NCBI GenBank assembly: GCA_903834825.1
Contig: CAILKQ010000056.1
Coordinates: forward strand, 1-45,432
Length of the DNA stretch: 45,432 bases
Source of the DNA: an uncultured bacterium
GTDB lineage: Bacteria > Bacteroidota > Bacteroidia > Chitinophagales > Chitinophagaceae
Reading direction: 5' to 3'
This document shows, piece after piece, positions 1 to 45,432 of this stretch. Each line of letters starts with the position of its first letter. Position 1 is the first letter of the stretch. Under the pieces are notes generated by a model, which did no database searches, was not told the origin of the DNA, and worked only from the letters and a program-made list of their open reading frames with translations. A program made the position numbers and the translations under genes.

Positions 1-1
1 C

Positions 2-262
2 GTAAATAAAAAAGTAAACCAGTGGGATGACGATGAACTGAATGCGATCAGGACCATCATCACCAATGAGTTCAAGGTTGAAGGTCAACTGCGTTCTGAA
101 ACACAAATGTCTATCAAGCGTTTGCTTGATATCGCTTGTTATCGTGGTCTTCGTCACCGTAAAGGGCTTCCTGTAAGGGGTCAGCGTACCAAAACCAATG
201 CCCGTACAAGAAAGGGTAAGCGTAAGACGGTTGCTGGCAAGAAAAAGGCCGCCAAGAAATAA
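2..262 (+). CDS. rpsM: 30S ribosomal protein S13, C-terminal part (cut by window start)
   Basis: The first open frame runs into the window and gives 86 residues ending in a very basic Lys-rich tail (GKKKAAKK). The segments [21 protein letters not shown] and [11 protein letters not shown] are the signature of the S13 C-terminal half, which contacts 16S rRNA in the small-subunit head and the P-site tRNA. The N-terminal third lies outside the window. It is followed by S11, S4, RpoA and L17, the standard alpha-operon order, which confirms the identification. The 146-base spacer to rpsK is long for this operon and contains a promoter-like box. Confidence 0.95.
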
Positions 263-379
263 ATGAAACTGAAAAGTGGCAATGCTGCTTTTCTATCATT
301 ATACACTGCACCATCTTATGCTGTTCATCGCCGGAAATCGGGTGCAATCGAGGGTTGAACAGGGTCTGTAAAGACTGAT

Positions 380-387
380 TAATTTTG
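380..387 (+). promoter_or_regulatory. possible internal promoter (-7 box) before rpsK
   Basis: TAATTTTG matches the Bacteroidetes -7 consensus TAnnTTTG, 21 bases before the rpsK ATG. A TTG lies upstream at 355-357, but the 22-base spacer is longer than the usual 19-20. Inference only: it may give extra transcription of rpsK-rplQ. Confidence 0.4.
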
Positions 388-408
388 AGTACCTAGTTTA
401 AAAAAATT

Positions 409-813
409 ATGGCAAAAGCACAACAAAACAGCGCTAAATCGGCTGCGAAGAAAAGAGTGGTAAAAGTTGACAGTTTCGGAGATGCCCACATCAACGCTAC
501 GTTCAACAACCTTATCATCAGTTTGACCAACAAGGCAGGACAGGTAATTTCCTGGAGCAGCGCCGGTAAAATGGGCTTTAGGGGCTCCAAGAAAAATACT
601 CCATATGCAGCCCAAATGGCCGCACAGGATGCTTCACGTGTGGCACTCGAGGCAGGCTTGAAGAGGGTTGATGTGTATGTAAAAGGACCCGGTGCAGGTA
701 GGGAAGGTGCCATTCGTGCGCTTGCCAATTCCGGTATAGAGGTTGTAATTATCAAGGACATCACTCCGCTTCCACACAATGGTTGCCGTCCTCCAAAGAA
801 GCGTCGCGTTTAA
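409..813 (+). CDS. rpsK: 30S ribosomal protein S11
   Basis: 134 residues, the usual length for bacterial S11, which forms part of the platform of the small subunit near the mRNA exit (E) site. The sequence is collinear with the family: the [19 protein letters not shown] segment near residues 27-45, [21 protein letters not shown], the glycine-rich [15 protein letters not shown], and the C-terminal [15 protein letters not shown] tail. The ATG at 409 is preceded by an A-rich stretch rather than a clear Shine-Dalgarno, as is normal for Bacteroidetes. It sits between rpsM and rpsD in the alpha operon. Confidence 0.97.
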
Positions 814-831
814 TTATCATTAATAAAAGGG

Positions 832-869
832 CAGGAGATTCAGTTTTATGATTTTTTAATAATCCCCTG
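832..869 (+). promoter_or_regulatory. stem-loop in the rpsK-rpsD spacer
   Basis: CAGGAGATT (832-840) can pair with AATCCCCTG (861-869) with one A-C mismatch, around a 20-base loop. It lies 30 bases before the rpsD start. S4 autoregulates alpha operons in other bacteria through leader RNA structure, so a regulatory role is conceivable, but I cannot show it. No T-run follows, so it is not a terminator. Confidence 0.3.
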
Positions 870-899
870 TCATTTCTTAAAAAATCAAAACAAATTACA

Positions 900-1505
900 A
901 TGGCACGTTACACAGGTCCCAAAACAAAAATCTGCAGGAAGTTCGGTGAGCCGATCCTCGGAAATGGTAAATACCTAGACAAAAACAGTGTTCCTCCGGG
1001 TCAGCACGGAGCATCACGCAAGCGCAAGGCGCCGAGTGAGTATTCTATCCAGCTGAAGGAAAAGCAAAAGGCAAAATATACGTACGGTCTTTTGGAGCGC
1101 CAGTTTCGCAAGACATTTGAAGAAGCGGCTCGTATCAAAGGTGTAACAGGTGAAAACCTCATCATCTTGTTGGAGTCACGCCTCGACAATACCGTATACC
1201 GCATGGGTATTTCTCCATCTCGTCCAGCTGCGCGTCAGCTTGTTTCTCACAAGCACGTGATGGTCAATGACACAGTAGTTAACATTCCTTCCTACCAACT
1301 GAAGCCAGGTGATGTAATCACCATCGCAGACAAGAGCAGGGAAAGTGAGAGCATCAAGTCCCTGATGAGACCAAGAAATCCAAAAATTGGATGGGTTGAC
1401 TTTAGTGAGACCCAAATGTCAGGAACTTTCATCGCATTACCTGCAAGGGAAAATGTTCCTGAAAATATCAGGGAGCAGCTGATCGTTGAATTGTATTCTA
1501 AGTAA
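900..1505 (+). CDS. rpsD: 30S ribosomal protein S4
   Basis: 201 residues, typical for S4, a primary 16S rRNA-binding protein that nucleates small-subunit assembly. It starts MARYTGPKTKICRKFGEPI. The S4 RNA-binding domain is seen as LESRLDNTVYRMGISPSRPAARQLVSHKHVMVNDTVV around residues 91-130, and the C-terminus VPENIREQLIVELYSK is characteristic. The zinc-binding cysteine set of some S4 proteins is absent (only one Cys near the N-terminus), so this is the Cys-minus form. Its position between rpsK and rpoA is standard; in many bacteria S4 is the repressor of this operon. Confidence 0.97.
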   Translation: MARYTGPKTKICRKFGEPILGNGKYLDKNSVPPGQHGASRKRKAPSEYSIQLKEKQKAKYTYGLLERQFRKTFEEAARIKGVTGENLIILLESRLDNTVYRMGISPSRPAARQLVSHKHVMVNDTVVNIPSYQLKPGDVITIADKSRESESIKSLMRPRNPKIGWVDFSETQMSGTFIALPARENVPENIREQLIVELYSK

Positions 1506-1512
1506 TCTGCCT

Positions 1513-1565
1513 GATGCCTCATGGCATCCGGTTTTCATATCACCCGTTTTCCCGATACCATCGGG
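1513..1565 (+). promoter_or_regulatory. two tandem stem-loops in the rpsD-rpoA spacer
   Basis: First hairpin: GATGCC (1513-1518), loop TCAT, GGCATC (1523-1528). Second: CCCGAT (1551-1556), loop ACC, ATCGGG (1560-1565). Both are perfect six-base stems within an 86-base spacer. Neither has a downstream U-tract, so they are not obvious terminators. They could stabilise or help process the mRNA between ribosomal and polymerase cistrons; the function is not known. Confidence 0.45.
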
Positions 1566-1591
1566 ATTTAACAAGTAAAAGGAATTTAAAT

Positions 1592-2593
1592 ATGGCCATT
1601 TTAAATTTCCAGCAGCCGGACAAAATAGTCCTCCAGAAAGCAACCGACTTCGAAGCACAATTCGAATTCCGTCCGCTTGAACCAGGATATGGTGTTACCA
1701 TTGGTAACGCCCTTCGCAGGGTTCTTTTGAATTCTCTCGAAGGATATGCCATCACTGGTATCATCATTGAAGGTGCTGATCACGAATTTGCAACACTGAA
1801 AGGTGTTGTAGAAGACGTCACAGAAATAATTTTGAACCTCAAGCAAATCAGGTTCAAGAAAATTCTTGATCATGATGTACAGACTGAGAAACTGACACTT
1901 TCCATCAAAGGGAAATCGGATTTCACTGCTGGCACGATCGACGATGTAACTGGAACCTTCCAGGTAATGAACCCGGAATTGCTCATTTGCACAATGGATC
2001 CTTCTGCAAAACTCAACATTGAGTTGCATATTTCCAAAGGCAGAGGATATGTTCCATCCGAAGACAACAGGCAGAAAGAGGCACCATTCGGATTTATTCC
2101 GATTGACTCAATCCACACGCCAATCAAGAACGTAAAGTATGCCATCGAAAACACCCGTGTTGAGCAGCGTACCGATTTCGAAAAATTGTTGCTTGATGTG
2201 GTTACTGATGGAACAATCCATCCTGAAGAGGCTGTAAAGCAGGCTTCAAGGATTTTGATCCAACACCTGATGATCATCACCGATGAGAACATCACTTTCG
2301 ACAACAAGGAAGAAAAGAAGGAAGACCTGGTGGATGAGCAAACCCTCCAATTGAGGAAAGTGCTCAAAACACCTTTGGAAGACCTCGACCTTTCCGTACG
2401 TGCATTCAACTGTCTCAAGGCCGCGAAGATCAACAGTCTTAGCCAACTTGTACAATATGAGCAGGAAGACCTCATGAAGTTCAGGAATTTTGGACAAAAA
2501 TCATTGTCTGAAATTGAACAAGTGCTTCAGGAAAGAGGCCTTCATTTCGGAATGGACCTTGCCAAATTAGGTATCGATACGGACGAATTTTAA
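1592..2593 (+). CDS. rpoA: DNA-directed RNA polymerase subunit alpha
   Basis: 333 residues, the normal length for RpoA, which dimerises to nucleate RNA polymerase assembly. The N-terminal domain shows the conserved FRPLEPGYGVTIGNALRRVLLNSLEG block (residues about 26-51) and KGRGYVPSED. The C-terminal domain begins near residue 250 after an acidic linker and has the LDLSVRAFNCLKAAKI and MKFRNFGQKSLSEIEQVL helices that contact DNA and activators. An upstream in-frame ATG at 1514 would add 26 residues with no family counterpart and would translate both spacer hairpins, so the start is placed at 1592, where MAILNFQQPDKI matches Bacteroidetes RpoA. Confidence 0.97.
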   Translation: MAILNFQQPDKIVLQKATDFEAQFEFRPLEPGYGVTIGNALRRVLLNSLEGYAITGIIIEGADHEFATLKGVVEDVTEIILNLKQIRFKKILDHDVQTEKLTLSIKGKSDFTAGTIDDVTGTFQVMNPELLICTMDPSAKLNIELHISKGRGYVPSEDNRQKEAPFGFIPIDSIHTPIKNVKYAIENTRVEQRTDFEKLLLDVVTDGTIHPEEAVKQASRILIQHLMIITDENITFDNKEEKKEDLVDEQTLQLRKVLKTPLEDLDLSVRAFNCLKAAKINSLSQLVQYEQEDLMKFRNFGQKSLSEIEQVLQERGLHFGMDLAKLGIDTDEF

Positions 2594-2658
2594 TAAGGGA
2601 AACCTATTTTTTATCAGGCTGTAATTCCTGACACGGTACAGCTTTAAACTAAACAGTC

Positions 2659-3195
2659 ATGCGTCACGGAGACAAAATCAACAACCTAGGCCGTAAAAAG
2701 GCACACCGCGAGGCCCTCATGTCCAACATGGCAAGCCAGCTGATCATGCACAAGCGTATTGTAACCACACACGCAAAGGCAAAAGCATTGCGCACGTACA
2801 TCGAGCCTTTGATCACCAAGACCAAAAAGGTGGAAAGCAAAGAGCAGATCATGCACAATCACCGTATTGTATTCTCCTATTTGCAAGATAAGACCGCGGT
2901 AAAAGAATTGTTTACTGAAATCGGTCCTAAGGTTGCTGCTCGTCCAGGTGGTTACACAAGAATCATCAAACTTGGCATCCGTTTGGGTGACAACGCCGAA
3001 AGGGCAATGATTGAATTGGTTGATTACAACGAAATCTACGGAAAAGGTATTGCAACTGCCGCTGAACCAGCAAAGAAAACCAGAAGAAGTGGTGGTGCCA
3101 AGAAAAAGGCCGCTGCAACTGAAGAAGCTCCTGCTGCTGAAGCTCCTGCTGCTGAAGCGCAAGCCACTTCCGAAGAATCAACTGCATCTGAATAA
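2659..3195 (+). CDS. rplQ: 50S ribosomal protein L17
   Basis: 178 residues. The first ~118 are canonical L17: [29 protein letters not shown], then [13 protein letters not shown] and [31 protein letters not shown]17 is a large-subunit protein near the peptide exit tunnel. Beyond this is a ~60-residue low-complexity tail, first Lys/Arg-rich ([14 protein letters not shown]) and then acidic/Ala-rich with a tandem EAPAA duplication. Such tails are common on L17 in Bacteroidetes and probably disordered. This is the last gene of the ribosomal operon; an intrinsic terminator begins 28 bases after the stop. Confidence 0.97.
3124..3153 (+). repeat. 15-bp tandem repeat inside the rplQ tail
   Basis: The unit GAAGCTCCTGCTGCT occurs twice in a row (3124-3138 and 3139-3153), followed by a degenerate third start. 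It encodes [10 protein letters not shown] in the acidic L17 tail. In-frame units of this kind can vary in number by replication slippage. Confidence 0.8.
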
Positions 3196-3222
3196 GCAAA
3201 ATGTTGATAAATAATTTCTTTT

Positions 3223-3253
3223 AAAGGCAGGTCTTTTGGTCCTGCCTTTTTTA
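3223..3253 (+). terminator. intrinsic terminator of the alpha ribosomal operon
   Basis: AAAGGCAGG (3223-3231) and CCTGCCTTT (3241-3249) form a perfect 9-bp stem with a 9-base loop, followed by a T-run (TTTT-ATTTT). It lies 28 bases after rplQ and closes the ribosomal transcription unit. Confidence 0.85.
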
Positions 3254-3274
3254 TTTTGCATCCAAATTCACCTC

Positions 3275-4384
3275 ATGCCAACACAAGAAATGAACTCAGT
3301 CCCCGCTTTGCTTATTCTGGAAGATGGAATGGTTTTTCATGGCCGTTCATTTGGTAAAATCGGAACCACCTCTGGTGAACTTTGTTTTAATACCGGAATG
3401 ACAGGTTATCAGGAAGTGTTTACAGACCCCAGTTATTACGGGCAAGTGCTGATCATGAACAACGTGCATACCGGTAACTACGGGGTCAAAGCAGGGGATG
3501 TGGAAAGTGAAACAGTGAAGATCAAAGGCCTTATTGGCAGAAATCTTGAAGAAAAATACAGCAGGTTGATGGCTGATGACTCTTTACAGAACTATCTGGT
3601 CAACCAGCAGGTCGTTGCCATTGAAGACATTGATACTAGAGCCCTGGTGACGCATATTCGTGAAAAAGGTGCCATGAACTGCATCATTTCCTCTGAGAGT
3701 ACAGATGTTGAAGCTTTGATGGAGGCATTGAAAAAAGTACCTTCCATGGATGGATTGGAATTGGCTTCAGTTGTTTCTACTGCTGAAGTGTACCATGTAG
3801 GAGATCCCTCTGCCACCATTCGCATTGCAGTACTTGATTTTGGTGTAAAAAGAAACATCATTCAGTGTATGGCCGACAGGGGTGCATATGTCAGGGTTCA
3901 TCCTGCCAAAACCAGTTTTGAAGAGCTGCTTGCTTTTGAGCCCCATGGTTTCTTTATTTCAAATGGTCCTGGAGATCCAGCCTCAATGGGTTATGCTGTC
4001 GACACTGTTAAAAAGATTCTTGAAACGAGAAAACCTGTTTTTGGCATCTGTCTCGGGCATCAGCTTTTGGCCCTGGCCAATGGCATCAAAACCTTCAAGA
4101 TGCACCACGGGCACAGGGGCTTGAACCATCCTGTCAAGAACTTGATGACCGGACTTTGTGAGATTACTACACAGAACCATGGTTTTGCTGTGGACGCAGA
4201 TGCTGTTAGAAGTGCGGAACAAATTGAGGTTACCCATATCAACCTGAATGATGATTCCATAGAAGGCATAAGGCTCAAAGACCGTCCCGCTTTTTCAGTG
4301 CAGTACCACCCAGAAGCCACACCTGGCCCACACGACAGCCGTTATCTTTTTGATGATTTCATCAGCCTGATCCATAACAACTAG
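3275..4384 (+). CDS. carA: carbamoyl-phosphate synthase small (glutaminase) subunit
   Basis: Supplies ammonia from glutamine to CarB for carbamoyl phosphate synthesis (arginine and pyrimidine pathways). From 3275 it is 369 residues. The N-terminal CarA domain contains LILEDGMVFHGRSFG, GELCFNTGMTGYQEVFTDPSYYGQ and CIISSE. The C-terminal class I glutamine amidotransferase domain has the nucleophile elbow GICLGHQ with Cys259 and the His-Glu pair in YHPEATPGPHDS (His345, Glu347). Translation could formally begin at 3236, but that start lies inside the upstream terminator hairpin and adds a hydrophobic run without homology; 3290 is a further candidate. CarB is not in the window. Confidence 0.96.
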   Translation: MPTQEMNSVPALLILEDGMVFHGRSFGKIGTTSGELCFNTGMTGYQEVFTDPSYYGQVLIMNNVHTGNYGVKAGDVESETVKIKGLIGRNLEEKYSRLMADDSLQNYLVNQQVVAIEDIDTRALVTHIREKGAMNCIISSESTDVEALMEALKKVPSMDGLELASVVSTAEVYHVGDPSATIRIAVLDFGVKRNIIQCMADRGAYVRVHPAKTSFEELLAFEPHGFFISNGPGDPASMGYAVDTVKKILETRKPVFGICLGHQLLALANGIKTFKMHHGHRGLNHPVKNLMTGLCEITTQNHGFAVDADAVRSAEQIEVTHINLNDDSIEGIRLKDRPAFSVQYHPEATPGPHDSRYLFDDFISLIHNN

Positions 4385-4387
4385 ACC

Positions 4388-4810
4388 ATGAAAAAAATCA
4401 CCATCATCAACGGACCAAACCTGAACTTGCTGGGCAAACGGGAGCCGGGAATCTATGGGAATGAGGGCTTCGAATCCTATCTGGAAAAATTGAAGCAGTC
4501 CAATCCTGATCTGGTGATTGAATATTTCCAATCCAATATTGAAGGTGAATTGATTGATGCCATCCAACAAGCAGGATTTTCTGCTGATGGTATCATCCTC
4601 AATCCCGGAGGATACACGCATACCTCAGTAGCTATTGGTGATGCCATTGCATCCATCACTGTGCCAGTGATCGAAGTGCATATCTCCAATGTGCATGCCC
4701 GTGAGGATTTCAGGAAAATCTCCCATGTGTCTGCAAAGGCAAGGGGAACGATTTGTGGCCTTGGTCTTGAAGGCTATGCACTTGCTGCCCAACACCTGAA
4801 AGGTCTTTAA
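4388..4810 (+). CDS. aroQ: 3-dehydroquinate dehydratase, type II
   Basis: Dehydrates 3-dehydroquinate to 3-dehydroshikimate, the third step of the shikimate pathway to chorismate. 140 residues, the normal size of the small dodecameric type II enzyme. It starts MKKITIINGPNLNLLGKREPGIYG, carrying the conserved Asn11, Arg18 and Tyr23 of the active-site loop. It continues with ILNPGGYTHTSVAIGDAI and the EVHISNVHAREDFR segment (residues 97-109) with its conserved histidines and arginine. It starts 3 bases after the carA stop, so the two are probably cotranscribed. It also supplies chorismate precursors to the trp operon at the far end of this window. Confidence 0.96.
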   Translation: MKKITIINGPNLNLLGKREPGIYGNEGFESYLEKLKQSNPDLVIEYFQSNIEGELIDAIQQAGFSADGIILNPGGYTHTSVAIGDAIASITVPVIEVHISNVHAREDFRKISHVSAKARGTICGLGLEGYALAAQHLKGL

Positions 4811-4816
4811 AAAGGG

Positions 4817-7147
4817 TTATTTAGCCTCTTTGGTGACCATTTTCTGGATCAGGTCCAGCTTTCCAATATACAGGCTCCTTCCATGTGTTCCTAACACGAT
4901 CTCATTTTCCCTTTCCTGAATCACCATGTCATGCACCGGAACGGCAATGGGCAAATTATTGGTGAATTGCATGAAGGATATGCCGCCATCAGTGCTTGCG
5001 TATGCACCGCCATCAGTACCCAGGTAAAGAATCGTGGAAGATTTTAGATCTTCACGGATGACATTCACCGGTTCCATGGGGAGATCATTCCCCAATTTCT
5101 TCCAGGTTTTGCCATAGTCATCACTGCAATAAACATAAGCAGCAAAGTGATCATCCCGGTATCCGTTCATGGTCACATAAACACGGCTTTGCAGGTGAGT
5201 TGAGGCCAGTACGCGGCTTATGTACAAGCCCTTGGGTAGTCCTGAAAGTTTTGTCCAGCTATTGCCACCGTCTTTGGTCAGGGAAACAACCCCATCATCT
5301 GTTCCTGTATAAATTAACCCAAATTTCAAGGGCGATTCACTGATGCTGGTCATTGTCCCAAAGGGCACATCACCGGCTTTTTTTCCATTGGAAAGGTCTC
5401 CGCTGATGCGTTCAAAATCATCACCCTTGTTCATGCTCCTGAACAAGCTGTTTCCAGCCATATAGAGAATATCAGGGTTGTGTTTGGACAAGAGGATGGG
5501 TGTTTGCCAGTTGAACCGGGGCCTTTCTTCTTTTGAATCCTGGGGAACAGGCCTCAGGAATTTAGGACCCTGGTTTTGTTTGTTGATGCGCGTGTAGGCA
5601 CCGAACTGAGAACCCGTGTAAACGGTATTGTGGTCGCGCGGGTCAATCTGCACCTGCATGCCATCGCCACCGCCCATTCTCTTGAATCCATACTGCCCTT
5701 CGTCTGTCCAGTCTATCGATTCCTTGTTGGTGGATTTTCCGTACCAGGAACCATTGTCCTGCAATCCGCCATAGACGTTGTAAGGTTTTTCATTGTCAAC
5801 ATTGATGGCATAGAATTGACCTACTGCAGGAGAATTGGCTTTGAACCAGTTCTTGCCAGCGTCATAACTGATATTGCATCCTCCATCGTTTCCTGCAATC
5901 ATGTGATCGTCCCTTTTGGGGTTGATCCATAGCGCATGCCAGTCTGCATGGGTATTGCCCTTGTCCATGGAGGTGAAGGATTTTCCGCCATCTGTAGAAA
6001 GATTGGCACTGGTTCCTAAGATGACAACCTTGTCCGGGTTGGTGGGGGACACAAAGATCTTGCCAAAATAGTAGCCGAAAGTATTGTAGATCTCAATGTT
6101 CTTTTCATTGGTCTTGTTCCAGTGTTTTCCACCGTCCAGGCTCTTGTATACCTCGCAACCATAAATCTGGTTGGCGGCAGGACCTCCACCTGTATTGGGT
6201 TTGGGAGTCTTTGAAGTGTCCGGTTTGAGGGTATAGTTGTCTACCACTGCATAAACAACCGTTGGATTTTGTGGGTAGATGGCAAGGCCGATTCTTCCGA
6301 TACCATCCCCTTGAGGAAAGCCTGAGCCTTCATTGGTCAGCAATTTCCAGCTGTTGCCGCCATCATTGCTCTTGTATATGACAGAAGATTTACCACCCTC
6401 AGTGAAGTTCCAGGCTTTTCTGATGCGGTGCCAGGTTGAGGCATAGAGCTCGTTCGGGTTTTTGGGATTGATGTCCATCTCAACGGCTCCTGTTGTTTCA
6501 TCAACAAACAGGGTTTGCTTCCATGTTTTTCCGCCATCAGCTGTTTTAAAAACACCCCTTTCCTTGTTGGTGCTGTACAAATGTCCCAAGGCAGCAACCC
6601 AGGCAATATCAGGGTTTGAGGGGTGCAGTGTTATTTTACCGATATGCTGTGTTTATGGAAGGCCGAGATAAGTCCAGGACTTGCCATTGTCATTGCTTTT
6701 ATAGATGCCAATGCCTGCGTAAGAAGAACGGCTGCTGTTCACTTCACCCGTTCCTACCCAGATGGTTCTTGTTTTCCAATTGACGGCAATATCTCCAATA
6801 CCGATCACCAGCCCATTGTCAAAAATGGGTGTGAAGCTTTGGCCATTGTTGGTGGTATGCCATAATCCACCAGTAGCATAAGCAACATAAAATTCTGTTG
6901 GGTCGTTTGGATTTACCTCAATATCGTCAATCCTTCCACTCATCACCGTTGGTCCGATGTTTCGGAAGGCAACATCCTTCAAACTGCTTGCCGCTGCCTT
7001 CTTTGCCTTGGCTTCAAGGCTGGCCAAACGGTCTTCTCCAGGCGTAGGAGCCACTTGCGACTGAACCATTGATATCCAGCCTATCAGTGTCAGCAAGGCA
7101 ATTGTGAATCTTGGGGCAACTTTTTTCTGAAAACCTTTGGTGTGCAT
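4817..7147 (-). pseudogene. secreted Asp-box (VPS10/sortilin-like) beta-propeller protein, interrupted by an in-frame TAA
   Basis: Reads right to left. A signal peptide (hydrophobic IALLTLIGWISMV, ending SQ around residue 31) is followed by a conserved opening FRNIGPTVMSGRIDDIEVNPNDPTEFYVA. Many Asp-box repeats of the S/T-x-D-x-G-x-x-W type follow (KSNDNGKSW, KTADGGKTW, KSNDGGNSW, ISYDAGKNW, LTKDGGNSW, CSDDYGKTW), as in Bacteroidetes proteins annotated as glycosyl hydrolase or VPS10 domain. At 6653-6655 a TAA falls exactly where the family has an acidic or polar residue, between YLGLP and TQHIGKI. The frame on both sides is the same, so it is a point nonsense change, not a frameshift. Ignoring it, the protein is about 776 residues and ends soon after the propeller (VLGTHGRSLYIGKLD), shorter than relatives with an extra C-terminal region. 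A downstream TTG at 6589 could restart but would lack a signal peptide. A sequencing error is possible. Confidence 0.8.
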
Positions 7148-7175
7148 GTCGTGCTATTTTGATAAATTTATACCC

Positions 7176-7868
7176 ATGCAATATAGAAATTCTATGCTTA
7201 TATCCGGACGCTTGTATGCCAAGATGATGCTGCTTTTTTTCTGTTTGTTTTCATTTTCTTTGCGGGCCCAACCTTGGTTGAGTTATAAACTTACGCCAAG
7301 GGGTGATACCATCAACCGGCTTGATCAGCAAAAAATGAAACAAGGCCCTTGGGTACTGCGCTTTGAAACACTGCGTGGAGAACCGGGATGTGAGGAAGAG
7401 GGGTATTTTTTGAATGATAAAAAAGATGGGGCCTGGAGGCGGTTTAGCCTGATGGGAGACTTGATTGCCAGGGAAAATTACAAAGGTGGATACCGTGACG
7501 GGAAACAACAATATTTTACACAAATGGGAGACATCCTGAGGGAAGAAAGCTACAAGGCTGTCGATCCCAAGAATCCATATGATACCATCATGGTGCCTGA
7601 CCTGGATCATCCCGACAGGATGTTGGAAAAAGTGATCAAACATGAGGCTGCTGAAGTGAAAAATGGCACCTGGACCTATTACAGCTCCAGTACGGGAGAT
7701 GTCGTAAAGACAGAGCGGTTTATATTCGGTCAACTCGAAAAAAAAGGATCCCCACCACTTGTTCCGCAGCCCAACGCCACAAAGGATACCATTGCTAAAC
7801 CTGTTCAAAAACCGCTTCCCAAAGCAGTGCAGGAATACGAGAAAACAAAAAAGAAAGGGAAGGGGTGA
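7176..7868 (+). CDS. secreted YwqK/MORN-like repeat protein
   Basis: About 230 residues from the ATG at 7176; 7194 and 7224 are also possible starts. A hydrophobic stretch MMLLFFCLFSFSLRAQ forms a signal peptide with a typical A-x-A-like end. The mature part has short aromatic-glycine repeats of the YwqK/MORN variant kind: KQGPWVLRF, GYFLNDKKDGAWRRFSLMGDLI, NYKGGYRDGKQQYFTQMGDIL and VKNGTWTYYSSSTGDVV. Bacteroidetes carry many such proteins, often labelled antitoxin YwqK family although most are probably envelope proteins of unknown role. The tail is rich in Pro and Lys. It is divergent from the broken propeller gene. Its stop codon lies in the loop of a hairpin that appears to terminate aconitase from the other strand. 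Confidence 0.75.
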   Translation: MQYRNSMLISGRLYAKMMLLFFCLFSFSLRAQPWLSYKLTPRGDTINRLDQQKMKQGPWVLRFETLRGEPGCEEEGYFLNDKKDGAWRRFSLMGDLIARENYKGGYRDGKQQYFTQMGDILREESYKAVDPKNPYDTIMVPDLDHPDRMLEKVIKHEAAEVKNGTWTYYSSSTGDVVKTERFIFGQLEKKGSPPLVPQPNATKDTIAKPVQKPLPKAVQEYEKTKKKGKG

Positions 7869-7880
7869 TGCCCCTTCCCT
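7842..7880 (-). terminator. intrinsic terminator for aconitase (minus strand), overlapping the 3' end of the YwqK-like gene
   Basis: AGGGAAGGGG (7856-7865) and CCCCTTCCCT (7871-7880) make a perfect 10-bp stem with loop TGATG. Read on the minus strand, the stem is followed by a T-rich run (complement of 7842-7855), the arrangement of a Rho-independent terminator for the leftward acn gene, 25 bases past its stop. On the plus strand no U-tract follows. Confidence 0.75.
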
Positions 7881-7904
7881 AAAGAAATACTGATCAGATT
7901 CAAT

Positions 7905-10169
7905 TTATTTGTTGTTCGCCCTGATCACATTCAACGCGCCACCAGCCTTGAACCAGTCAATCTGTTGGGCATTGTAACTGTGGTTGGCTTCAATGGTTTC
8001 CGTGCTGCCATCTGCATGGTTGAGGACAACCTGCAGTGATTGACCAGGTGTGAATGCAATCAATCCCATCACATCTAAATTGTCATCCTCCTGGATCTTG
8101 TTGTAATCTTCCTTGTTGGCGAAGGTCAATGCAAGCATGCCTTGCTTCTTAAGGTTGGTTTCGTGGATTCTTGCAAATGATTTTACCATCACCACTTTGA
8201 CGCCGAGGTGACGGGGTTCCATGGCTGCATGTTCCCTTGAAGAACCTTCACCATAGTTCTCATCACCAATAACGATTGTTCCAACATTTGCTGCTTTGTA
8301 TGCACGCTGTGTGTTAGGAACGGTTCCGTATTCACCAGTGAGCTGGTTTTTTACATTGTCTGTTTTTTCGTTGAAGAAATTCTGTGCACCGATCAGCATG
8401 TTGTTGCTGATGTTGTCCAGGTGTCCACGGAATTTCAACCATGGGCCTGCCATGGAGATATGGTCTGTGGTACACTTGCCTTTTGCTTTGATCAGGAGTT
8501 TTAACCCTTTCAGGTCAGTACCTTCCCATGCTGCAAAGGGGTAGAGGAGTTGAAGACGCTTGCTGTCTGGCTTCACATTGATTTGAATGCCGCTGCCATC
8601 TTCTGCAGGGGCCTGGTATCCGGCATCTTCCACATCAAATCCACGGGTGGGCAATTCATCACCACTGGGTGGATCAAGCTTTACAGCTTCACCTTTTTCA
8701 TTGATGAGGGTATCCGTCAATGGGTTGAAGGTAAGGTCCCCGGCAATGGCCAATGCTGTTACAATTTCAGGGCTGGCCACAAATGCCAGTGTATTGGGGT
8801 TGCCATCTGCACGTTTGGCAAAGTTCCTGTTGAAAGAATGCACGATGGTATTTCTCTCTTGTTTTTCCGCACCCATCCTGTCCCACATGCCGATACAGGG
8901 TCCGCAGGCATTGGCAAATACGGTTGCACCGATTTGGGCAAAGGTATCCAGGAATCCGTCTCTTTCGATGGTATAACGCACCAGTTCACTGCCGGGTGTG
9001 ATGGTGAATTCAGCCTTGGTTTTCAATCCCTTTTCTGCCACCTGTTTTGCAAGGCTTACCGCACGACTGATGTCTTCATAGGATGAATTGGTACAGCTGC
9101 CAATCAGGCCAACCTCAACCTTGGTAGGCCAGTTGTTTTTTGCAGCGGCCTCTTTCATTTGTGAAATAGGGGTTGCGAGGTCTGGCGTGAAGGGGCCATT
9201 GAGGTGTGGCTCCAATTCACTGAGGTTGATTTCAATGACCTTGTCAAAATATTTTTTAGGGTTTGCATAGACTTCATCATCGCCGGTTAAGTAGGACTTT
9301 ACTTCATCCGCTGCTGCTGCAACGTCAGCCCTTCCTGTAGAACGCAGGTAACGCGCCATGCTTTCGTCATAACCGAAAGTTGAGGTAGTGGCACCGATTT
9401 CTGCACCCATGTTACAGATGGTTCCTTTTCCGGTACAACTCATGCTGGTTGCACCTTCGCCAAAATATTCAACAATGGCGTTGGTTCCACCTTTTACAGT
9501 AAGGATACCTGCCACCTTAAGGATTACATCCTTTGGGGATGTCCAGCCATTCAATTTTCCTGTCAATTTTACACCAATCAATTGGGGCATCAGGAGTTCC
9601 CAGCTGAGGCCAGCCATAACATCACATGCATCCGCGCCGCCAACACCAATGGCCACCATGCCCAATCCACCTGCATTTACGGTATGGGAGTCTGTACCAA
9701 TCATCATTCCACCCGGGAATGCATAGTTTTCCAATACAACCTGGTGAATGATCCCAGCACCGGGCTTCCAGAATCCAATGCCATATTTGTTGGATATGGA
9801 GGACAGGAATTCATATACTTCCTCATTTTCTGTTACTGCTTTCTTAAGGTCGGATTTGCTTTCTTCTTTTGCCACGATCAGGTGATCACAATGAACAGTT
9901 GAAGGTACTGCAACCCTTTTGCGGCCGGTGGTGTCAAACTGAAGAAGTGCCATCTGTGCGGTGGCATCCTGCATCGCTACCCTGTCTGGTGCAAAATCAA
10001 CATAGGCTTTGCCCCGCTCAAAATCTTTGATCCCAACACCTTTCCAAAGGTGAGCATAAAGTATTTTCTCGGCAAGCGTAAGTGGGCGGCCCAAAGCAGT
10101 TCTTGCTGCATCCACTTTGGCGGGCATTTCACTGTAGGTCTTCTTAATGAGGTCAAGATCGAATACCAT
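7905..10169 (-). CDS. acn: aconitate hydratase
   Basis: Interconverts citrate and isocitrate in the TCA cycle using a [4Fe-4S] cluster. 754 residues, the length of the mitochondrial-type aconitases common in Bacteroidetes. Cluster cysteines are visible in [11 protein letters not shown] and in [12 protein letters not shown]. The substrate-binding [26 protein letters not shown] and the C-terminal swivel-domain motif [22 protein letters not shown] are intact. It starts [42 protein letters not shown] promoter with good -33 and -7 elements lies about 60 bases upstream, back to back with the pspC promoter. The gene looks monocistronic, with a terminator just downstream. Confidence 0.96.
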
Positions 10170-10231
10170 GGAATTTGATTTTTCTTTTTTATGATGATCA
10201 CCCCATCTCCGGCAAAGGAGTCAAGGCGTGG

Positions 10232-10262
10232 CAAAATTAATTAATAAAGGTGCGCTTACCAA
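10232..10262 (-). promoter_or_regulatory. acn promoter
   Basis: On the minus strand the -7 box TAATTTTG (10239-10232) and a TTG -33 element (10262-10260) are separated by 20 bases, close to the Bacteroidetes TTG-N19-TAnnTTTG model. The predicted leader is about 55 bases. The -33 element abuts that of the divergent pspC promoter. Confidence 0.65.
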
Positions 10263-10264
10263 AC

Positions 10265-10295
10265 TTGATGGAATAATGAAGATTAATTATATTTG
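10265..10295 (+). promoter_or_regulatory. pspC promoter
   Basis: TTG (10265-10267), 20-base spacer, TATATTTG (10288-10295), a good Bacteroidetes-type promoter. The box ends only 4 bases before the ATG at 10300, so the transcript would be leaderless or nearly so. Confidence 0.65.
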
Positions 10296-10299
10296 AATA

Positions 10300-10521
10300 A
10301 TGGAAAAACTCAGGAATTTCATTGAATGGCAGGTTTTTGGTGTCTGCACCAGGATTGGAGAGAAGATGGGCATATCCACCTTCACCATCAGGAAATACTT
10401 TATGTATATTTCCTGCCTGACCCTGGGCTCACCAGTGGTTTTTTATTTTATCCTTGCATTTTGGATGAACCTGAAGCGGTATATGCTTCAGTCCAAAAGA
10501 AATCCACTGCGCTACAGCTAA
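10300..10521 (+). CDS. small PspC-domain membrane protein
   Basis: 73 residues. The core matches the PspC fold: WQVFGVCTRIGEKMGISTFTIRKYFMY, where family members have GVCGGLAEYFGIDPTLVR, then a hydrophobic segment SCLTLGSPVVFYFILAFWM that probably crosses the inner membrane, then a short basic tail. In Proteobacteria PspC is part of the phage-shock envelope-stress response; stand-alone copies like this in Bacteroidetes have no defined function. Its stop codon overlaps the stop codon of the convergent kdsA gene by four bases, so the two transcripts must overlap. Confidence 0.8.
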   Translation: MEKLRNFIEWQVFGVCTRIGEKMGISTFTIRKYFMYISCLTLGSPVVFYFILAFWMNLKRYMLQSKRNPLRYS

Positions 10522-11339
10522 ACAATTGCCTTTCTTATTCGGATCAATTGCTTCAGCAAATCTTCAAGTTTGTCTAAATGCAGCATGTTGGCGCCATCGC
10601 TCAATGCTTTTGATGGATCAGGATGCGTTTCAATGAACAAACCGTCCGCACCGGTGGCAACCGCCGCCTTTGCTATGGTTCCAATCATGCCTGGATTTCC
10701 TCCTGTTACCCCAGCGGTTTGGTTGGGTTGTTGAAGGGCATGTGTACAATCCATCACAACGGGCACTCCATGCGATTGCATGATCGGGATGTTCCTGTAA
10801 TCAACAATGAGGTCTTGGTAGCCAAAACTGGTACCCCTTTCTGTCAGGATGATTTTGTTGTTGCCGGTTTTTCTGACCTTGTCTACGGCAAATTTCATGG
10901 CTTCACCACTTACAAATTGTCCTTTTTTGATATTGATGATGTTGCCTGTTTCGCCAGCAGCAACAAGAAGATCGGTTTGTCTGCAAAGGAATGCGGGAAT
11001 CTGCAGGATGTCGGCATAGGGGGCTGCCATAGCTGCTTCATCTGCAGCATGAATATCAGTGGTAGTGGGCAATGAAAATGCATTGCCTGTATTTCTCAGC
11101 AGGTTGAGGCCAAGGTCATCTCCCAGGCCTGTAAATGAGGCCGCGCTGGTTCTGTTGGCCTTTCTGTAAGAGGCTTTAAACACAAAAGGAATGCCCAGGT
11201 TCTTGCAAATGGTTGATACCCTGGATACAACAGTATCCAATACATCTTTGCTTTCGATCACGCAAGGACCCGCAATCAGGAAAAAATTGCTTTCATCGTA
11301 TTGTTGTGCTGCAAACAGGTCTTTAAGAAACGTTTCCAT
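10518..11339 (-). CDS. kdsA: 3-deoxy-8-phosphooctulonate (KDO-8-phosphate) synthase
   Basis: Condenses arabinose 5-phosphate with phosphoenolpyruvate to KDO 8-phosphate for the LPS inner core. 273 residues, the family length. Motifs: FFLIAGPCVIES (residues 19-30), PFVFKASYRKANRTS for PEP binding, ILQIPAFLCRQTDLL, LTERGTSFGYQDLIVD, and DGLFIETHPDPSKALSDGANML near the end. The AGPC form with Cys26, where E. coli has Asn, marks the metal-dependent class of KdsA. A weak -7-like box TATCTTCG lies 4 bases before the ATG. It converges with pspC (four-base overlap) and diverges from the threonine dehydrogenase gene. Confidence 0.96.
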   Translation of the reverse strand: METFLKDLFAAQQYDESNFFLIAGPCVIESKDVLDTVVSRVSTICKNLGIPFVFKASYRKANRTSAASFTGLGDDLGLNLLRNTGNAFSLPTTTDIHAADEAAMAAPYADILQIPAFLCRQTDLLVAAGETGNIINIKKGQFVSGEAMKFAVDKVRKTGNNKIILTERGTSFGYQDLIVDYRNIPIMQSHGVPVVMDCTHALQQPNQTAGVTGGNPGMIGTIAKAAVATGADGLFIETHPDPSKALSDGANMLHLDKLEDLLKQLIRIRKAIV

Positions 11340-11364
11340 GCTGCGAAGATACAGTCACTTGTCT

Positions 11365-11372
11365 TATGTTTG
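11365..11372 (+). promoter_or_regulatory. -7 promoter box for the threonine dehydrogenase gene
   Basis: TATGTTTG matches TAnnTTTG and lies 23 bases before the ATG at 11396. No convincing TTG is seen at the -33 distance. An in-frame ATG at 11366 falls inside this box, which argues for the downstream start. Confidence 0.5.
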
Positions 11373-11395
11373 CATATTCAACGAACAAGACATAT

Positions 11396-12358
11396 ATGAA
11401 AAAAGAGAAAATACTTGTCATAGGCGCCAGTGGTCAAATCGGGGTAGAGCTGACGCTTGCTTTGAGAAAAATATATGGTGGCGCCAATGTTGTCGCTTCA
11501 GACCTCAGGGAGGAAAATGAATTACTGAAAGGCTCGGGGCCTTATGTAAGCCTTGATGTGATGAACAAGGAAATGCTGCATGTACAGATCATCCGACAAA
11601 ACATTACCCAGGTATATCTATTGGCGGCCATTCTTTCTGCAACAGGTGAAAAAAATCCACCATTGGCTTGGCATCTCAACATGCAGTCTTTGCTGAATGT
11701 GCTGGATATCGCAAAAGAGGAAAAGCTGACAAAGGTATATTGGCCCAGCAGCATCGCCGTATTTGGACCAACTTCCCCAAAAATAGACTGCCCTCAGTAT
11801 ACCATTATTGAACCCACTACGGTCTATGGCATCAGCAAATATGCAGGTGAGTTTTGGTGTAATTATTTCCATCAACGGTATGGGGTGGATGTGAGGAGCT
11901 TGCGTTATCCTGGACTGATCAGTTACAAATCATCGCCAGGTGGGGGAACCACCGATTATGCTGTTGAGATATTTCATGCTGCAAAAGAAAAACAACAATA
12001 TACCAGTTTTCTGAGGCAGGATACCCATTTGCCCATGATGTACATGCCAGATGCCATCAGGGCAACCATTGAACTGATGGAGGCCCCTGCAGAAAAAATA
12101 AAAGTGAGGACTTCTTACAACCTTTCTGGAATGAGTTTTTCGCCTACAGAAATTGGCGATGAAATCAGGAAACATATTCCAGGATTTCAGTTGGACTTCA
12201 AACCAGATTACCGCCAACACATTGCGGACAGCTGGCCAAAGAGCATTGATGATTCCAAGGCCAATGAAGACTGGGGATGGAAGCCAGAATTTGATTTGGC
12301 AAAGATGACCTCAGACATGTTGATGAACCTCGAGGGCAATACCGGCTCAGAAGGCTAG
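11396..12358 (+). CDS. L-threonine 3-dehydrogenase, short-chain (epimerase-like) type
   Basis: NAD-dependent oxidation of threonine to 2-amino-3-ketobutyrate. 320 residues with the extended-SDR Rossmann motif GASGQIG near the N-terminus, YLLAAILSATGEKNP, WPSSIAVFGP and the catalytic YGISK (Tyr144, Lys148). The segments RYPGLISYKSSPGGGTTDYAVEIFH, LPMMYMPDAIRATIELMEAP and ADSWPKSIDDSKANEDWGW follow the SDR-type Tdh family closely and separate it from GalE. The start at 11396 (MKKEKILVIGASGQ) is preferred over 11366. It would normally work with glycine C-acetyltransferase (Kbl), which is not in the window. The stop overlaps that of convergent msrC. Confidence 0.88.
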   Translation: MKKEKILVIGASGQIGVELTLALRKIYGGANVVASDLREENELLKGSGPYVSLDVMNKEMLHVQIIRQNITQVYLLAAILSATGEKNPPLAWHLNMQSLLNVLDIAKEEKLTKVYWPSSIAVFGPTSPKIDCPQYTIIEPTTVYGISKYAGEFWCNYFHQRYGVDVRSLRYPGLISYKSSPGGGTTDYAVEIFHAAKEKQQYTSFLRQDTHLPMMYMPDAIRATIELMEAPAEKIKVRTSYNLSGMSFSPTEIGDEIRKHIPGFQLDFKPDYRQHIADSWPKSIDDSKANEDWGWKPEFDLAKMTSDMLMNLEGNTGSEG

Positions 12359-12825
12359 GGGATAAGTGCCACAATTTCCTGCAGAAATTGTGTATCAGTT
12401 TCGTCAAAGGAATTATACTGGTCGCTGTCCACATCAAGCACGCCCCACACCTCATTGTTTTTGAATATGGGCACCACGATTTCACTTTTAGAAATGCTGC
12501 TGCAAGCGATATGCCCGGGAAATTTTTCTACATCTGGTACAATGATGGTATTGCCCTGGCTCCATGATGTTCCACAAACACCCCTTCCTCGCCTTATCCT
12601 TGTACAGGCAACAGGTCCTTGGAAAGGGCCAAGCACCAATTCTTCTTCTTTGACAAGGTAGAAGCCTACCCAAAAAAAATCAAACTGTTCTTTTAATGCA
12701 GCTGCGATATTGGCAAGATTGGCTACCAGGTCTGGTTCGCCACTTAGAAGGCCCTTGATTTGCGGTATCAATGAAAGGTATTGTTCCTCCTTGCTGCCTC
12801 TGCCGATATGAAGGTCTTCTGCCAT
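12355..12825 (-). CDS. msrC: free methionine-R-sulfoxide reductase (GAF domain)
   Basis: Reduces free Met-R-sulfoxide. 156 residues, a single GAF domain with FFWVGFYLVKEEELVLGPFQGPVACTRI followed by GRGVCGTSW, HIACSSISKSEIVVPIF and VWGVLDVDSD. The three cysteines Cys74, Cys84 and Cys108 have the same spacing as the catalytic and resolving cysteines of E. coli fRMsr (YebR). It starts 4 bases after the rrf2 stop, so it is the last gene of the leftward parA operon. Its TAG overlaps the stop of the convergent dehydrogenase gene in a CTAG. Confidence 0.9.
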   Translation of the reverse strand: MAEDLHIGRGSKEEQYLSLIPQIKGLLSGEPDLVANLANIAAALKEQFDFFWVGFYLVKEEELVLGPFQGPVACTRIRRGRGVCGTSWSQGNTIIVPDVEKFPGHIACSSISKSEIVVPIFKNNEVWGVLDVDSDQYNSFDETDTQFLQEIVALIP

Positions 12826-12829
12826 GTGT

Positions 12830-13240
12830 TTATTTTTGAATCAAATCCGCTACAGTCTTGTTTTCCAGTATCTTCAATGTTGCATCGCGTACCAACACCA
12901 TCGTGTCGTGCAGGCCACAGTTTTTTTCATCGCAGTTCTTGCAACGCTCATAGAAATAGAGGCTGGCACAGTGCAGCATTGCAATAGGGCCATCAATTTT
13001 TCTAATGATGTCTGCCAGGGGGATTTTATCAGGAGCGGTGTTGAGAAAATAGCCACCACCTTTTCCTTTTTTACTTTCCAGGATGCCTGATTTTCTGAGT
13101 TCCAGCAAGATGTTTTCCAAAAATTTCAGGGGTATCTTTTTCTTTTTGGCAATATCAGCAATCAATACAGGCCCATCATCCTTGTGCTCGGCAAGGTACA
13201 TGAGCGCTTGAAATGCATATTGTGTTTTTTTATTGAGCAT
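12830..13240 (-). CDS. Rrf2 family transcriptional regulator
   Basis: 136 residues. The N-terminal winged helix is typical of Rrf2: MLNKKTQYAFQALMYLAEH, then IADIAKKKKIPLKFLENILLELRKSGILESKKGKGGGYFL, with the GGY wing. A cysteine cluster follows at Cys91, Cys100, Cys103 and Cys108, similar in placement to the Fe-S ligands of IscR/NsrR, so it probably binds an Fe-S cluster and senses redox or iron state. It lies between dapB (5 bases) and msrC (4 bases). The specific target genes cannot be told from the sequence. Confidence 0.88.
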   Translation of the reverse strand: MLNKKTQYAFQALMYLAEHKDDGPVLIADIAKKKKIPLKFLENILLELRKSGILESKKGKGGGYFLNTAPDKIPLADIIRKIDGPIAMLHCASLYFYERCKNCDEKNCGLHDTMVLVRDATLKILENKTVADLIQK

Positions 13241-13245
13241 ATTGC

Positions 13246-13968
13246 TTAGTTTCCAAATCCCAAGACATCCTTCATGTTAAAAATCCCTTTTTTCCCATGG
13301 ATGAATTCTGCTGCCAAGACCGCTCCCAGCGCAAATCCATTCCTGCTGTGTGCATTGTGGATGATCTGTATCTCATCAATCTCAGTACTGTATTTCACTT
13401 CATGCCATCCAGGATAGGGGTCAATTCGCTCACTTTTGATAAAAAGTTCATTTGCTGAAGAAGGCATTTCATTGACCCATTGTTTTTTTGAACCGTTGAA
13501 AGCCAATACCTGCTCGGCCAGGGTGATGGCCGTTCCACTGGGGGCATCTTTTTTTTGAGTATGGTGAATTTCAGTAATGCTCACTTCGTATTGCCGATGA
13601 CCTTCCATGAGTTGTGCAAGCTTTTTGTTGACTTCAAAGAATATATTTACCCCAACACTGAAATTACTGGCATAGAGAAAGCTGCCATCTGTTTGGGAAC
13701 ATTTTTCCTCCACTGTTGAAAGCTGTTCAAGCCATCCTGTTGATCCACAAACAACTGGTGTTTTCAAATCCAGGCATTTCAATACATTCCGCAGTGCCGT
13801 ATGTGGGCCAGTGAATTCAATGGCGGCATCAACCGATGCAAAATTTTCAGCATTGAATTCATCCAGGTTGTTGATGTCTATTTTTATGTCAACCTGATGG
13901 CCTCTTGAAAGGGCCACCTCTTCAATGATTTTTCCCATTTTTCCATATCCCACCAATGCAATGTTCAT
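13246..13968 (-). CDS. dapB: 4-hydroxy-tetrahydrodipicolinate reductase
   Basis: Reduces hydroxy-tetrahydrodipicolinate in the lysine/diaminopimelate pathway that feeds peptidoglycan. 240 residues, slightly short of the E. coli enzyme as usual in Bacteroidetes. Nucleotide-binding GYGKMG is at residues 7-12, PVVCGSTGW near 71-79, and the catalytic and substrate block EIHHTQKKDAPSGTA at 133-147 (His135-His136, Lys140). The C-terminus NAHSRNGFALGAVLAAEF is conserved. It follows DUF5683 in the same operon; parA-parB-DUF5683-dapB is a recurrent Bacteroidetes cluster. Confidence 0.95.
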   Translation of the reverse strand: MNIALVGYGKMGKIIEEVALSRGHQVDIKIDINNLDEFNAENFASVDAAIEFTGPHTALRNVLKCLDLKTPVVCGSTGWLEQLSTVEEKCSQTDGSFLYASNFSVGVNIFFEVNKKLAQLMEGHRQYEVSITEIHHTQKKDAPSGTAITLAEQVLAFNGSKKQWVNEMPSSANELFIKSERIDPYPGWHEVKYSTEIDEIQIIHNAHSRNGFALGAVLAAEFIHGKKGIFNMKDVLGFGN

Positions 13969-14002
13969 ACCTGCGTTTTTTATGAAGTTAAATTTTTTGG
14001 CG

Positions 14003-14656
14003 CTAAAATGAGATGGATTTTACCGGTTTGGCTTTCCCCAAATGAAATGAGGCGGTAAAGCCCATCTGGCCTTTTCTGCCTGTTGAAAAATTCGGCTTCA
14101 ATTGCATGCTCAAATCATCAGATATATCGAATGTTTTCAAGTGCCCGTCTACTGCTGCATCTGCCACATTGAGTCCCCACAACACGAGCAGGCCAAGGAT
14201 GGAAAAATCCATTCCTTTCCTGAATTCATTTCTGTAGAGCTTTAATGACGCTGTCGCCAGGGGCTGCAGTTCAGGCGCAATGAGCTTATCGTTGGTGGTA
14301 TCATTATCAGACCTTGCTGCGTAGGCGAACCTTGTTTTTTTGTACCAACTACTGTTGTAGCTGAAGGTGCTAACGGGAATAGCAAGGATGCCATATACAA
14401 TCGGAACTTTCCAGTATTTCTTGTTGTACACCTGTCCAAGGCCAGGCAAAATGGCTGACCGCAATGATGCTTTACCGGCGATGGACCTGACCTTGCGGGT
14501 TGTGTCCTTGATGGATGATTTTTGGGAGGAGTCTTTGGTTAATGTTGCTTCTGTTTTTTTATTGGCAGGCTTCAGCTCTTTTTGGGCAAAAAGACAGTTG
14601 GTGCTGGCAACCAACAGGATCAAAAAAAAGCATTGTCGAAGTATCTTTGCACACAT
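14003..14656 (-). CDS. DUF5683 domain protein, predicted membrane/secreted
   Basis: 217 residues from the ATG at 14656. An N-terminal signal-like segment (CFFLILLVASTNCLFAQ) precedes a Lys/Thr-rich linker and then the DUF5683 core ASLRSAILPGLGQVYNKKYWKVPIVYGILAIP, with a hydrophobic segment there and another at GMDFSILGLLVLWGLNVADAAVDGH. The function is unknown. The conserved position after parAB and before dapB in Bacteroidetes suggests an envelope role tied to growth or division, which is inference. The parB stop and this start overlap by one base (TGATG), implying translational coupling. Confidence 0.85.
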   Translation of the reverse strand: MCAKILRQCFFLILLVASTNCLFAQKELKPANKKTEATLTKDSSQKSSIKDTTRKVRSIAGKASLRSAILPGLGQVYNKKYWKVPIVYGILAIPVSTFSYNSSWYKKTRFAYAARSDNDTTNDKLIAPELQPLATASLKLYRNEFRKGMDFSILGLLVLWGLNVADAAVDGHLKTFDISDDLSMQLKPNFSTGRKGQMGFTASFHLGKAKPVKSISF

Positions 14657-15573
14657 CAATGGATGTTGACATTCATTTTTTCGAGCAGGCCATTCAGTTC
14701 TTCCAGTGAATAATATTCCAGGCTGATCTTGCCCCTTCCTGTTTTTTGGTGTTCCAGTTTGACTTTTGTTCCAAAAAAAGAGGTAAGCTGGTCCTGGATC
14801 TTATTGAACTGCCCCTGTGGCTTTTGTTTTGTATCGATTTTGCCCTTGGAAGGCTTGTACAACTGCTTCACCAGGTCTTCTGTTTGCCTCACAGAGAGTT
14901 TCTTTGAAAGAATGGTATTGTAGACATAGAGTTGTTTGTCTACCTCGCCAGCATTGATCAAAGCCCTGGCATGGCCCATAGACAAAGAACCATTCCTGAC
15001 TGCAACCACAATGTCTGGAGGTAGTTTCAGCATCCTGATATAGTTGGAAACTGTACTTCTGTCCATCCCCATTCTTGTGGCAACTTCTTCCTGGGTCATT
15101 GCGCACTCATCAATGAGGCGTTGATAGCTGAGGCCAATTTCTATCGCATTGAGGTTTTCTCGTTGTAGGTTTTCCATCAAACCGAGTTCCAGGATTTGTT
15201 TATCATCAACCACGCGCAGGTAAACTGGAACATCTTTGATGCCTGCGAGCTTTGCCGCCCTCCACCTTCTTTCACCGGCGATCAGTTTGTATTTCCCTGA
15301 GGGCAACTTTGTTACCGTAAGTGGTTGAATGATGTCGTGGAGCCGAATGGATTGGGCAAGCTCTTCAAGCGCCTTGGCATCGAAGTCCTGACGGGGTTGT
15401 TTGGCATTGGGGCTGATGTCTGCTAGTGGTATCCTTGAAACAGCAGTTGCCTGTTCGATGACTTCTGATTTTAGCGTACCGGCAGGATTTTTCATCTCTG
15501 AGTCAATACTGCCGAGCAAGGACCGGATTCCCCGGTTCAATGCATCTTTCTTATTGCTGGGATTATTGCTCAT
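14656..15573 (-). CDS. parB: chromosome partitioning protein ParB
   Basis: 305 residues. A disordered N-terminus, then the ParB/Srx-like CTPase domain with ISPNAKQPRQDFD, LIAGERRWRAAK (GERRWRA at 100-106) and MENLQREN (133-140). The helix-turn-helix is MTQEEVATRMGMDRSTVSNYIRML (about 159-182), followed by GHARALINA. The C-terminal ~50 residues form the dimerisation region. It loads on parS sites and organises the origin with ParA. No canonical parS 16-mer was recognised in this window. It overlaps the end of parA by 11 bases and couples to DUF5683. Confidence 0.96.
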   Translation of the reverse strand: MSNNPSNKKDALNRGIRSLLGSIDSEMKNPAGTLKSEVIEQATAVSRIPLADISPNAKQPRQDFDAKALEELAQSIRLHDIIQPLTVTKLPSGKYKLIAGERRWRAAKLAGIKDVPVYLRVVDDKQILELGLMENLQRENLNAIEIGLSYQRLIDECAMTQEEVATRMGMDRSTVSNYIRMLKLPPDIVVAVRNGSLSMGHARALINAGEVDKQLYVYNTILSKKLSVRQTEDLVKQLYKPSKGKIDTKQKPQGQFNKIQDQLTSFFGTKVKLEHQKTGRGKISLEYYSLEELNGLLEKMNVNIH

Positions 15574-16378
15574 TGTCTGGATTTATGGTTCTTTCGGTTT
15601 CTTTGATTTTTGTCATGTTGTTTTTTTGCAAAATCTCTTTTGCCAGGTTCAGGTAATTGATGGCACCCTTGCTTTCCGCGTCATAAAGGATGGCTGGTTT
15701 GCCAACACTCGGCGCTTCGCTCAACCTGGAGTTGCGGTGTATGATGGTATCAAAGACCATGTCTTCAAAATGTCTTCTCACTTCATTGACAATTTGATTG
15801 CACAACCTCAGCCTACTGTCATACATCGTCATGAGTATACCTTCTATGGCCAATGATGTGTTGAGCCTGCTTTGAACAATCTTAATGGTATTGAGCAATT
15901 TCCCCAAGCCTTCAAGTGCAAAAAACTCTGCCTGCACGGGTATAGCCACGGAGTCTGATGCAACAAGTGCATTCACCGTGATCAGTCCAAGAGAAGGGGA
16001 GCAGTCAATCACTATAAAATCATACTCATCGCGGATTTCATCCAATAAATGCTTGATCACATTTTCCCTGTTGGGATAATTGATCATTTCCAGTTCCGCG
16101 CCCACAAGGTCAATATGCGAAGGAATAAGATCAAGGTTGGGTATCTCAGTTTTGAGGATGGCATCGCTGGCCTTTGCATCTCCAACCATGCAGTCGTAGA
16201 TGCTTTGCTGGATGTTTTGCAAGTCGAAACCAACGCCGGTAGTACTGTTGGCCTGCGGATCTGCATCCACCAACAATGTCTTGTATTCCAGTACAGCTAA
16301 GCTGGCTGCCAGATTGATTGCGGTGGTTGTTTTGCCAACACCGCCTTTTTGATTTGATATGCCAATGATCCGGGCCAT
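15563..16378 (-). CDS. parA: chromosome partitioning ATPase ParA
   Basis: 271 residues. The deviant Walker A motif KGGVGKTT (residues 11-18) follows MARIIGISNQ. The other conserved blocks are LLVDADPQANSTTGVG, the Walker B-like YDFIVIDCSPSLGLITVNAL, and VIHRNSRLSEAPSVGKPAILYD. With ParB it segregates the chromosomal origin; adjacency to parB and housekeeping genes fits a chromosomal rather than plasmid copy. It is the first gene of the leftward operon, with a -7 box TAAATTTG 34 bases upstream. Confidence 0.96.
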   Translation of the reverse strand: MARIIGISNQKGGVGKTTTAINLAASLAVLEYKTLLVDADPQANSTTGVGFDLQNIQQSIYDCMVGDAKASDAILKTEIPNLDLIPSHIDLVGAELEMINYPNRENVIKHLLDEIRDEYDFIVIDCSPSLGLITVNALVASDSVAIPVQAEFFALEGLGKLLNTIKIVQSRLNTSLAIEGILMTMYDSRLRLCNQIVNEVRRHFEDMVFDTIIHRNSRLSEAPSVGKPAILYDAESKGAINYLNLAKEILQKNNMTKIKETERTINPDNEQ

Positions 16379-16412
16379 GAATAGTAATGATTAATTGAGA
16401 ATGACAGGATGA

Positions 16413-16420
16413 CAAATTTA
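16413..16420 (-). promoter_or_regulatory. -7 promoter box for the parA operon
   Basis: On the minus strand TAAATTTG (16420-16413) matches TAnnTTTG, 34 bases before the parA ATG. A clear -33 TTG is not evident. Confidence 0.5.
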
Positions 16421-16442
16421 CAATTTCGGTACCATTTTAGGG

Positions 16443-16465
16443 AACATTATGCATAAAATAATGTT
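16443..16465. promoter_or_regulatory. 8-bp inverted repeat upstream of the FMN reductase gene
   Basis: AACATTAT (16443-16450) and ATAATGTT (16458-16465) are perfect inverted copies around the 7-base GCATAAA. It lies in the parA/reductase divergent spacer, ending 8 bases before the ATG at 16474. It could be an operator or an mRNA hairpin at the start site. Confidence 0.55.
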
Positions 16466-16473
16466 AGTTGTGT

Positions 16474-16986
16474 ATGAAGGGTGATATTTACAGGATAATT
16501 GTTGGTACAAACAGGGTAGGAAGCAACTCTCGCAAGGTTGGAAGTTACTACAAAAGCATTTTTTTATCTAAGGGTATTGATGCTGAACTGGTTACACTCG
16601 AAAACTTCAGCCTAGATCCCAGCTCACCACCCTTTGTTTCTTTTCAGGAGGACCACCTAAAACCAGTCACCAAATTTATTTTTATTCTACCAGAATACAA
16701 CGGAAGTTACCCCGGAATTTTCAAGAGCATGATTGATATTACCGATATCAAGAGCTGTTGGCCTGGTAAAAAAGCATTGTTGGTTGGTGTTGCAACAGGT
16801 AAAGGTGGAAACATCAGGGGATTGGAGCACGTTACAGGTGTGTTGAATTACCTCAAGGTGAATGTGCTCGCCAACAAGCTGCCTATTTCAACGGTAGACA
16901 AGCTGATGGATGCTGATGGAAATATCATAGAATCCACTACCATCAACAGCATTGAACAACAAGTTCTGGAATTCATTTACTTTTAG
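16474..16986 (+). CDS. NAD(P)H-dependent FMN reductase family protein
   Basis: 170 residues, flavodoxin-like. The N-terminal phosphate-binding loop YRIIVGTNRVGSNSRKVGSYY and the family motif FILPEYNGSYPGIFKSMID (the P-E-Y-N-G-S element that stacks on FMN) are clear; KKALLVGVATGKGG follows. Such proteins reduce flavins, quinones or azo compounds with NAD(P)H; the substrate cannot be told. Start placed at the ATG 16474 rather than a TTG two codons earlier. It lies only three bases before the metallophosphoesterase gene, so they form a pair. Confidence 0.85.
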   Translation: MKGDIYRIIVGTNRVGSNSRKVGSYYKSIFLSKGIDAELVTLENFSLDPSSPPFVSFQEDHLKPVTKFIFILPEYNGSYPGIFKSMIDITDIKSCWPGKKALLVGVATGKGGNIRGLEHVTGVLNYLKVNVLANKLPISTVDKLMDADGNIIESTTINSIEQQVLEFIYF

Positions 16987-16989
16987 GTG

Positions 16990-18234
16990 ATGAAAAGACT
17001 ATTGGGATCCTGGTTTTTTATACTGATCATGCTGGCCGTTGACTTCTATGTTTTTCAGTCACTCCGTGTGGTGACTTCATCCTTGTCTCCGAGGACCAGG
17101 CTGACCATCCATCTGTTTTATTGGTCATTTACTGCCGTGGCCCTCATGCTTTTCATCACCATCTCTTTCATTGGATTCGAAAAACTTCCCCAGCTGGTCA
17201 GGAGTTTTGTATTTCCTATCGTTATTGGTTTCTTTATCGCAAAAATTGTGGCCACTTTGTTTTTCTTGCTGGATGATGTCCGCAGAATTTTTCAGTGGGT
17301 GGGGAGCAAAGCCATTTCGGCTATCAATGGCTCGGCCTCAAGTGCTGAGGGCATCACCAGGTCGGTATTCCTTTCTTGGCTTGGCATTGGGGTAGGCGGT
17401 GGGCTTTTCGGAACATTGCTCTATGGATTTGGAAACAAATACAAGTACAGGGTTGAAAAGGTGAAATTAAAATTTGAGAACCTCCCTTCTGCATTTAAAG
17501 GACTGAAAATTATACAAATATCAGACATACATTCGGGAAGCCTTGAAGACAAGATTGCAGTTGAAAAAGGTGTCCTCAAGTTGATGGAGCATGAACCCGA
17601 CCTTGTATTCTTTACCGGAGATCTTGTAAACAATGTGGCCACTGAAATGGATGGCTTCATTGATGTTTTTTCAAACATTAAAGCGCCCATGGGTGTTTTT
17701 AGTATCCTGGGTAACCATGACTATGGTGACTATGTCAAATGGCCCAGCAAAGCTGCAAAAGAAGACAACCTCAATCGCCTCAAGGAAATTCATGGGGAGA
17801 TGGGCTGGAGGCTCTTGCTCAATGAAAACGTTACCCTTGAAAAAGATGGGGAATCCATTGCCCTGATAGGGATTGAAAATTGGGGTGCAAAGGGCAATTT
17901 CAGCCGTTACGGAGACCTCCAGAAAGCATACGAAGGAACAGGATCTCATCCGTTTAAAATCTTGTTGAGCCACGATCCAAGTCATTGGGAGGCACAGGTT
18001 TGCAAGGACTACAAGGATATTGACCTGATGTTTTCAGGCCACACCCATGGAATGCAATTTGGGGTAGAACTTCCAGGATTCAGGTGGAGCCCGGTTCAGT
18101 ACATGTACAAACAGTGGGCAGGCGTATACCGGAACAGCAAACAAAAGCTCTATGTAAACCGTGGATTTGGCTTTTTGGGCTATCCGGGAAGGGTTGGTAT
18201 CCTTCCAGAGATAACACTGATTGAGCTTGTGTAA
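16990..18234 (+). CDS. membrane-anchored metallophosphoesterase
   Basis: 414 residues. The N-terminal ~150 residues have several hydrophobic segments (FILIMLAVDFYVF, SFTAVALMLFITISFIGF, FPIVIGFFIAKIVATLFFLL, and one near 135-150). The calcineurin-like phosphoesterase domain then carries the metal-binding motifs SDIHSG (Asp179, His181), FFTGDLVNN, LGNHDYGDY, LLSHDP and SGHTHGMQFG. This matches the YkuE/YaeI-like family, whose characterised members act on membrane or lipid-A-related phosphoesters; the substrate here is unknown. The C-terminus YVNRGFGFLGYPGRVGILPEITLIEL is typical. Start at the ATG 16990; an adjacent GTG one codon earlier is less likely. Confidence 0.9.
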   Translation: MKRLLGSWFFILIMLAVDFYVFQSLRVVTSSLSPRTRLTIHLFYWSFTAVALMLFITISFIGFEKLPQLVRSFVFPIVIGFFIAKIVATLFFLLDDVRRIFQWVGSKAISAINGSASSAEGITRSVFLSWLGIGVGGGLFGTLLYGFGNKYKYRVEKVKLKFENLPSAFKGLKIIQISDIHSGSLEDKIAVEKGVLKLMEHEPDLVFFTGDLVNNVATEMDGFIDVFSNIKAPMGVFSILGNHDYGDYVKWPSKAAKEDNLNRLKEIHGEMGWRLLLNENVTLEKDGESIALIGIENWGAKGNFSRYGDLQKAYEGTGSHPFKILLSHDPSHWEAQVCKDYKDIDLMFSGHTHGMQFGVELPGFRWSPVQYMYKQWAGVYRNSKQKLYVNRGFGFLGYPGRVGILPEITLIELV

Positions 18235-18303
18235 GATTTTTAAGGTGTTTCGTAATTCCCCTATATATATTGTGATTATTCTCAATCGGTGATTTTAGTT
18301 TAC

Positions 18304-18311
18304 TAATTTTG
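18304..18311 (+). promoter_or_regulatory. -7 promoter box abutting the 18317 start codon
   Basis: TAATTTTG matches TAnnTTTG and ends 5 bases before the ATG at 18317. The usual distance to the transcription start would put +1 on or next to the ATG, suggesting a leaderless mRNA. Confidence 0.55.
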
Positions 18312-18316
18312 TACAC

Positions 18317-19333
18317 ATGCAACATGCTTTGAAGCTGGCGGTTTTTTCCTTTTTATTTGTGTTGATGTCAAACCTATTGGTTGCACAAGATCAGGGCTTC
18401 GACACACTTGCTTTGAAGGCAGAATTATCTTCCATGAAAAATGATAGCCTGATCAACGAATTGAGGAGCATGCTTGATTCAGCAGGACGCAACCAGAGTT
18501 TTTTTTCTATCAATATTTCAGCCAGCAACAGGCTCTTCAGTACCAAGAACAATGCCTTCAATTCCCAACAGTCCAATGCAGGTGTTGTTGCCATTGTTCC
18601 ATCTGTTTCCTATATCCACAAATCAGGATTTGGATTGTCTGCTACTGGATATGTGAGGGGCGTTGACGCAAGCCCATCGCTTTACCAAATGGCCCTCAGC
18701 CCGTCGTATGATCACATTGGAGAAAAAGCCATGTATGGCATTTCTTATACCTATTACAAAAAGAATGAGAGCCTTAATACAACCGCAACGCCTTATGACC
18801 ATGAGGTATATGCCTATGTTCAATACAGACAATCATGGCTGAGGCCCTCCCTGGCATTGGGTTGGGCGGAAGGACAGTACCAGGATGTGTCCACCATTCC
18901 ATTAAGATTAAATGGAAATTATTTCTGGATAAAAGATACATCTAATGTAATGCTCAATGACCTCTCCGTCAGTGCATCCATTTCACATTCATTCTCATTC
19001 AGTGAAGTGCTTGGTAGAAATGACATGCTGCTGATTGCACCGCAGCTCAGCCTGATTGGAGGAATGCAAAGCTATTCAACTGTTTCAAGGTCTACGGTAT
19101 TGGGCACCAGAACCAGGGAAATCGAGCTCGATCGCATCCGAAAACTGTACAACGTATCGAATACAGAAATTTCAAATTTTTCGCCGCAAACCGCCGCCTT
19201 TTCTACCAATATTTCCTGGTATAGAAAAGCTTTCTCCATTTCTGCAGGTTATTTTTTCGCCTACTATTTTAACAGCAGCATGTCCAACAGGACTGCTCAT
19301 ATTTTCAATGTAAGCACAGGGTTGACTTTTTAG
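18317..19333 (+). CDS. predicted outer-membrane protein, function unknown
   Basis: 338 residues. A clear signal peptide MQHALKLAVFSFLFVLMSNLLVAQ is followed by a short helical stretch and then a long series of alternating polar/hydrophobic segments rich in Ser, Tyr and Asn (FGLSATGYVRGVDASP, AMYGISYTYYKKNESL, VSASISHSFSFSEV). It ends in HIFNVSTGLTF, with the aromatic final residue typical of outer-membrane beta-barrels. I do not recognise a named family. It lies between the metallophosphoesterase gene and a second, smaller barrel gene on the same strand, each with its own upstream region. Confidence 0.7.
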   Translation: MQHALKLAVFSFLFVLMSNLLVAQDQGFDTLALKAELSSMKNDSLINELRSMLDSAGRNQSFFSINISASNRLFSTKNNAFNSQQSNAGVVAIVPSVSYIHKSGFGLSATGYVRGVDASPSLYQMALSPSYDHIGEKAMYGISYTYYKKNESLNTTATPYDHEVYAYVQYRQSWLRPSLALGWAEGQYQDVSTIPLRLNGNYFWIKDTSNVMLNDLSVSASISHSFSFSEVLGRNDMLLIAPQLSLIGGMQSYSTVSRSTVLGTRTREIELDRIRKLYNVSNTEISNFSPQTAAFSTNISWYRKAFSISAGYFFAYYFNSSMSNRTAHIFNVSTGLTF

Positions 19334-19419
19334 TATTTTATTACAACTTTTAGGTCGGATTTGCCGCTGAATAGGATTACTTTCATGCAAAGAATCCATT
19401 TCACCTAAAAATTGATCAC

Positions 19420-20001
19420 ATGAAAAAAATTATATTGATCCTGTTCATGGGTATTTTGGCTACTGGTGCAAATGCACAGGGATTTAAAATTGGGGTTAAG
19501 GTGGGTTCCAATATCACTGATGTAACTGGGCTTCAATTCAAGGATGGATTCAACTATGGGTACCATGCCGGGGTTTTTTCTGAAATCATGTTCTCTAAAT
19601 ATCTTGGCATCCAACCTGAGGCATTGTGGAGCCAAACCAACCTTACCCGGGCCACAACAATTTCATCCCTCTATCAACCATCCTTGGGTTCGCTTAACAG
19701 TATAGAATTGACATATTTGTCCATTCCTGTTCTGTTGAACATAAGGCCTACAAACTTGATAACCCTTCAGGTAGGCCCGCAGTTTGGCATCCTGGTAGAT
19801 AAAACCCAAACCGCAACTGCCAATGCAGGAAATGCATTCAAAAACGGAGATCTCTCCATGGTTGGCGGGGTTCAATTCAACATGTTTAAATTGAAGTTTT
19901 ATGGACGATATCTCGCGGGGTTGAGTAATATCAATGAACTTAGCGACCAGGACAAATGGAAAAGCACGTCCTATCAATTGGGCGTTTCCCTGGCATTTTA
20001 A
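19420..20001 (+). CDS. outer-membrane beta-barrel protein (PorT/OMP_b-brl_2-like)
   Basis: 193 residues. Signal peptide MKKIILILFMGILATGANAQ, then GFKIGVKVGSNITDVTG, the standard opening of small Bacteroidetes barrel proteins often annotated as porin family or PorT family. Further strand-like blocks are NYGYHAGVFSEIMFSKYLGIQPEALWSQ, IELTYLSIPVLLNIRP, LQVGPQFGILVD and the end SYQLGVSLAF with a terminal Phe. The function is unknown. An intrinsic terminator follows 17 bases after the stop. Confidence 0.85.
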   Translation: MKKIILILFMGILATGANAQGFKIGVKVGSNITDVTGLQFKDGFNYGYHAGVFSEIMFSKYLGIQPEALWSQTNLTRATTISSLYQPSLGSLNSIELTYLSIPVLLNIRPTNLITLQVGPQFGILVDKTQTATANAGNAFKNGDLSMVGGVQFNMFKLKFYGRYLAGLSNINELSDQDKWKSTSYQLGVSLAF

Positions 20002-20018
20002 ATGATAGTAAGCCGCAG

Positions 20019-20048
20019 AAAAATCCTGGTCATTGGCCGGGATTTTTT
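20019..20048 (+). terminator. intrinsic terminator after the 19.4 kb barrel gene
   Basis: AAAAATCCTGG (20019-20029) pairs with CCGGGATTTTT (20037-20047), 11 bp with one G-T pair and a 7-base loop; the right arm ends in a six-T run. The A-rich left arm means it may also work on the other strand. Confidence 0.75.
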
Positions 20049-20138
20049 GTTGGCATCAAAGTTGGGATATATACTGAATAGCCTCAGGAACCATTTTCTG
20101 GAGAGGGGAATATGTCATATTGTCTTAAAAGATCAAGC

Positions 20139-22541
20139 ATGGAACTTAAAATGAATTTTTTATCACAAGAGGATGAAGTGGACTTCATGCCCATCATACC
20201 ATTCAATGAAAACGAGGGGGATGGTACCGATGATACACTGATTCCAAAGGAATTGCCTTTGTTGCCGCTTAGAAATACCGTCCTGTTTCCCGGTGTAGTG
20301 ATACCCATTACTGTTGGGAGGGATAAGTCAATCAAGGCCATTGCAGAGTCCTACAAGACTGACAAATTGGTAGGTGTGCTCTCCCAAAAAGACAGCAATA
20401 TTGAAGATCCGGGAATTGGAGATCTCGTAACTGTAGGAACAGTGGCCAAAATTATCAAGCTCATCAAGATGCCGGATGGTGGTACTACCGCTATTTTGCA
20501 AGGGAAAAAACGATTTTCCCTCCTCAAGGTTACTGCTGAAGATCCTTATTTCAAGGGTGAAGTTACAGTGATCGAGGAGGAAGTAATCAAGGATGATCAA
20601 CCATTCGATGCTTCTGTCGCCTCCATCAAGGATCTGGCGGGCCAGATCATTCAGCTCTCCCCCAATATCCCAACAGAGGCCTCCATGATTCTGAGGAATA
20701 TTGAAAATCCTTCCTTCCTGATACATTTTGTGGGAAGCAACCTGAATTGCGATCTTTCAGAAAAGCAACAGTTGCTGGAATTGAGTGACATGAGGCAAAG
20801 AGCAGAAATGCTGTTGAACCTTTTGCAAAAAGAATTGCAATTCGTTGAGTTGAAAAACAAGGTGACCACCAAAACCAAGACCGAACTGGACAAACAACAG
20901 CGGGATTATTTTCTGCAGCAGCAATTAAAAAGCATCAAGGAGGAACTGGGCGGAGATTCAAATGACCGCGAAATTCAGGAGATGAAGAAAAAGGCTGAGT
21001 TCAAAAAATGGAATCTTGCTGCAAAAGAACTTTTCCAAAAGGAAATTGAGAAGCTGGAAAGGATGCACTCCAGCACACCGGATTACTCTACTGTTTACAA
21101 CCACGTTGACCTCATGTTGGACCTTCCCTGGGAGGATTATACACAAGACAGCTATGACCTTAAAAAAGCCAAAAAGGTGTTGGACAAGGATCATTATGGC
21201 ATGCACAAGATCAAGGAGAGAATTCTGGAGTACCTGGCCGTACTCAAATTGAAGGGAGACATGAAGAGCCCAATCCTGTGTTTTGTGGGCCCTCCCGGTA
21301 TAGGAAAAACTTCTTTGGGTAAAAGCATTGCCAGTGCCATCGGCAGAAAATATGTCAGGTTCAGTTTGGGAGGCCTGCATGATGAAAGTGAAATCAGGGG
21401 GCACCGCAAAACCTATATTGGTGCTATGCCCGGAAGAATTTTACAGTCCATCAGAAAAGTAAAATCATCCAATCCTGTCATGATCCTTGATGAAATTGAC
21501 AAGGTCGGCAAGGACCACCGCGGGGATCCCTCCTCCGCCTTGCTGGAAGTACTTGATCCGGAGCAAAACAACAGTTTCTACGATAATTACCTTGAGCTGG
21601 AATACGACCTCAGCAAGGTTTTGTTTATTGCAACGGCCAACGACATACAGAGCATTCAGCCTGCACTGCGGGACAGGCTGGAGATCATTGATCTCTCTGG
21701 CTATGCGGTAGAGGAAAAGGAAAAGATTGCACAGACACATTTGCTTCCCAAGCAAAAGGAGTTGCATGGCCTGAAGGATTATACCCTTAAGGTGAGTGCA
21801 GCCGTGATGACCTATGTCATTGAGAATTTTACCCGTGAAAGCGGTGTCAGGGAGCTCGATCGGCAATTGGCCAGCATCATGAGAAGCTTGGCAAAGGATG
21901 TTGCCATCAAGGGTAAAATGAAGTCTATCCTTACGTTGAACGATATCACAAGAATACTTGGAAAGCCGCGGTACAGCAATGATCTTTACAAAACGGCGAA
22001 CATGCCAGGCGTTGCTGTCGGCCTTGCCTGGACCTATGTTGGCGGTGATATACTGTTCATTGAATCAACCATCAGCGATGGGAAGGGGGATCTGCAGCTC
22101 ACTGGAAATTTGGGCAACGTGATGAAAGAAAGTGCCCATACTGCATTCACCTATTTGCATGCCAACGCTAAAAAAAATGGGATAGACCCTGAGCTGTTCA
22201 GGAAGAAGAACATTCATATCCATGTTCCCGAAGGTGCTGTGCCCAAAGATGGTCCCAGTGCAGGGATTACCATGATGTCTGCCCTGGCATCTGCATTTAC
22301 CGGAAGAAGGGTAAAGCCATACCTGGCCATGACCGGCGAGATAACCTTGCGCGGTCAGGTTTTGCCAGTTGGTGGTATCAAGGAAAAAGTGCTCGCTGCA
22401 AAAAGAGCGGGTTTGAAAGAGATTATCCTTTGCTGGCAAAATGAGAAGGATGTGAATGAGATCAATGTAGAATTCATTAAAGGAATGAAATTCCATTACG
22501 TCAAGACCATGCAGCAGGTACTGGAATTGGCCCTTGTATAA
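20139..22541 (+). CDS. lon: ATP-dependent protease Lon
   Basis: About 800 residues. The Lon N-terminal substrate-binding domain opens with [23 protein letters not shown]. The AAA+ module has Walker [16 protein letters not shown], the [15 protein letters not shown] pore segment, Walker [12 protein letters not shown] and sensor [19 protein letters not shown]. The C-terminal serine-lysine protease domain has [16 protein letters not shown] with the catalytic Ser, and [18 protein letters not shown] with the catalytic Lys. It degrades misfolded and regulatory proteins in the cytosol. The start is uncertain: ATGs at 20112, 20139 and 20151 are all in frame; 20139 ([16 protein letters not shown]) is a compromise. 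Confidence 0.95.
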
Positions 22542-22594
22542 GTTTTTTTACATTGGCTAAACATTTTTTAAATCAAATGTGTTAAATATCCGAT

Positions 22595-22613
22595 TAAGAG
22601 CATTATGCTCTTA
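22595..22613. promoter_or_regulatory. near-perfect palindrome in the lon-porQ spacer
   Basis: TAAGAGCAT and ATGCTCTTA (9-base arms, one base between) form a 19-base palindrome, 54 bases after lon. No T-run follows directly. It could be a protein-binding site or part of the transcript end. Confidence 0.5.
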
Positions 22614-22641
22614 TGTTGGTTGTTTTAAGGGTTAAAGAACT

Positions 22642-22665
22642 TCCCCCATTTTCATGGGGGATTTT
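22642..22665 (+). terminator. intrinsic terminator after lon
   Basis: TCCCCCAT (22642-22649), loop TTTC, ATGGGGGA (22654-22661), then TTTTCATTT. A perfect 8-bp GC-rich stem with a T-rich tail, 100 bases past lon and just before the porQ promoter. Confidence 0.75.
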
Positions 22666-22685
22666 CATTTATGGAAACTGATGAT

Positions 22686-22693
22686 TAATTTTG
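22686..22693 (+). promoter_or_regulatory. -7 promoter box abutting the porQ start codon
   Basis: TAATTTTG ends only 3 bases before the ATG at 22697. A TTG within the box is a possible alternative start but would sit in the promoter. A leaderless transcript is likely if this box is used. Confidence 0.5.
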
Positions 22694-22696
22694 GTC

Positions 22697-23725
22697 ATGG
22701 TTCGTCGGCTGACTTTGATGGGTTTATTGGTGTTTGCCTGTATAGGTGCTACCGCACAGACCCTGGGAGGTTCATCTGTTTTCAATTTTATGAGGCTTCA
22801 GTTGCATCCCCAGGCTGGGGCTTTGGGAGGACGCAATGTATCCCATTTTGGGGCTGATCTTGGAATGATCAGTGAAAATCCTTCCCTTTTGCGGGAAGGC
22901 CATCATTCAGCGGTTTCAGCTAATTTTACTTCATTGGCGCCTACCATTACTGGGCTTTATGCTGCTGGAGCGTATCACCTGAAAAAAATGGGTACCACAG
23001 TAGCGCTGGGCATCACCCATCTTGGGTACGGAGAACAGCCAGAGACGGATGCTTCAGGGAATACCCTGGGTACTTTTCGGGCCTATGACCAGTTGCTTGG
23101 GGTTACTGTTTCCAGGAAATACAATAAGCATTGGTATTATGGGTCAACGCTGAAGTTGATCAACTCAAGGTATGGAGGCTATGCCAGCCAGGGCCTGGCT
23201 TTGGATATGGGCTTGAATTATTACGACGAAGCGCGCATGATCCAGTTTGGTTTTTCCGCCAAAAACATGGGGATTCAGCTGAAATCATATGGCAATGGCA
23301 AGGAAGATCTTCCATTTGACCTGGTCTTGGGCATGACCAAGCAACTGGAGAAAGCCCCCATCCGTTTTTCCATCACTGGTCAGCGATTACACCAGTTTGA
23401 TCTGCTCTATAATGATACCCTTTTTAATGAGACCAATGATGGCACCCAGGCCAAGTCTAATTTCGGAACAAAAATTTTCAGTCATCTTGTTCTTGGAACA
23501 GACATACTGGTGGGAGATAAAATTGTGCTTACGGGTGGATACAATGTTTTAAGGAGAAGGGAGTTGCGCATAGAAAATATTGCCAGTGGCGTTACCGGTT
23601 TCAGTTATGGGTTCAACCTGCACTTGAAACGGCTTACCTGTTATTACGCGAGAACACATTACCAGTCATCGCTTTCCCATCATCAAATCAGCTTTTCTTT
23701 CAGATTGCAAGCTGTAGAAGACTAG
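22697..23725 (+). CDS. porQ: type IX secretion system protein PorQ
   Basis: 342 residues from the ATG 22697. Signal peptide MVRRLTLMGLLVFACIGATAQ. The mature N-terminus FNFMRLQLHPQAGALGGRNVSHFGADLGMISENPSLL is the PorQ/UPF0164-like signature (L-x-x-x-x-A-x-x-x-A-L-G-G-x-x followed by D-x-x-x-x-x-x-N-P-x-L-L), and the rest is beta-barrel-like, ending QISFSFRLQ. PorQ is an outer-membrane component of the Bacteroidetes type IX (Por) secretion system; in Porphyromonas it acts with PorU, PorV and PorZ in cargo processing and attachment. No other T9SS gene is in the window. Its TAG overlaps the stop of the convergent aminopeptidase gene. Confidence 0.85.
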   Translation: MVRRLTLMGLLVFACIGATAQTLGGSSVFNFMRLQLHPQAGALGGRNVSHFGADLGMISENPSLLREGHHSAVSANFTSLAPTITGLYAAGAYHLKKMGTTVALGITHLGYGEQPETDASGNTLGTFRAYDQLLGVTVSRKYNKHWYYGSTLKLINSRYGGYASQGLALDMGLNYYDEARMIQFGFSAKNMGIQLKSYGNGKEDLPFDLVLGMTKQLEKAPIRFSITGQRLHQFDLLYNDTLFNETNDGTQAKSNFGTKIFSHLVLGTDILVGDKIVLTGGYNVLRRRELRIENIASGVTGFSYGFNLHLKRLTCYYARTHYQSSLSHHQISFSFRLQAVED

Positions 23726-24834
23726 AAATAACTCAGTTTGGTTTTTGGTGTCAGCGCCAACAGTGTTTCATACATAAGATGAATGGTCTGTTCAATATCA
23801 TCCTTGTGGATCATTTCAACGGTTGTATGCATGTACCTCAGTGGAATGGAGATCAACACTGACGGGCATCCGTCGTTGGCATAGGCAAATGAATCCGTAT
23901 CCGTTCCTGTGCTGCGGCTCACCGTTCTCATTTGAACAGGGATACCTTTTTTCTCAGCAACATCTTCTACCAAAGAAAGCAACTTGTTGTGTACAGCTGG
24001 TCCGAAAGCCAGTGATGGCCCCTTACCACAAGCCACATCACCTTCAATAATCTTATTGATCATCGGTGTAGTGGTGTCGTGGGTAACATCAGTAATGATG
24101 GCCACATCAGGCTTTATTTTCCGTGCAATCATTTCTGCGCCCCTGAGTCCAATTTCTTCTTGCACTGCATTCACCACATACAGGGCATAGGGGAGTTTCT
24201 TTTTGTTTTCTTTGAGCAAGCGTGCCACTTCTGCAATCATGAATCCGCCAACCCTGTTGTCCAGGGCCCTTCCGATGATATAATCATACGCCAGTTCATC
24301 ATAGCCCTCTTCGTAAGTGGCGACTGCTCCAATATGAATACCCAGTGCTTCAACTTCTTTCTTATTCTTCGCTCCGCAGTCAAGGAAAAGGTTTTCAACA
24401 GATGGCTGTGGATCTTTTCGCTCGCCACCACCCATGCGGGTATGAATGGCTGGCCATCCAAAAACAGCTTTTACAGCCCCTTTTTTTCCATGGATCAAGA
24501 CCCTTTTGGCGGGTGCTATCTGGTGGTCAACGCCACCATTTCTTTTTACATAAATCAGCCCTGCATCAGAGATGTAGTTAACAAACCAGCTGATCTCATC
24601 CGCATGTGCTTCAATGACTACCTTGAATTTCTCGGTGGGGTTGATGATTCCTGCAGCAGACCCATATGCGTCAGTGAACATTTCATCCACATGTGGTTTG
24701 ATGTACTCCATCCAGAGTTTCTGGCCGCCAGACTCAAAGCCAGTAGGGGATGGGGTATTGATGTATTTTCTGAGAAATTTGTAGGAAGCCTCTGAAAGAA
24801 TTTTCTTGGATTTTCCTTTGGTAGCTTTTGCCAT
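23722..24834 (-). CDS. M42 family metallopeptidase (FrvX-like aminopeptidase)
   Basis: 370 residues. M42 tetrahedral aminopeptidases are cytosolic dinuclear-metal enzymes that trim peptides. The metal ligands and catalytic residues are visible in order: IEAHADEISWFV (His, Asp), GRALDNRVGGFM (bridging Asp), VNAVQEEIGLRGAEM (catalytic Glu and Glu ligand), AIITDVTHDT (Asp), and the late TTVEMIHKDDIEQT histidine. The substrate domain insert (KKGAVKAVFGWPAIHTR) is present. No signal peptide; the N-terminus is Lys-rich. It lies 26 bases after the upstream lipoprotein gene and probably shares its promoter. The stop overlaps that of porQ. Confidence 0.93.
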   Translation of the reverse strand: MAKATKGKSKKILSEASYKFLRKYINTPSPTGFESGGQKLWMEYIKPHVDEMFTDAYGSAAGIINPTEKFKVVIEAHADEISWFVNYISDAGLIYVKRNGGVDHQIAPAKRVLIHGKKGAVKAVFGWPAIHTRMGGGERKDPQPSVENLFLDCGAKNKKEVEALGIHIGAVATYEEGYDELAYDYIIGRALDNRVGGFMIAEVARLLKENKKKLPYALYVVNAVQEEIGLRGAEMIARKIKPDVAIITDVTHDTTTPMINKIIEGDVACGKGPSLAFGPAVHNKLLSLVEDVAEKKGIPVQMRTVSRSTGTDTDSFAYANDGCPSVLISIPLRYMHTTVEMIHKDDIEQTIHLMYETLLALTPKTKLSYF

Positions 24835-24860
24835 GATGGATCAATTTTTTGTAGTGCCGG

Positions 24861-25292
24861 TCATCTGCGGAGGATAATAGGCTGTGTTTTTGCTGTATCG
24901 CTTTTGTTGCCTTTTTTGTCTTTCATCCAAAAGCTGAATGTTGCTGTGTCATTCCTATTACACCTGGGCTGCAGCTCGATGGCATACGTAAAAGTTACCA
25001 ACACCTCGCCATCAAAATTTCTTGTTCTAGGCGTCTCGGCCGGGATGCGGTATAGGAATGAATCAACAAAATTGCTTTGTGTACAACGGGTGGTTGTTTT
25101 TTTGACCCAAATGGTGTCCACAAAATCCCCTTCTTTATCAGTCAGCCTCATGTTGATCAAAAGATCACTGCCGGGAGGAATGAGTGTGGAGCTGATGCTT
25201 TTGATGGTCAATGAAGGCTTGGACTGGAACGTCTCTTTTCCACAAGCCACCATAAACAGCACGAGGAGTAACGCTATGAACTGTTTTGTCAT
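24861..25292 (-). CDS. small predicted lipoprotein, function unknown
   Basis: 143 residues. N-terminus MTKQFIALLLVLFMVACGKE is a lipoprotein signal peptide with a lipobox-like MVAC (Cys17). The rest is a small beta-rich domain with LTIKSISSTLIPPGSDLLINMRLTDKEGDFVDTIWVKK and a pair of cysteines (TRCTQ, QPRCNRN) that could form a disulfide. The pattern resembles an Ig-like or cadherin-like fold, but no family is recognised. It is the first gene of a leftward pair with the M42 peptidase and has a -7 box TAATTTTG just upstream. Confidence 0.75.
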   Translation of the reverse strand: MTKQFIALLLVLFMVACGKETFQSKPSLTIKSISSTLIPPGSDLLINMRLTDKEGDFVDTIWVKKTTTRCTQSNFVDSFLYRIPAETPRTRNFDGEVLVTFTYAIELQPRCNRNDTATFSFWMKDKKGNKSDTAKTQPIILRR

Positions 25293-25293
25293 G

Positions 25294-25301
25294 TACCTTT
25301 G
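25294..25301 (+). promoter_or_regulatory. -7 box for the LuxE-like gene
   Basis: TACCTTTG matches TAnnTTTG, 27 bases before the proposed TTG start at 25329. It interlocks with the minus-strand box at 25310-25317, so the two divergent transcripts would overlap at their starts. Confidence 0.45.
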
Positions 25302-25309
25302 TTGTGTTT

Positions 25310-25317
25310 CAAAATTA
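25310..25317 (-). promoter_or_regulatory. -7 box for the lipoprotein-M42 pair
   Basis: On the minus strand TAATTTTG (25317-25310) matches TAnnTTTG, 17 bases before the lipoprotein ATG at 25292. Confidence 0.5.
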
Positions 25318-25328
25318 ACCGATTCAAG

Positions 25329-26339
25329 TTGAAAAACCTATTCGGACAGGCTCAATTTACAGAACATTTAACCCTTGGGGTAAAAGAGGATTTTTCAGCC
25401 CTTGCCATTTCTATTTTCAGGAGGCAAGCCATCCAAAACCCTGTCTATGCTGCATACCTCGGTCATTTAAAGGTTGATGAAGCGAAGGTTAAGGCCATTC
25501 GGGAGATCCCATTTCTTCCTATTTCATTTTTCAAGTCACATGTACTTAAATCTGGAGAATTTGCGGAAACATTCATTTTTGAGAGCAGTGGCACAACTTG
25601 CAGCATTAACAGCAAGCACTATATCAAGTATATTTCTTCCTATCTGACCAATGCTGAAAATAATTTCAGGGAGGGATATGGCGACCCTTCTGGCTACTGT
25701 TTTCTTGCTTTGTTGCCTTCTTACCTGGAAAGGGGAAATTCTTCTTTGGTGGCCATGGCTGATCATTTGATCAAATTGAGCCAACACCCTTTGGGAGGAT
25801 TCTTCCTTTATGACACAGCGCAGCTTCATGCGGTTTTATCGCAACTGGAAAGCCAGGGTCAAGCCGCTATATTGTTGGGTGTAACCTATGCCCTGCTTGA
25901 TTTTGCAGAAGCATACCCCATGAACCTCAAGCATACAATTGTGATGGAAACTGGGGGAATGAAAGGCCGAAAAACAGAACTGACCAGAGCGGAGTTGCAT
26001 GCTTTCCTGAAAACAAATCTTGGCGTAGATAGCATCCATGCCGAATATGGAATGACCGAGTTGCAATCCCAGGCCTATTCAAAAGGAGAAGGTATTTTCA
26101 GGCCTTCCTCAACCATGAAGGTTTTGTTGAGGGCGGCCGATGATCCATGTGAGGTTTGGGAATCAGATGAAAATCCGGGGAAGACGGGGGCAATCAATGT
26201 CATTGACTTGGCCAATGAAGACAGCATTTCATTTATTGCCACCGATGACCTGGGCCGTTTTACAGGCGATGGAGGGTTTGAGGTATTGGGGAGGTTAGAC
26301 AATACAGACATGCGTGGTTGTAGTTTGCTTTCTCTTTAA
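25329..26339 (+). CDS. LuxE/PaaK-like acyl-protein synthetase family protein
   Basis: About 336 residues. The motif FIFESSGTTCSINSKHYIKY is the nucleotide-binding SSGTT loop of LuxE-type acyl-protein synthetases, adenylate-forming relatives of PaaK. IVMETGGMKGRKTELTRAEL and the SIHAEYGMTELQSQAYS adenylation-domain block follow, then INVIDLANEDSISFIATDDLGRF. In luminous bacteria LuxE activates fatty acids; stand-alone Bacteroidetes homologues have no luxCDAB partners and are often annotated as acyltransferase, with unknown substrate. There is no ATG near the N-terminus; TTG at 25329 (LKNLFGQAQF) fits family length and lies downstream of a promoter box. An upstream TTG at 25299 would overlap that box. 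Confidence 0.8.
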   Translation: MKNLFGQAQFTEHLTLGVKEDFSALAISIFRRQAIQNPVYAAYLGHLKVDEAKVKAIREIPFLPISFFKSHVLKSGEFAETFIFESSGTTCSINSKHYIKYISSYLTNAENNFREGYGDPSGYCFLALLPSYLERGNSSLVAMADHLIKLSQHPLGGFFLYDTAQLHAVLSQLESQGQAAILLGVTYALLDFAEAYPMNLKHTIVMETGGMKGRKTELTRAELHAFLKTNLGVDSIHAEYGMTELQSQAYSKGEGIFRPSSTMKVLLRAADDPCEVWESDENPGKTGAINVIDLANEDSISFIATDDLGRFTGDGGFEVLGRLDNTDMRGCSLLSL

Positions 26340-26367
26340 CAAAATCATCAATTGCGTGTTAATGCAT

Positions 26368-26375
26368 TAGTTTTG
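26368..26375 (+). promoter_or_regulatory. -7 box for the DUF6728 gene
   Basis: TAGTTTTG matches TAnnTTTG, 16 bases before the ATG at 26392. Confidence 0.45.
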
Positions 26376-26391
26376 AATCAATAATAAACAT

Positions 26392-26559
26392 ATGGGCGTA
26401 CTCAAACAACTGGCTACCTATCTCTATCTCCGGAAAAAAGATCCCAATACGCCCAACACACAGTGGGTCAAATACATGCATGGCATCAACAGGCTATCCC
26501 TCTTGTTATTTGTTTTTGCGATCATCGTCATGATCGTCAAGTTGTTTATCAAAAAATAG
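26392..26559 (+). CDS. DUF6728-like small membrane protein
   Basis: 55 residues. The N-terminal MGVLKQLATYLYLRKKDPN is followed by WVKYMHGINRLS and one transmembrane helix LLLFVFAIIVMIVKLFI ending KK. The arrangement LRKKDP... then MHGINR-hydrophobic helix matches small Bacteroidetes proteins of the DUF6728 type, of unknown function. It has its own promoter box and ends 13 bases before the stop of the convergent lpxB gene. It is easily missed because of its length. Confidence 0.75.
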   Translation: MGVLKQLATYLYLRKKDPNTPNTQWVKYMHGINRLSLLLFVFAIIVMIVKLFIKK

Positions 26560-26572
26560 GCCTGGTGCTTTG

Positions 26573-27697
26573 CTATTTCACCATTGCATCAATGAGGGAT
26601 GCAGCTTTTTCAGATGCCTTGCCTCCTGCCTTTAACAGTTGGTTGAGTTGAAAGTAATCTTCCTTGATGTGTTGGATGGCCATGGTGTCTGAGAGCACCC
26701 GCTCGAGTGCGACAGCAATATTGTCTGCGGTGAGCTCATGTTGGATCAGTTCTGCAACAACCTTCTTGTCCATGATCAGGTTGACCAATGAAATGTATTT
26801 AATTTTGATGATTCTTTTGGCAATCGCATAAGAAATGGGCGATCCGAGATAGCATACTACCTCTGGCACGCCAAATAACGCTGTTTCCAGTGTTGCGGTT
26901 CCTGAGGTGACCAATGCAGCATCTGCAATGGATAAAAGGCCATAGGTATCGCCCTTAAGCACCTTAATGTTTTCAAATGCACCGGTGAATTGGGCAATCA
27001 TTTCATCTGCAATACCTGGCGCTTGGCCTACCACAAAAATATGTTGCGGAAACCTGGCTGCAGCCTCCAGCATGATGGGGAGTTTCTTCAGGATCTCTTG
27101 TTTTCTGGAGCCAGGAAGCAGGGCAATGATTTTTTTTCCTTCTTCGATGTGCAGGTTTTTCTTGGTAGCAGAAGGGTCACTGGAGTTTTTATAGTCCTCA
27201 ATGATCTCTATGAGCGGATGCCCAACATAATCAACAGGGTAATTCCATCGCTGATAAAAGTTTTTTTCAAATGGCAGGATGACCATCATCTTGTCTACCA
27301 CTTTCTTCAATGTCTTCACCCTGTTTTCTTTCCATGCCCATACCTGGGGGGAGATATAATAAGCTGTTTTGAATCCTTTTCCTTTGGCAAAGCTTGCCAT
27401 TGGAATATTGAAGCCAGGATAGTCAACAAAGATGACCAGATCTGGTTGATACTGCAGGATATCGCTTTTGCAAAAACGCATGTTGCCCAAAATCGTAGGC
27501 AGGTTGCTGATCACTTCTGCAAAGCCCATGAATGCCAGGTCTCGGTAATGTTTGACAATTGTTGCACCTTCATTCTGCATCAGGTCTCCACCCCATGCGC
27601 GAAAATCTGCCTTGCTGTCATTGTGTTTGATGGCCCTGATCAACCTGCTTGCATGCAAGTCTCCCGAGGCCTCACCCGCTATTATATAGTATTTCAT
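26573..27697 (-). CDS. lpxB: lipid-A-disaccharide synthase
   Basis: Joins UDP-2,3-diacylglucosamine and lipid X to give the lipid A disaccharide at the inner membrane. 374 residues, normal for this GT-B family (GT19). Key blocks: MKYYIIAGEASGDLHASRLIRAIK, FVDYPGFNIPMASFAKGKGFKTAYYISPQVWAWKENRVKTLKK, PVDYVGHPLIE, ALLPGSRKQEILKKLPIMLEAA and the sugar-nucleotide site ALVTSGTATLETALFGVPEVVCY. It lies 20 bases after the membrane-protein gene in a surE-orf99-lpxB operon. Together with kdsA it accounts for LPS synthesis functions in this window. Confidence 0.96.
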   Translation of the reverse strand: MKYYIIAGEASGDLHASRLIRAIKHNDSKADFRAWGGDLMQNEGATIVKHYRDLAFMGFAEVISNLPTILGNMRFCKSDILQYQPDLVIFVDYPGFNIPMASFAKGKGFKTAYYISPQVWAWKENRVKTLKKVVDKMMVILPFEKNFYQRWNYPVDYVGHPLIEIIEDYKNSSDPSATKKNLHIEEGKKIIALLPGSRKQEILKKLPIMLEAAARFPQHIFVVGQAPGIADEMIAQFTGAFENIKVLKGDTYGLLSIADAALVTSGTATLETALFGVPEVVCYLGSPISYAIAKRIIKIKYISLVNLIMDKKVVAELIQHELTADNIAVALERVLSDTMAIQHIKEDYFQLNQLLKAGGKASEKAASLIDAMVK

Positions 27698-27717
27698 GGG
27701 GTTGGGGTGTTATGCGA

Positions 27718-28017
27718 TCAGCTGAAAAACTTGAAAAGCAATGCAGCTACTGCGTAAATCAAGGTTACGGTAAAGATTCCTTTGGATGTTTTATCCCTTT
27801 GGCCATTGATGTGAAACGTGAAGAGAACAATGTTCAATAGCAGACAGGGAATGGTAAGGGCAGTGACCAATTGTTTGTTGCCTTGCAAGGCATTGAGAAA
27901 ATCACTGAAACTGTATAGGCTGAATTTCCAGAGATAATAACCATAAAAACTAAATAGAGGAACAATCAGCCCTAGAAAAACGCCGTAGACATAATTGTCT
28001 TTTTTCAGGATTTCCAT
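27718..28017 (-). CDS. small integral membrane protein, function unknown
   Basis: 99 residues with three hydrophobic segments: GVFLGLIVPLFSFYGYYLW, LVTALTIPCLLLNIVLFTF and GIFTVTLIYAVAALLFKFF. The central loop is short and the residues between helices 2 and 3 are basic (HINGQRDKTSKG). No family recognised. It overlaps the 3' end of surE by 13 bases and precedes lpxB by 20 bases, so it is translationally linked in an envelope-related operon; a role in lipid A or membrane biogenesis is only an inference from position. Confidence 0.8.
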   Translation of the reverse strand: MEILKKDNYVYGVFLGLIVPLFSFYGYYLWKFSLYSFSDFLNALQGNKQLVTALTIPCLLLNIVLFTFHINGQRDKTSKGIFTVTLIYAVAALLFKFFS

Positions 28018-28808
28018 GTGTAGTCTTTTTCAATTTTGTTTTTGAGCAAATGATTGGTCAAGTCATACTGAACGGGAACCACACTTACATAGTTGTTCTC
28101 CAGTGCCCAAACATCAGTGTCCTTGCTTTTTTCAAGGTTTTGAAAAATGCCTGTAAGCCAGTAATATTTTTTGCCAGAAGGGTCTTTTCTTTCTTCAAAG
28201 TCCTCTTCATATTTCGCATAGGCCTGTCTGCAGACCTTGATACCTTTGATCAGTTCCACATCTCCTTTGGGGAAATTGACGTTGAGGCAAAGGTGTTTGT
28301 CTGCTTTTTTTGAAAGTACCTTTTCCACAATCATCCTCGCGTATTTTTTGGCACCGGTAAAATCGGCTTCCAGGCTATAATCCATCAGGGAGAATCCGAT
28401 GGAGGGAATGTTTTCAATCGATGCTTCGATGGCGGCACTCATGGTCCCGGAGTAAATTATGTTGATGGAATGATTTGCACCATGGTTGATGCCGCTGAGA
28501 CAAATGTCTGGTTTCTGGTGAAGAACCTTGTCTATGGCCAGCTTCACACAATCAGCGGGTGTGCCACTGCATGACCATGATTCAACGCCATCCATCAAAT
28601 GAACCTTTTGTAACCTCAGGGGAAACCCAATGGTGATGGCGTGCCCCATCCCTGATTGTGGCTTGTCTGGCGCCACAACAACAACCCTGCCGAGGTCTTT
28701 GACCGCCTCAATCAGGTGCCTGATGCCAGGTGCTGTAAGGCTGTCATCGTTGGTAATCAGTATTACCGGTATTTTTTTTGTCTTTTTTGTGCTGCTTTTC
28801 TTTTTCAT
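28005..28808 (-). CDS. surE: 5'/3'-nucleotidase SurE
   Basis: Metal-dependent nucleoside monophosphate phosphatase linked to stationary-phase survival. 267 residues from the ATG at 28808. The N-terminal metal site ILITNDDSLTAPGIRHL carries Asn20, Asp21 and Asp22 after a Lys-rich start. VVVAPDKPQSGMGHAIT, the GTPADCVKLAI segment and SGINHGANHSINIIYSGTMSAAIEA with the conserved Asn follow. A start nine codons earlier is possible, but MKKKSSTKKTKK is more natural. First gene of the surE-orf99-lpxB operon, divergent from the XRE regulator. Confidence 0.94.
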   Translation of the reverse strand: MKKKSSTKKTKKIPVILITNDDSLTAPGIRHLIEAVKDLGRVVVVAPDKPQSGMGHAITIGFPLRLQKVHLMDGVESWSCSGTPADCVKLAIDKVLHQKPDICLSGINHGANHSINIIYSGTMSAAIEASIENIPSIGFSLMDYSLEADFTGAKKYARMIVEKVLSKKADKHLCLNVNFPKGDVELIKGIKVCRQAYAKYEEDFEERKDPSGKKYYWLTGIFQNLEKSKDTDVWALENNYVSVVPVQYDLTNHLLKNKIEKDYTWKS

Positions 28809-28897
28809 CCCTTTATTAATGAATAAAAATAGCACTTATTTCAGTTACCCTTAGGATGGGCACCATAGACGATGAATAAAAACTTAGCAAAAAATAC

Positions 28898-28925
28898 TTT
28901 GAAAACTAAATAATTTAGTATATTG
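28898..28925 (+). promoter_or_regulatory. promoter of the XRE/S24 regulator with an embedded 15-bp palindromic operator
   Basis: TTTG (28898-28901), 17-base spacer, TATATTG (28919-28925), a near-consensus Bacteroidetes promoter 17 bases before the ATG at 28942. A perfect palindrome ACTAAAT-A-ATTTAGT occupies 28905-28919, the spacer between the two elements. A repressor bound there would exclude RNA polymerase, so autorepression by the downstream regulator is a natural reading (inference). Confidence 0.6.
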
Positions 28926-28941
28926 CCCCAAAATCATTAGT

Positions 28942-29697
28942 ATGTCACAATCATATGCAGGCCAAAACCTCAAGTATCTGCGCAAGTTAAAGGGGCTTAC
29001 CCAGGAAGAATTTGCCAATAAACTTCAAATCAAACGCTCCCTTCTTGGTGCATATGAAGAGGAAAGGGCGGAGCCACGGATTGATGTTTTGGAAATCATC
29101 AGTGACCAATTTGGCATCAGCCTGGATGAGCTCCTGCGCAGAGACCTCAGTGAGTCCAACGTGAGTTATCTTTCCAGGAGAAGGCAACAGAAACTTGGGG
29201 CAGAAAACAACCAGATTCATTTCGTTCCCATGAAAGCAGCCGCAGGTTACCTGGCAGGCTATGCGGATGAAGAATTCATTGATGAGCTGAATACGTTCAC
29301 CTTGCCCATGATGGGAAGTGGTCAGTACCGGGCATTCGAAATCATTGGCGACAGCATGTTACCAACCCCTACAGGCTCGATCATCGTTGGTCAGAAGGTA
29401 GAATCCCTGGATGATGTGAAGCAGGATGCCGCTTGCATCGTGGTCAGCAGGAGCGAAGGCATTGTGTACAAACGCCTGTCCCGCAATCCCAAGGCCAAAA
29501 GCAAAGTGACCCTGGTTAGCGACAACCCGGCCTACCAGCCTTACAGTGTCAACGCGGAAGACATCCTGGAAATGTGGCAGGCACAAATGGTGATTACAAA
29601 AGTAGCGCAGCAACAGCGCTGGGATGTGGGTCAACTGGCCAACCTTGTTACCAATTTGCAGGAACAGGTAAGCACCATGAAAAAAAGCATGAACTGA
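28942..29697 (+). CDS. XRE-family repressor with LexA/CI-like S24 peptidase domain
   Basis: 251 residues. N-terminal helix-turn-helix of the XRE type (about 10-65): LKYLRKLKGLTQEEFANKLQIKRSLLGAYEEERAEPRIDVL. The C-terminal S24 domain has FEIIGDSMLPTPTGSIIVG with the nucleophile Ser138 and GIVYKRL with Lys177, the Ser-Lys pair of LexA, UmuD and CI. An Ala101-Gly102 pair in FVPMKAAAGYLAG sits where LexA is self-cleaved. So it could be inactivated by RecA-stimulated autocleavage, though many Bacteroidetes homologues have not been tested. A short coiled-coil-like tail follows residue 225. No phage genes are nearby. Probably autoregulated through the palindrome in its promoter. Confidence 0.88.
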   Translation: MSQSYAGQNLKYLRKLKGLTQEEFANKLQIKRSLLGAYEEERAEPRIDVLEIISDQFGISLDELLRRDLSESNVSYLSRRRQQKLGAENNQIHFVPMKAAAGYLAGYADEEFIDELNTFTLPMMGSGQYRAFEIIGDSMLPTPTGSIIVGQKVESLDDVKQDAACIVVSRSEGIVYKRLSRNPKAKSKVTLVSDNPAYQPYSVNAEDILEMWQAQMVITKVAQQQRWDVGQLANLVTNLQEQVSTMKKSMN

Positions 29698-29785
29698 TCG
29701 CTTTGGGGTCATGCTGATGCGTTGATTACATGATTTATGCACATTCCGTTGATAACCTGCGCCAAGAGGGGAATACCCATTCAAT

Positions 29786-29793
29786 TATCTTTG
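29786..29793 (+). promoter_or_regulatory. -7 promoter box for the parE operon
   Basis: TATCTTTG matches TAnnTTTG, 53 bases before the parE ATG at 29847. It suggests that parE-DUF1835-parC are transcribed separately from the XRE regulator gene upstream. Confidence 0.5.
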
Positions 29794-29846
29794 ACAACCA
29801 AGGCAATGGCAATTGGGTAGGTTTTACATTTAAACAAGTGAGCAGC

Positions 29847-31742
29847 ATGTCTAAGCAGAAGGAAACCGAAATATTTGAATACAACGAAGACTCCATCAGA
29901 AGCCTTGACTGGAAAGAGCATATACGCCTTCGTCCAGGCATGTACATAGGCAAGCTTGGCGATGGGAGCAGCCAGGACGATGGCATTTATGTGCTGCTCA
30001 AAGAGGTGATGGACAATTGTATTGATGAACACATGATGGGCCATGGCAAGCATATTGAGCTTGTCCTGAACAACCGGGAAGTGACCATCAGGGATTATGG
30101 TCGTGGAATACCTTTGGGAAAGCTGGTCGATGTGGTCAGCAAGATCAATACTGGTGCCAAATACGACAGCAAGGTATTTCAGAAAAGTGTTGGATTGAAC
30201 GGCGTGGGTACAAAGGCAGTGAATGCCCTGAGTGAGTATTTTAAGGTTACGACCTTCAGGGATGGAAAGGAAAAAACTGCTGAATTCAAGCGGGGAGAAT
30301 TGCTCAAGGAACACAAGGAAGTTGAATCATCTGAATCCAATGGAACCCAGGTCATGTTCATCCCTGACGAAAGCATTTTTCGCAACTACCATTTTATTTC
30401 AGATTATATAGACAAGCAGCTTTGGAACTATTGTTACCTCAATGCTGGGTTGATCATCAACTACAATGGCAGGAAATTCCTGAGCAAGAATGGATTGCTG
30501 GATCTGCTGCACCGCAATGCCAATGAGGATGAACTCCGTTATCCGGTTATTCACCTTAAGGCAGAGGACATCGAAGTGGCCCTTTCCCACAACAATGAAT
30601 ACGGAGAAGACATCTACAGTTTTGTCAATGGCCAGTACACCACACAGGGGGGCACGCATGTGATTGCTTTCAGGGAAGCCTTTGTAAAAACCATCCGTGA
30701 TTTTTTCAAAAAAGATTATGATACTTCAGATATCAGGCAAAGCATTGTAGCTGCTGTTGCTGTAAGGGTTCAGGAGCCTGTTTTTGAATCACAGACCAAA
30801 ACCAAACTCGGATCGCAGTACATATCCGAAGGTGGTCCTTCCATGAAGAATTTCATGTTGGATTTCTTTTCCCGTGAGCTGGACAATTACTTGCACAAAA
30901 ATCCTGCCGTGGCCGAGGCCATGAAAAAAAGAATTGAGCAGAGTGAACGCGAAAGAAAAGAATTGGCGGGGATCAAAAAGCTGGCGAATGAACGTGCCAA
31001 AAAAGCCAACCTGCACAACAAAAAACTGAGAGATTGCCGCATGCACCTCAATGCAGAGCCACCAGCAAAAGGCAAGGAGGAATATATTGCTAAGCAGTTG
31101 CTCAGTACCATTTTTATCACCGAGGGGGACTCTGCCAGTGGATCGATCACGAAGTCTCGGGATGTAGAAACCCAGGCTGTATTCAGCCTTCGGGGTAAGC
31201 CACTCAATTCTTTTGGGCTCACCAAAAAAGTGGTGTATGAAAATGAGGAATTCAACCTTTTGCAGCATGCACTCAACATTGAAGATGGCATGGATGACCT
31301 CCGGTACAACAACATCATCATTGCTACCGATGCAGACGTTGACGGAATGCACATCCGTTTGTTGCTGATGACATTTTTCCTGCAGTTCTTCCCCGACCTG
31401 GTCAGGGATGGGCATGTCTATATCCTCGAGACACCCTTGTTCAGGGTCAGGAACAAGCAAGAAACCATCTATTGCTATTCCGAGACGGAGAAACAGGCTG
31501 CCGTAAAAAAGATCGGTGCCAAGGCAGAAATTACCCGTTTCAAAGGGCTTGGCGAAATTTCACCCGAAGAATTCAAACGGTTTATTGGTCCAGACATGAA
31601 AAAGACACCAGTGATTCTGGAAAGCCAAATCCATATCCAGCAATTGCTGGAATATTATATGGGCAAGAATACCCAGGAAAGACAGGATTTTATTGTTTCA
31701 AATCTTCGCATAGAACTGGATACAGTGGAAGATTCAATCTGA
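29847..31742 (+). CDS. parE: DNA topoisomerase IV subunit B
   Basis: 631 residues. GHKL ATPase domain with [25 protein letters not shown] and the ATP-lid glycines [15 protein letters not shown]. The TOPRIM domain follows with [17 protein letters not shown] (near 31117-31150), [13 protein letters not shown] and [15 protein letters not shown]. The short length without the GyrB insert, plus the neighbouring A subunit, favours ParE over GyrB. With ParC it decatenates daughter chromosomes. An upstream in-frame start at 29730 would add 39 non-homologous residues spanning the promoter box, so 29847 ([17 protein letters not shown]) is chosen. Confidence 0.93.
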
Positions 31743-31748
31743 TTGATT

Positions 31749-32576
31749 ATGATACACATAGTGTTTAACGAACCCGATGTAGAGGTACTAAAAAAAGCCA
31801 TTGAACTTGATGCTTCATTGAGTGGAGAAGTGTTGCTGATCCGGGATGATTATGCCGTTGGTCCGCTTCTCAATCTATATACACCAGAGGGGGCTGCAGA
31901 AAGAAAAGACTGGTGGAGAATGATTTTTGCCGGAGGCGATCATGAAGGGATTGTAGATGAGGGAAAAGTCAATGACGAGCAGGTACTCCTCAATATAAAA
32001 GAGGCTTTGGCCAATGATGAGGCGGAGCAGGTCTGGATCTGGGCGGCGCAAAACAAGCACGATGTTTGCGGATACTATTGGCTGGTAGGACAATTGTCTG
32101 CATTCCAGGGAAGGATAGAGATCCTTTACCTCAACAATCTTCCATTTATCAATGAAAAAGGAAATATATTTTATCCTGATTGGTTGAGCCAAATCCAGCC
32201 CAGGGAATTTCTGAAAGCCAAGAAGCTTGCCAGACCAATTACCACCAGTGAATTTGAAGTGGATGCAGATGAGTGGAACAAAATTGCTGCTGAAGGAAAA
32301 ATGGTTCGCTTGCTCGAAGGGGGTAAAAAAATCATTCAAAAAGATGTTGATTATTACGATGCAGACCTGGCCAGGTTCATCACTGGGGATGCCCAGAAAG
32401 CCAATAAAGTGATCAATGCATTTCTATCAAAGAACAAGGAAACCACAGGTGATGCATTCATGCTCTGGAGGCTCAAAGAACTGGCACAACAGCCTCAATT
32501 TGAGGCGCAGGGAGCATTGAAAGGGCTCAAGGATTTTGATATTAAGAAGAGGGCGGCCGTAGAATCTACTGAATAA
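31749..32576 (+). CDS. DUF1835 domain protein between parE and parC
   Basis: 275 residues. The N-terminal half matches DUF1835: IHIVFNEPDVEVLKKAIE, LSGEVLLIRDDYAVGPLLN, and the VWIWAAQNKHDVCGYYWLVGQL segment with an invariant-looking WAAQNxxDVCGYYWLV. The C-terminal part (after about residue 170) resembles the DUF3658-type helical extension. The function is not known. It starts 6 bases after the parE stop and ends 10 bases before parC, so it is cotranscribed with both topoisomerase IV subunits. That position makes it worth testing as an accessory or regulator of the enzyme (inference). No signal peptide or membrane segment. Confidence 0.85.
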   Translation: MIHIVFNEPDVEVLKKAIELDASLSGEVLLIRDDYAVGPLLNLYTPEGAAERKDWWRMIFAGGDHEGIVDEGKVNDEQVLLNIKEALANDEAEQVWIWAAQNKHDVCGYYWLVGQLSAFQGRIEILYLNNLPFINEKGNIFYPDWLSQIQPREFLKAKKLARPITTSEFEVDADEWNKIAAEGKMVRLLEGGKKIIQKDVDYYDADLARFITGDAQKANKVINAFLSKNKETTGDAFMLWRLKELAQQPQFEAQGALKGLKDFDIKKRAAVESTE

Positions 32577-32586
32577 AAAGAGAACA

Positions 32587-35094
32587 ATGGCGAAGGCGAA
32601 ATTTGTAATTGATCACGACAATGAATCAGGCGTTTCAGGACAGTATAAAAGCTGGTTCCTGGATTATGCTTCTTATGTAATTCTCGAGCGCGCAGTACCA
32701 GGTGTAGTCGATGGTCTCAAACCAGTGCAAAGAAGGATCCTTCATTCCATGAAAGAGATGGATGATGGCAGGTTGAACAAGGCGGCCAATATCATCGGAC
32801 AAACCATGCAATACCATCCGCATGGTGATGCCAGTATTCAAGATGCGCTGGTCAATCTTGGCCAGAAAGACCTGCTTGTAGATACCCAGGGAAACTGGGG
32901 AGATGTCAGAACCGGTGATGATGCTGCAGCTGCACGGTATATTGAGGCCAGATTGAGCAAATTTGCACTGGACGTGGCTTTCAATGCAAAGACCACCAAA
33001 TGGCAATTGAGCTATGATGGCAGAAAAAAGGAGCCCATCGATCTTCCTATGAAATTTCCCATGCTGCTTGCACAAGGGGCAGAAGGGATTGCGGTGGGAT
33101 TGTCAACCAAAATTCTTCCCCATAATTTCATAGAACTGATCGAGGCATCCATCAAATACCTGAAGGGAAAGAAGTTTGAATTGTTTCCTGATTTTCAAAC
33201 GGGTGGCATGATTGATGCCAGCAATTACAATGACGGAAAACGCGGTGGGCGCATTCGTTGTCGCGCACATATTTTTGAAGTGGACAAAAAAATGCTGGTC
33301 ATCAAAGATGTTCCTTACGGTGTAACCACCACCCAGCTGATGGAATCGATTGTAAAGGCAAACGATCAGGGCAAGATCAAAATCAAGAAAGTAACCGACA
33401 ATACCGCTGCTGAAGTTGAGATCCTCGTGGAACTGGCAGCAGGAATTTCATCAGACATCACCATCGATGCCTTGTATGCTTTTAGCGATTGTGAGGTAAG
33501 CATAGCGCCCAACGCCTGTGTGATTGTAGATCAAAAACCTTTGTTTCTCAGTGCTACAGAATTGTTGAGGATTTCAGCAGACAATACCAAAGACCTGTTG
33601 ATGCTGGAGTTGCAGATCAGGCTTTCGGAACTCCAGGAAAAATGGCATTTCACTTCACTGGAAAGGATCTTTTTTGAAGAAAAGATTTACAAGGAATTGG
33701 AGAAAAAGCATGAGGATTGGGAAAAGGTTTTATTGGCCATCCAAAAGGGATTTGATCCTTTCATAAAACTTTTCAAAAGGGATATCACCAGAGAAGATAT
33801 TGTCAAACTTACTGAGAAGCCGGTTCGCAGGATCTACAAGCTTGATATTGACGAGCTGAACATGCAGATCAATGCCATCGAAGAAGAAATCAAACAAGTG
33901 AACCATCACCTGGCCAATCTGACCGATTATGCCGTGGCGTACTACCAGGGCTTGCAGGAAAAATACGGCAAGGGAAGGGAACGCAAGACCGAGATCAAAC
34001 CTTTTGATGTCATACAAGCCAGGAATGTGGCCATAGCCAACATTCGTCTGTACATGAACAGGGCGGAGGGTTTCATCGGCACCAGCCTGAAGAAAGATGA
34101 GTTTATTGCTGAGTGTTCTGACCTTGATGATATCATCGTTTTTACAAGACGAGGCATCATGAAAGTGGTGAAGGTGGATGACAAGGCATACATAGGAAAG
34201 GACATCATCTATGCTGCCATCTTCCAGAAAAATGATGAGCGCTCTACCTACAACATGATTTACACGGATGGCGCTACTGGTATATCTTATGCAAAACGTT
34301 TCAATGTAACCGGTGTTACGCGAGACAAGGAATATGACCTGACCAAAGGGAGCGACAAGTCAAAAATGAACTATTTCACGGCCAATGCCAATGGAGAAGC
34401 CGAATCGGTTGCCATTGCGCTGAGTCCCAATTGCAGCGCAAGAAACAAGCAGCTTGATTTTTATTTTGAAACACTGGATATCAAGGGCCGCAGCTCAGTT
34501 GGAAACCAGGTCACAAAATACCCTCTCAAGAGTGTCAAACTCAAGGAAGCAGGCAAGTCAACACTGGGCGGTAGAGACATTTGGTTTGATGAGGTTTTTG
34601 GTCGTTTGAATGTTGATGGCAAAGGCAGGCTGTTGGGAAGTTTTCAGCCTGATGATCAATTGCTGGTCATCTTCAAGCAGGGTTTCTATGAAATCACCAA
34701 CATTGAATTGACGCAAAGAATAGATGTTGACCAACTGCTTACCATTGAAAAATTTGATCCCAGAAAGATCATCACCGCCGTTTACCTTGACAATGAGAAA
34801 TTACAGTTCAATGTAAAGCGCTTCAAGATTGAAACAACAACCATGAACAACAAGTTCTTTTTTATCCGGGAGGCAGATGGCAATCGGGTAGAAGCTGTTT
34901 CAACGGAGGCTGGTCCAGTTGCCATCATACGGTCTGGAAGGGGCGCCCAGCTGAAAGAGTCCAGGGTACGGATTGCAGATTTTGTAGAAGTGATGGGATG
35001 GAAGGCTGTAGGCAACAAGTTGACAGATTTTTCAAAGACAACTGAAATAGAATGGCTGGATACTGAGGGAAACAAGCAAACCTCGCTATTTTAG
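32587..35094 (+). CDS. parC: DNA topoisomerase IV subunit A
   Basis: 835 residues. The breakage-reunion domain opens with SWFLDYASYVILERAVPGVVDGLKPVQRRILHSM. It then has QTMQYHPHGDASIQDAL, NWGDVRTGDDAAAARYIEARLSKFA (active-site Tyr within AARYIEARL) and the FPMLLAQGAEGIAVGLSTKILPHN tower/gate block. The C-terminal third carries beta-pinwheel-like repeats (VFTRRGIMKVVKVDDKAYIG, VIFKQGFYEITN) more divergent than in GyrA, with no clear GyrA-box, which supports ParC. It forms topoisomerase IV with the parE product two genes upstream; translation may be coupled to the DUF1835 gene. Confidence 0.93.
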   Translation: MAKAKFVIDHDNESGVSGQYKSWFLDYASYVILERAVPGVVDGLKPVQRRILHSMKEMDDGRLNKAANIIGQTMQYHPHGDASIQDALVNLGQKDLLVDTQGNWGDVRTGDDAAAARYIEARLSKFALDVAFNAKTTKWQLSYDGRKKEPIDLPMKFPMLLAQGAEGIAVGLSTKILPHNFIELIEASIKYLKGKKFELFPDFQTGGMIDASNYNDGKRGGRIRCRAHIFEVDKKMLVIKDVPYGVTTTQLMESIVKANDQGKIKIKKVTDNTAAEVEILVELAAGISSDITIDALYAFSDCEVSIAPNACVIVDQKPLFLSATELLRISADNTKDLLMLELQIRLSELQEKWHFTSLERIFFEEKIYKELEKKHEDWEKVLLAIQKGFDPFIKLFKRDITREDIVKLTEKPVRRIYKLDIDELNMQINAIEEEIKQVNHHLANLTDYAVAYYQGLQEKYGKGRERKTEIKPFDVIQARNVAIANIRLYMNRAEGFIGTSLKKDEFIAECSDLDDIIVFTRRGIMKVVKVDDKAYIGKDIIYAAIFQKNDERSTYNMIYTDGATGISYAKRFNVTGVTRDKEYDLTKGSDKSKMNYFTANANGEAESVAIALSPNCSARNKQLDFYFETLDIKGRSSVGNQVTKYPLKSVKLKEAGKSTLGGRDIWFDEVFGRLNVDGKGRLLGSFQPDDQLLVIFKQGFYEITNIELTQRIDVDQLLTIEKFDPRKIITAVYLDNEKLQFNVKRFKIETTTMNNKFFFIREADGNRVEAVSTEAGPVAIIRSGRGAQLKESRVRIADFVEVMGWKAVGNKLTDFSKTTEIEWLDTEGNKQTSLF

Positions 35095-35147
35095 GCGTGA
35101 TTTTGCAGGTCAAGTACCCATAGTCTTCCCAAATGCCGTGGATGGCC

Positions 35148-35155
35148 TATATTTG
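35148..35155 (+). promoter_or_regulatory. -7 promoter box for accD
   Basis: TATATTTG matches TAnnTTTG, 24 bases before the accD ATG at 35180. No good TTG at the -33 position. Confidence 0.5.
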
Positions 35156-35179
35156 TATTTCGAACAATAACTGTTTCAA

Positions 35180-36097
35180 ATGCCTCTTAAAAGAGAAGAA
35201 GATTTCAACGCACAGCTTTCTGGGTCCATGTCGGAGCCGGAAACAGGTTCCAATAGTTGGTTCAAGAGACGCAAGAAAGGGATCAGCACATCAACAGCTG
35301 AGAAAAAAGAAGCACCGGATGGTCTTTGGACAAAATGCCCTGATTGCAAGTATACCTGTACAACGGTAGAATTAAAGGAGAATTTCTCGGTGTGTCCACA
35401 ATGCCAATACCATCACCGCATTGGTAGTGCCGAGTATTTTGACATACTTTTCGACGATCAGCAATACGAGGAAATGTTTGCAGAAATACGGTCAATCGAT
35501 TTTCTGGGCTTCAATGACCTCAAACCGTATAAGAAGCGTCTTGATGATGCCTATGAAAAAACAGGGCTCCATGATTCCATCACTTCTGCCCATGGTAAAG
35601 TGAATGGGCAGGATCTCGTGGTTTGCTGCATGGATTTCAATTTCATCGGTGGTTCGTTGGGCAGTGTAATGGGTGAAAAGATTGCAAGGTCAGCAGATTA
35701 TTGCCTGAAACACCGCATCCCCTTCATGATCATCAGCAAAAGTGGTGGCGCCCGCATGATGGAAAGTGCATTCTCCCTGATGCAACTTCCCAAAACAATT
35801 GGCAAAATCAGCAGGCTTGCTGTTGCAGGAATTCCTTATATCTCACTCTGTACAGACCCGACGTATGGTGGTACAACCGCCTCCTTTGCCATGGTGGGAG
35901 ACATCAACATCGGTGAACCCAAGGCCATGATTGGTTTTGCAGGCCCACGGGTAATCAAAGAAACCATCAAGCGTGATCTGCCGGAAGGATTTCAGACCTC
36001 CGAGTTTGTCATGGATCATGGATTCTTAGACATGATTGTTGCCCGAAAAGACCTGAAGGAACGACTTTCTACTTTGCTCGGACTATTTGCCAGCTAA
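35180..36097 (+). CDS. accD: acetyl-CoA carboxylase carboxyltransferase subunit beta
   Basis: Transfers the carboxyl group from biotin to acetyl-CoA, giving malonyl-CoA for fatty acid synthesis, as an alpha2-beta2 complex with AccA (not in the window). 305 residues. The N-terminal zinc ribbon has four cysteines Cys53, Cys56, Cys72 and Cys75 in LWTKCPDCKYTC...VCPQCQYHHRI. The crotonase-fold domain shows LVVCCMDFNFIGGSLGSVMGEKIARSADYC, ISKSGGARMMESAFSLMQL, DPTYGGTTASFAMVGDINIGEPKAMIGFAGPRVI and the FQTSEFVMDHGFLDMIV end. The first ~40 residues (Ser/Lys-rich) are variable in the family. Confidence 0.96.
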   Translation: MPLKREEDFNAQLSGSMSEPETGSNSWFKRRKKGISTSTAEKKEAPDGLWTKCPDCKYTCTTVELKENFSVCPQCQYHHRIGSAEYFDILFDDQQYEEMFAEIRSIDFLGFNDLKPYKKRLDDAYEKTGLHDSITSAHGKVNGQDLVVCCMDFNFIGGSLGSVMGEKIARSADYCLKHRIPFMIISKSGGARMMESAFSLMQLPKTIGKISRLAVAGIPYISLCTDPTYGGTTASFAMVGDINIGEPKAMIGFAGPRVIKETIKRDLPEGFQTSEFVMDHGFLDMIVARKDLKERLSTLLGLFAS

Positions 36098-36136
36098 CTG
36101 CAATTTTTCAACTGAATCGCGTGCGGTCAATAAATA

Positions 36137-36571
36137 ATGGAACTCAGAAACAAATCTGCCACATTCGAGTATTTCATCGAAGATAAATTCGATGCAGGAA
36201 TGGTTTTGACCGGCACTGAAGTAAAATCACTCCGGGATGGAAGGGTTAGTTTCAATGATAGTTATTGCCTGATTGACAGGGAAGAAATGTATGTCAAAGG
36301 GCTTCATATCGCCCATTATTCATTTGGGAGCTATTCCAACCATCCACCAGTGCGCGATCGAAAATTACTGCTGAAAAAAAAGGAAATTTCGCGCATTACC
36401 CAAAAGCTGAAAGACAAGGGATTTACCATCATCCCGCTTAAAATTTACTTCAACGAGAGGGGATTTGCCAAGATACAAATAGGCCTGGCAAAGGGTAAAA
36501 AACTGCATGACAAACGGGATTCTATCAAACAACGGGAGACTGAGCGGGAGATCAAAAGGTACCTGGGTTAA
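36137..36571 (+). CDS. smpB: SsrA-binding protein SmpB
   Basis: Binds tmRNA and stalled ribosomes in trans-translation. 144 residues. The OB-fold core is clear: LRNKSATFEYFIEDKFDAGMVLTGTEVKSLRDGRVSFNDSYC, then MYVKGLHIAHYSFGSYSNHPPVRDRKLLLKKKEI and KGFTIIPLKIYFNERGFAKIQIGLAKGKKLHDKRDSIKQRETEREI, with the basic DKR-type C-terminal tail that reads the empty A site. The partner tmRNA gene (ssrA) is not found nearby. It is 39 bases after accD, and a terminator follows. Confidence 0.96.
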   Translation: MELRNKSATFEYFIEDKFDAGMVLTGTEVKSLRDGRVSFNDSYCLIDREEMYVKGLHIAHYSFGSYSNHPPVRDRKLLLKKKEISRITQKLKDKGFTIIPLKIYFNERGFAKIQIGLAKGKKLHDKRDSIKQRETEREIKRYLG

Positions 36572-36579
36572 ATAATCAA

Positions 36580-36620
36580 CCAATTGAAGTAATTCTTTTG
36601 TCAATTGGCTTTAATTTTTT
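36580..36620 (+). terminator. probable terminator after smpB
   Basis: CCAATTGA (36580-36587) and TCAATTGG (36601-36608), an 8-bp stem with a 13-base loop, then CTTTAATTTTTT. The stem is AT-rich, so it is weaker than the others. Its T-run overlaps the -33 element of the trp leader promoter. Confidence 0.55.
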
Positions 36621-36649
36621 GGAATTATTGGAGTTTTTCATCAAATTTG
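36619..36649 (+). promoter_or_regulatory. promoter of the trp-his leader
   Basis: TTG (36619-36621), 20-base spacer, CAAATTTG (36642-36649), one mismatch from TTG-N19-TAnnTTTG. The box ends 5 bases before the leader peptide ATG at 36655, so the leader peptide would be read from a leaderless transcript. Confidence 0.5.
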
Positions 36650-36654
36650 TTGAA

Positions 36655-36708
36655 ATGAAAAGAAATTATACAAACAACGGTTGGCATTTTATCTCTGATA
36701 AGGGGTAA
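36655..36708 (+). CDS. trpL: leader peptide of the trp-his operon (17 codons)
   Basis: Open frame ATG to TAA encoding MKRNYTNNGWHFISDKG. The Trp codon (36682-36684) and His codon (36685-36687) are adjacent and followed by Phe; Tyr is at position 5. It is placed between a promoter-like element and the alternative hairpins that end in a terminator 14 bases before trpE, which is the standard position of an attenuation leader. The stop codon falls next to the strand (36697-36705) that decides between antiterminator and terminator. Only one Trp codon is present, against two or more in many trp leaders, so the sensing role is inferred. Nothing but position, codon content and RNA structure supports expression. 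Confidence 0.65.
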   Translation: MKRNYTNNGWHFISDKG

Positions 36709-36766
36709 ATCCTATGTTGTATAGTAACATATGTAAAGCCCCGATTATTCGGGGCTTTTATTTTTA
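36689..36766 (+). promoter_or_regulatory. transcription attenuator of the trp-his operon
   Basis: Three exclusive pairings are visible. 1:2 is TTATC (36689-36693) with GATAA (36697-36701). 2:3 is the antiterminator ATAAGGGG (36698-36705) with CCCC-GA-TTAT (36739-36748, GA bulged), enclosing the small hairpin TATGTT/AACATA (36713-36731). 3:4 is the terminator AAAGCCCCGA (36735-36744), loop TTAT, TCGGGGCTTT (36749-36758), then TTTATTTTT. A ribosome stalled at the Trp-His codons would cover strand 1 and leave strand 2 free to form the antiterminator. A ribosome reaching the stop codon would cover strand 2 and allow termination. The terminator itself is unambiguous; the switch is inference from base pairing. 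Confidence 0.7.
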
Positions 36767-36779
36767 AATCAATCAATGC

Positions 36780-38243
36780 ATGGAAAAAATGAACAAGGTT
36801 AAGTTGAGCACCACATTCCGAAAGATGGCGGCAGACTTGTATACCCCGGTGGGTATTTATCTCCGCCTTCGGGATAAGTTCCGGGATACCATTTTGTTGG
36901 AAAGCACAGACCACCATACGGCCGAGAATAGTTTTTCCTTCATTGCCATCAATGCCATCGGAGGCATTGAGATAACAGCTGCGCATGAGGTAGAGTTCAA
37001 GTATCCTGGAGAGATGCCAACCAAGAGAACGCTGGAAAATACGGCAGTGCCAGCACTGGTTTGGGACTACATGCAGGGTTATGCAGTTGAGCCTGGCGCA
37101 AAAGAAACCAAGTTTTCCCAAGGACTCTATGGATATACCGCTTATGATGCCATCCCATTTTTTGAGACAATCCAATTCCGAGACAAGCCTTATGCAGAAA
37201 GAAAAGGAGGAAAATTGGAGGATAACCTGCAGGGTGATGCCATTCCCTTGATGCGATACCGGTTGTACCAATATGTTATTGCCATCGATCATTTCCGGGA
37301 TGAACTCTATTTGTTGGAGAACCATATACCAGGCATTGATGGCGACAAACAATTGATTGAAAACATCATTTGTGGAAGAGACCTTCCGCAGTTTCCCTTT
37401 GAGTCTACGGGAGAAGAAAGATCCAACCTTACCGATGAGCAGTACATTGAAATGGTGAAAAAAGGGATTGCCCATTGCTACCGGGGTGATGTATTTCAGA
37501 TTGTTTTGAGCAGGAGGTTTGAGCAGTCGTTCAAAGGGGATGAATTGAATGTTTACAGGGCGTTGAGGATGATCAACCCTTCTCCCTATCTTTTCTTTTT
37601 TGATTATGGTGAATACAAACTGATGGGGTCATCCCCGGAAAGCCAGCTCATCATTGCCAATGGACAGGCCATTGTTCACCCCATTGCCGGAACATTCAAG
37701 AGGAGTGGAGATGATGCGCTAGACAGAAAAGAAGCGGAACGCCTCTTGCAGGATCCCAAAGAAAATGCGGAGCATGTGATGCTGGTGGATCTTGCCCGAA
37801 ATGACCTTAGCCGTGTTTGTGATCATGTTAAAGTGGCCCATTACAGGCAGGTAAAATATTATTCCCATGTGATCCATCTGGTCAGTGAAGTAGTGGCCAC
37901 TGTCAGAAAAAATGCCAATCCATTCCTGTTGATGGCCAAAACATTCCCAGCTGGAACCCTGAGTGGTGCACCAAAATTCAGGGCCATGGAACTGATTGAT
38001 ACCTATGAACAAACCAAGCGTTCATTTTATGGAGGAGCAATAGGATTTACTGGATTTGATGGATCTTGTAATCAAGCGATTTTGATCAGGAGTTTCCTGA
38101 GCCGCAACAATACGCTCTATTACCAGGCTGGTGCAGGCATCGTGGCTTCCAGCGTCCCTGAAAGTGAGTTGCAGGAAGTCAACAACAAGCTGGGCGCATT
38201 GAAGAAAGCAGTGCTGTTTGCCAATGAGATTAACAAAAAATAA
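36780..38243 (+). CDS. trpE: anthranilate synthase component I
   Basis: Converts chorismate and ammonia to anthranilate, with glutamine-derived ammonia from TrpG. 487 residues. The N-terminal regulatory part contains LLESTDHHTAENSFSFIAI (the LLES element of the tryptophan feedback site). The chorismate-binding domain has YRGDVFQIVLSRRFEQ, LRMINPSPYLFFFDYGEYKLMGSSPESQLI, VHPIAGTFKRSGDDALDRKEAERLLQDPKENAEHVMLVDLARNDLSRV, FPAGTLSGAPKFRAMELID and YYQAGAGIVASSVPESELQEVNNK. It is the first structural gene after the attenuator; the ATG at 36780 is 14 bases after the terminator T-run. Confidence 0.96.
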   Translation: MEKMNKVKLSTTFRKMAADLYTPVGIYLRLRDKFRDTILLESTDHHTAENSFSFIAINAIGGIEITAAHEVEFKYPGEMPTKRTLENTAVPALVWDYMQGYAVEPGAKETKFSQGLYGYTAYDAIPFFETIQFRDKPYAERKGGKLEDNLQGDAIPLMRYRLYQYVIAIDHFRDELYLLENHIPGIDGDKQLIENIICGRDLPQFPFESTGEERSNLTDEQYIEMVKKGIAHCYRGDVFQIVLSRRFEQSFKGDELNVYRALRMINPSPYLFFFDYGEYKLMGSSPESQLIIANGQAIVHPIAGTFKRSGDDALDRKEAERLLQDPKENAEHVMLVDLARNDLSRVCDHVKVAHYRQVKYYSHVIHLVSEVVATVRKNANPFLLMAKTFPAGTLSGAPKFRAMELIDTYEQTKRSFYGGAIGFTGFDGSCNQAILIRSFLSRNNTLYYQAGAGIVASSVPESELQEVNNKLGALKKAVLFANEINKK

Positions 38244-38257
38244 AATTACCATACCCC

Positions 38258-38872
38258 TTGAAACGATTACTGGTCCTCGATAATTATGATTCTTTCACCT
38301 ATAACCTGGTGCATCTTTCCAAGGAGATCTTGGGCGAAGAAGTTGATGTGTACCGCAACGATGAGATATCGATTGCAGCAGCTGCACAATACGAGAGGAT
38401 CTTGCTCTCCCCAGGGCCGGGCATTCCAGAGGAAGCAGGGATTTTGCTCCCACTGATCAAAGCCCTTGCCCCGACACACGCATTGTTTGGGGTTTGCCTC
38501 GGTCAACAGGCCATTGGCCAGGCTTTTGGCGGAGAACTGGTCAACCTCTCAAAGGTTTACCATGGTGTGGCAACACCCATTCACCTTGCTGAAGGCTTGC
38601 TGCCATCGATCCATAAAAATGACTGGTTCAACGGGATGGATTCAACCCTTGAGGTGGGCAGGTACCACAGTTGGGTAGTAAAACAGGAAGGATTCCCAGA
38701 TGATTTGGAGATTACATCAACAGACGAAACCGGCATGATCATGTCGCTGCGCCACAAGCACTTCAATGTGCAGGGCGTACAGTTTCATCCGGAAAGTGTG
38801 CTGACACCACAAGGCAGAACAATGCTCGAAAACTGGTTGCTGAGCAGACCGAAAAATATAAAAATTCATTGA
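38258..38872 (+). CDS. trpG: anthranilate synthase component II (glutamine amidotransferase)
   Basis: Provides ammonia to TrpE. 204 residues, class I amidotransferase: LLVLDNYDSFTYNLVH, LLSPGPGIPEEAG, nucleophile elbow FGVCLGQQAIGQAFGG (Cys80), RYHSWVV, and the catalytic His-Glu in VQFHPESVLTPQG. The VLDNYDSFTYNL opening is specific to TrpG/PabA. The only suitable start is TTG at 38258; no in-frame ATG lies between it and the trpE stop. A weak start could set the TrpG level relative to TrpE. The gene may also serve folate synthesis as PabA if no separate copy exists. It overlaps the trpD start by one base. Confidence 0.94.
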   Translation: MKRLLVLDNYDSFTYNLVHLSKEILGEEVDVYRNDEISIAAAAQYERILLSPGPGIPEEAGILLPLIKALAPTHALFGVCLGQQAIGQAFGGELVNLSKVYHGVATPIHLAEGLLPSIHKNDWFNGMDSTLEVGRYHSWVVKQEGFPDDLEITSTDETGMIMSLRHKHFNVQGVQFHPESVLTPQGRTMLENWLLSRPKNIKIH

Positions 38873-39867
38873 TGAAACAGACATTGAATTATCTTTTTGA
38901 ACACAAGACATTGTCAAGTGAACATGCGCGGCAGATCCTGTTGGATCTTGGCAAAGGCGCTTTCAACGAGCATGAATTGAGTGCATTCATGACGGTCTAT
39001 CTCATGAGAACGATCACCATTGAAGAACTCATGGGTTTTCGTGATGCACTGTTGGAGCTTTGTGTGCCCATAGATTTTGAGGAAAGAAAAGTAATGGATA
39101 TTGTAGGAACAGGAGGTGATGGCAAAAATACCTTCAACATATCAACCCTTTCCTGCTTTATTGTTGCAGGTGCTGGTCAACCTGTTGCCAAGCATGGCAG
39201 CTATGGCGCCAGTTCCATCAGCGGGGCCTCCAACCTCATGGAGTCCCTGGGCTATAAGTTCAAAAATGACCAGGCATCGTTGCGCATGGAGATTGATGAA
39301 ACCAACATGTGTTTCCTGCATGCGCCTGTTTTTCATCCTGCACTCAAGGCCGTAGGACCTATCCGCAAAAACCTCAAGGTGCGCACATTTTTCAACATGC
39401 TAGGCCCCATGGTTAATCCATCCAACCCAAGCTATCAAATGGTGGGGGTGTACAACCTTGAAATAGCCAGGATCTACAATTACTTGCTCCAGGGCCAGGA
39501 CAGACAGTTTTCCATTGTTCACTCGCTGGATGGCTATGATGAAATATCCCTTACTTCAGATGTAAAACTGATCACTGCAGAAGGGGAAAAAATCTTTACG
39601 CCCACACAACTGGGGGGCATGCAGATTGATGGTAAGGAAATTTGGGGCGGTGAAACAGTAGCAGAAGCAGCATCAATATTCATGCACATCCTCAAAGGAG
39701 AGGGAACCCCCGCGCAACATGCCGTCGTTACCGCCAATGCGGCCATGGCCCTTTACATGACCCCAGCTTATAATGACTATGCTACTGCTTTTGAAGCAGC
39801 CAAAGAAAGCCTGGAGAGTGGGAAAGCCCTGGGCGTGCTTACTTCACTGATGGCGATACAATCCTGA
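38872..39867 (+). CDS. trpD: anthranilate phosphoribosyltransferase
   Basis: Transfers phosphoribose from PRPP to anthranilate. 331 residues, separate from TrpG (the two are fused in E. coli). The PRPP-binding glycine loop DIVGTGGDGKNTFNIST is followed by VAKHGSYGASSISGASNLMESLGY, CFLHAPVFHPALKAVGPIRKNLKVRTFFNMLGPMVNPSNP and a Bacteroidetes-like acidic LDGYDEISLTSDVKL. Start at the ATG 38872 inside TGATG with the trpG stop, so translation is coupled. TrpD uses PRPP, the same precursor consumed by the histidine pathway whose genes end this operon. Confidence 0.96.
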   Translation: MKQTLNYLFEHKTLSSEHARQILLDLGKGAFNEHELSAFMTVYLMRTITIEELMGFRDALLELCVPIDFEERKVMDIVGTGGDGKNTFNISTLSCFIVAGAGQPVAKHGSYGASSISGASNLMESLGYKFKNDQASLRMEIDETNMCFLHAPVFHPALKAVGPIRKNLKVRTFFNMLGPMVNPSNPSYQMVGVYNLEIARIYNYLLQGQDRQFSIVHSLDGYDEISLTSDVKLITAEGEKIFTPTQLGGMQIDGKEIWGGETVAEAASIFMHILKGEGTPAQHAVVTANAAMALYMTPAYNDYATAFEAAKESLESGKALGVLTSLMAIQS

Positions 39868-39871
39868 ACAC

Positions 39872-40663
39872 ATGAACATATTGGATACCATAGTAGTACT
39901 GAAAAAAGCAGAAGTTGATGAACGTAAAAAGCGTAAACCACTTGATGTGATCAAGCTTGATGCGTTCTATATCCGTAATACGATTTCCCTTGTGGAAGGC
40001 TTGTCAAGGCCCAATGCTTCAGGTATCATTGCGGAGTTCAAAAGAAAATCGCCTTCAAAGGGGGTAATCAATGACAGGGTTGACCTGCTGGAAGTGACCA
40101 AAGGCTATCAGGTTGCTGGTGCATCAGCCGTTTCCATATTGACCGATGAATATTTTTTTGGTGGAGATGATCAGGATGTTGTGAGGGCAAGGGAAGTATT
40201 GGATATCCCCATTCTGCGCAAGGAATTCATCATTGATGAATACCAGGTTCACGAAGCAAAGGCATTGGGCGCTGATTTAATTTTGTTGATTGCAGCTTGT
40301 CTTACCAAGGAAGAGGTGGTTCGTTTTTCAACTGTGGCCAGGTCTTTGGGCTTGGAGGTTTTGCTGGAATTGCATGATGAAGATGAACTGGGTCATGTAT
40401 GTGAAACCATTGATCTGGTGGGAATCAACAACCGAAGCCTCAAAACCTTCGATGTCAACATTGCACGCAGCCTCAGGATGGCCGGACAGCTTCCGAAGGA
40501 CAAGTTGAAAGTGGCAGAAAGTGGCATTGATGATCCGGCCCAGGTTAAATTGTTCAGGGAGAATGGATACAGCGCATTTTTGATTGGGGAGAATTTTATG
40601 AAAACAAATGATCCCGGAATAGCGTTACATGAGTTTAGGAACCAGATTGAATTATTAGGATGA
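39872..40663 (+). CDS. trpC: indole-3-glycerol phosphate synthase
   Basis: Closes the indole ring from carboxyphenylaminodeoxyribulose phosphate. 263 residues, TIM barrel, monofunctional (not fused to TrpF as in E. coli). Motifs: IIAEFKRKSPSKGVI with the catalytic Lys and Glu region, VSILTDEYFFGGDDQDVVRAREVLDIPILRKEFIIDEYQVHEAKALGADLILLIAA, LLELHDEDEL, VGINNRSLKTFDVN, and KVAESGIDDPAQVKLFRENGYSAFLIGENFMK. It starts 4 bases after trpD and its stop overlaps the trpF start in ATGA. Confidence 0.97.
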   Translation: MNILDTIVVLKKAEVDERKKRKPLDVIKLDAFYIRNTISLVEGLSRPNASGIIAEFKRKSPSKGVINDRVDLLEVTKGYQVAGASAVSILTDEYFFGGDDQDVVRAREVLDIPILRKEFIIDEYQVHEAKALGADLILLIAACLTKEEVVRFSTVARSLGLEVLLELHDEDELGHVCETIDLVGINNRSLKTFDVNIARSLRMAGQLPKDKLKVAESGIDDPAQVKLFRENGYSAFLIGENFMKTNDPGIALHEFRNQIELLG

Positions 40664-41298
40664 GACTGAAGGTATGTGGCATGACAGGGATTGCCCAGCT
40701 GAAAGAGCTGGAGACGATTGGCGTGGATTTCGCCGGCCTGATTTTCTATCCGCAATCGCCCCGCTATGCCATGAAATTTGGTTTAACACCCGGAATGCTC
40801 AAGCAAGAAAAGCTCCGCATCAACAGGGTAGGCGTTTTTGTCAATGAAGAGCAGGATACTGTTTTGAGGATTGTAGACAAATGGAAGCTGGACATGGTGC
40901 AATTGCATGGAGATGAATCACCAAGCTATTGTGAATATATTTCCCATCATGTCAAAACCATCAAAGCCTTCAGGATTGGGAACAATGAAAACGTGCCTTA
41001 CAAGACCTTTCCTTTCAATGAAGTGGTGGATTTTTATCTTTTTGACACGATGGGAAAGCAATATGGTGGTACGGGTGAGCAATTTAAATGGGACTTGTTG
41101 TGTCGTGCACCAGTGCCAAAACCTTATTTTTTGAGCGGTGGTATTGGTCCTGAAGATGTTGATCAGCTCTCCCAGTTCTGTGAAAACGAAAAAAAACTTT
41201 TTGCCATTGATGTCAACAGCAAGTTTGAACAATCACCAGGCGTCAAGGATATGAACAAAGTCAAGGATTTTTTTAATGCAATCAAAATGATCAACTGA
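40660..41298 (+). CDS. trpF: phosphoribosylanthranilate isomerase
   Basis: Amadori rearrangement of phosphoribosylanthranilate. 212 residues, a small TIM barrel. The N-terminal catalytic Cys is in MRLKVCGMTGIAQL. FAGLIFYPQSPRYA, NRVGVFVNE, DMVQLHGDESPSYC, LFDTMGKQYGGTGEQFKWDLL (with the catalytic Asp) and FLSGGIGPEDVDQL then FAIDVNSKFEQSPGVKDMNKVKDFF follow. A separate hisA is present further down this operon, so no dual-function PriA is needed. Start overlaps trpC by four bases; trpB follows after one base. Confidence 0.95.
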   Translation: MRLKVCGMTGIAQLKELETIGVDFAGLIFYPQSPRYAMKFGLTPGMLKQEKLRINRVGVFVNEEQDTVLRIVDKWKLDMVQLHGDESPSYCEYISHHVKTIKAFRIGNNENVPYKTFPFNEVVDFYLFDTMGKQYGGTGEQFKWDLLCRAPVPKPYFLSGGIGPEDVDQLSQFCENEKKLFAIDVNSKFEQSPGVKDMNKVKDFFNAIKMIN

Positions 41299-41299
41299 T

Positions 41300-42493
41300 A
41301 TGACAACGAGTTATTCAAAACCAAGTGAGCAAGGCTATTATGGTGATTTTGGTGGAGCCTATATTCCAGAAATGTTGTACCAAAATGTGGAACATCTCCG
41401 GCAACAGTATCTTTCCATTTCAAATGATCCGCTCTTTCAGCAAGAGTTTCATGCCCTTTTGAAGGATTATGTAGGAAGGCCCACGCCTCTTTTTTTGGCT
41501 GAACGCTTGAGCGAAAGGTTTGGCTCAACCATTTACCTCAAGCGGGAAGACCTCTGCCATACCGGAGCCCACAAAATCAACAATACCATTGGTCAAATCC
41601 TGCTGGCACAACGCCTGGGTAAAAAACGGATCATTGCAGAAACCGGTGCCGGACAACATGGCGTTGCAACAGCAACGGTTTGTGCGTTGAAAGGAATTGA
41701 GTGTATTGTATACATGGGTGAAAAAGACATCAAACGACAAGCGCCCAATGTAGCCAGGATGAAAATGCTGGGTGCCAAAGTGGTTCCTGCGATCAGCGGT
41801 AGCAAGACCCTCAAGGATGCTACCAATGAAGCCATCAGGGATTGGATCAACAATCCCATTGAAACGCACTATATCATCGGTTCTGTGGTTGGCCCACATC
41901 CATACCCAGACATGGTATCAAGGTTTCAGTCGGTCATCAGCAAGGAGATGCGGTCTCAATTGCTTGAAAAAATAGGAACGGAACTGCCCACCCGTGTGAT
42001 TGCCTGTGTTGGTGGCGGAAGCAATGCAGCAGGCGCTTTCTATCATTTTCTGGACGAACCCAGTGTTGAGATTGTTGCTGTAGAAGCAGCAGGTCATGGG
42101 ATCAATACCGGCATGAGCGCTGCTACCACCCAACTGGGCGTTCCCGGTATCCTTCATGGCAGCAAGAGCATCGTGATGCAAACGCCAGACGGACAAGTAG
42201 TAGAGCCACATAGCATTTCAGCAGGCCTGGATTATCCTGGCATTGGCCCCATGCATGCGCATCTTTATACCAGTTGCCGTGCCAAGTTCATGAGTGCCAC
42301 AGATGAAGAAGCACTGAAATGGGCATTCGAAATTTCCAGGTTAGAGGGCATTATTCCTGCACTGGAAACTGCCCATGCTTTTGCTGTACTGGATCAGTTG
42401 GGGATGAAGCCGGACGATGTATCTGTAATCTGCCTGAGTGGCAGGGGAGACAAAGACTTGGGTACATATATGGATGCAATGAATGAACAATAA
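41300..42493 (+). CDS. trpB: tryptophan synthase beta chain
   Basis: Condenses indole with serine, PLP-dependent. 397 residues, the TrpB1 type that pairs with TrpA. GYYGDFGGAYIPEMLYQNVEHL, the PLP lysine in CHTGAHKINNTIGQILLAQRLGKKRIIAETGAGQHGVATA (Lys of HKINN), the phosphate loop ACVGGGSNAAGAFYHF, and ISAGLDYPGIGPMHAHL then CLSGRGDKDLGTY are all intact. It lies one base after trpF and 12 bases before trpA. Confidence 0.97.
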   Translation: MTTSYSKPSEQGYYGDFGGAYIPEMLYQNVEHLRQQYLSISNDPLFQQEFHALLKDYVGRPTPLFLAERLSERFGSTIYLKREDLCHTGAHKINNTIGQILLAQRLGKKRIIAETGAGQHGVATATVCALKGIECIVYMGEKDIKRQAPNVARMKMLGAKVVPAISGSKTLKDATNEAIRDWINNPIETHYIIGSVVGPHPYPDMVSRFQSVISKEMRSQLLEKIGTELPTRVIACVGGGSNAAGAFYHFLDEPSVEIVAVEAAGHGINTGMSAATTQLGVPGILHGSKSIVMQTPDGQVVEPHSISAGLDYPGIGPMHAHLYTSCRAKFMSATDEEALKWAFEISRLEGIIPALETAHAFAVLDQLGMKPDDVSVICLSGRGDKDLGTYMDAMNEQ

Positions 42494-42505
42494 AAGACAT
42501 GGGTT

Positions 42506-43276
42506 ATGAGCAGAATTAATGATTTATTTGAGATAAAAAAAGAGAATGTACTCAATGTATATTTCACTGCAGGGTATCCGACATTGCACAGTACTTTGGA
42601 CATCATGCTGGCCTTGCAAGATGCCGGTGTTGATTTGATCGAACTGGGCATGCCCTACAGCGATCCCCTTGCTGACGGTCCTGTAATTCAGGAAAGCAGT
42701 TTGATTGCGTTGGACAACGGCATGACCATTGCCAAACTTTTTGAACAACTGAAAGGCTTTCGAGAAAATATCCATGTGCCCGTTGTATTGATGGGGTACA
42801 TGAATCCGGTGTTGCAATATGGATTTGATAAATTCTGTGCAGATGCGTCTGCTGTGGGTATTGATGGACTCATCCTTCCAGATCTTCCACCTTTGGAATT
42901 TGAACAATCGCATGGTGCCATCGTTAAAAAACATGCACTTGATTTTATTTTCCTGGTCACTCCTGAAACCAGTGAGGAAAGGGTGCGTAAACTGGATGGA
43001 CTCAGTTCCGGATTCTTGTATGCCGTTTCATCATCCTCTACGACAGGAAAGGAAAAGAATTTTGATGATGTAATTGCTTACCTCAAAAGGCTTCGATCCT
43101 ATCAGTTGAACAATCCGGTGCTGGTAGGATTTGGCATCAAAGACAAAGAAACTTTTGGAGCCGTGACTCCTTTTGCCAATGGTGCCATCATCGGTTCTGC
43201 CTTCATCAAAGCATTATCATCAGGAGAAAATCCGGATGCAGTAACAAAGGAATTCATCCGTGCGGTGCTCAACTAA
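42506..43276 (+). CDS. trpA: tryptophan synthase alpha chain
   Basis: Releases indole from indole-3-glycerol phosphate. 256 residues. NVYFTAGYPTLHSTLDIMLALQDAGVDLIELGMPYSDPLADGPVIQESS contains the catalytic Glu of ELGxPxSDP and the Asp of DPLADGP. VVLMGYMNPVLQYG, DGLILPDLPPLE, FLVTPETSEERVRKLD, GFLYAVSSSSTTG and LVGFGIKDKETFGAVTPFANGAIIGSAFIKAL follow. It ends the trp block; hisH starts four bases later on the same strand with no promoter or terminator between them. Confidence 0.96.
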   Translation: MSRINDLFEIKKENVLNVYFTAGYPTLHSTLDIMLALQDAGVDLIELGMPYSDPLADGPVIQESSLIALDNGMTIAKLFEQLKGFRENIHVPVVLMGYMNPVLQYGFDKFCADASAVGIDGLILPDLPPLEFEQSHGAIVKKHALDFIFLVTPETSEERVRKLDGLSSGFLYAVSSSSTTGKEKNFDDVIAYLKRLRSYQLNNPVLVGFGIKDKETFGAVTPFANGAIIGSAFIKALSSGENPDAVTKEFIRAVLN

Positions 43277-43280
43277 ACCC

Positions 43281-43874
43281 ATGAAACTTATTATTATCAA
43301 ATACAATGCCGGCAATGTTCGGTCGGTACAATTTGCATTGGAGCGCCTTGGCATAGAGCCAGTGCTTTCTGATGATCCGGAAGTCATTCTCGCCGCCGAC
43401 AAAATTATCTTTCCCGGAGTAGGAGAGGCCAGTTCTGCCATGGACTATTTGAAACAACGAGGGCTGGACAAAGTGATCCTTGATGCAAAGCAACCCTTTC
43501 TGGGCATCTGCCTGGGGATGCAATTGATGTGTTCCCACTCTGAAGAAAATGATACCCCTTGTCTGGGTATTTTTCAGGAAAAAGTGAAGCACTTTGTTGC
43601 GGATCAACCCCAGACCAAAATCCCTCAGATTGGTTGGAATACCATCCATGACCTGAAAACACCTTTGTTCAAGAATGTTGAAGAAAACAGCCATTGTTAT
43701 TTTGTCCACAGTTATTATGCAAGCCTGGGCAATCATACCATTGGCCAAACAGATTATTGTGGCGGGTTCAGTGCTGCCCTACAAACCAGGAATTTTTATG
43801 GGGTCCAGTTTCATCCTGAAAAAAGTGCGGAAGTCGGATCAACCATCATCAAGAATTTTTTAAACATCACCTAA
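43281..43874 (+). CDS. hisH: imidazole glycerol phosphate synthase, glutaminase subunit
   Basis: Supplies ammonia to HisF in histidine synthesis. 197 residues from the ATG at 43281. KLIIIKYNAGNVRSVQFALERLG, IIFPGVGEASSAMDYLKQRGLD, the nucleophile elbow FLGICLGMQLMCSHSEE (Cys77), IPQIGWNTI, CYFVHSYYA, and the catalytic VQFHPEKSAEVGSTIIKNF. An upstream GTG at 43260 overlaps trpA and adds a non-conserved MRCSTKP, so it is not used. It follows trpA by four bases, joining the histidine genes to the trp operon. Confidence 0.96.
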   Translation: MKLIIIKYNAGNVRSVQFALERLGIEPVLSDDPEVILAADKIIFPGVGEASSAMDYLKQRGLDKVILDAKQPFLGICLGMQLMCSHSEENDTPCLGIFQEKVKHFVADQPQTKIPQIGWNTIHDLKTPLFKNVEENSHCYFVHSYYASLGNHTIGQTDYCGGFSAALQTRNFYGVQFHPEKSAEVGSTIIKNFLNIT

Positions 43875-43877
43875 AAA

Positions 43878-44615
43878 ATGCAAATCATTCCTGCCATAGA
43901 TATCATTGATGGAAAATGTGTTCGGCTTACCGAAGGCGACTACCTGCAAAAAAAAGCGTATTCCTCATCTCCACTGGAGATGGCAAAAATATACGAAGCC
44001 AATGGCATAACCCGGCTTCACCTGGTTGATTTGGATGGCGCAAAGGCTGGCAACGTGACCAACTGGAAAGTTGCGGAGGAAATCTCAGCACATACCAATC
44101 TTATCGTTGATTTTGGAGGCGGTGTAAAGACTGTCGAAGAAGTCGAGCGAATCATTGCCCTGGGGATTTCATACGTAACGGTGGGCAGTATCGCTGTAAA
44201 AAATCCTGAAGTATTCAAAGAATGGATTGCTGTTTTTGGCCCAGAAAGGTTCATGTTGGGCGCTGATGTGAAAGATGATATGATCATGGTCAGTGGCTGG
44301 TTTGAAGCTTCCGGTCTGCAACTGATTCCCTTCATTGAATCCTACATGGCACTGGGCATCAGGAATATTTTTTGTACAGACATCAGCAAGGACGGACGTT
44401 TGGAAGGTCCATCCACCGCATTGTATGCCAAAATCAAACAACAGTTTCCAGACCTTTTTTTGATTGCCAGTGGTGGTGTTGCGGTCATGGATGACCTGTA
44501 TGATCTTGCGACTGCAGGCTGCGATGGTGCCATCATCGGCAAGGCCATTTATGAAAACAGGATTTCCATTGAATCCCTCAAAGCCTTCAACGAAAAAAAC
44601 GCAAACAAATGCTGA
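43878..44615 (+). CDS. hisA: ProFAR isomerase (phosphoribosylformimino-5-aminoimidazole carboxamide ribotide isomerase)
   Basis: Fourth step of histidine synthesis, an Amadori rearrangement analogous to TrpF. 245 residues, TIM barrel with internal half-barrel symmetry. [21 protein letters not shown] carries the first catalytic Asp (Asp8). [64 protein letters not shown] with the second catalytic Asp, and [34 protein letters not shown] follow. Three bases after hisH; its end overlaps hisF by seven bases. Confidence 0.97.
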
Positions 44616-45361
44616 CCAAGCGCATCATTCCCTGCTTAGACATCAAAGATGGCCGCACTGTTAAGGGAACCAATTTCATTGATTTGCGTGATGCCGGAGA
44701 TCCTGTTGAATTGGCAGCGCTCTATGCAGCACAAGGGGCAGACGAATTGGTGTTTCTTGACATCACCGCCACCAACGAAAAAAGAAAGACATTGGCTGCT
44801 CTTGTAGACAGGATTGCACACCGGATAAATATCCCATTTACGGTTGGTGGAGGCATCTCTTCTGTTGAAGTTGTGCGCATATTGCTCGACAGTGGGGCCG
44901 ACAAGATCTCCGTCAATACTTCTGCTTTCAAAGATCCTGAGCTGATCAACCGGCTTGCGGCTGAATTTGGGAGCCAATGCGTGGTACTGGCCATTGATGC
45001 CAAGAAAAGGGAAGATGGCGAGTGGTATGTGCACCTGAACGGAGGGCGGGTTCCCACCGACAAAAGATGTCTGGATTGGGCCATCGAAGGTGTGCAGCGT
45101 GGGGCTGGAGAGATCCTGCTAACATCCATGGACCATGATGGTACCAAAGCTGGATTTGCCAAGGATATTACTGGCGCCGTTTCCAGGGCGGTGAATGTAC
45201 CCGTCATCGCTTCTGGCGGGGGTGGTCTTCCGGAGCATTTTGCTGAGATCCTGGATGGTCATGCAGATGCAGCATTGGCAGCCAGTATTTTTCATTTTCG
45301 AGAAGTATCCATCCCCGACCTCAAATTATACCTCAGGCAAAAGGGCATTCCGGTAAGATAA
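44609..45361 (+). CDS. hisF: imidazole glycerol phosphate synthase, cyclase subunit
   Basis: Uses ammonia from HisH to make imidazole glycerol phosphate and AICAR. 250 residues. [54 protein letters not shown] has catalytic Asp11 and Lys19. [41 protein letters not shown] with the second catalytic Asp, [19 protein letters not shown], and [19 protein letters not shown] complete the barrel. Its start overlaps the hisA stop by seven bases, so the subunits are translationally coupled. A weak promoter-like TAATTTTA at 45375-45382 follows, before hisI. Confidence 0.97.
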
Positions 45362-45401
45362 GCGGGATAATGCCTAATTTTACAAAGAAATAGAGCTGAA
45401 C

Positions 45402-45432
45402 ATGGATTTTAATAAGTTTTCAGATGGCCTTA
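45402..45432 (+). CDS. hisI: probable phosphoribosyl-AMP cyclohydrolase / HisIE, first 10 residues (cut by window end)
   Basis: ATG at 45402 opens MDFNKFSDGL before the window ends. The DF-x-K-F/Y-x-D-G-L start is typical of HisI/HisIE in Bacteroidetes, and hisI after hisF is the common order. With only ten residues the call rests on this short match and on position, 40 bases after hisF. Confidence 0.55.
   Translation, partial: MDFNKFSDGL

Follow-up and report, generated by a model that had tools for sequence, protein, structure and literature searches.

A putative transcription attenuator with adjacent tryptophan and histidine control codons ahead of a joint trp-his operon in Chitinophagaceae

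The DNA analysed here (hereafter the window) is a whole contig of 45,432 nucleotides from an uncultured member of the Chitinophagaceae, whose last part carries, on the forward strand, the genes trpE (36780–38243), trpG (38258–38872), trpD (38869–39867), trpC (39872–40663), trpF (40660–41298), trpB (41300–42493) and trpA (42506–43276), followed by hisH (43281–43874), hisA (43878–44615) and hisF (44609–45361), a his part that is also linked in relatives. The cluster trpEGDCFBA-hisHAF runs on one strand throughout, neighbouring genes overlapping or lying no more than 14 bases apart, and accD and smpB lie upstream of the leader described below. The NCBIfam curated cut-off of the expected family was passed by trpG, trpD, trpC, trpB, trpA, hisH, hisA and hisF; for trpE (386.6 vs 517.7 bits) and trpF (164.9 vs 215) the expected family was the best match, at a score below the cut-off. 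The gene calls and the NCBIfam matches thus bear out the trpEGDCFBA and hisHAF content that had been claimed for this operon from the sequence alone, while hisI, which had been added to it, is out of view because the contig, and with it the window, ends 71 bases past hisF.

Ahead of trpE, we identified on the + strand a 17-codon frame with its stop (36655–36708, MKRNYTNNGWHFISDKG; ATG AAA AGA AAT TAT ACA AAC AAC GGT TGG CAT TTT ATC TCT GAT AAG GGG TAA), in which the Trp control codon TGG (codon 10, 36682–36684) is directly followed by the His codon CAT (codon 11, 36685–36687), our proposed second control codon. In the minimum-free-energy fold, strand 1 (36688–36696) pairs with strand 2 (36701–36709), forming a hairpin (36688–36709) that hides strand 2. 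In the modelled antiterminator (36698–36748), the strand 2 segment ATAAGGGG (36698–36705) would pair instead with strand 3, CCCC-GA-TTAT (36739–36748). Both the fold and a terminator scan place an intrinsic terminator, AAAGCCCCGA-TTAT-TCGGGGCTTT, at 36735–36766, with a 10-bp stem (36735–36758) and a T-rich tail. The fold of 36655–36772 has an energy of -33.1 kcal/mol, compared with -18.95 +/- 2.9 in shuffled sequences (z -4.9). A leader ORF with control codons hence precedes a biosynthetic operon, and antiterminator and terminator are mutually exclusive, with the position of the ribosome deciding between them when computed with an assumed footprint. None of the Rfam leader families matched the window at the gathering score; the best sub-threshold match was Phe_leader (27.3 bits vs 55), and the sub-threshold matches look like chance.

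A promoter of the Bacteroidetes type can be predicted from the sequence at 36618–36649 (+ strand), with a -33 element, TTTG (36618–36621), and a -7 element, CAAATTTG (36642–36649), the first base of which departs from the consensus TAnnTTTG. In 130 leaders of the family, the start of TTTG peaks at -11 (47 leaders) and -39 (39 leaders) relative to the leader ATG, and TTTG occurs close before the ATG (-20 to -4) in 102 of the 130, compared with a shuffle mean of 14.9. These peaks fit the -7 and -33 elements described for Bacteroidetes promoters, for which the available text gives the -7 consensus TAnnTTTG (PMC7366714). Transcription from the 36618–36649 promoter would start at the leader ATG or a few bases earlier, and hence not downstream of 36655, a start that the sequence-only reading had named as contrary evidence. 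Since the promoter elements lie so near the leader ATG in the window and in the 130 family leaders, little or no untranslated sequence probably precedes the leader frame in the transcript. A sigma-70 scan of the leader region was uninformative (18 sites vs 14.9 expected).

The arrangement is conserved in the genus, where 41 genomes were searched and 34 had a trpE match: in all 34, a short ORF with Trp directly followed by His, together with a terminator hairpin, precedes trpE. This conservation leads us to reject a leader arisen by chance. The leader frame, the exclusive hairpins and the terminator ahead of trpE, as proposed in the sequence-only reading, are confirmed by sequence, fold and genus conservation, and the observation named beforehand as speaking against it, loss of the Trp and His codons despite a kept terminator, was made in 0 of these 34 genomes, neither codon being lost in any of them. 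Leaders of the window's clade have one Trp and one His codon, three genus genomes (G121, G126 and G128) have W-H-H, and the remaining genus leaders read WWH or WWWH. In the family sample, trpE was matched in 86 of 117 genomes; the usual leader there is ...WWWHTNS..RGL, with a G+C-rich terminator, and hisHAF follows trpA in many genomes, the trp operon standing alone in others. One family genome, G070 (L117, L318), has a split trp cluster, trpE to trpF being about 45 kb apart from trpBA-hisHAF; its trpE leader keeps WWWH, and no WW leader was found before trpB. A Chitinophagaceae-like trp operon and leader are also carried by L188 and L212, contigs assigned to Flavobacterium sp. and Williamsia sp.; these metagenome labels are probably wrong.

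We then compared the codon that follows the Trp run with the linkage of his genes to the trp operon. The 229 loci examined comprised 110 linked, 54 unlinked and 65 that could not be assigned, mostly at contig ends, four of which were later scored as unlinked. Rows in which no leader was called were dropped (e.g. G075, G194 and G212), leaving 164, and removal of TrpE sequences more than 97% alike reduced these to 152; with 80 named contigs included, 131 family loci with both traits known remained after this removal of near-identical TrpE. For L061 and L165, the leader peptide was assigned by hand. The Trp run is immediately followed by His in 95/99 linked and 15/32 unlinked family loci (Fisher 2e-9), and His lies within three residues after it in 99/99 and 16/32 (4e-12), a count defined only after the four exceptions had been seen. 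These linked exceptions read WWWQH (L135), WWGH (L230) and HWWWQ (L150 and L153, with only hisH linked); Gln after the Trp run and His before it, with hisH in the trp operon, is the pattern recorded for G018 and G116. His at most two residues before the run is found in 22/99 linked and 1/32 unlinked loci (p 0.014). The codons after the Trp run are CAT (79), CAC (16), CAA (3) and GGG (1) in linked loci, and CAT (14), CAC (1), CAG (6), CAA (5), CTT (5) and CCT (1) in unlinked ones. His is kept in his-linked operons and often lost in unlinked ones, which suggests that the codon is maintained while his genes are in the trp cluster.

The association of the His codon with his linkage also bears on whether the leader serves hisHAF at all. 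If the attenuator acted on the trp genes alone and hisHAF had their own promoter and signal, the His codon would not be expected to track the linkage of his genes, as it does. Internal promoters may exist within the cluster; nevertheless, only 4 bases separate trpA from hisH and 3 bases hisH from hisA, hisA and hisF overlap, and the + strand terminator-like matches past the attenuator (37370, 40338, 40718 and 43348) all fall within genes. We consider such separate units very unlikely and infer that the transcript is continuous from the leader to hisF.

Since Fisher tests ignore relatedness, we fitted a Markov model of the two traits to the TrpE tree. The fit improves when the rates at which His is gained and lost are allowed to vary with linkage, both for the family clade (127 rows, p 2.4e-5) and for the 152 rows (p 9e-6), with the His codon lost at a rate of 2.5 in unlinked compared with 0.12 to 0.13 in linked loci (about 20 times faster when unlinked); p values from these likelihood tests are chi-square approximations. 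With 14 loci from other families added, chosen partly for linkage, dependence reached p 5e-8 (166 rows; FastTree tree), G524, in which hisH lies 8 kb from trpA with genes between, being scored as unlinked. The association could also arise in a plain Trp attenuator from shared ancestry, combined with faster drift of the leader in lineages that rearrange their operons. Linked lineages do cluster on the tree, and the independent-pair test gave 2 to 3 pairs in the expected direction and 0 to 0.3 in the opposite one per pairing, too few for significance. Six other leader traits served as controls in this test. For two of them, N at +3 (p 0.01) and N at -2/-3 (p 0.04), linkage has a weak effect, to be set beside 2.4e-5 for His at +1; for the remaining four (T at +2, S/L at +4, the residue at -1 and a Trp run of at least three) no effect reached significance. 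Against ancestry and drift stand, besides these four controls, the likelihood tests, which take branch lengths into account and favour dependence in the family clade and with the chosen other-family loci, and the presence of His in six linked operons from three other families. We thus regard ancestry and drift as a quite unlikely explanation of the linkage-dependent His codon.

The effect of a stalled ribosome was computed by masked folding, in which an assumed ribosome footprint, -15 to +12 bases around the start of the A-site codon, was kept unpaired and the transcript was folded to just past strand 3, for 126 of the 131 family loci (96 linked, 30 unlinked). An earlier masked fold, which scored strand 3 as paired whichever leader base upstream was its partner and yielded 0.60 at the stop codon of the window, was replaced by this strand-specific measure. 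In the window, the modelled antiterminator pairing is 0.03 with no ribosome, 0.68 with a stall at the Trp codon and 0.64 with one at the His codon, in line with the earlier suggestion that a stall at either codon would act alike; it is 0.62, 0.49 and 0.02 for stalls one, two and three codons past His and 0.003 at the stop codon. The mean over the 96 linked leaders is 0.30 with no ribosome, 0.86 for a stall at the last Trp codon, 0.83 for one at the codon after it, then 0.72, 0.37 and 0.09 at one, two and three codons beyond that, and 0.01 at the stop codon; relative to no ribosome, a next-codon stall raises pairing by more than 0.1 in 72 leaders, changes it by less than 0.1 in 20 and lowers it in 4. 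The His position would therefore lie in the stretch in which a stalled ribosome turns the operon on. As the 30 unlinked leaders behave the same, the geometry appears to be shared by linked and unlinked leaders, the difference coming from the codon. Exchange of strands between leaders changed the mean energy from -11.8 (native) to -10.1 kcal/mol (swapped) for strands 2:3 and from -11.8 to -9.6 kcal/mol for strands 1:2, the segments taken overlapping by a few bases; this separation is modest because GGGGC/GCCCC is common to most leaders. In the Chitinophaga lineage, some terminator arms set automatically for the masked folding and the strand swaps look too short or misplaced.

The strand 1:2 hairpin offers another reason for which a plain Trp attenuator might keep CAT, namely for RNA pairing, His itself going unsensed: GCAT..ACAAAC and a downstream TTGT..ATGC are able to pair in many relatives, and His is present in unlinked leaders too. 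Third-base changes do carry a pairing cost, in the 78 CAT leaders of 1.21 (CAC), 1.10 (CAG) and 2.18 (CAA) kcal/mol, and in the 14 CAC leaders of 1.74 (CAT), 2.13 (CAG) and 2.90 (CAA) kcal/mol. The rarity of CAA is thus partly what pairing predicts, but the absence of CAG is not explained by it, since CAC and CAG cost alike in CAT leaders and yet linked loci have 16 CAC and 0 CAG, and unlinked loci 1 CAC and 6 CAG. Moreover, two leaders with very similar stems have CAT in a linked locus (L088) and CAA in an unlinked one (L092), and pairing leaves the dependence on linkage unexplained. These comparisons weaken the view that CAT is kept for RNA pairing alone, and we judge an attenuator that senses Trp only and keeps CAT for pairing to be unlikely.

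Outside the family, His follows the Trp run in 4 of 20 unlinked leaders of the order sample. The only linked operon of that sample (G210, from another family, with hisH and hisA behind trpA) has the leader MNTVQIYWRWWSA, which is without His; the comparisons, by which the second codon appears to be under selection for its amino acid, thus include this counterexample. A class-wide search covered 295 genomes, its HisH-based findings holding among the matches listed, and 20 class-level regions were picked by hand rather than at random (7 for hisH near trpA, and 13 others). At least six class-level operons from three families have hisH within about 3 kb of trpA (G433, G372, G403, G509, G357 and G388), and His comes right after the Trp run in 6/6 of these linked operons among the matches listed; counted with G210, the exception, 6 of 7 linked operons outside the family have His among the matches listed. 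The 13 other regions and G524 gave ten Trp-run leaders without linked his genes, four of which (G278, G474, G265 and G342) have His after the Trp run. As half of the unlinked family leaders and some unlinked leaders of other families have His, a Trp run followed by His is not confined to operons with his genes.

One genus (G357, G388 and G524) includes both states. In G357 and G388, two genes and then hisHAF follow trpA on the same strand, and the leaders of these intact clusters read TGGTGGTGGCAT; in G524, four opposite-strand genes lie between the trp part and the his part, and the leader reads TGGTGGTGGTCT. The change from His to Ser coincides with the insertion in this one case, in which the next three leader residues differ too and the terminator is nearly unchanged. 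The genes between trpA and hisH in G357 (L324) encode a DAHP synthase and a phenylalanine 4-monooxygenase, so that aromatic and His genes share a cluster there.

The hisHAF genes are only part of the His pathway, and hisG lies on another contig of the window's genome (L279, contig C31), preceded by an ORF that ends in GHIHHHHNLP, with no Trp there, and is followed by a terminator-like hairpin. At 29 of 30 hisG loci (L250–L278 and L279), a short ORF with at least three consecutive His codons was found in a 1-kb stretch on either strand; the His run is broken in G047, and G041, one of the 29, also ends in Trp. We propose this His-run ORF, from its sequence, as a candidate His attenuator of the hisG loci of the family. 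With hisG having a His-run leader of its own, the two halves of the His pathway appear to be under separate leaders, a His leader and a leader for Trp or His. Where the trp operon stands alone, hisG and hisF occur together away from it, within 7 kb in 24 genomes (mostly 5.3 to 6.2 kb). In 28 of the 83 genomes with both genes placed (e.g. G085, G014 and G106), hisG and trpE share a strand, with hisG upstream by no more than 10 kb; the trp operon and its own attenuator thus appear to be inserted in a his operon there.

Leaders that read more than one amino acid are known, among them the ilv leaders. The thr operon attenuator of E. coli (thrL), reportedly described by Lynn et al. in 1987, is said to read Thr and Ile through one leader. 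Thr and Ile belong to one branched pathway, whereas Trp and His are made by separate ones; the window's leader would resemble thrL in joining two amino acids and differ from it in joining separate pathways. We know of no reading of Trp by hisL. In having a His codon ahead of his genes the window's leader resembles hisL, and the ORF before hisG of the same genome (HIHHHH) is of that kind, hisL being built on a run of His codons according to the available part of the source (PMC9413887). With trpL of E. coli it shares the short leader ORF with Trp codons, the exclusive strands and the terminator before trpE. In trpL, moreover, a ribosome halted at Arg, the codon right behind the two Trp codons, likewise keeps the 1:2 hairpin from forming, so that a stall that is effective one position past Trp has been described before (PMC1183508). 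In contrast to trpL, the next codon in the window is His, which depends on his genes in the operon, the operon includes hisHAF, and the leader begins almost at the expected transcript start. Trp genes inserted in a his operon have been noted from gene order in Thermoflavifilum thermophilum and Filimonas lacunae, an arrangement of the same kind as in the window, and the available portion of that paper describes no leader or attenuator for it (PMC8305728). Attenuation upstream of amino-acid operons is mentioned in general terms for a flavobacterium in the part of PMC9723704 at hand. Among the titles and abstracts found, mainly of openly available papers, none described a leader reading Trp and His.

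Taken together, the locus is best read as a transcription attenuator of the ribosome-mediated kind, whose single leader peptide would be read for both Trp and His, a reading based on sequence comparison and modelling to which we assign a probability of roughly 0.8. If charged tRNA-Trp or tRNA-His runs short, the ribosome would stall at the Trp codon or at the adjacent His codon; either stall would cover strand 1 and let strand 2 pair with strand 3, so that no terminator would form and RNA polymerase would proceed into trpEGDCFBA-hisHAF. With both Trp and His plentiful, the ribosome would reach the stop codon and cover strand 2, and the terminator would form; the attenuator would thus have the logic of an OR gate. 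The His codon may be maintained because hisHAF sits in the trp operon here, whereas other genomes of the family carry these genes in an intact his operon headed by a His-run leader. The dual Trp/His sensor of the sequence-only reading accordingly finds support, short of proof, in comparative and computed evidence, that is, in the linkage-dependent His codon and the modelled stalls. Since two-amino-acid leaders are already known, what would be new is the joining of separate pathways and a second codon in step with operon content.

More broadly, this is probably a widespread Bacteroidota attenuator that acts as a two-pathway OR gate and whose codons follow the content of the operon, with WWWH in most of the family, WH or WHH in the window's clade, and His often lost when the his genes leave. 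If so, gene order would reshape regulation through changes of single codons, a natural case, in several lineages, of a regulator whose logic follows the gene content of its operon codon by codon, and what keeps regulation matched once genes of another pathway join an operon becomes testable. Trp and His are costly products with a common precursor, PRPP. In these bacteria, limitation for Trp would act directly on three His enzymes and vice versa, and the supply of the two amino acids would be coupled.
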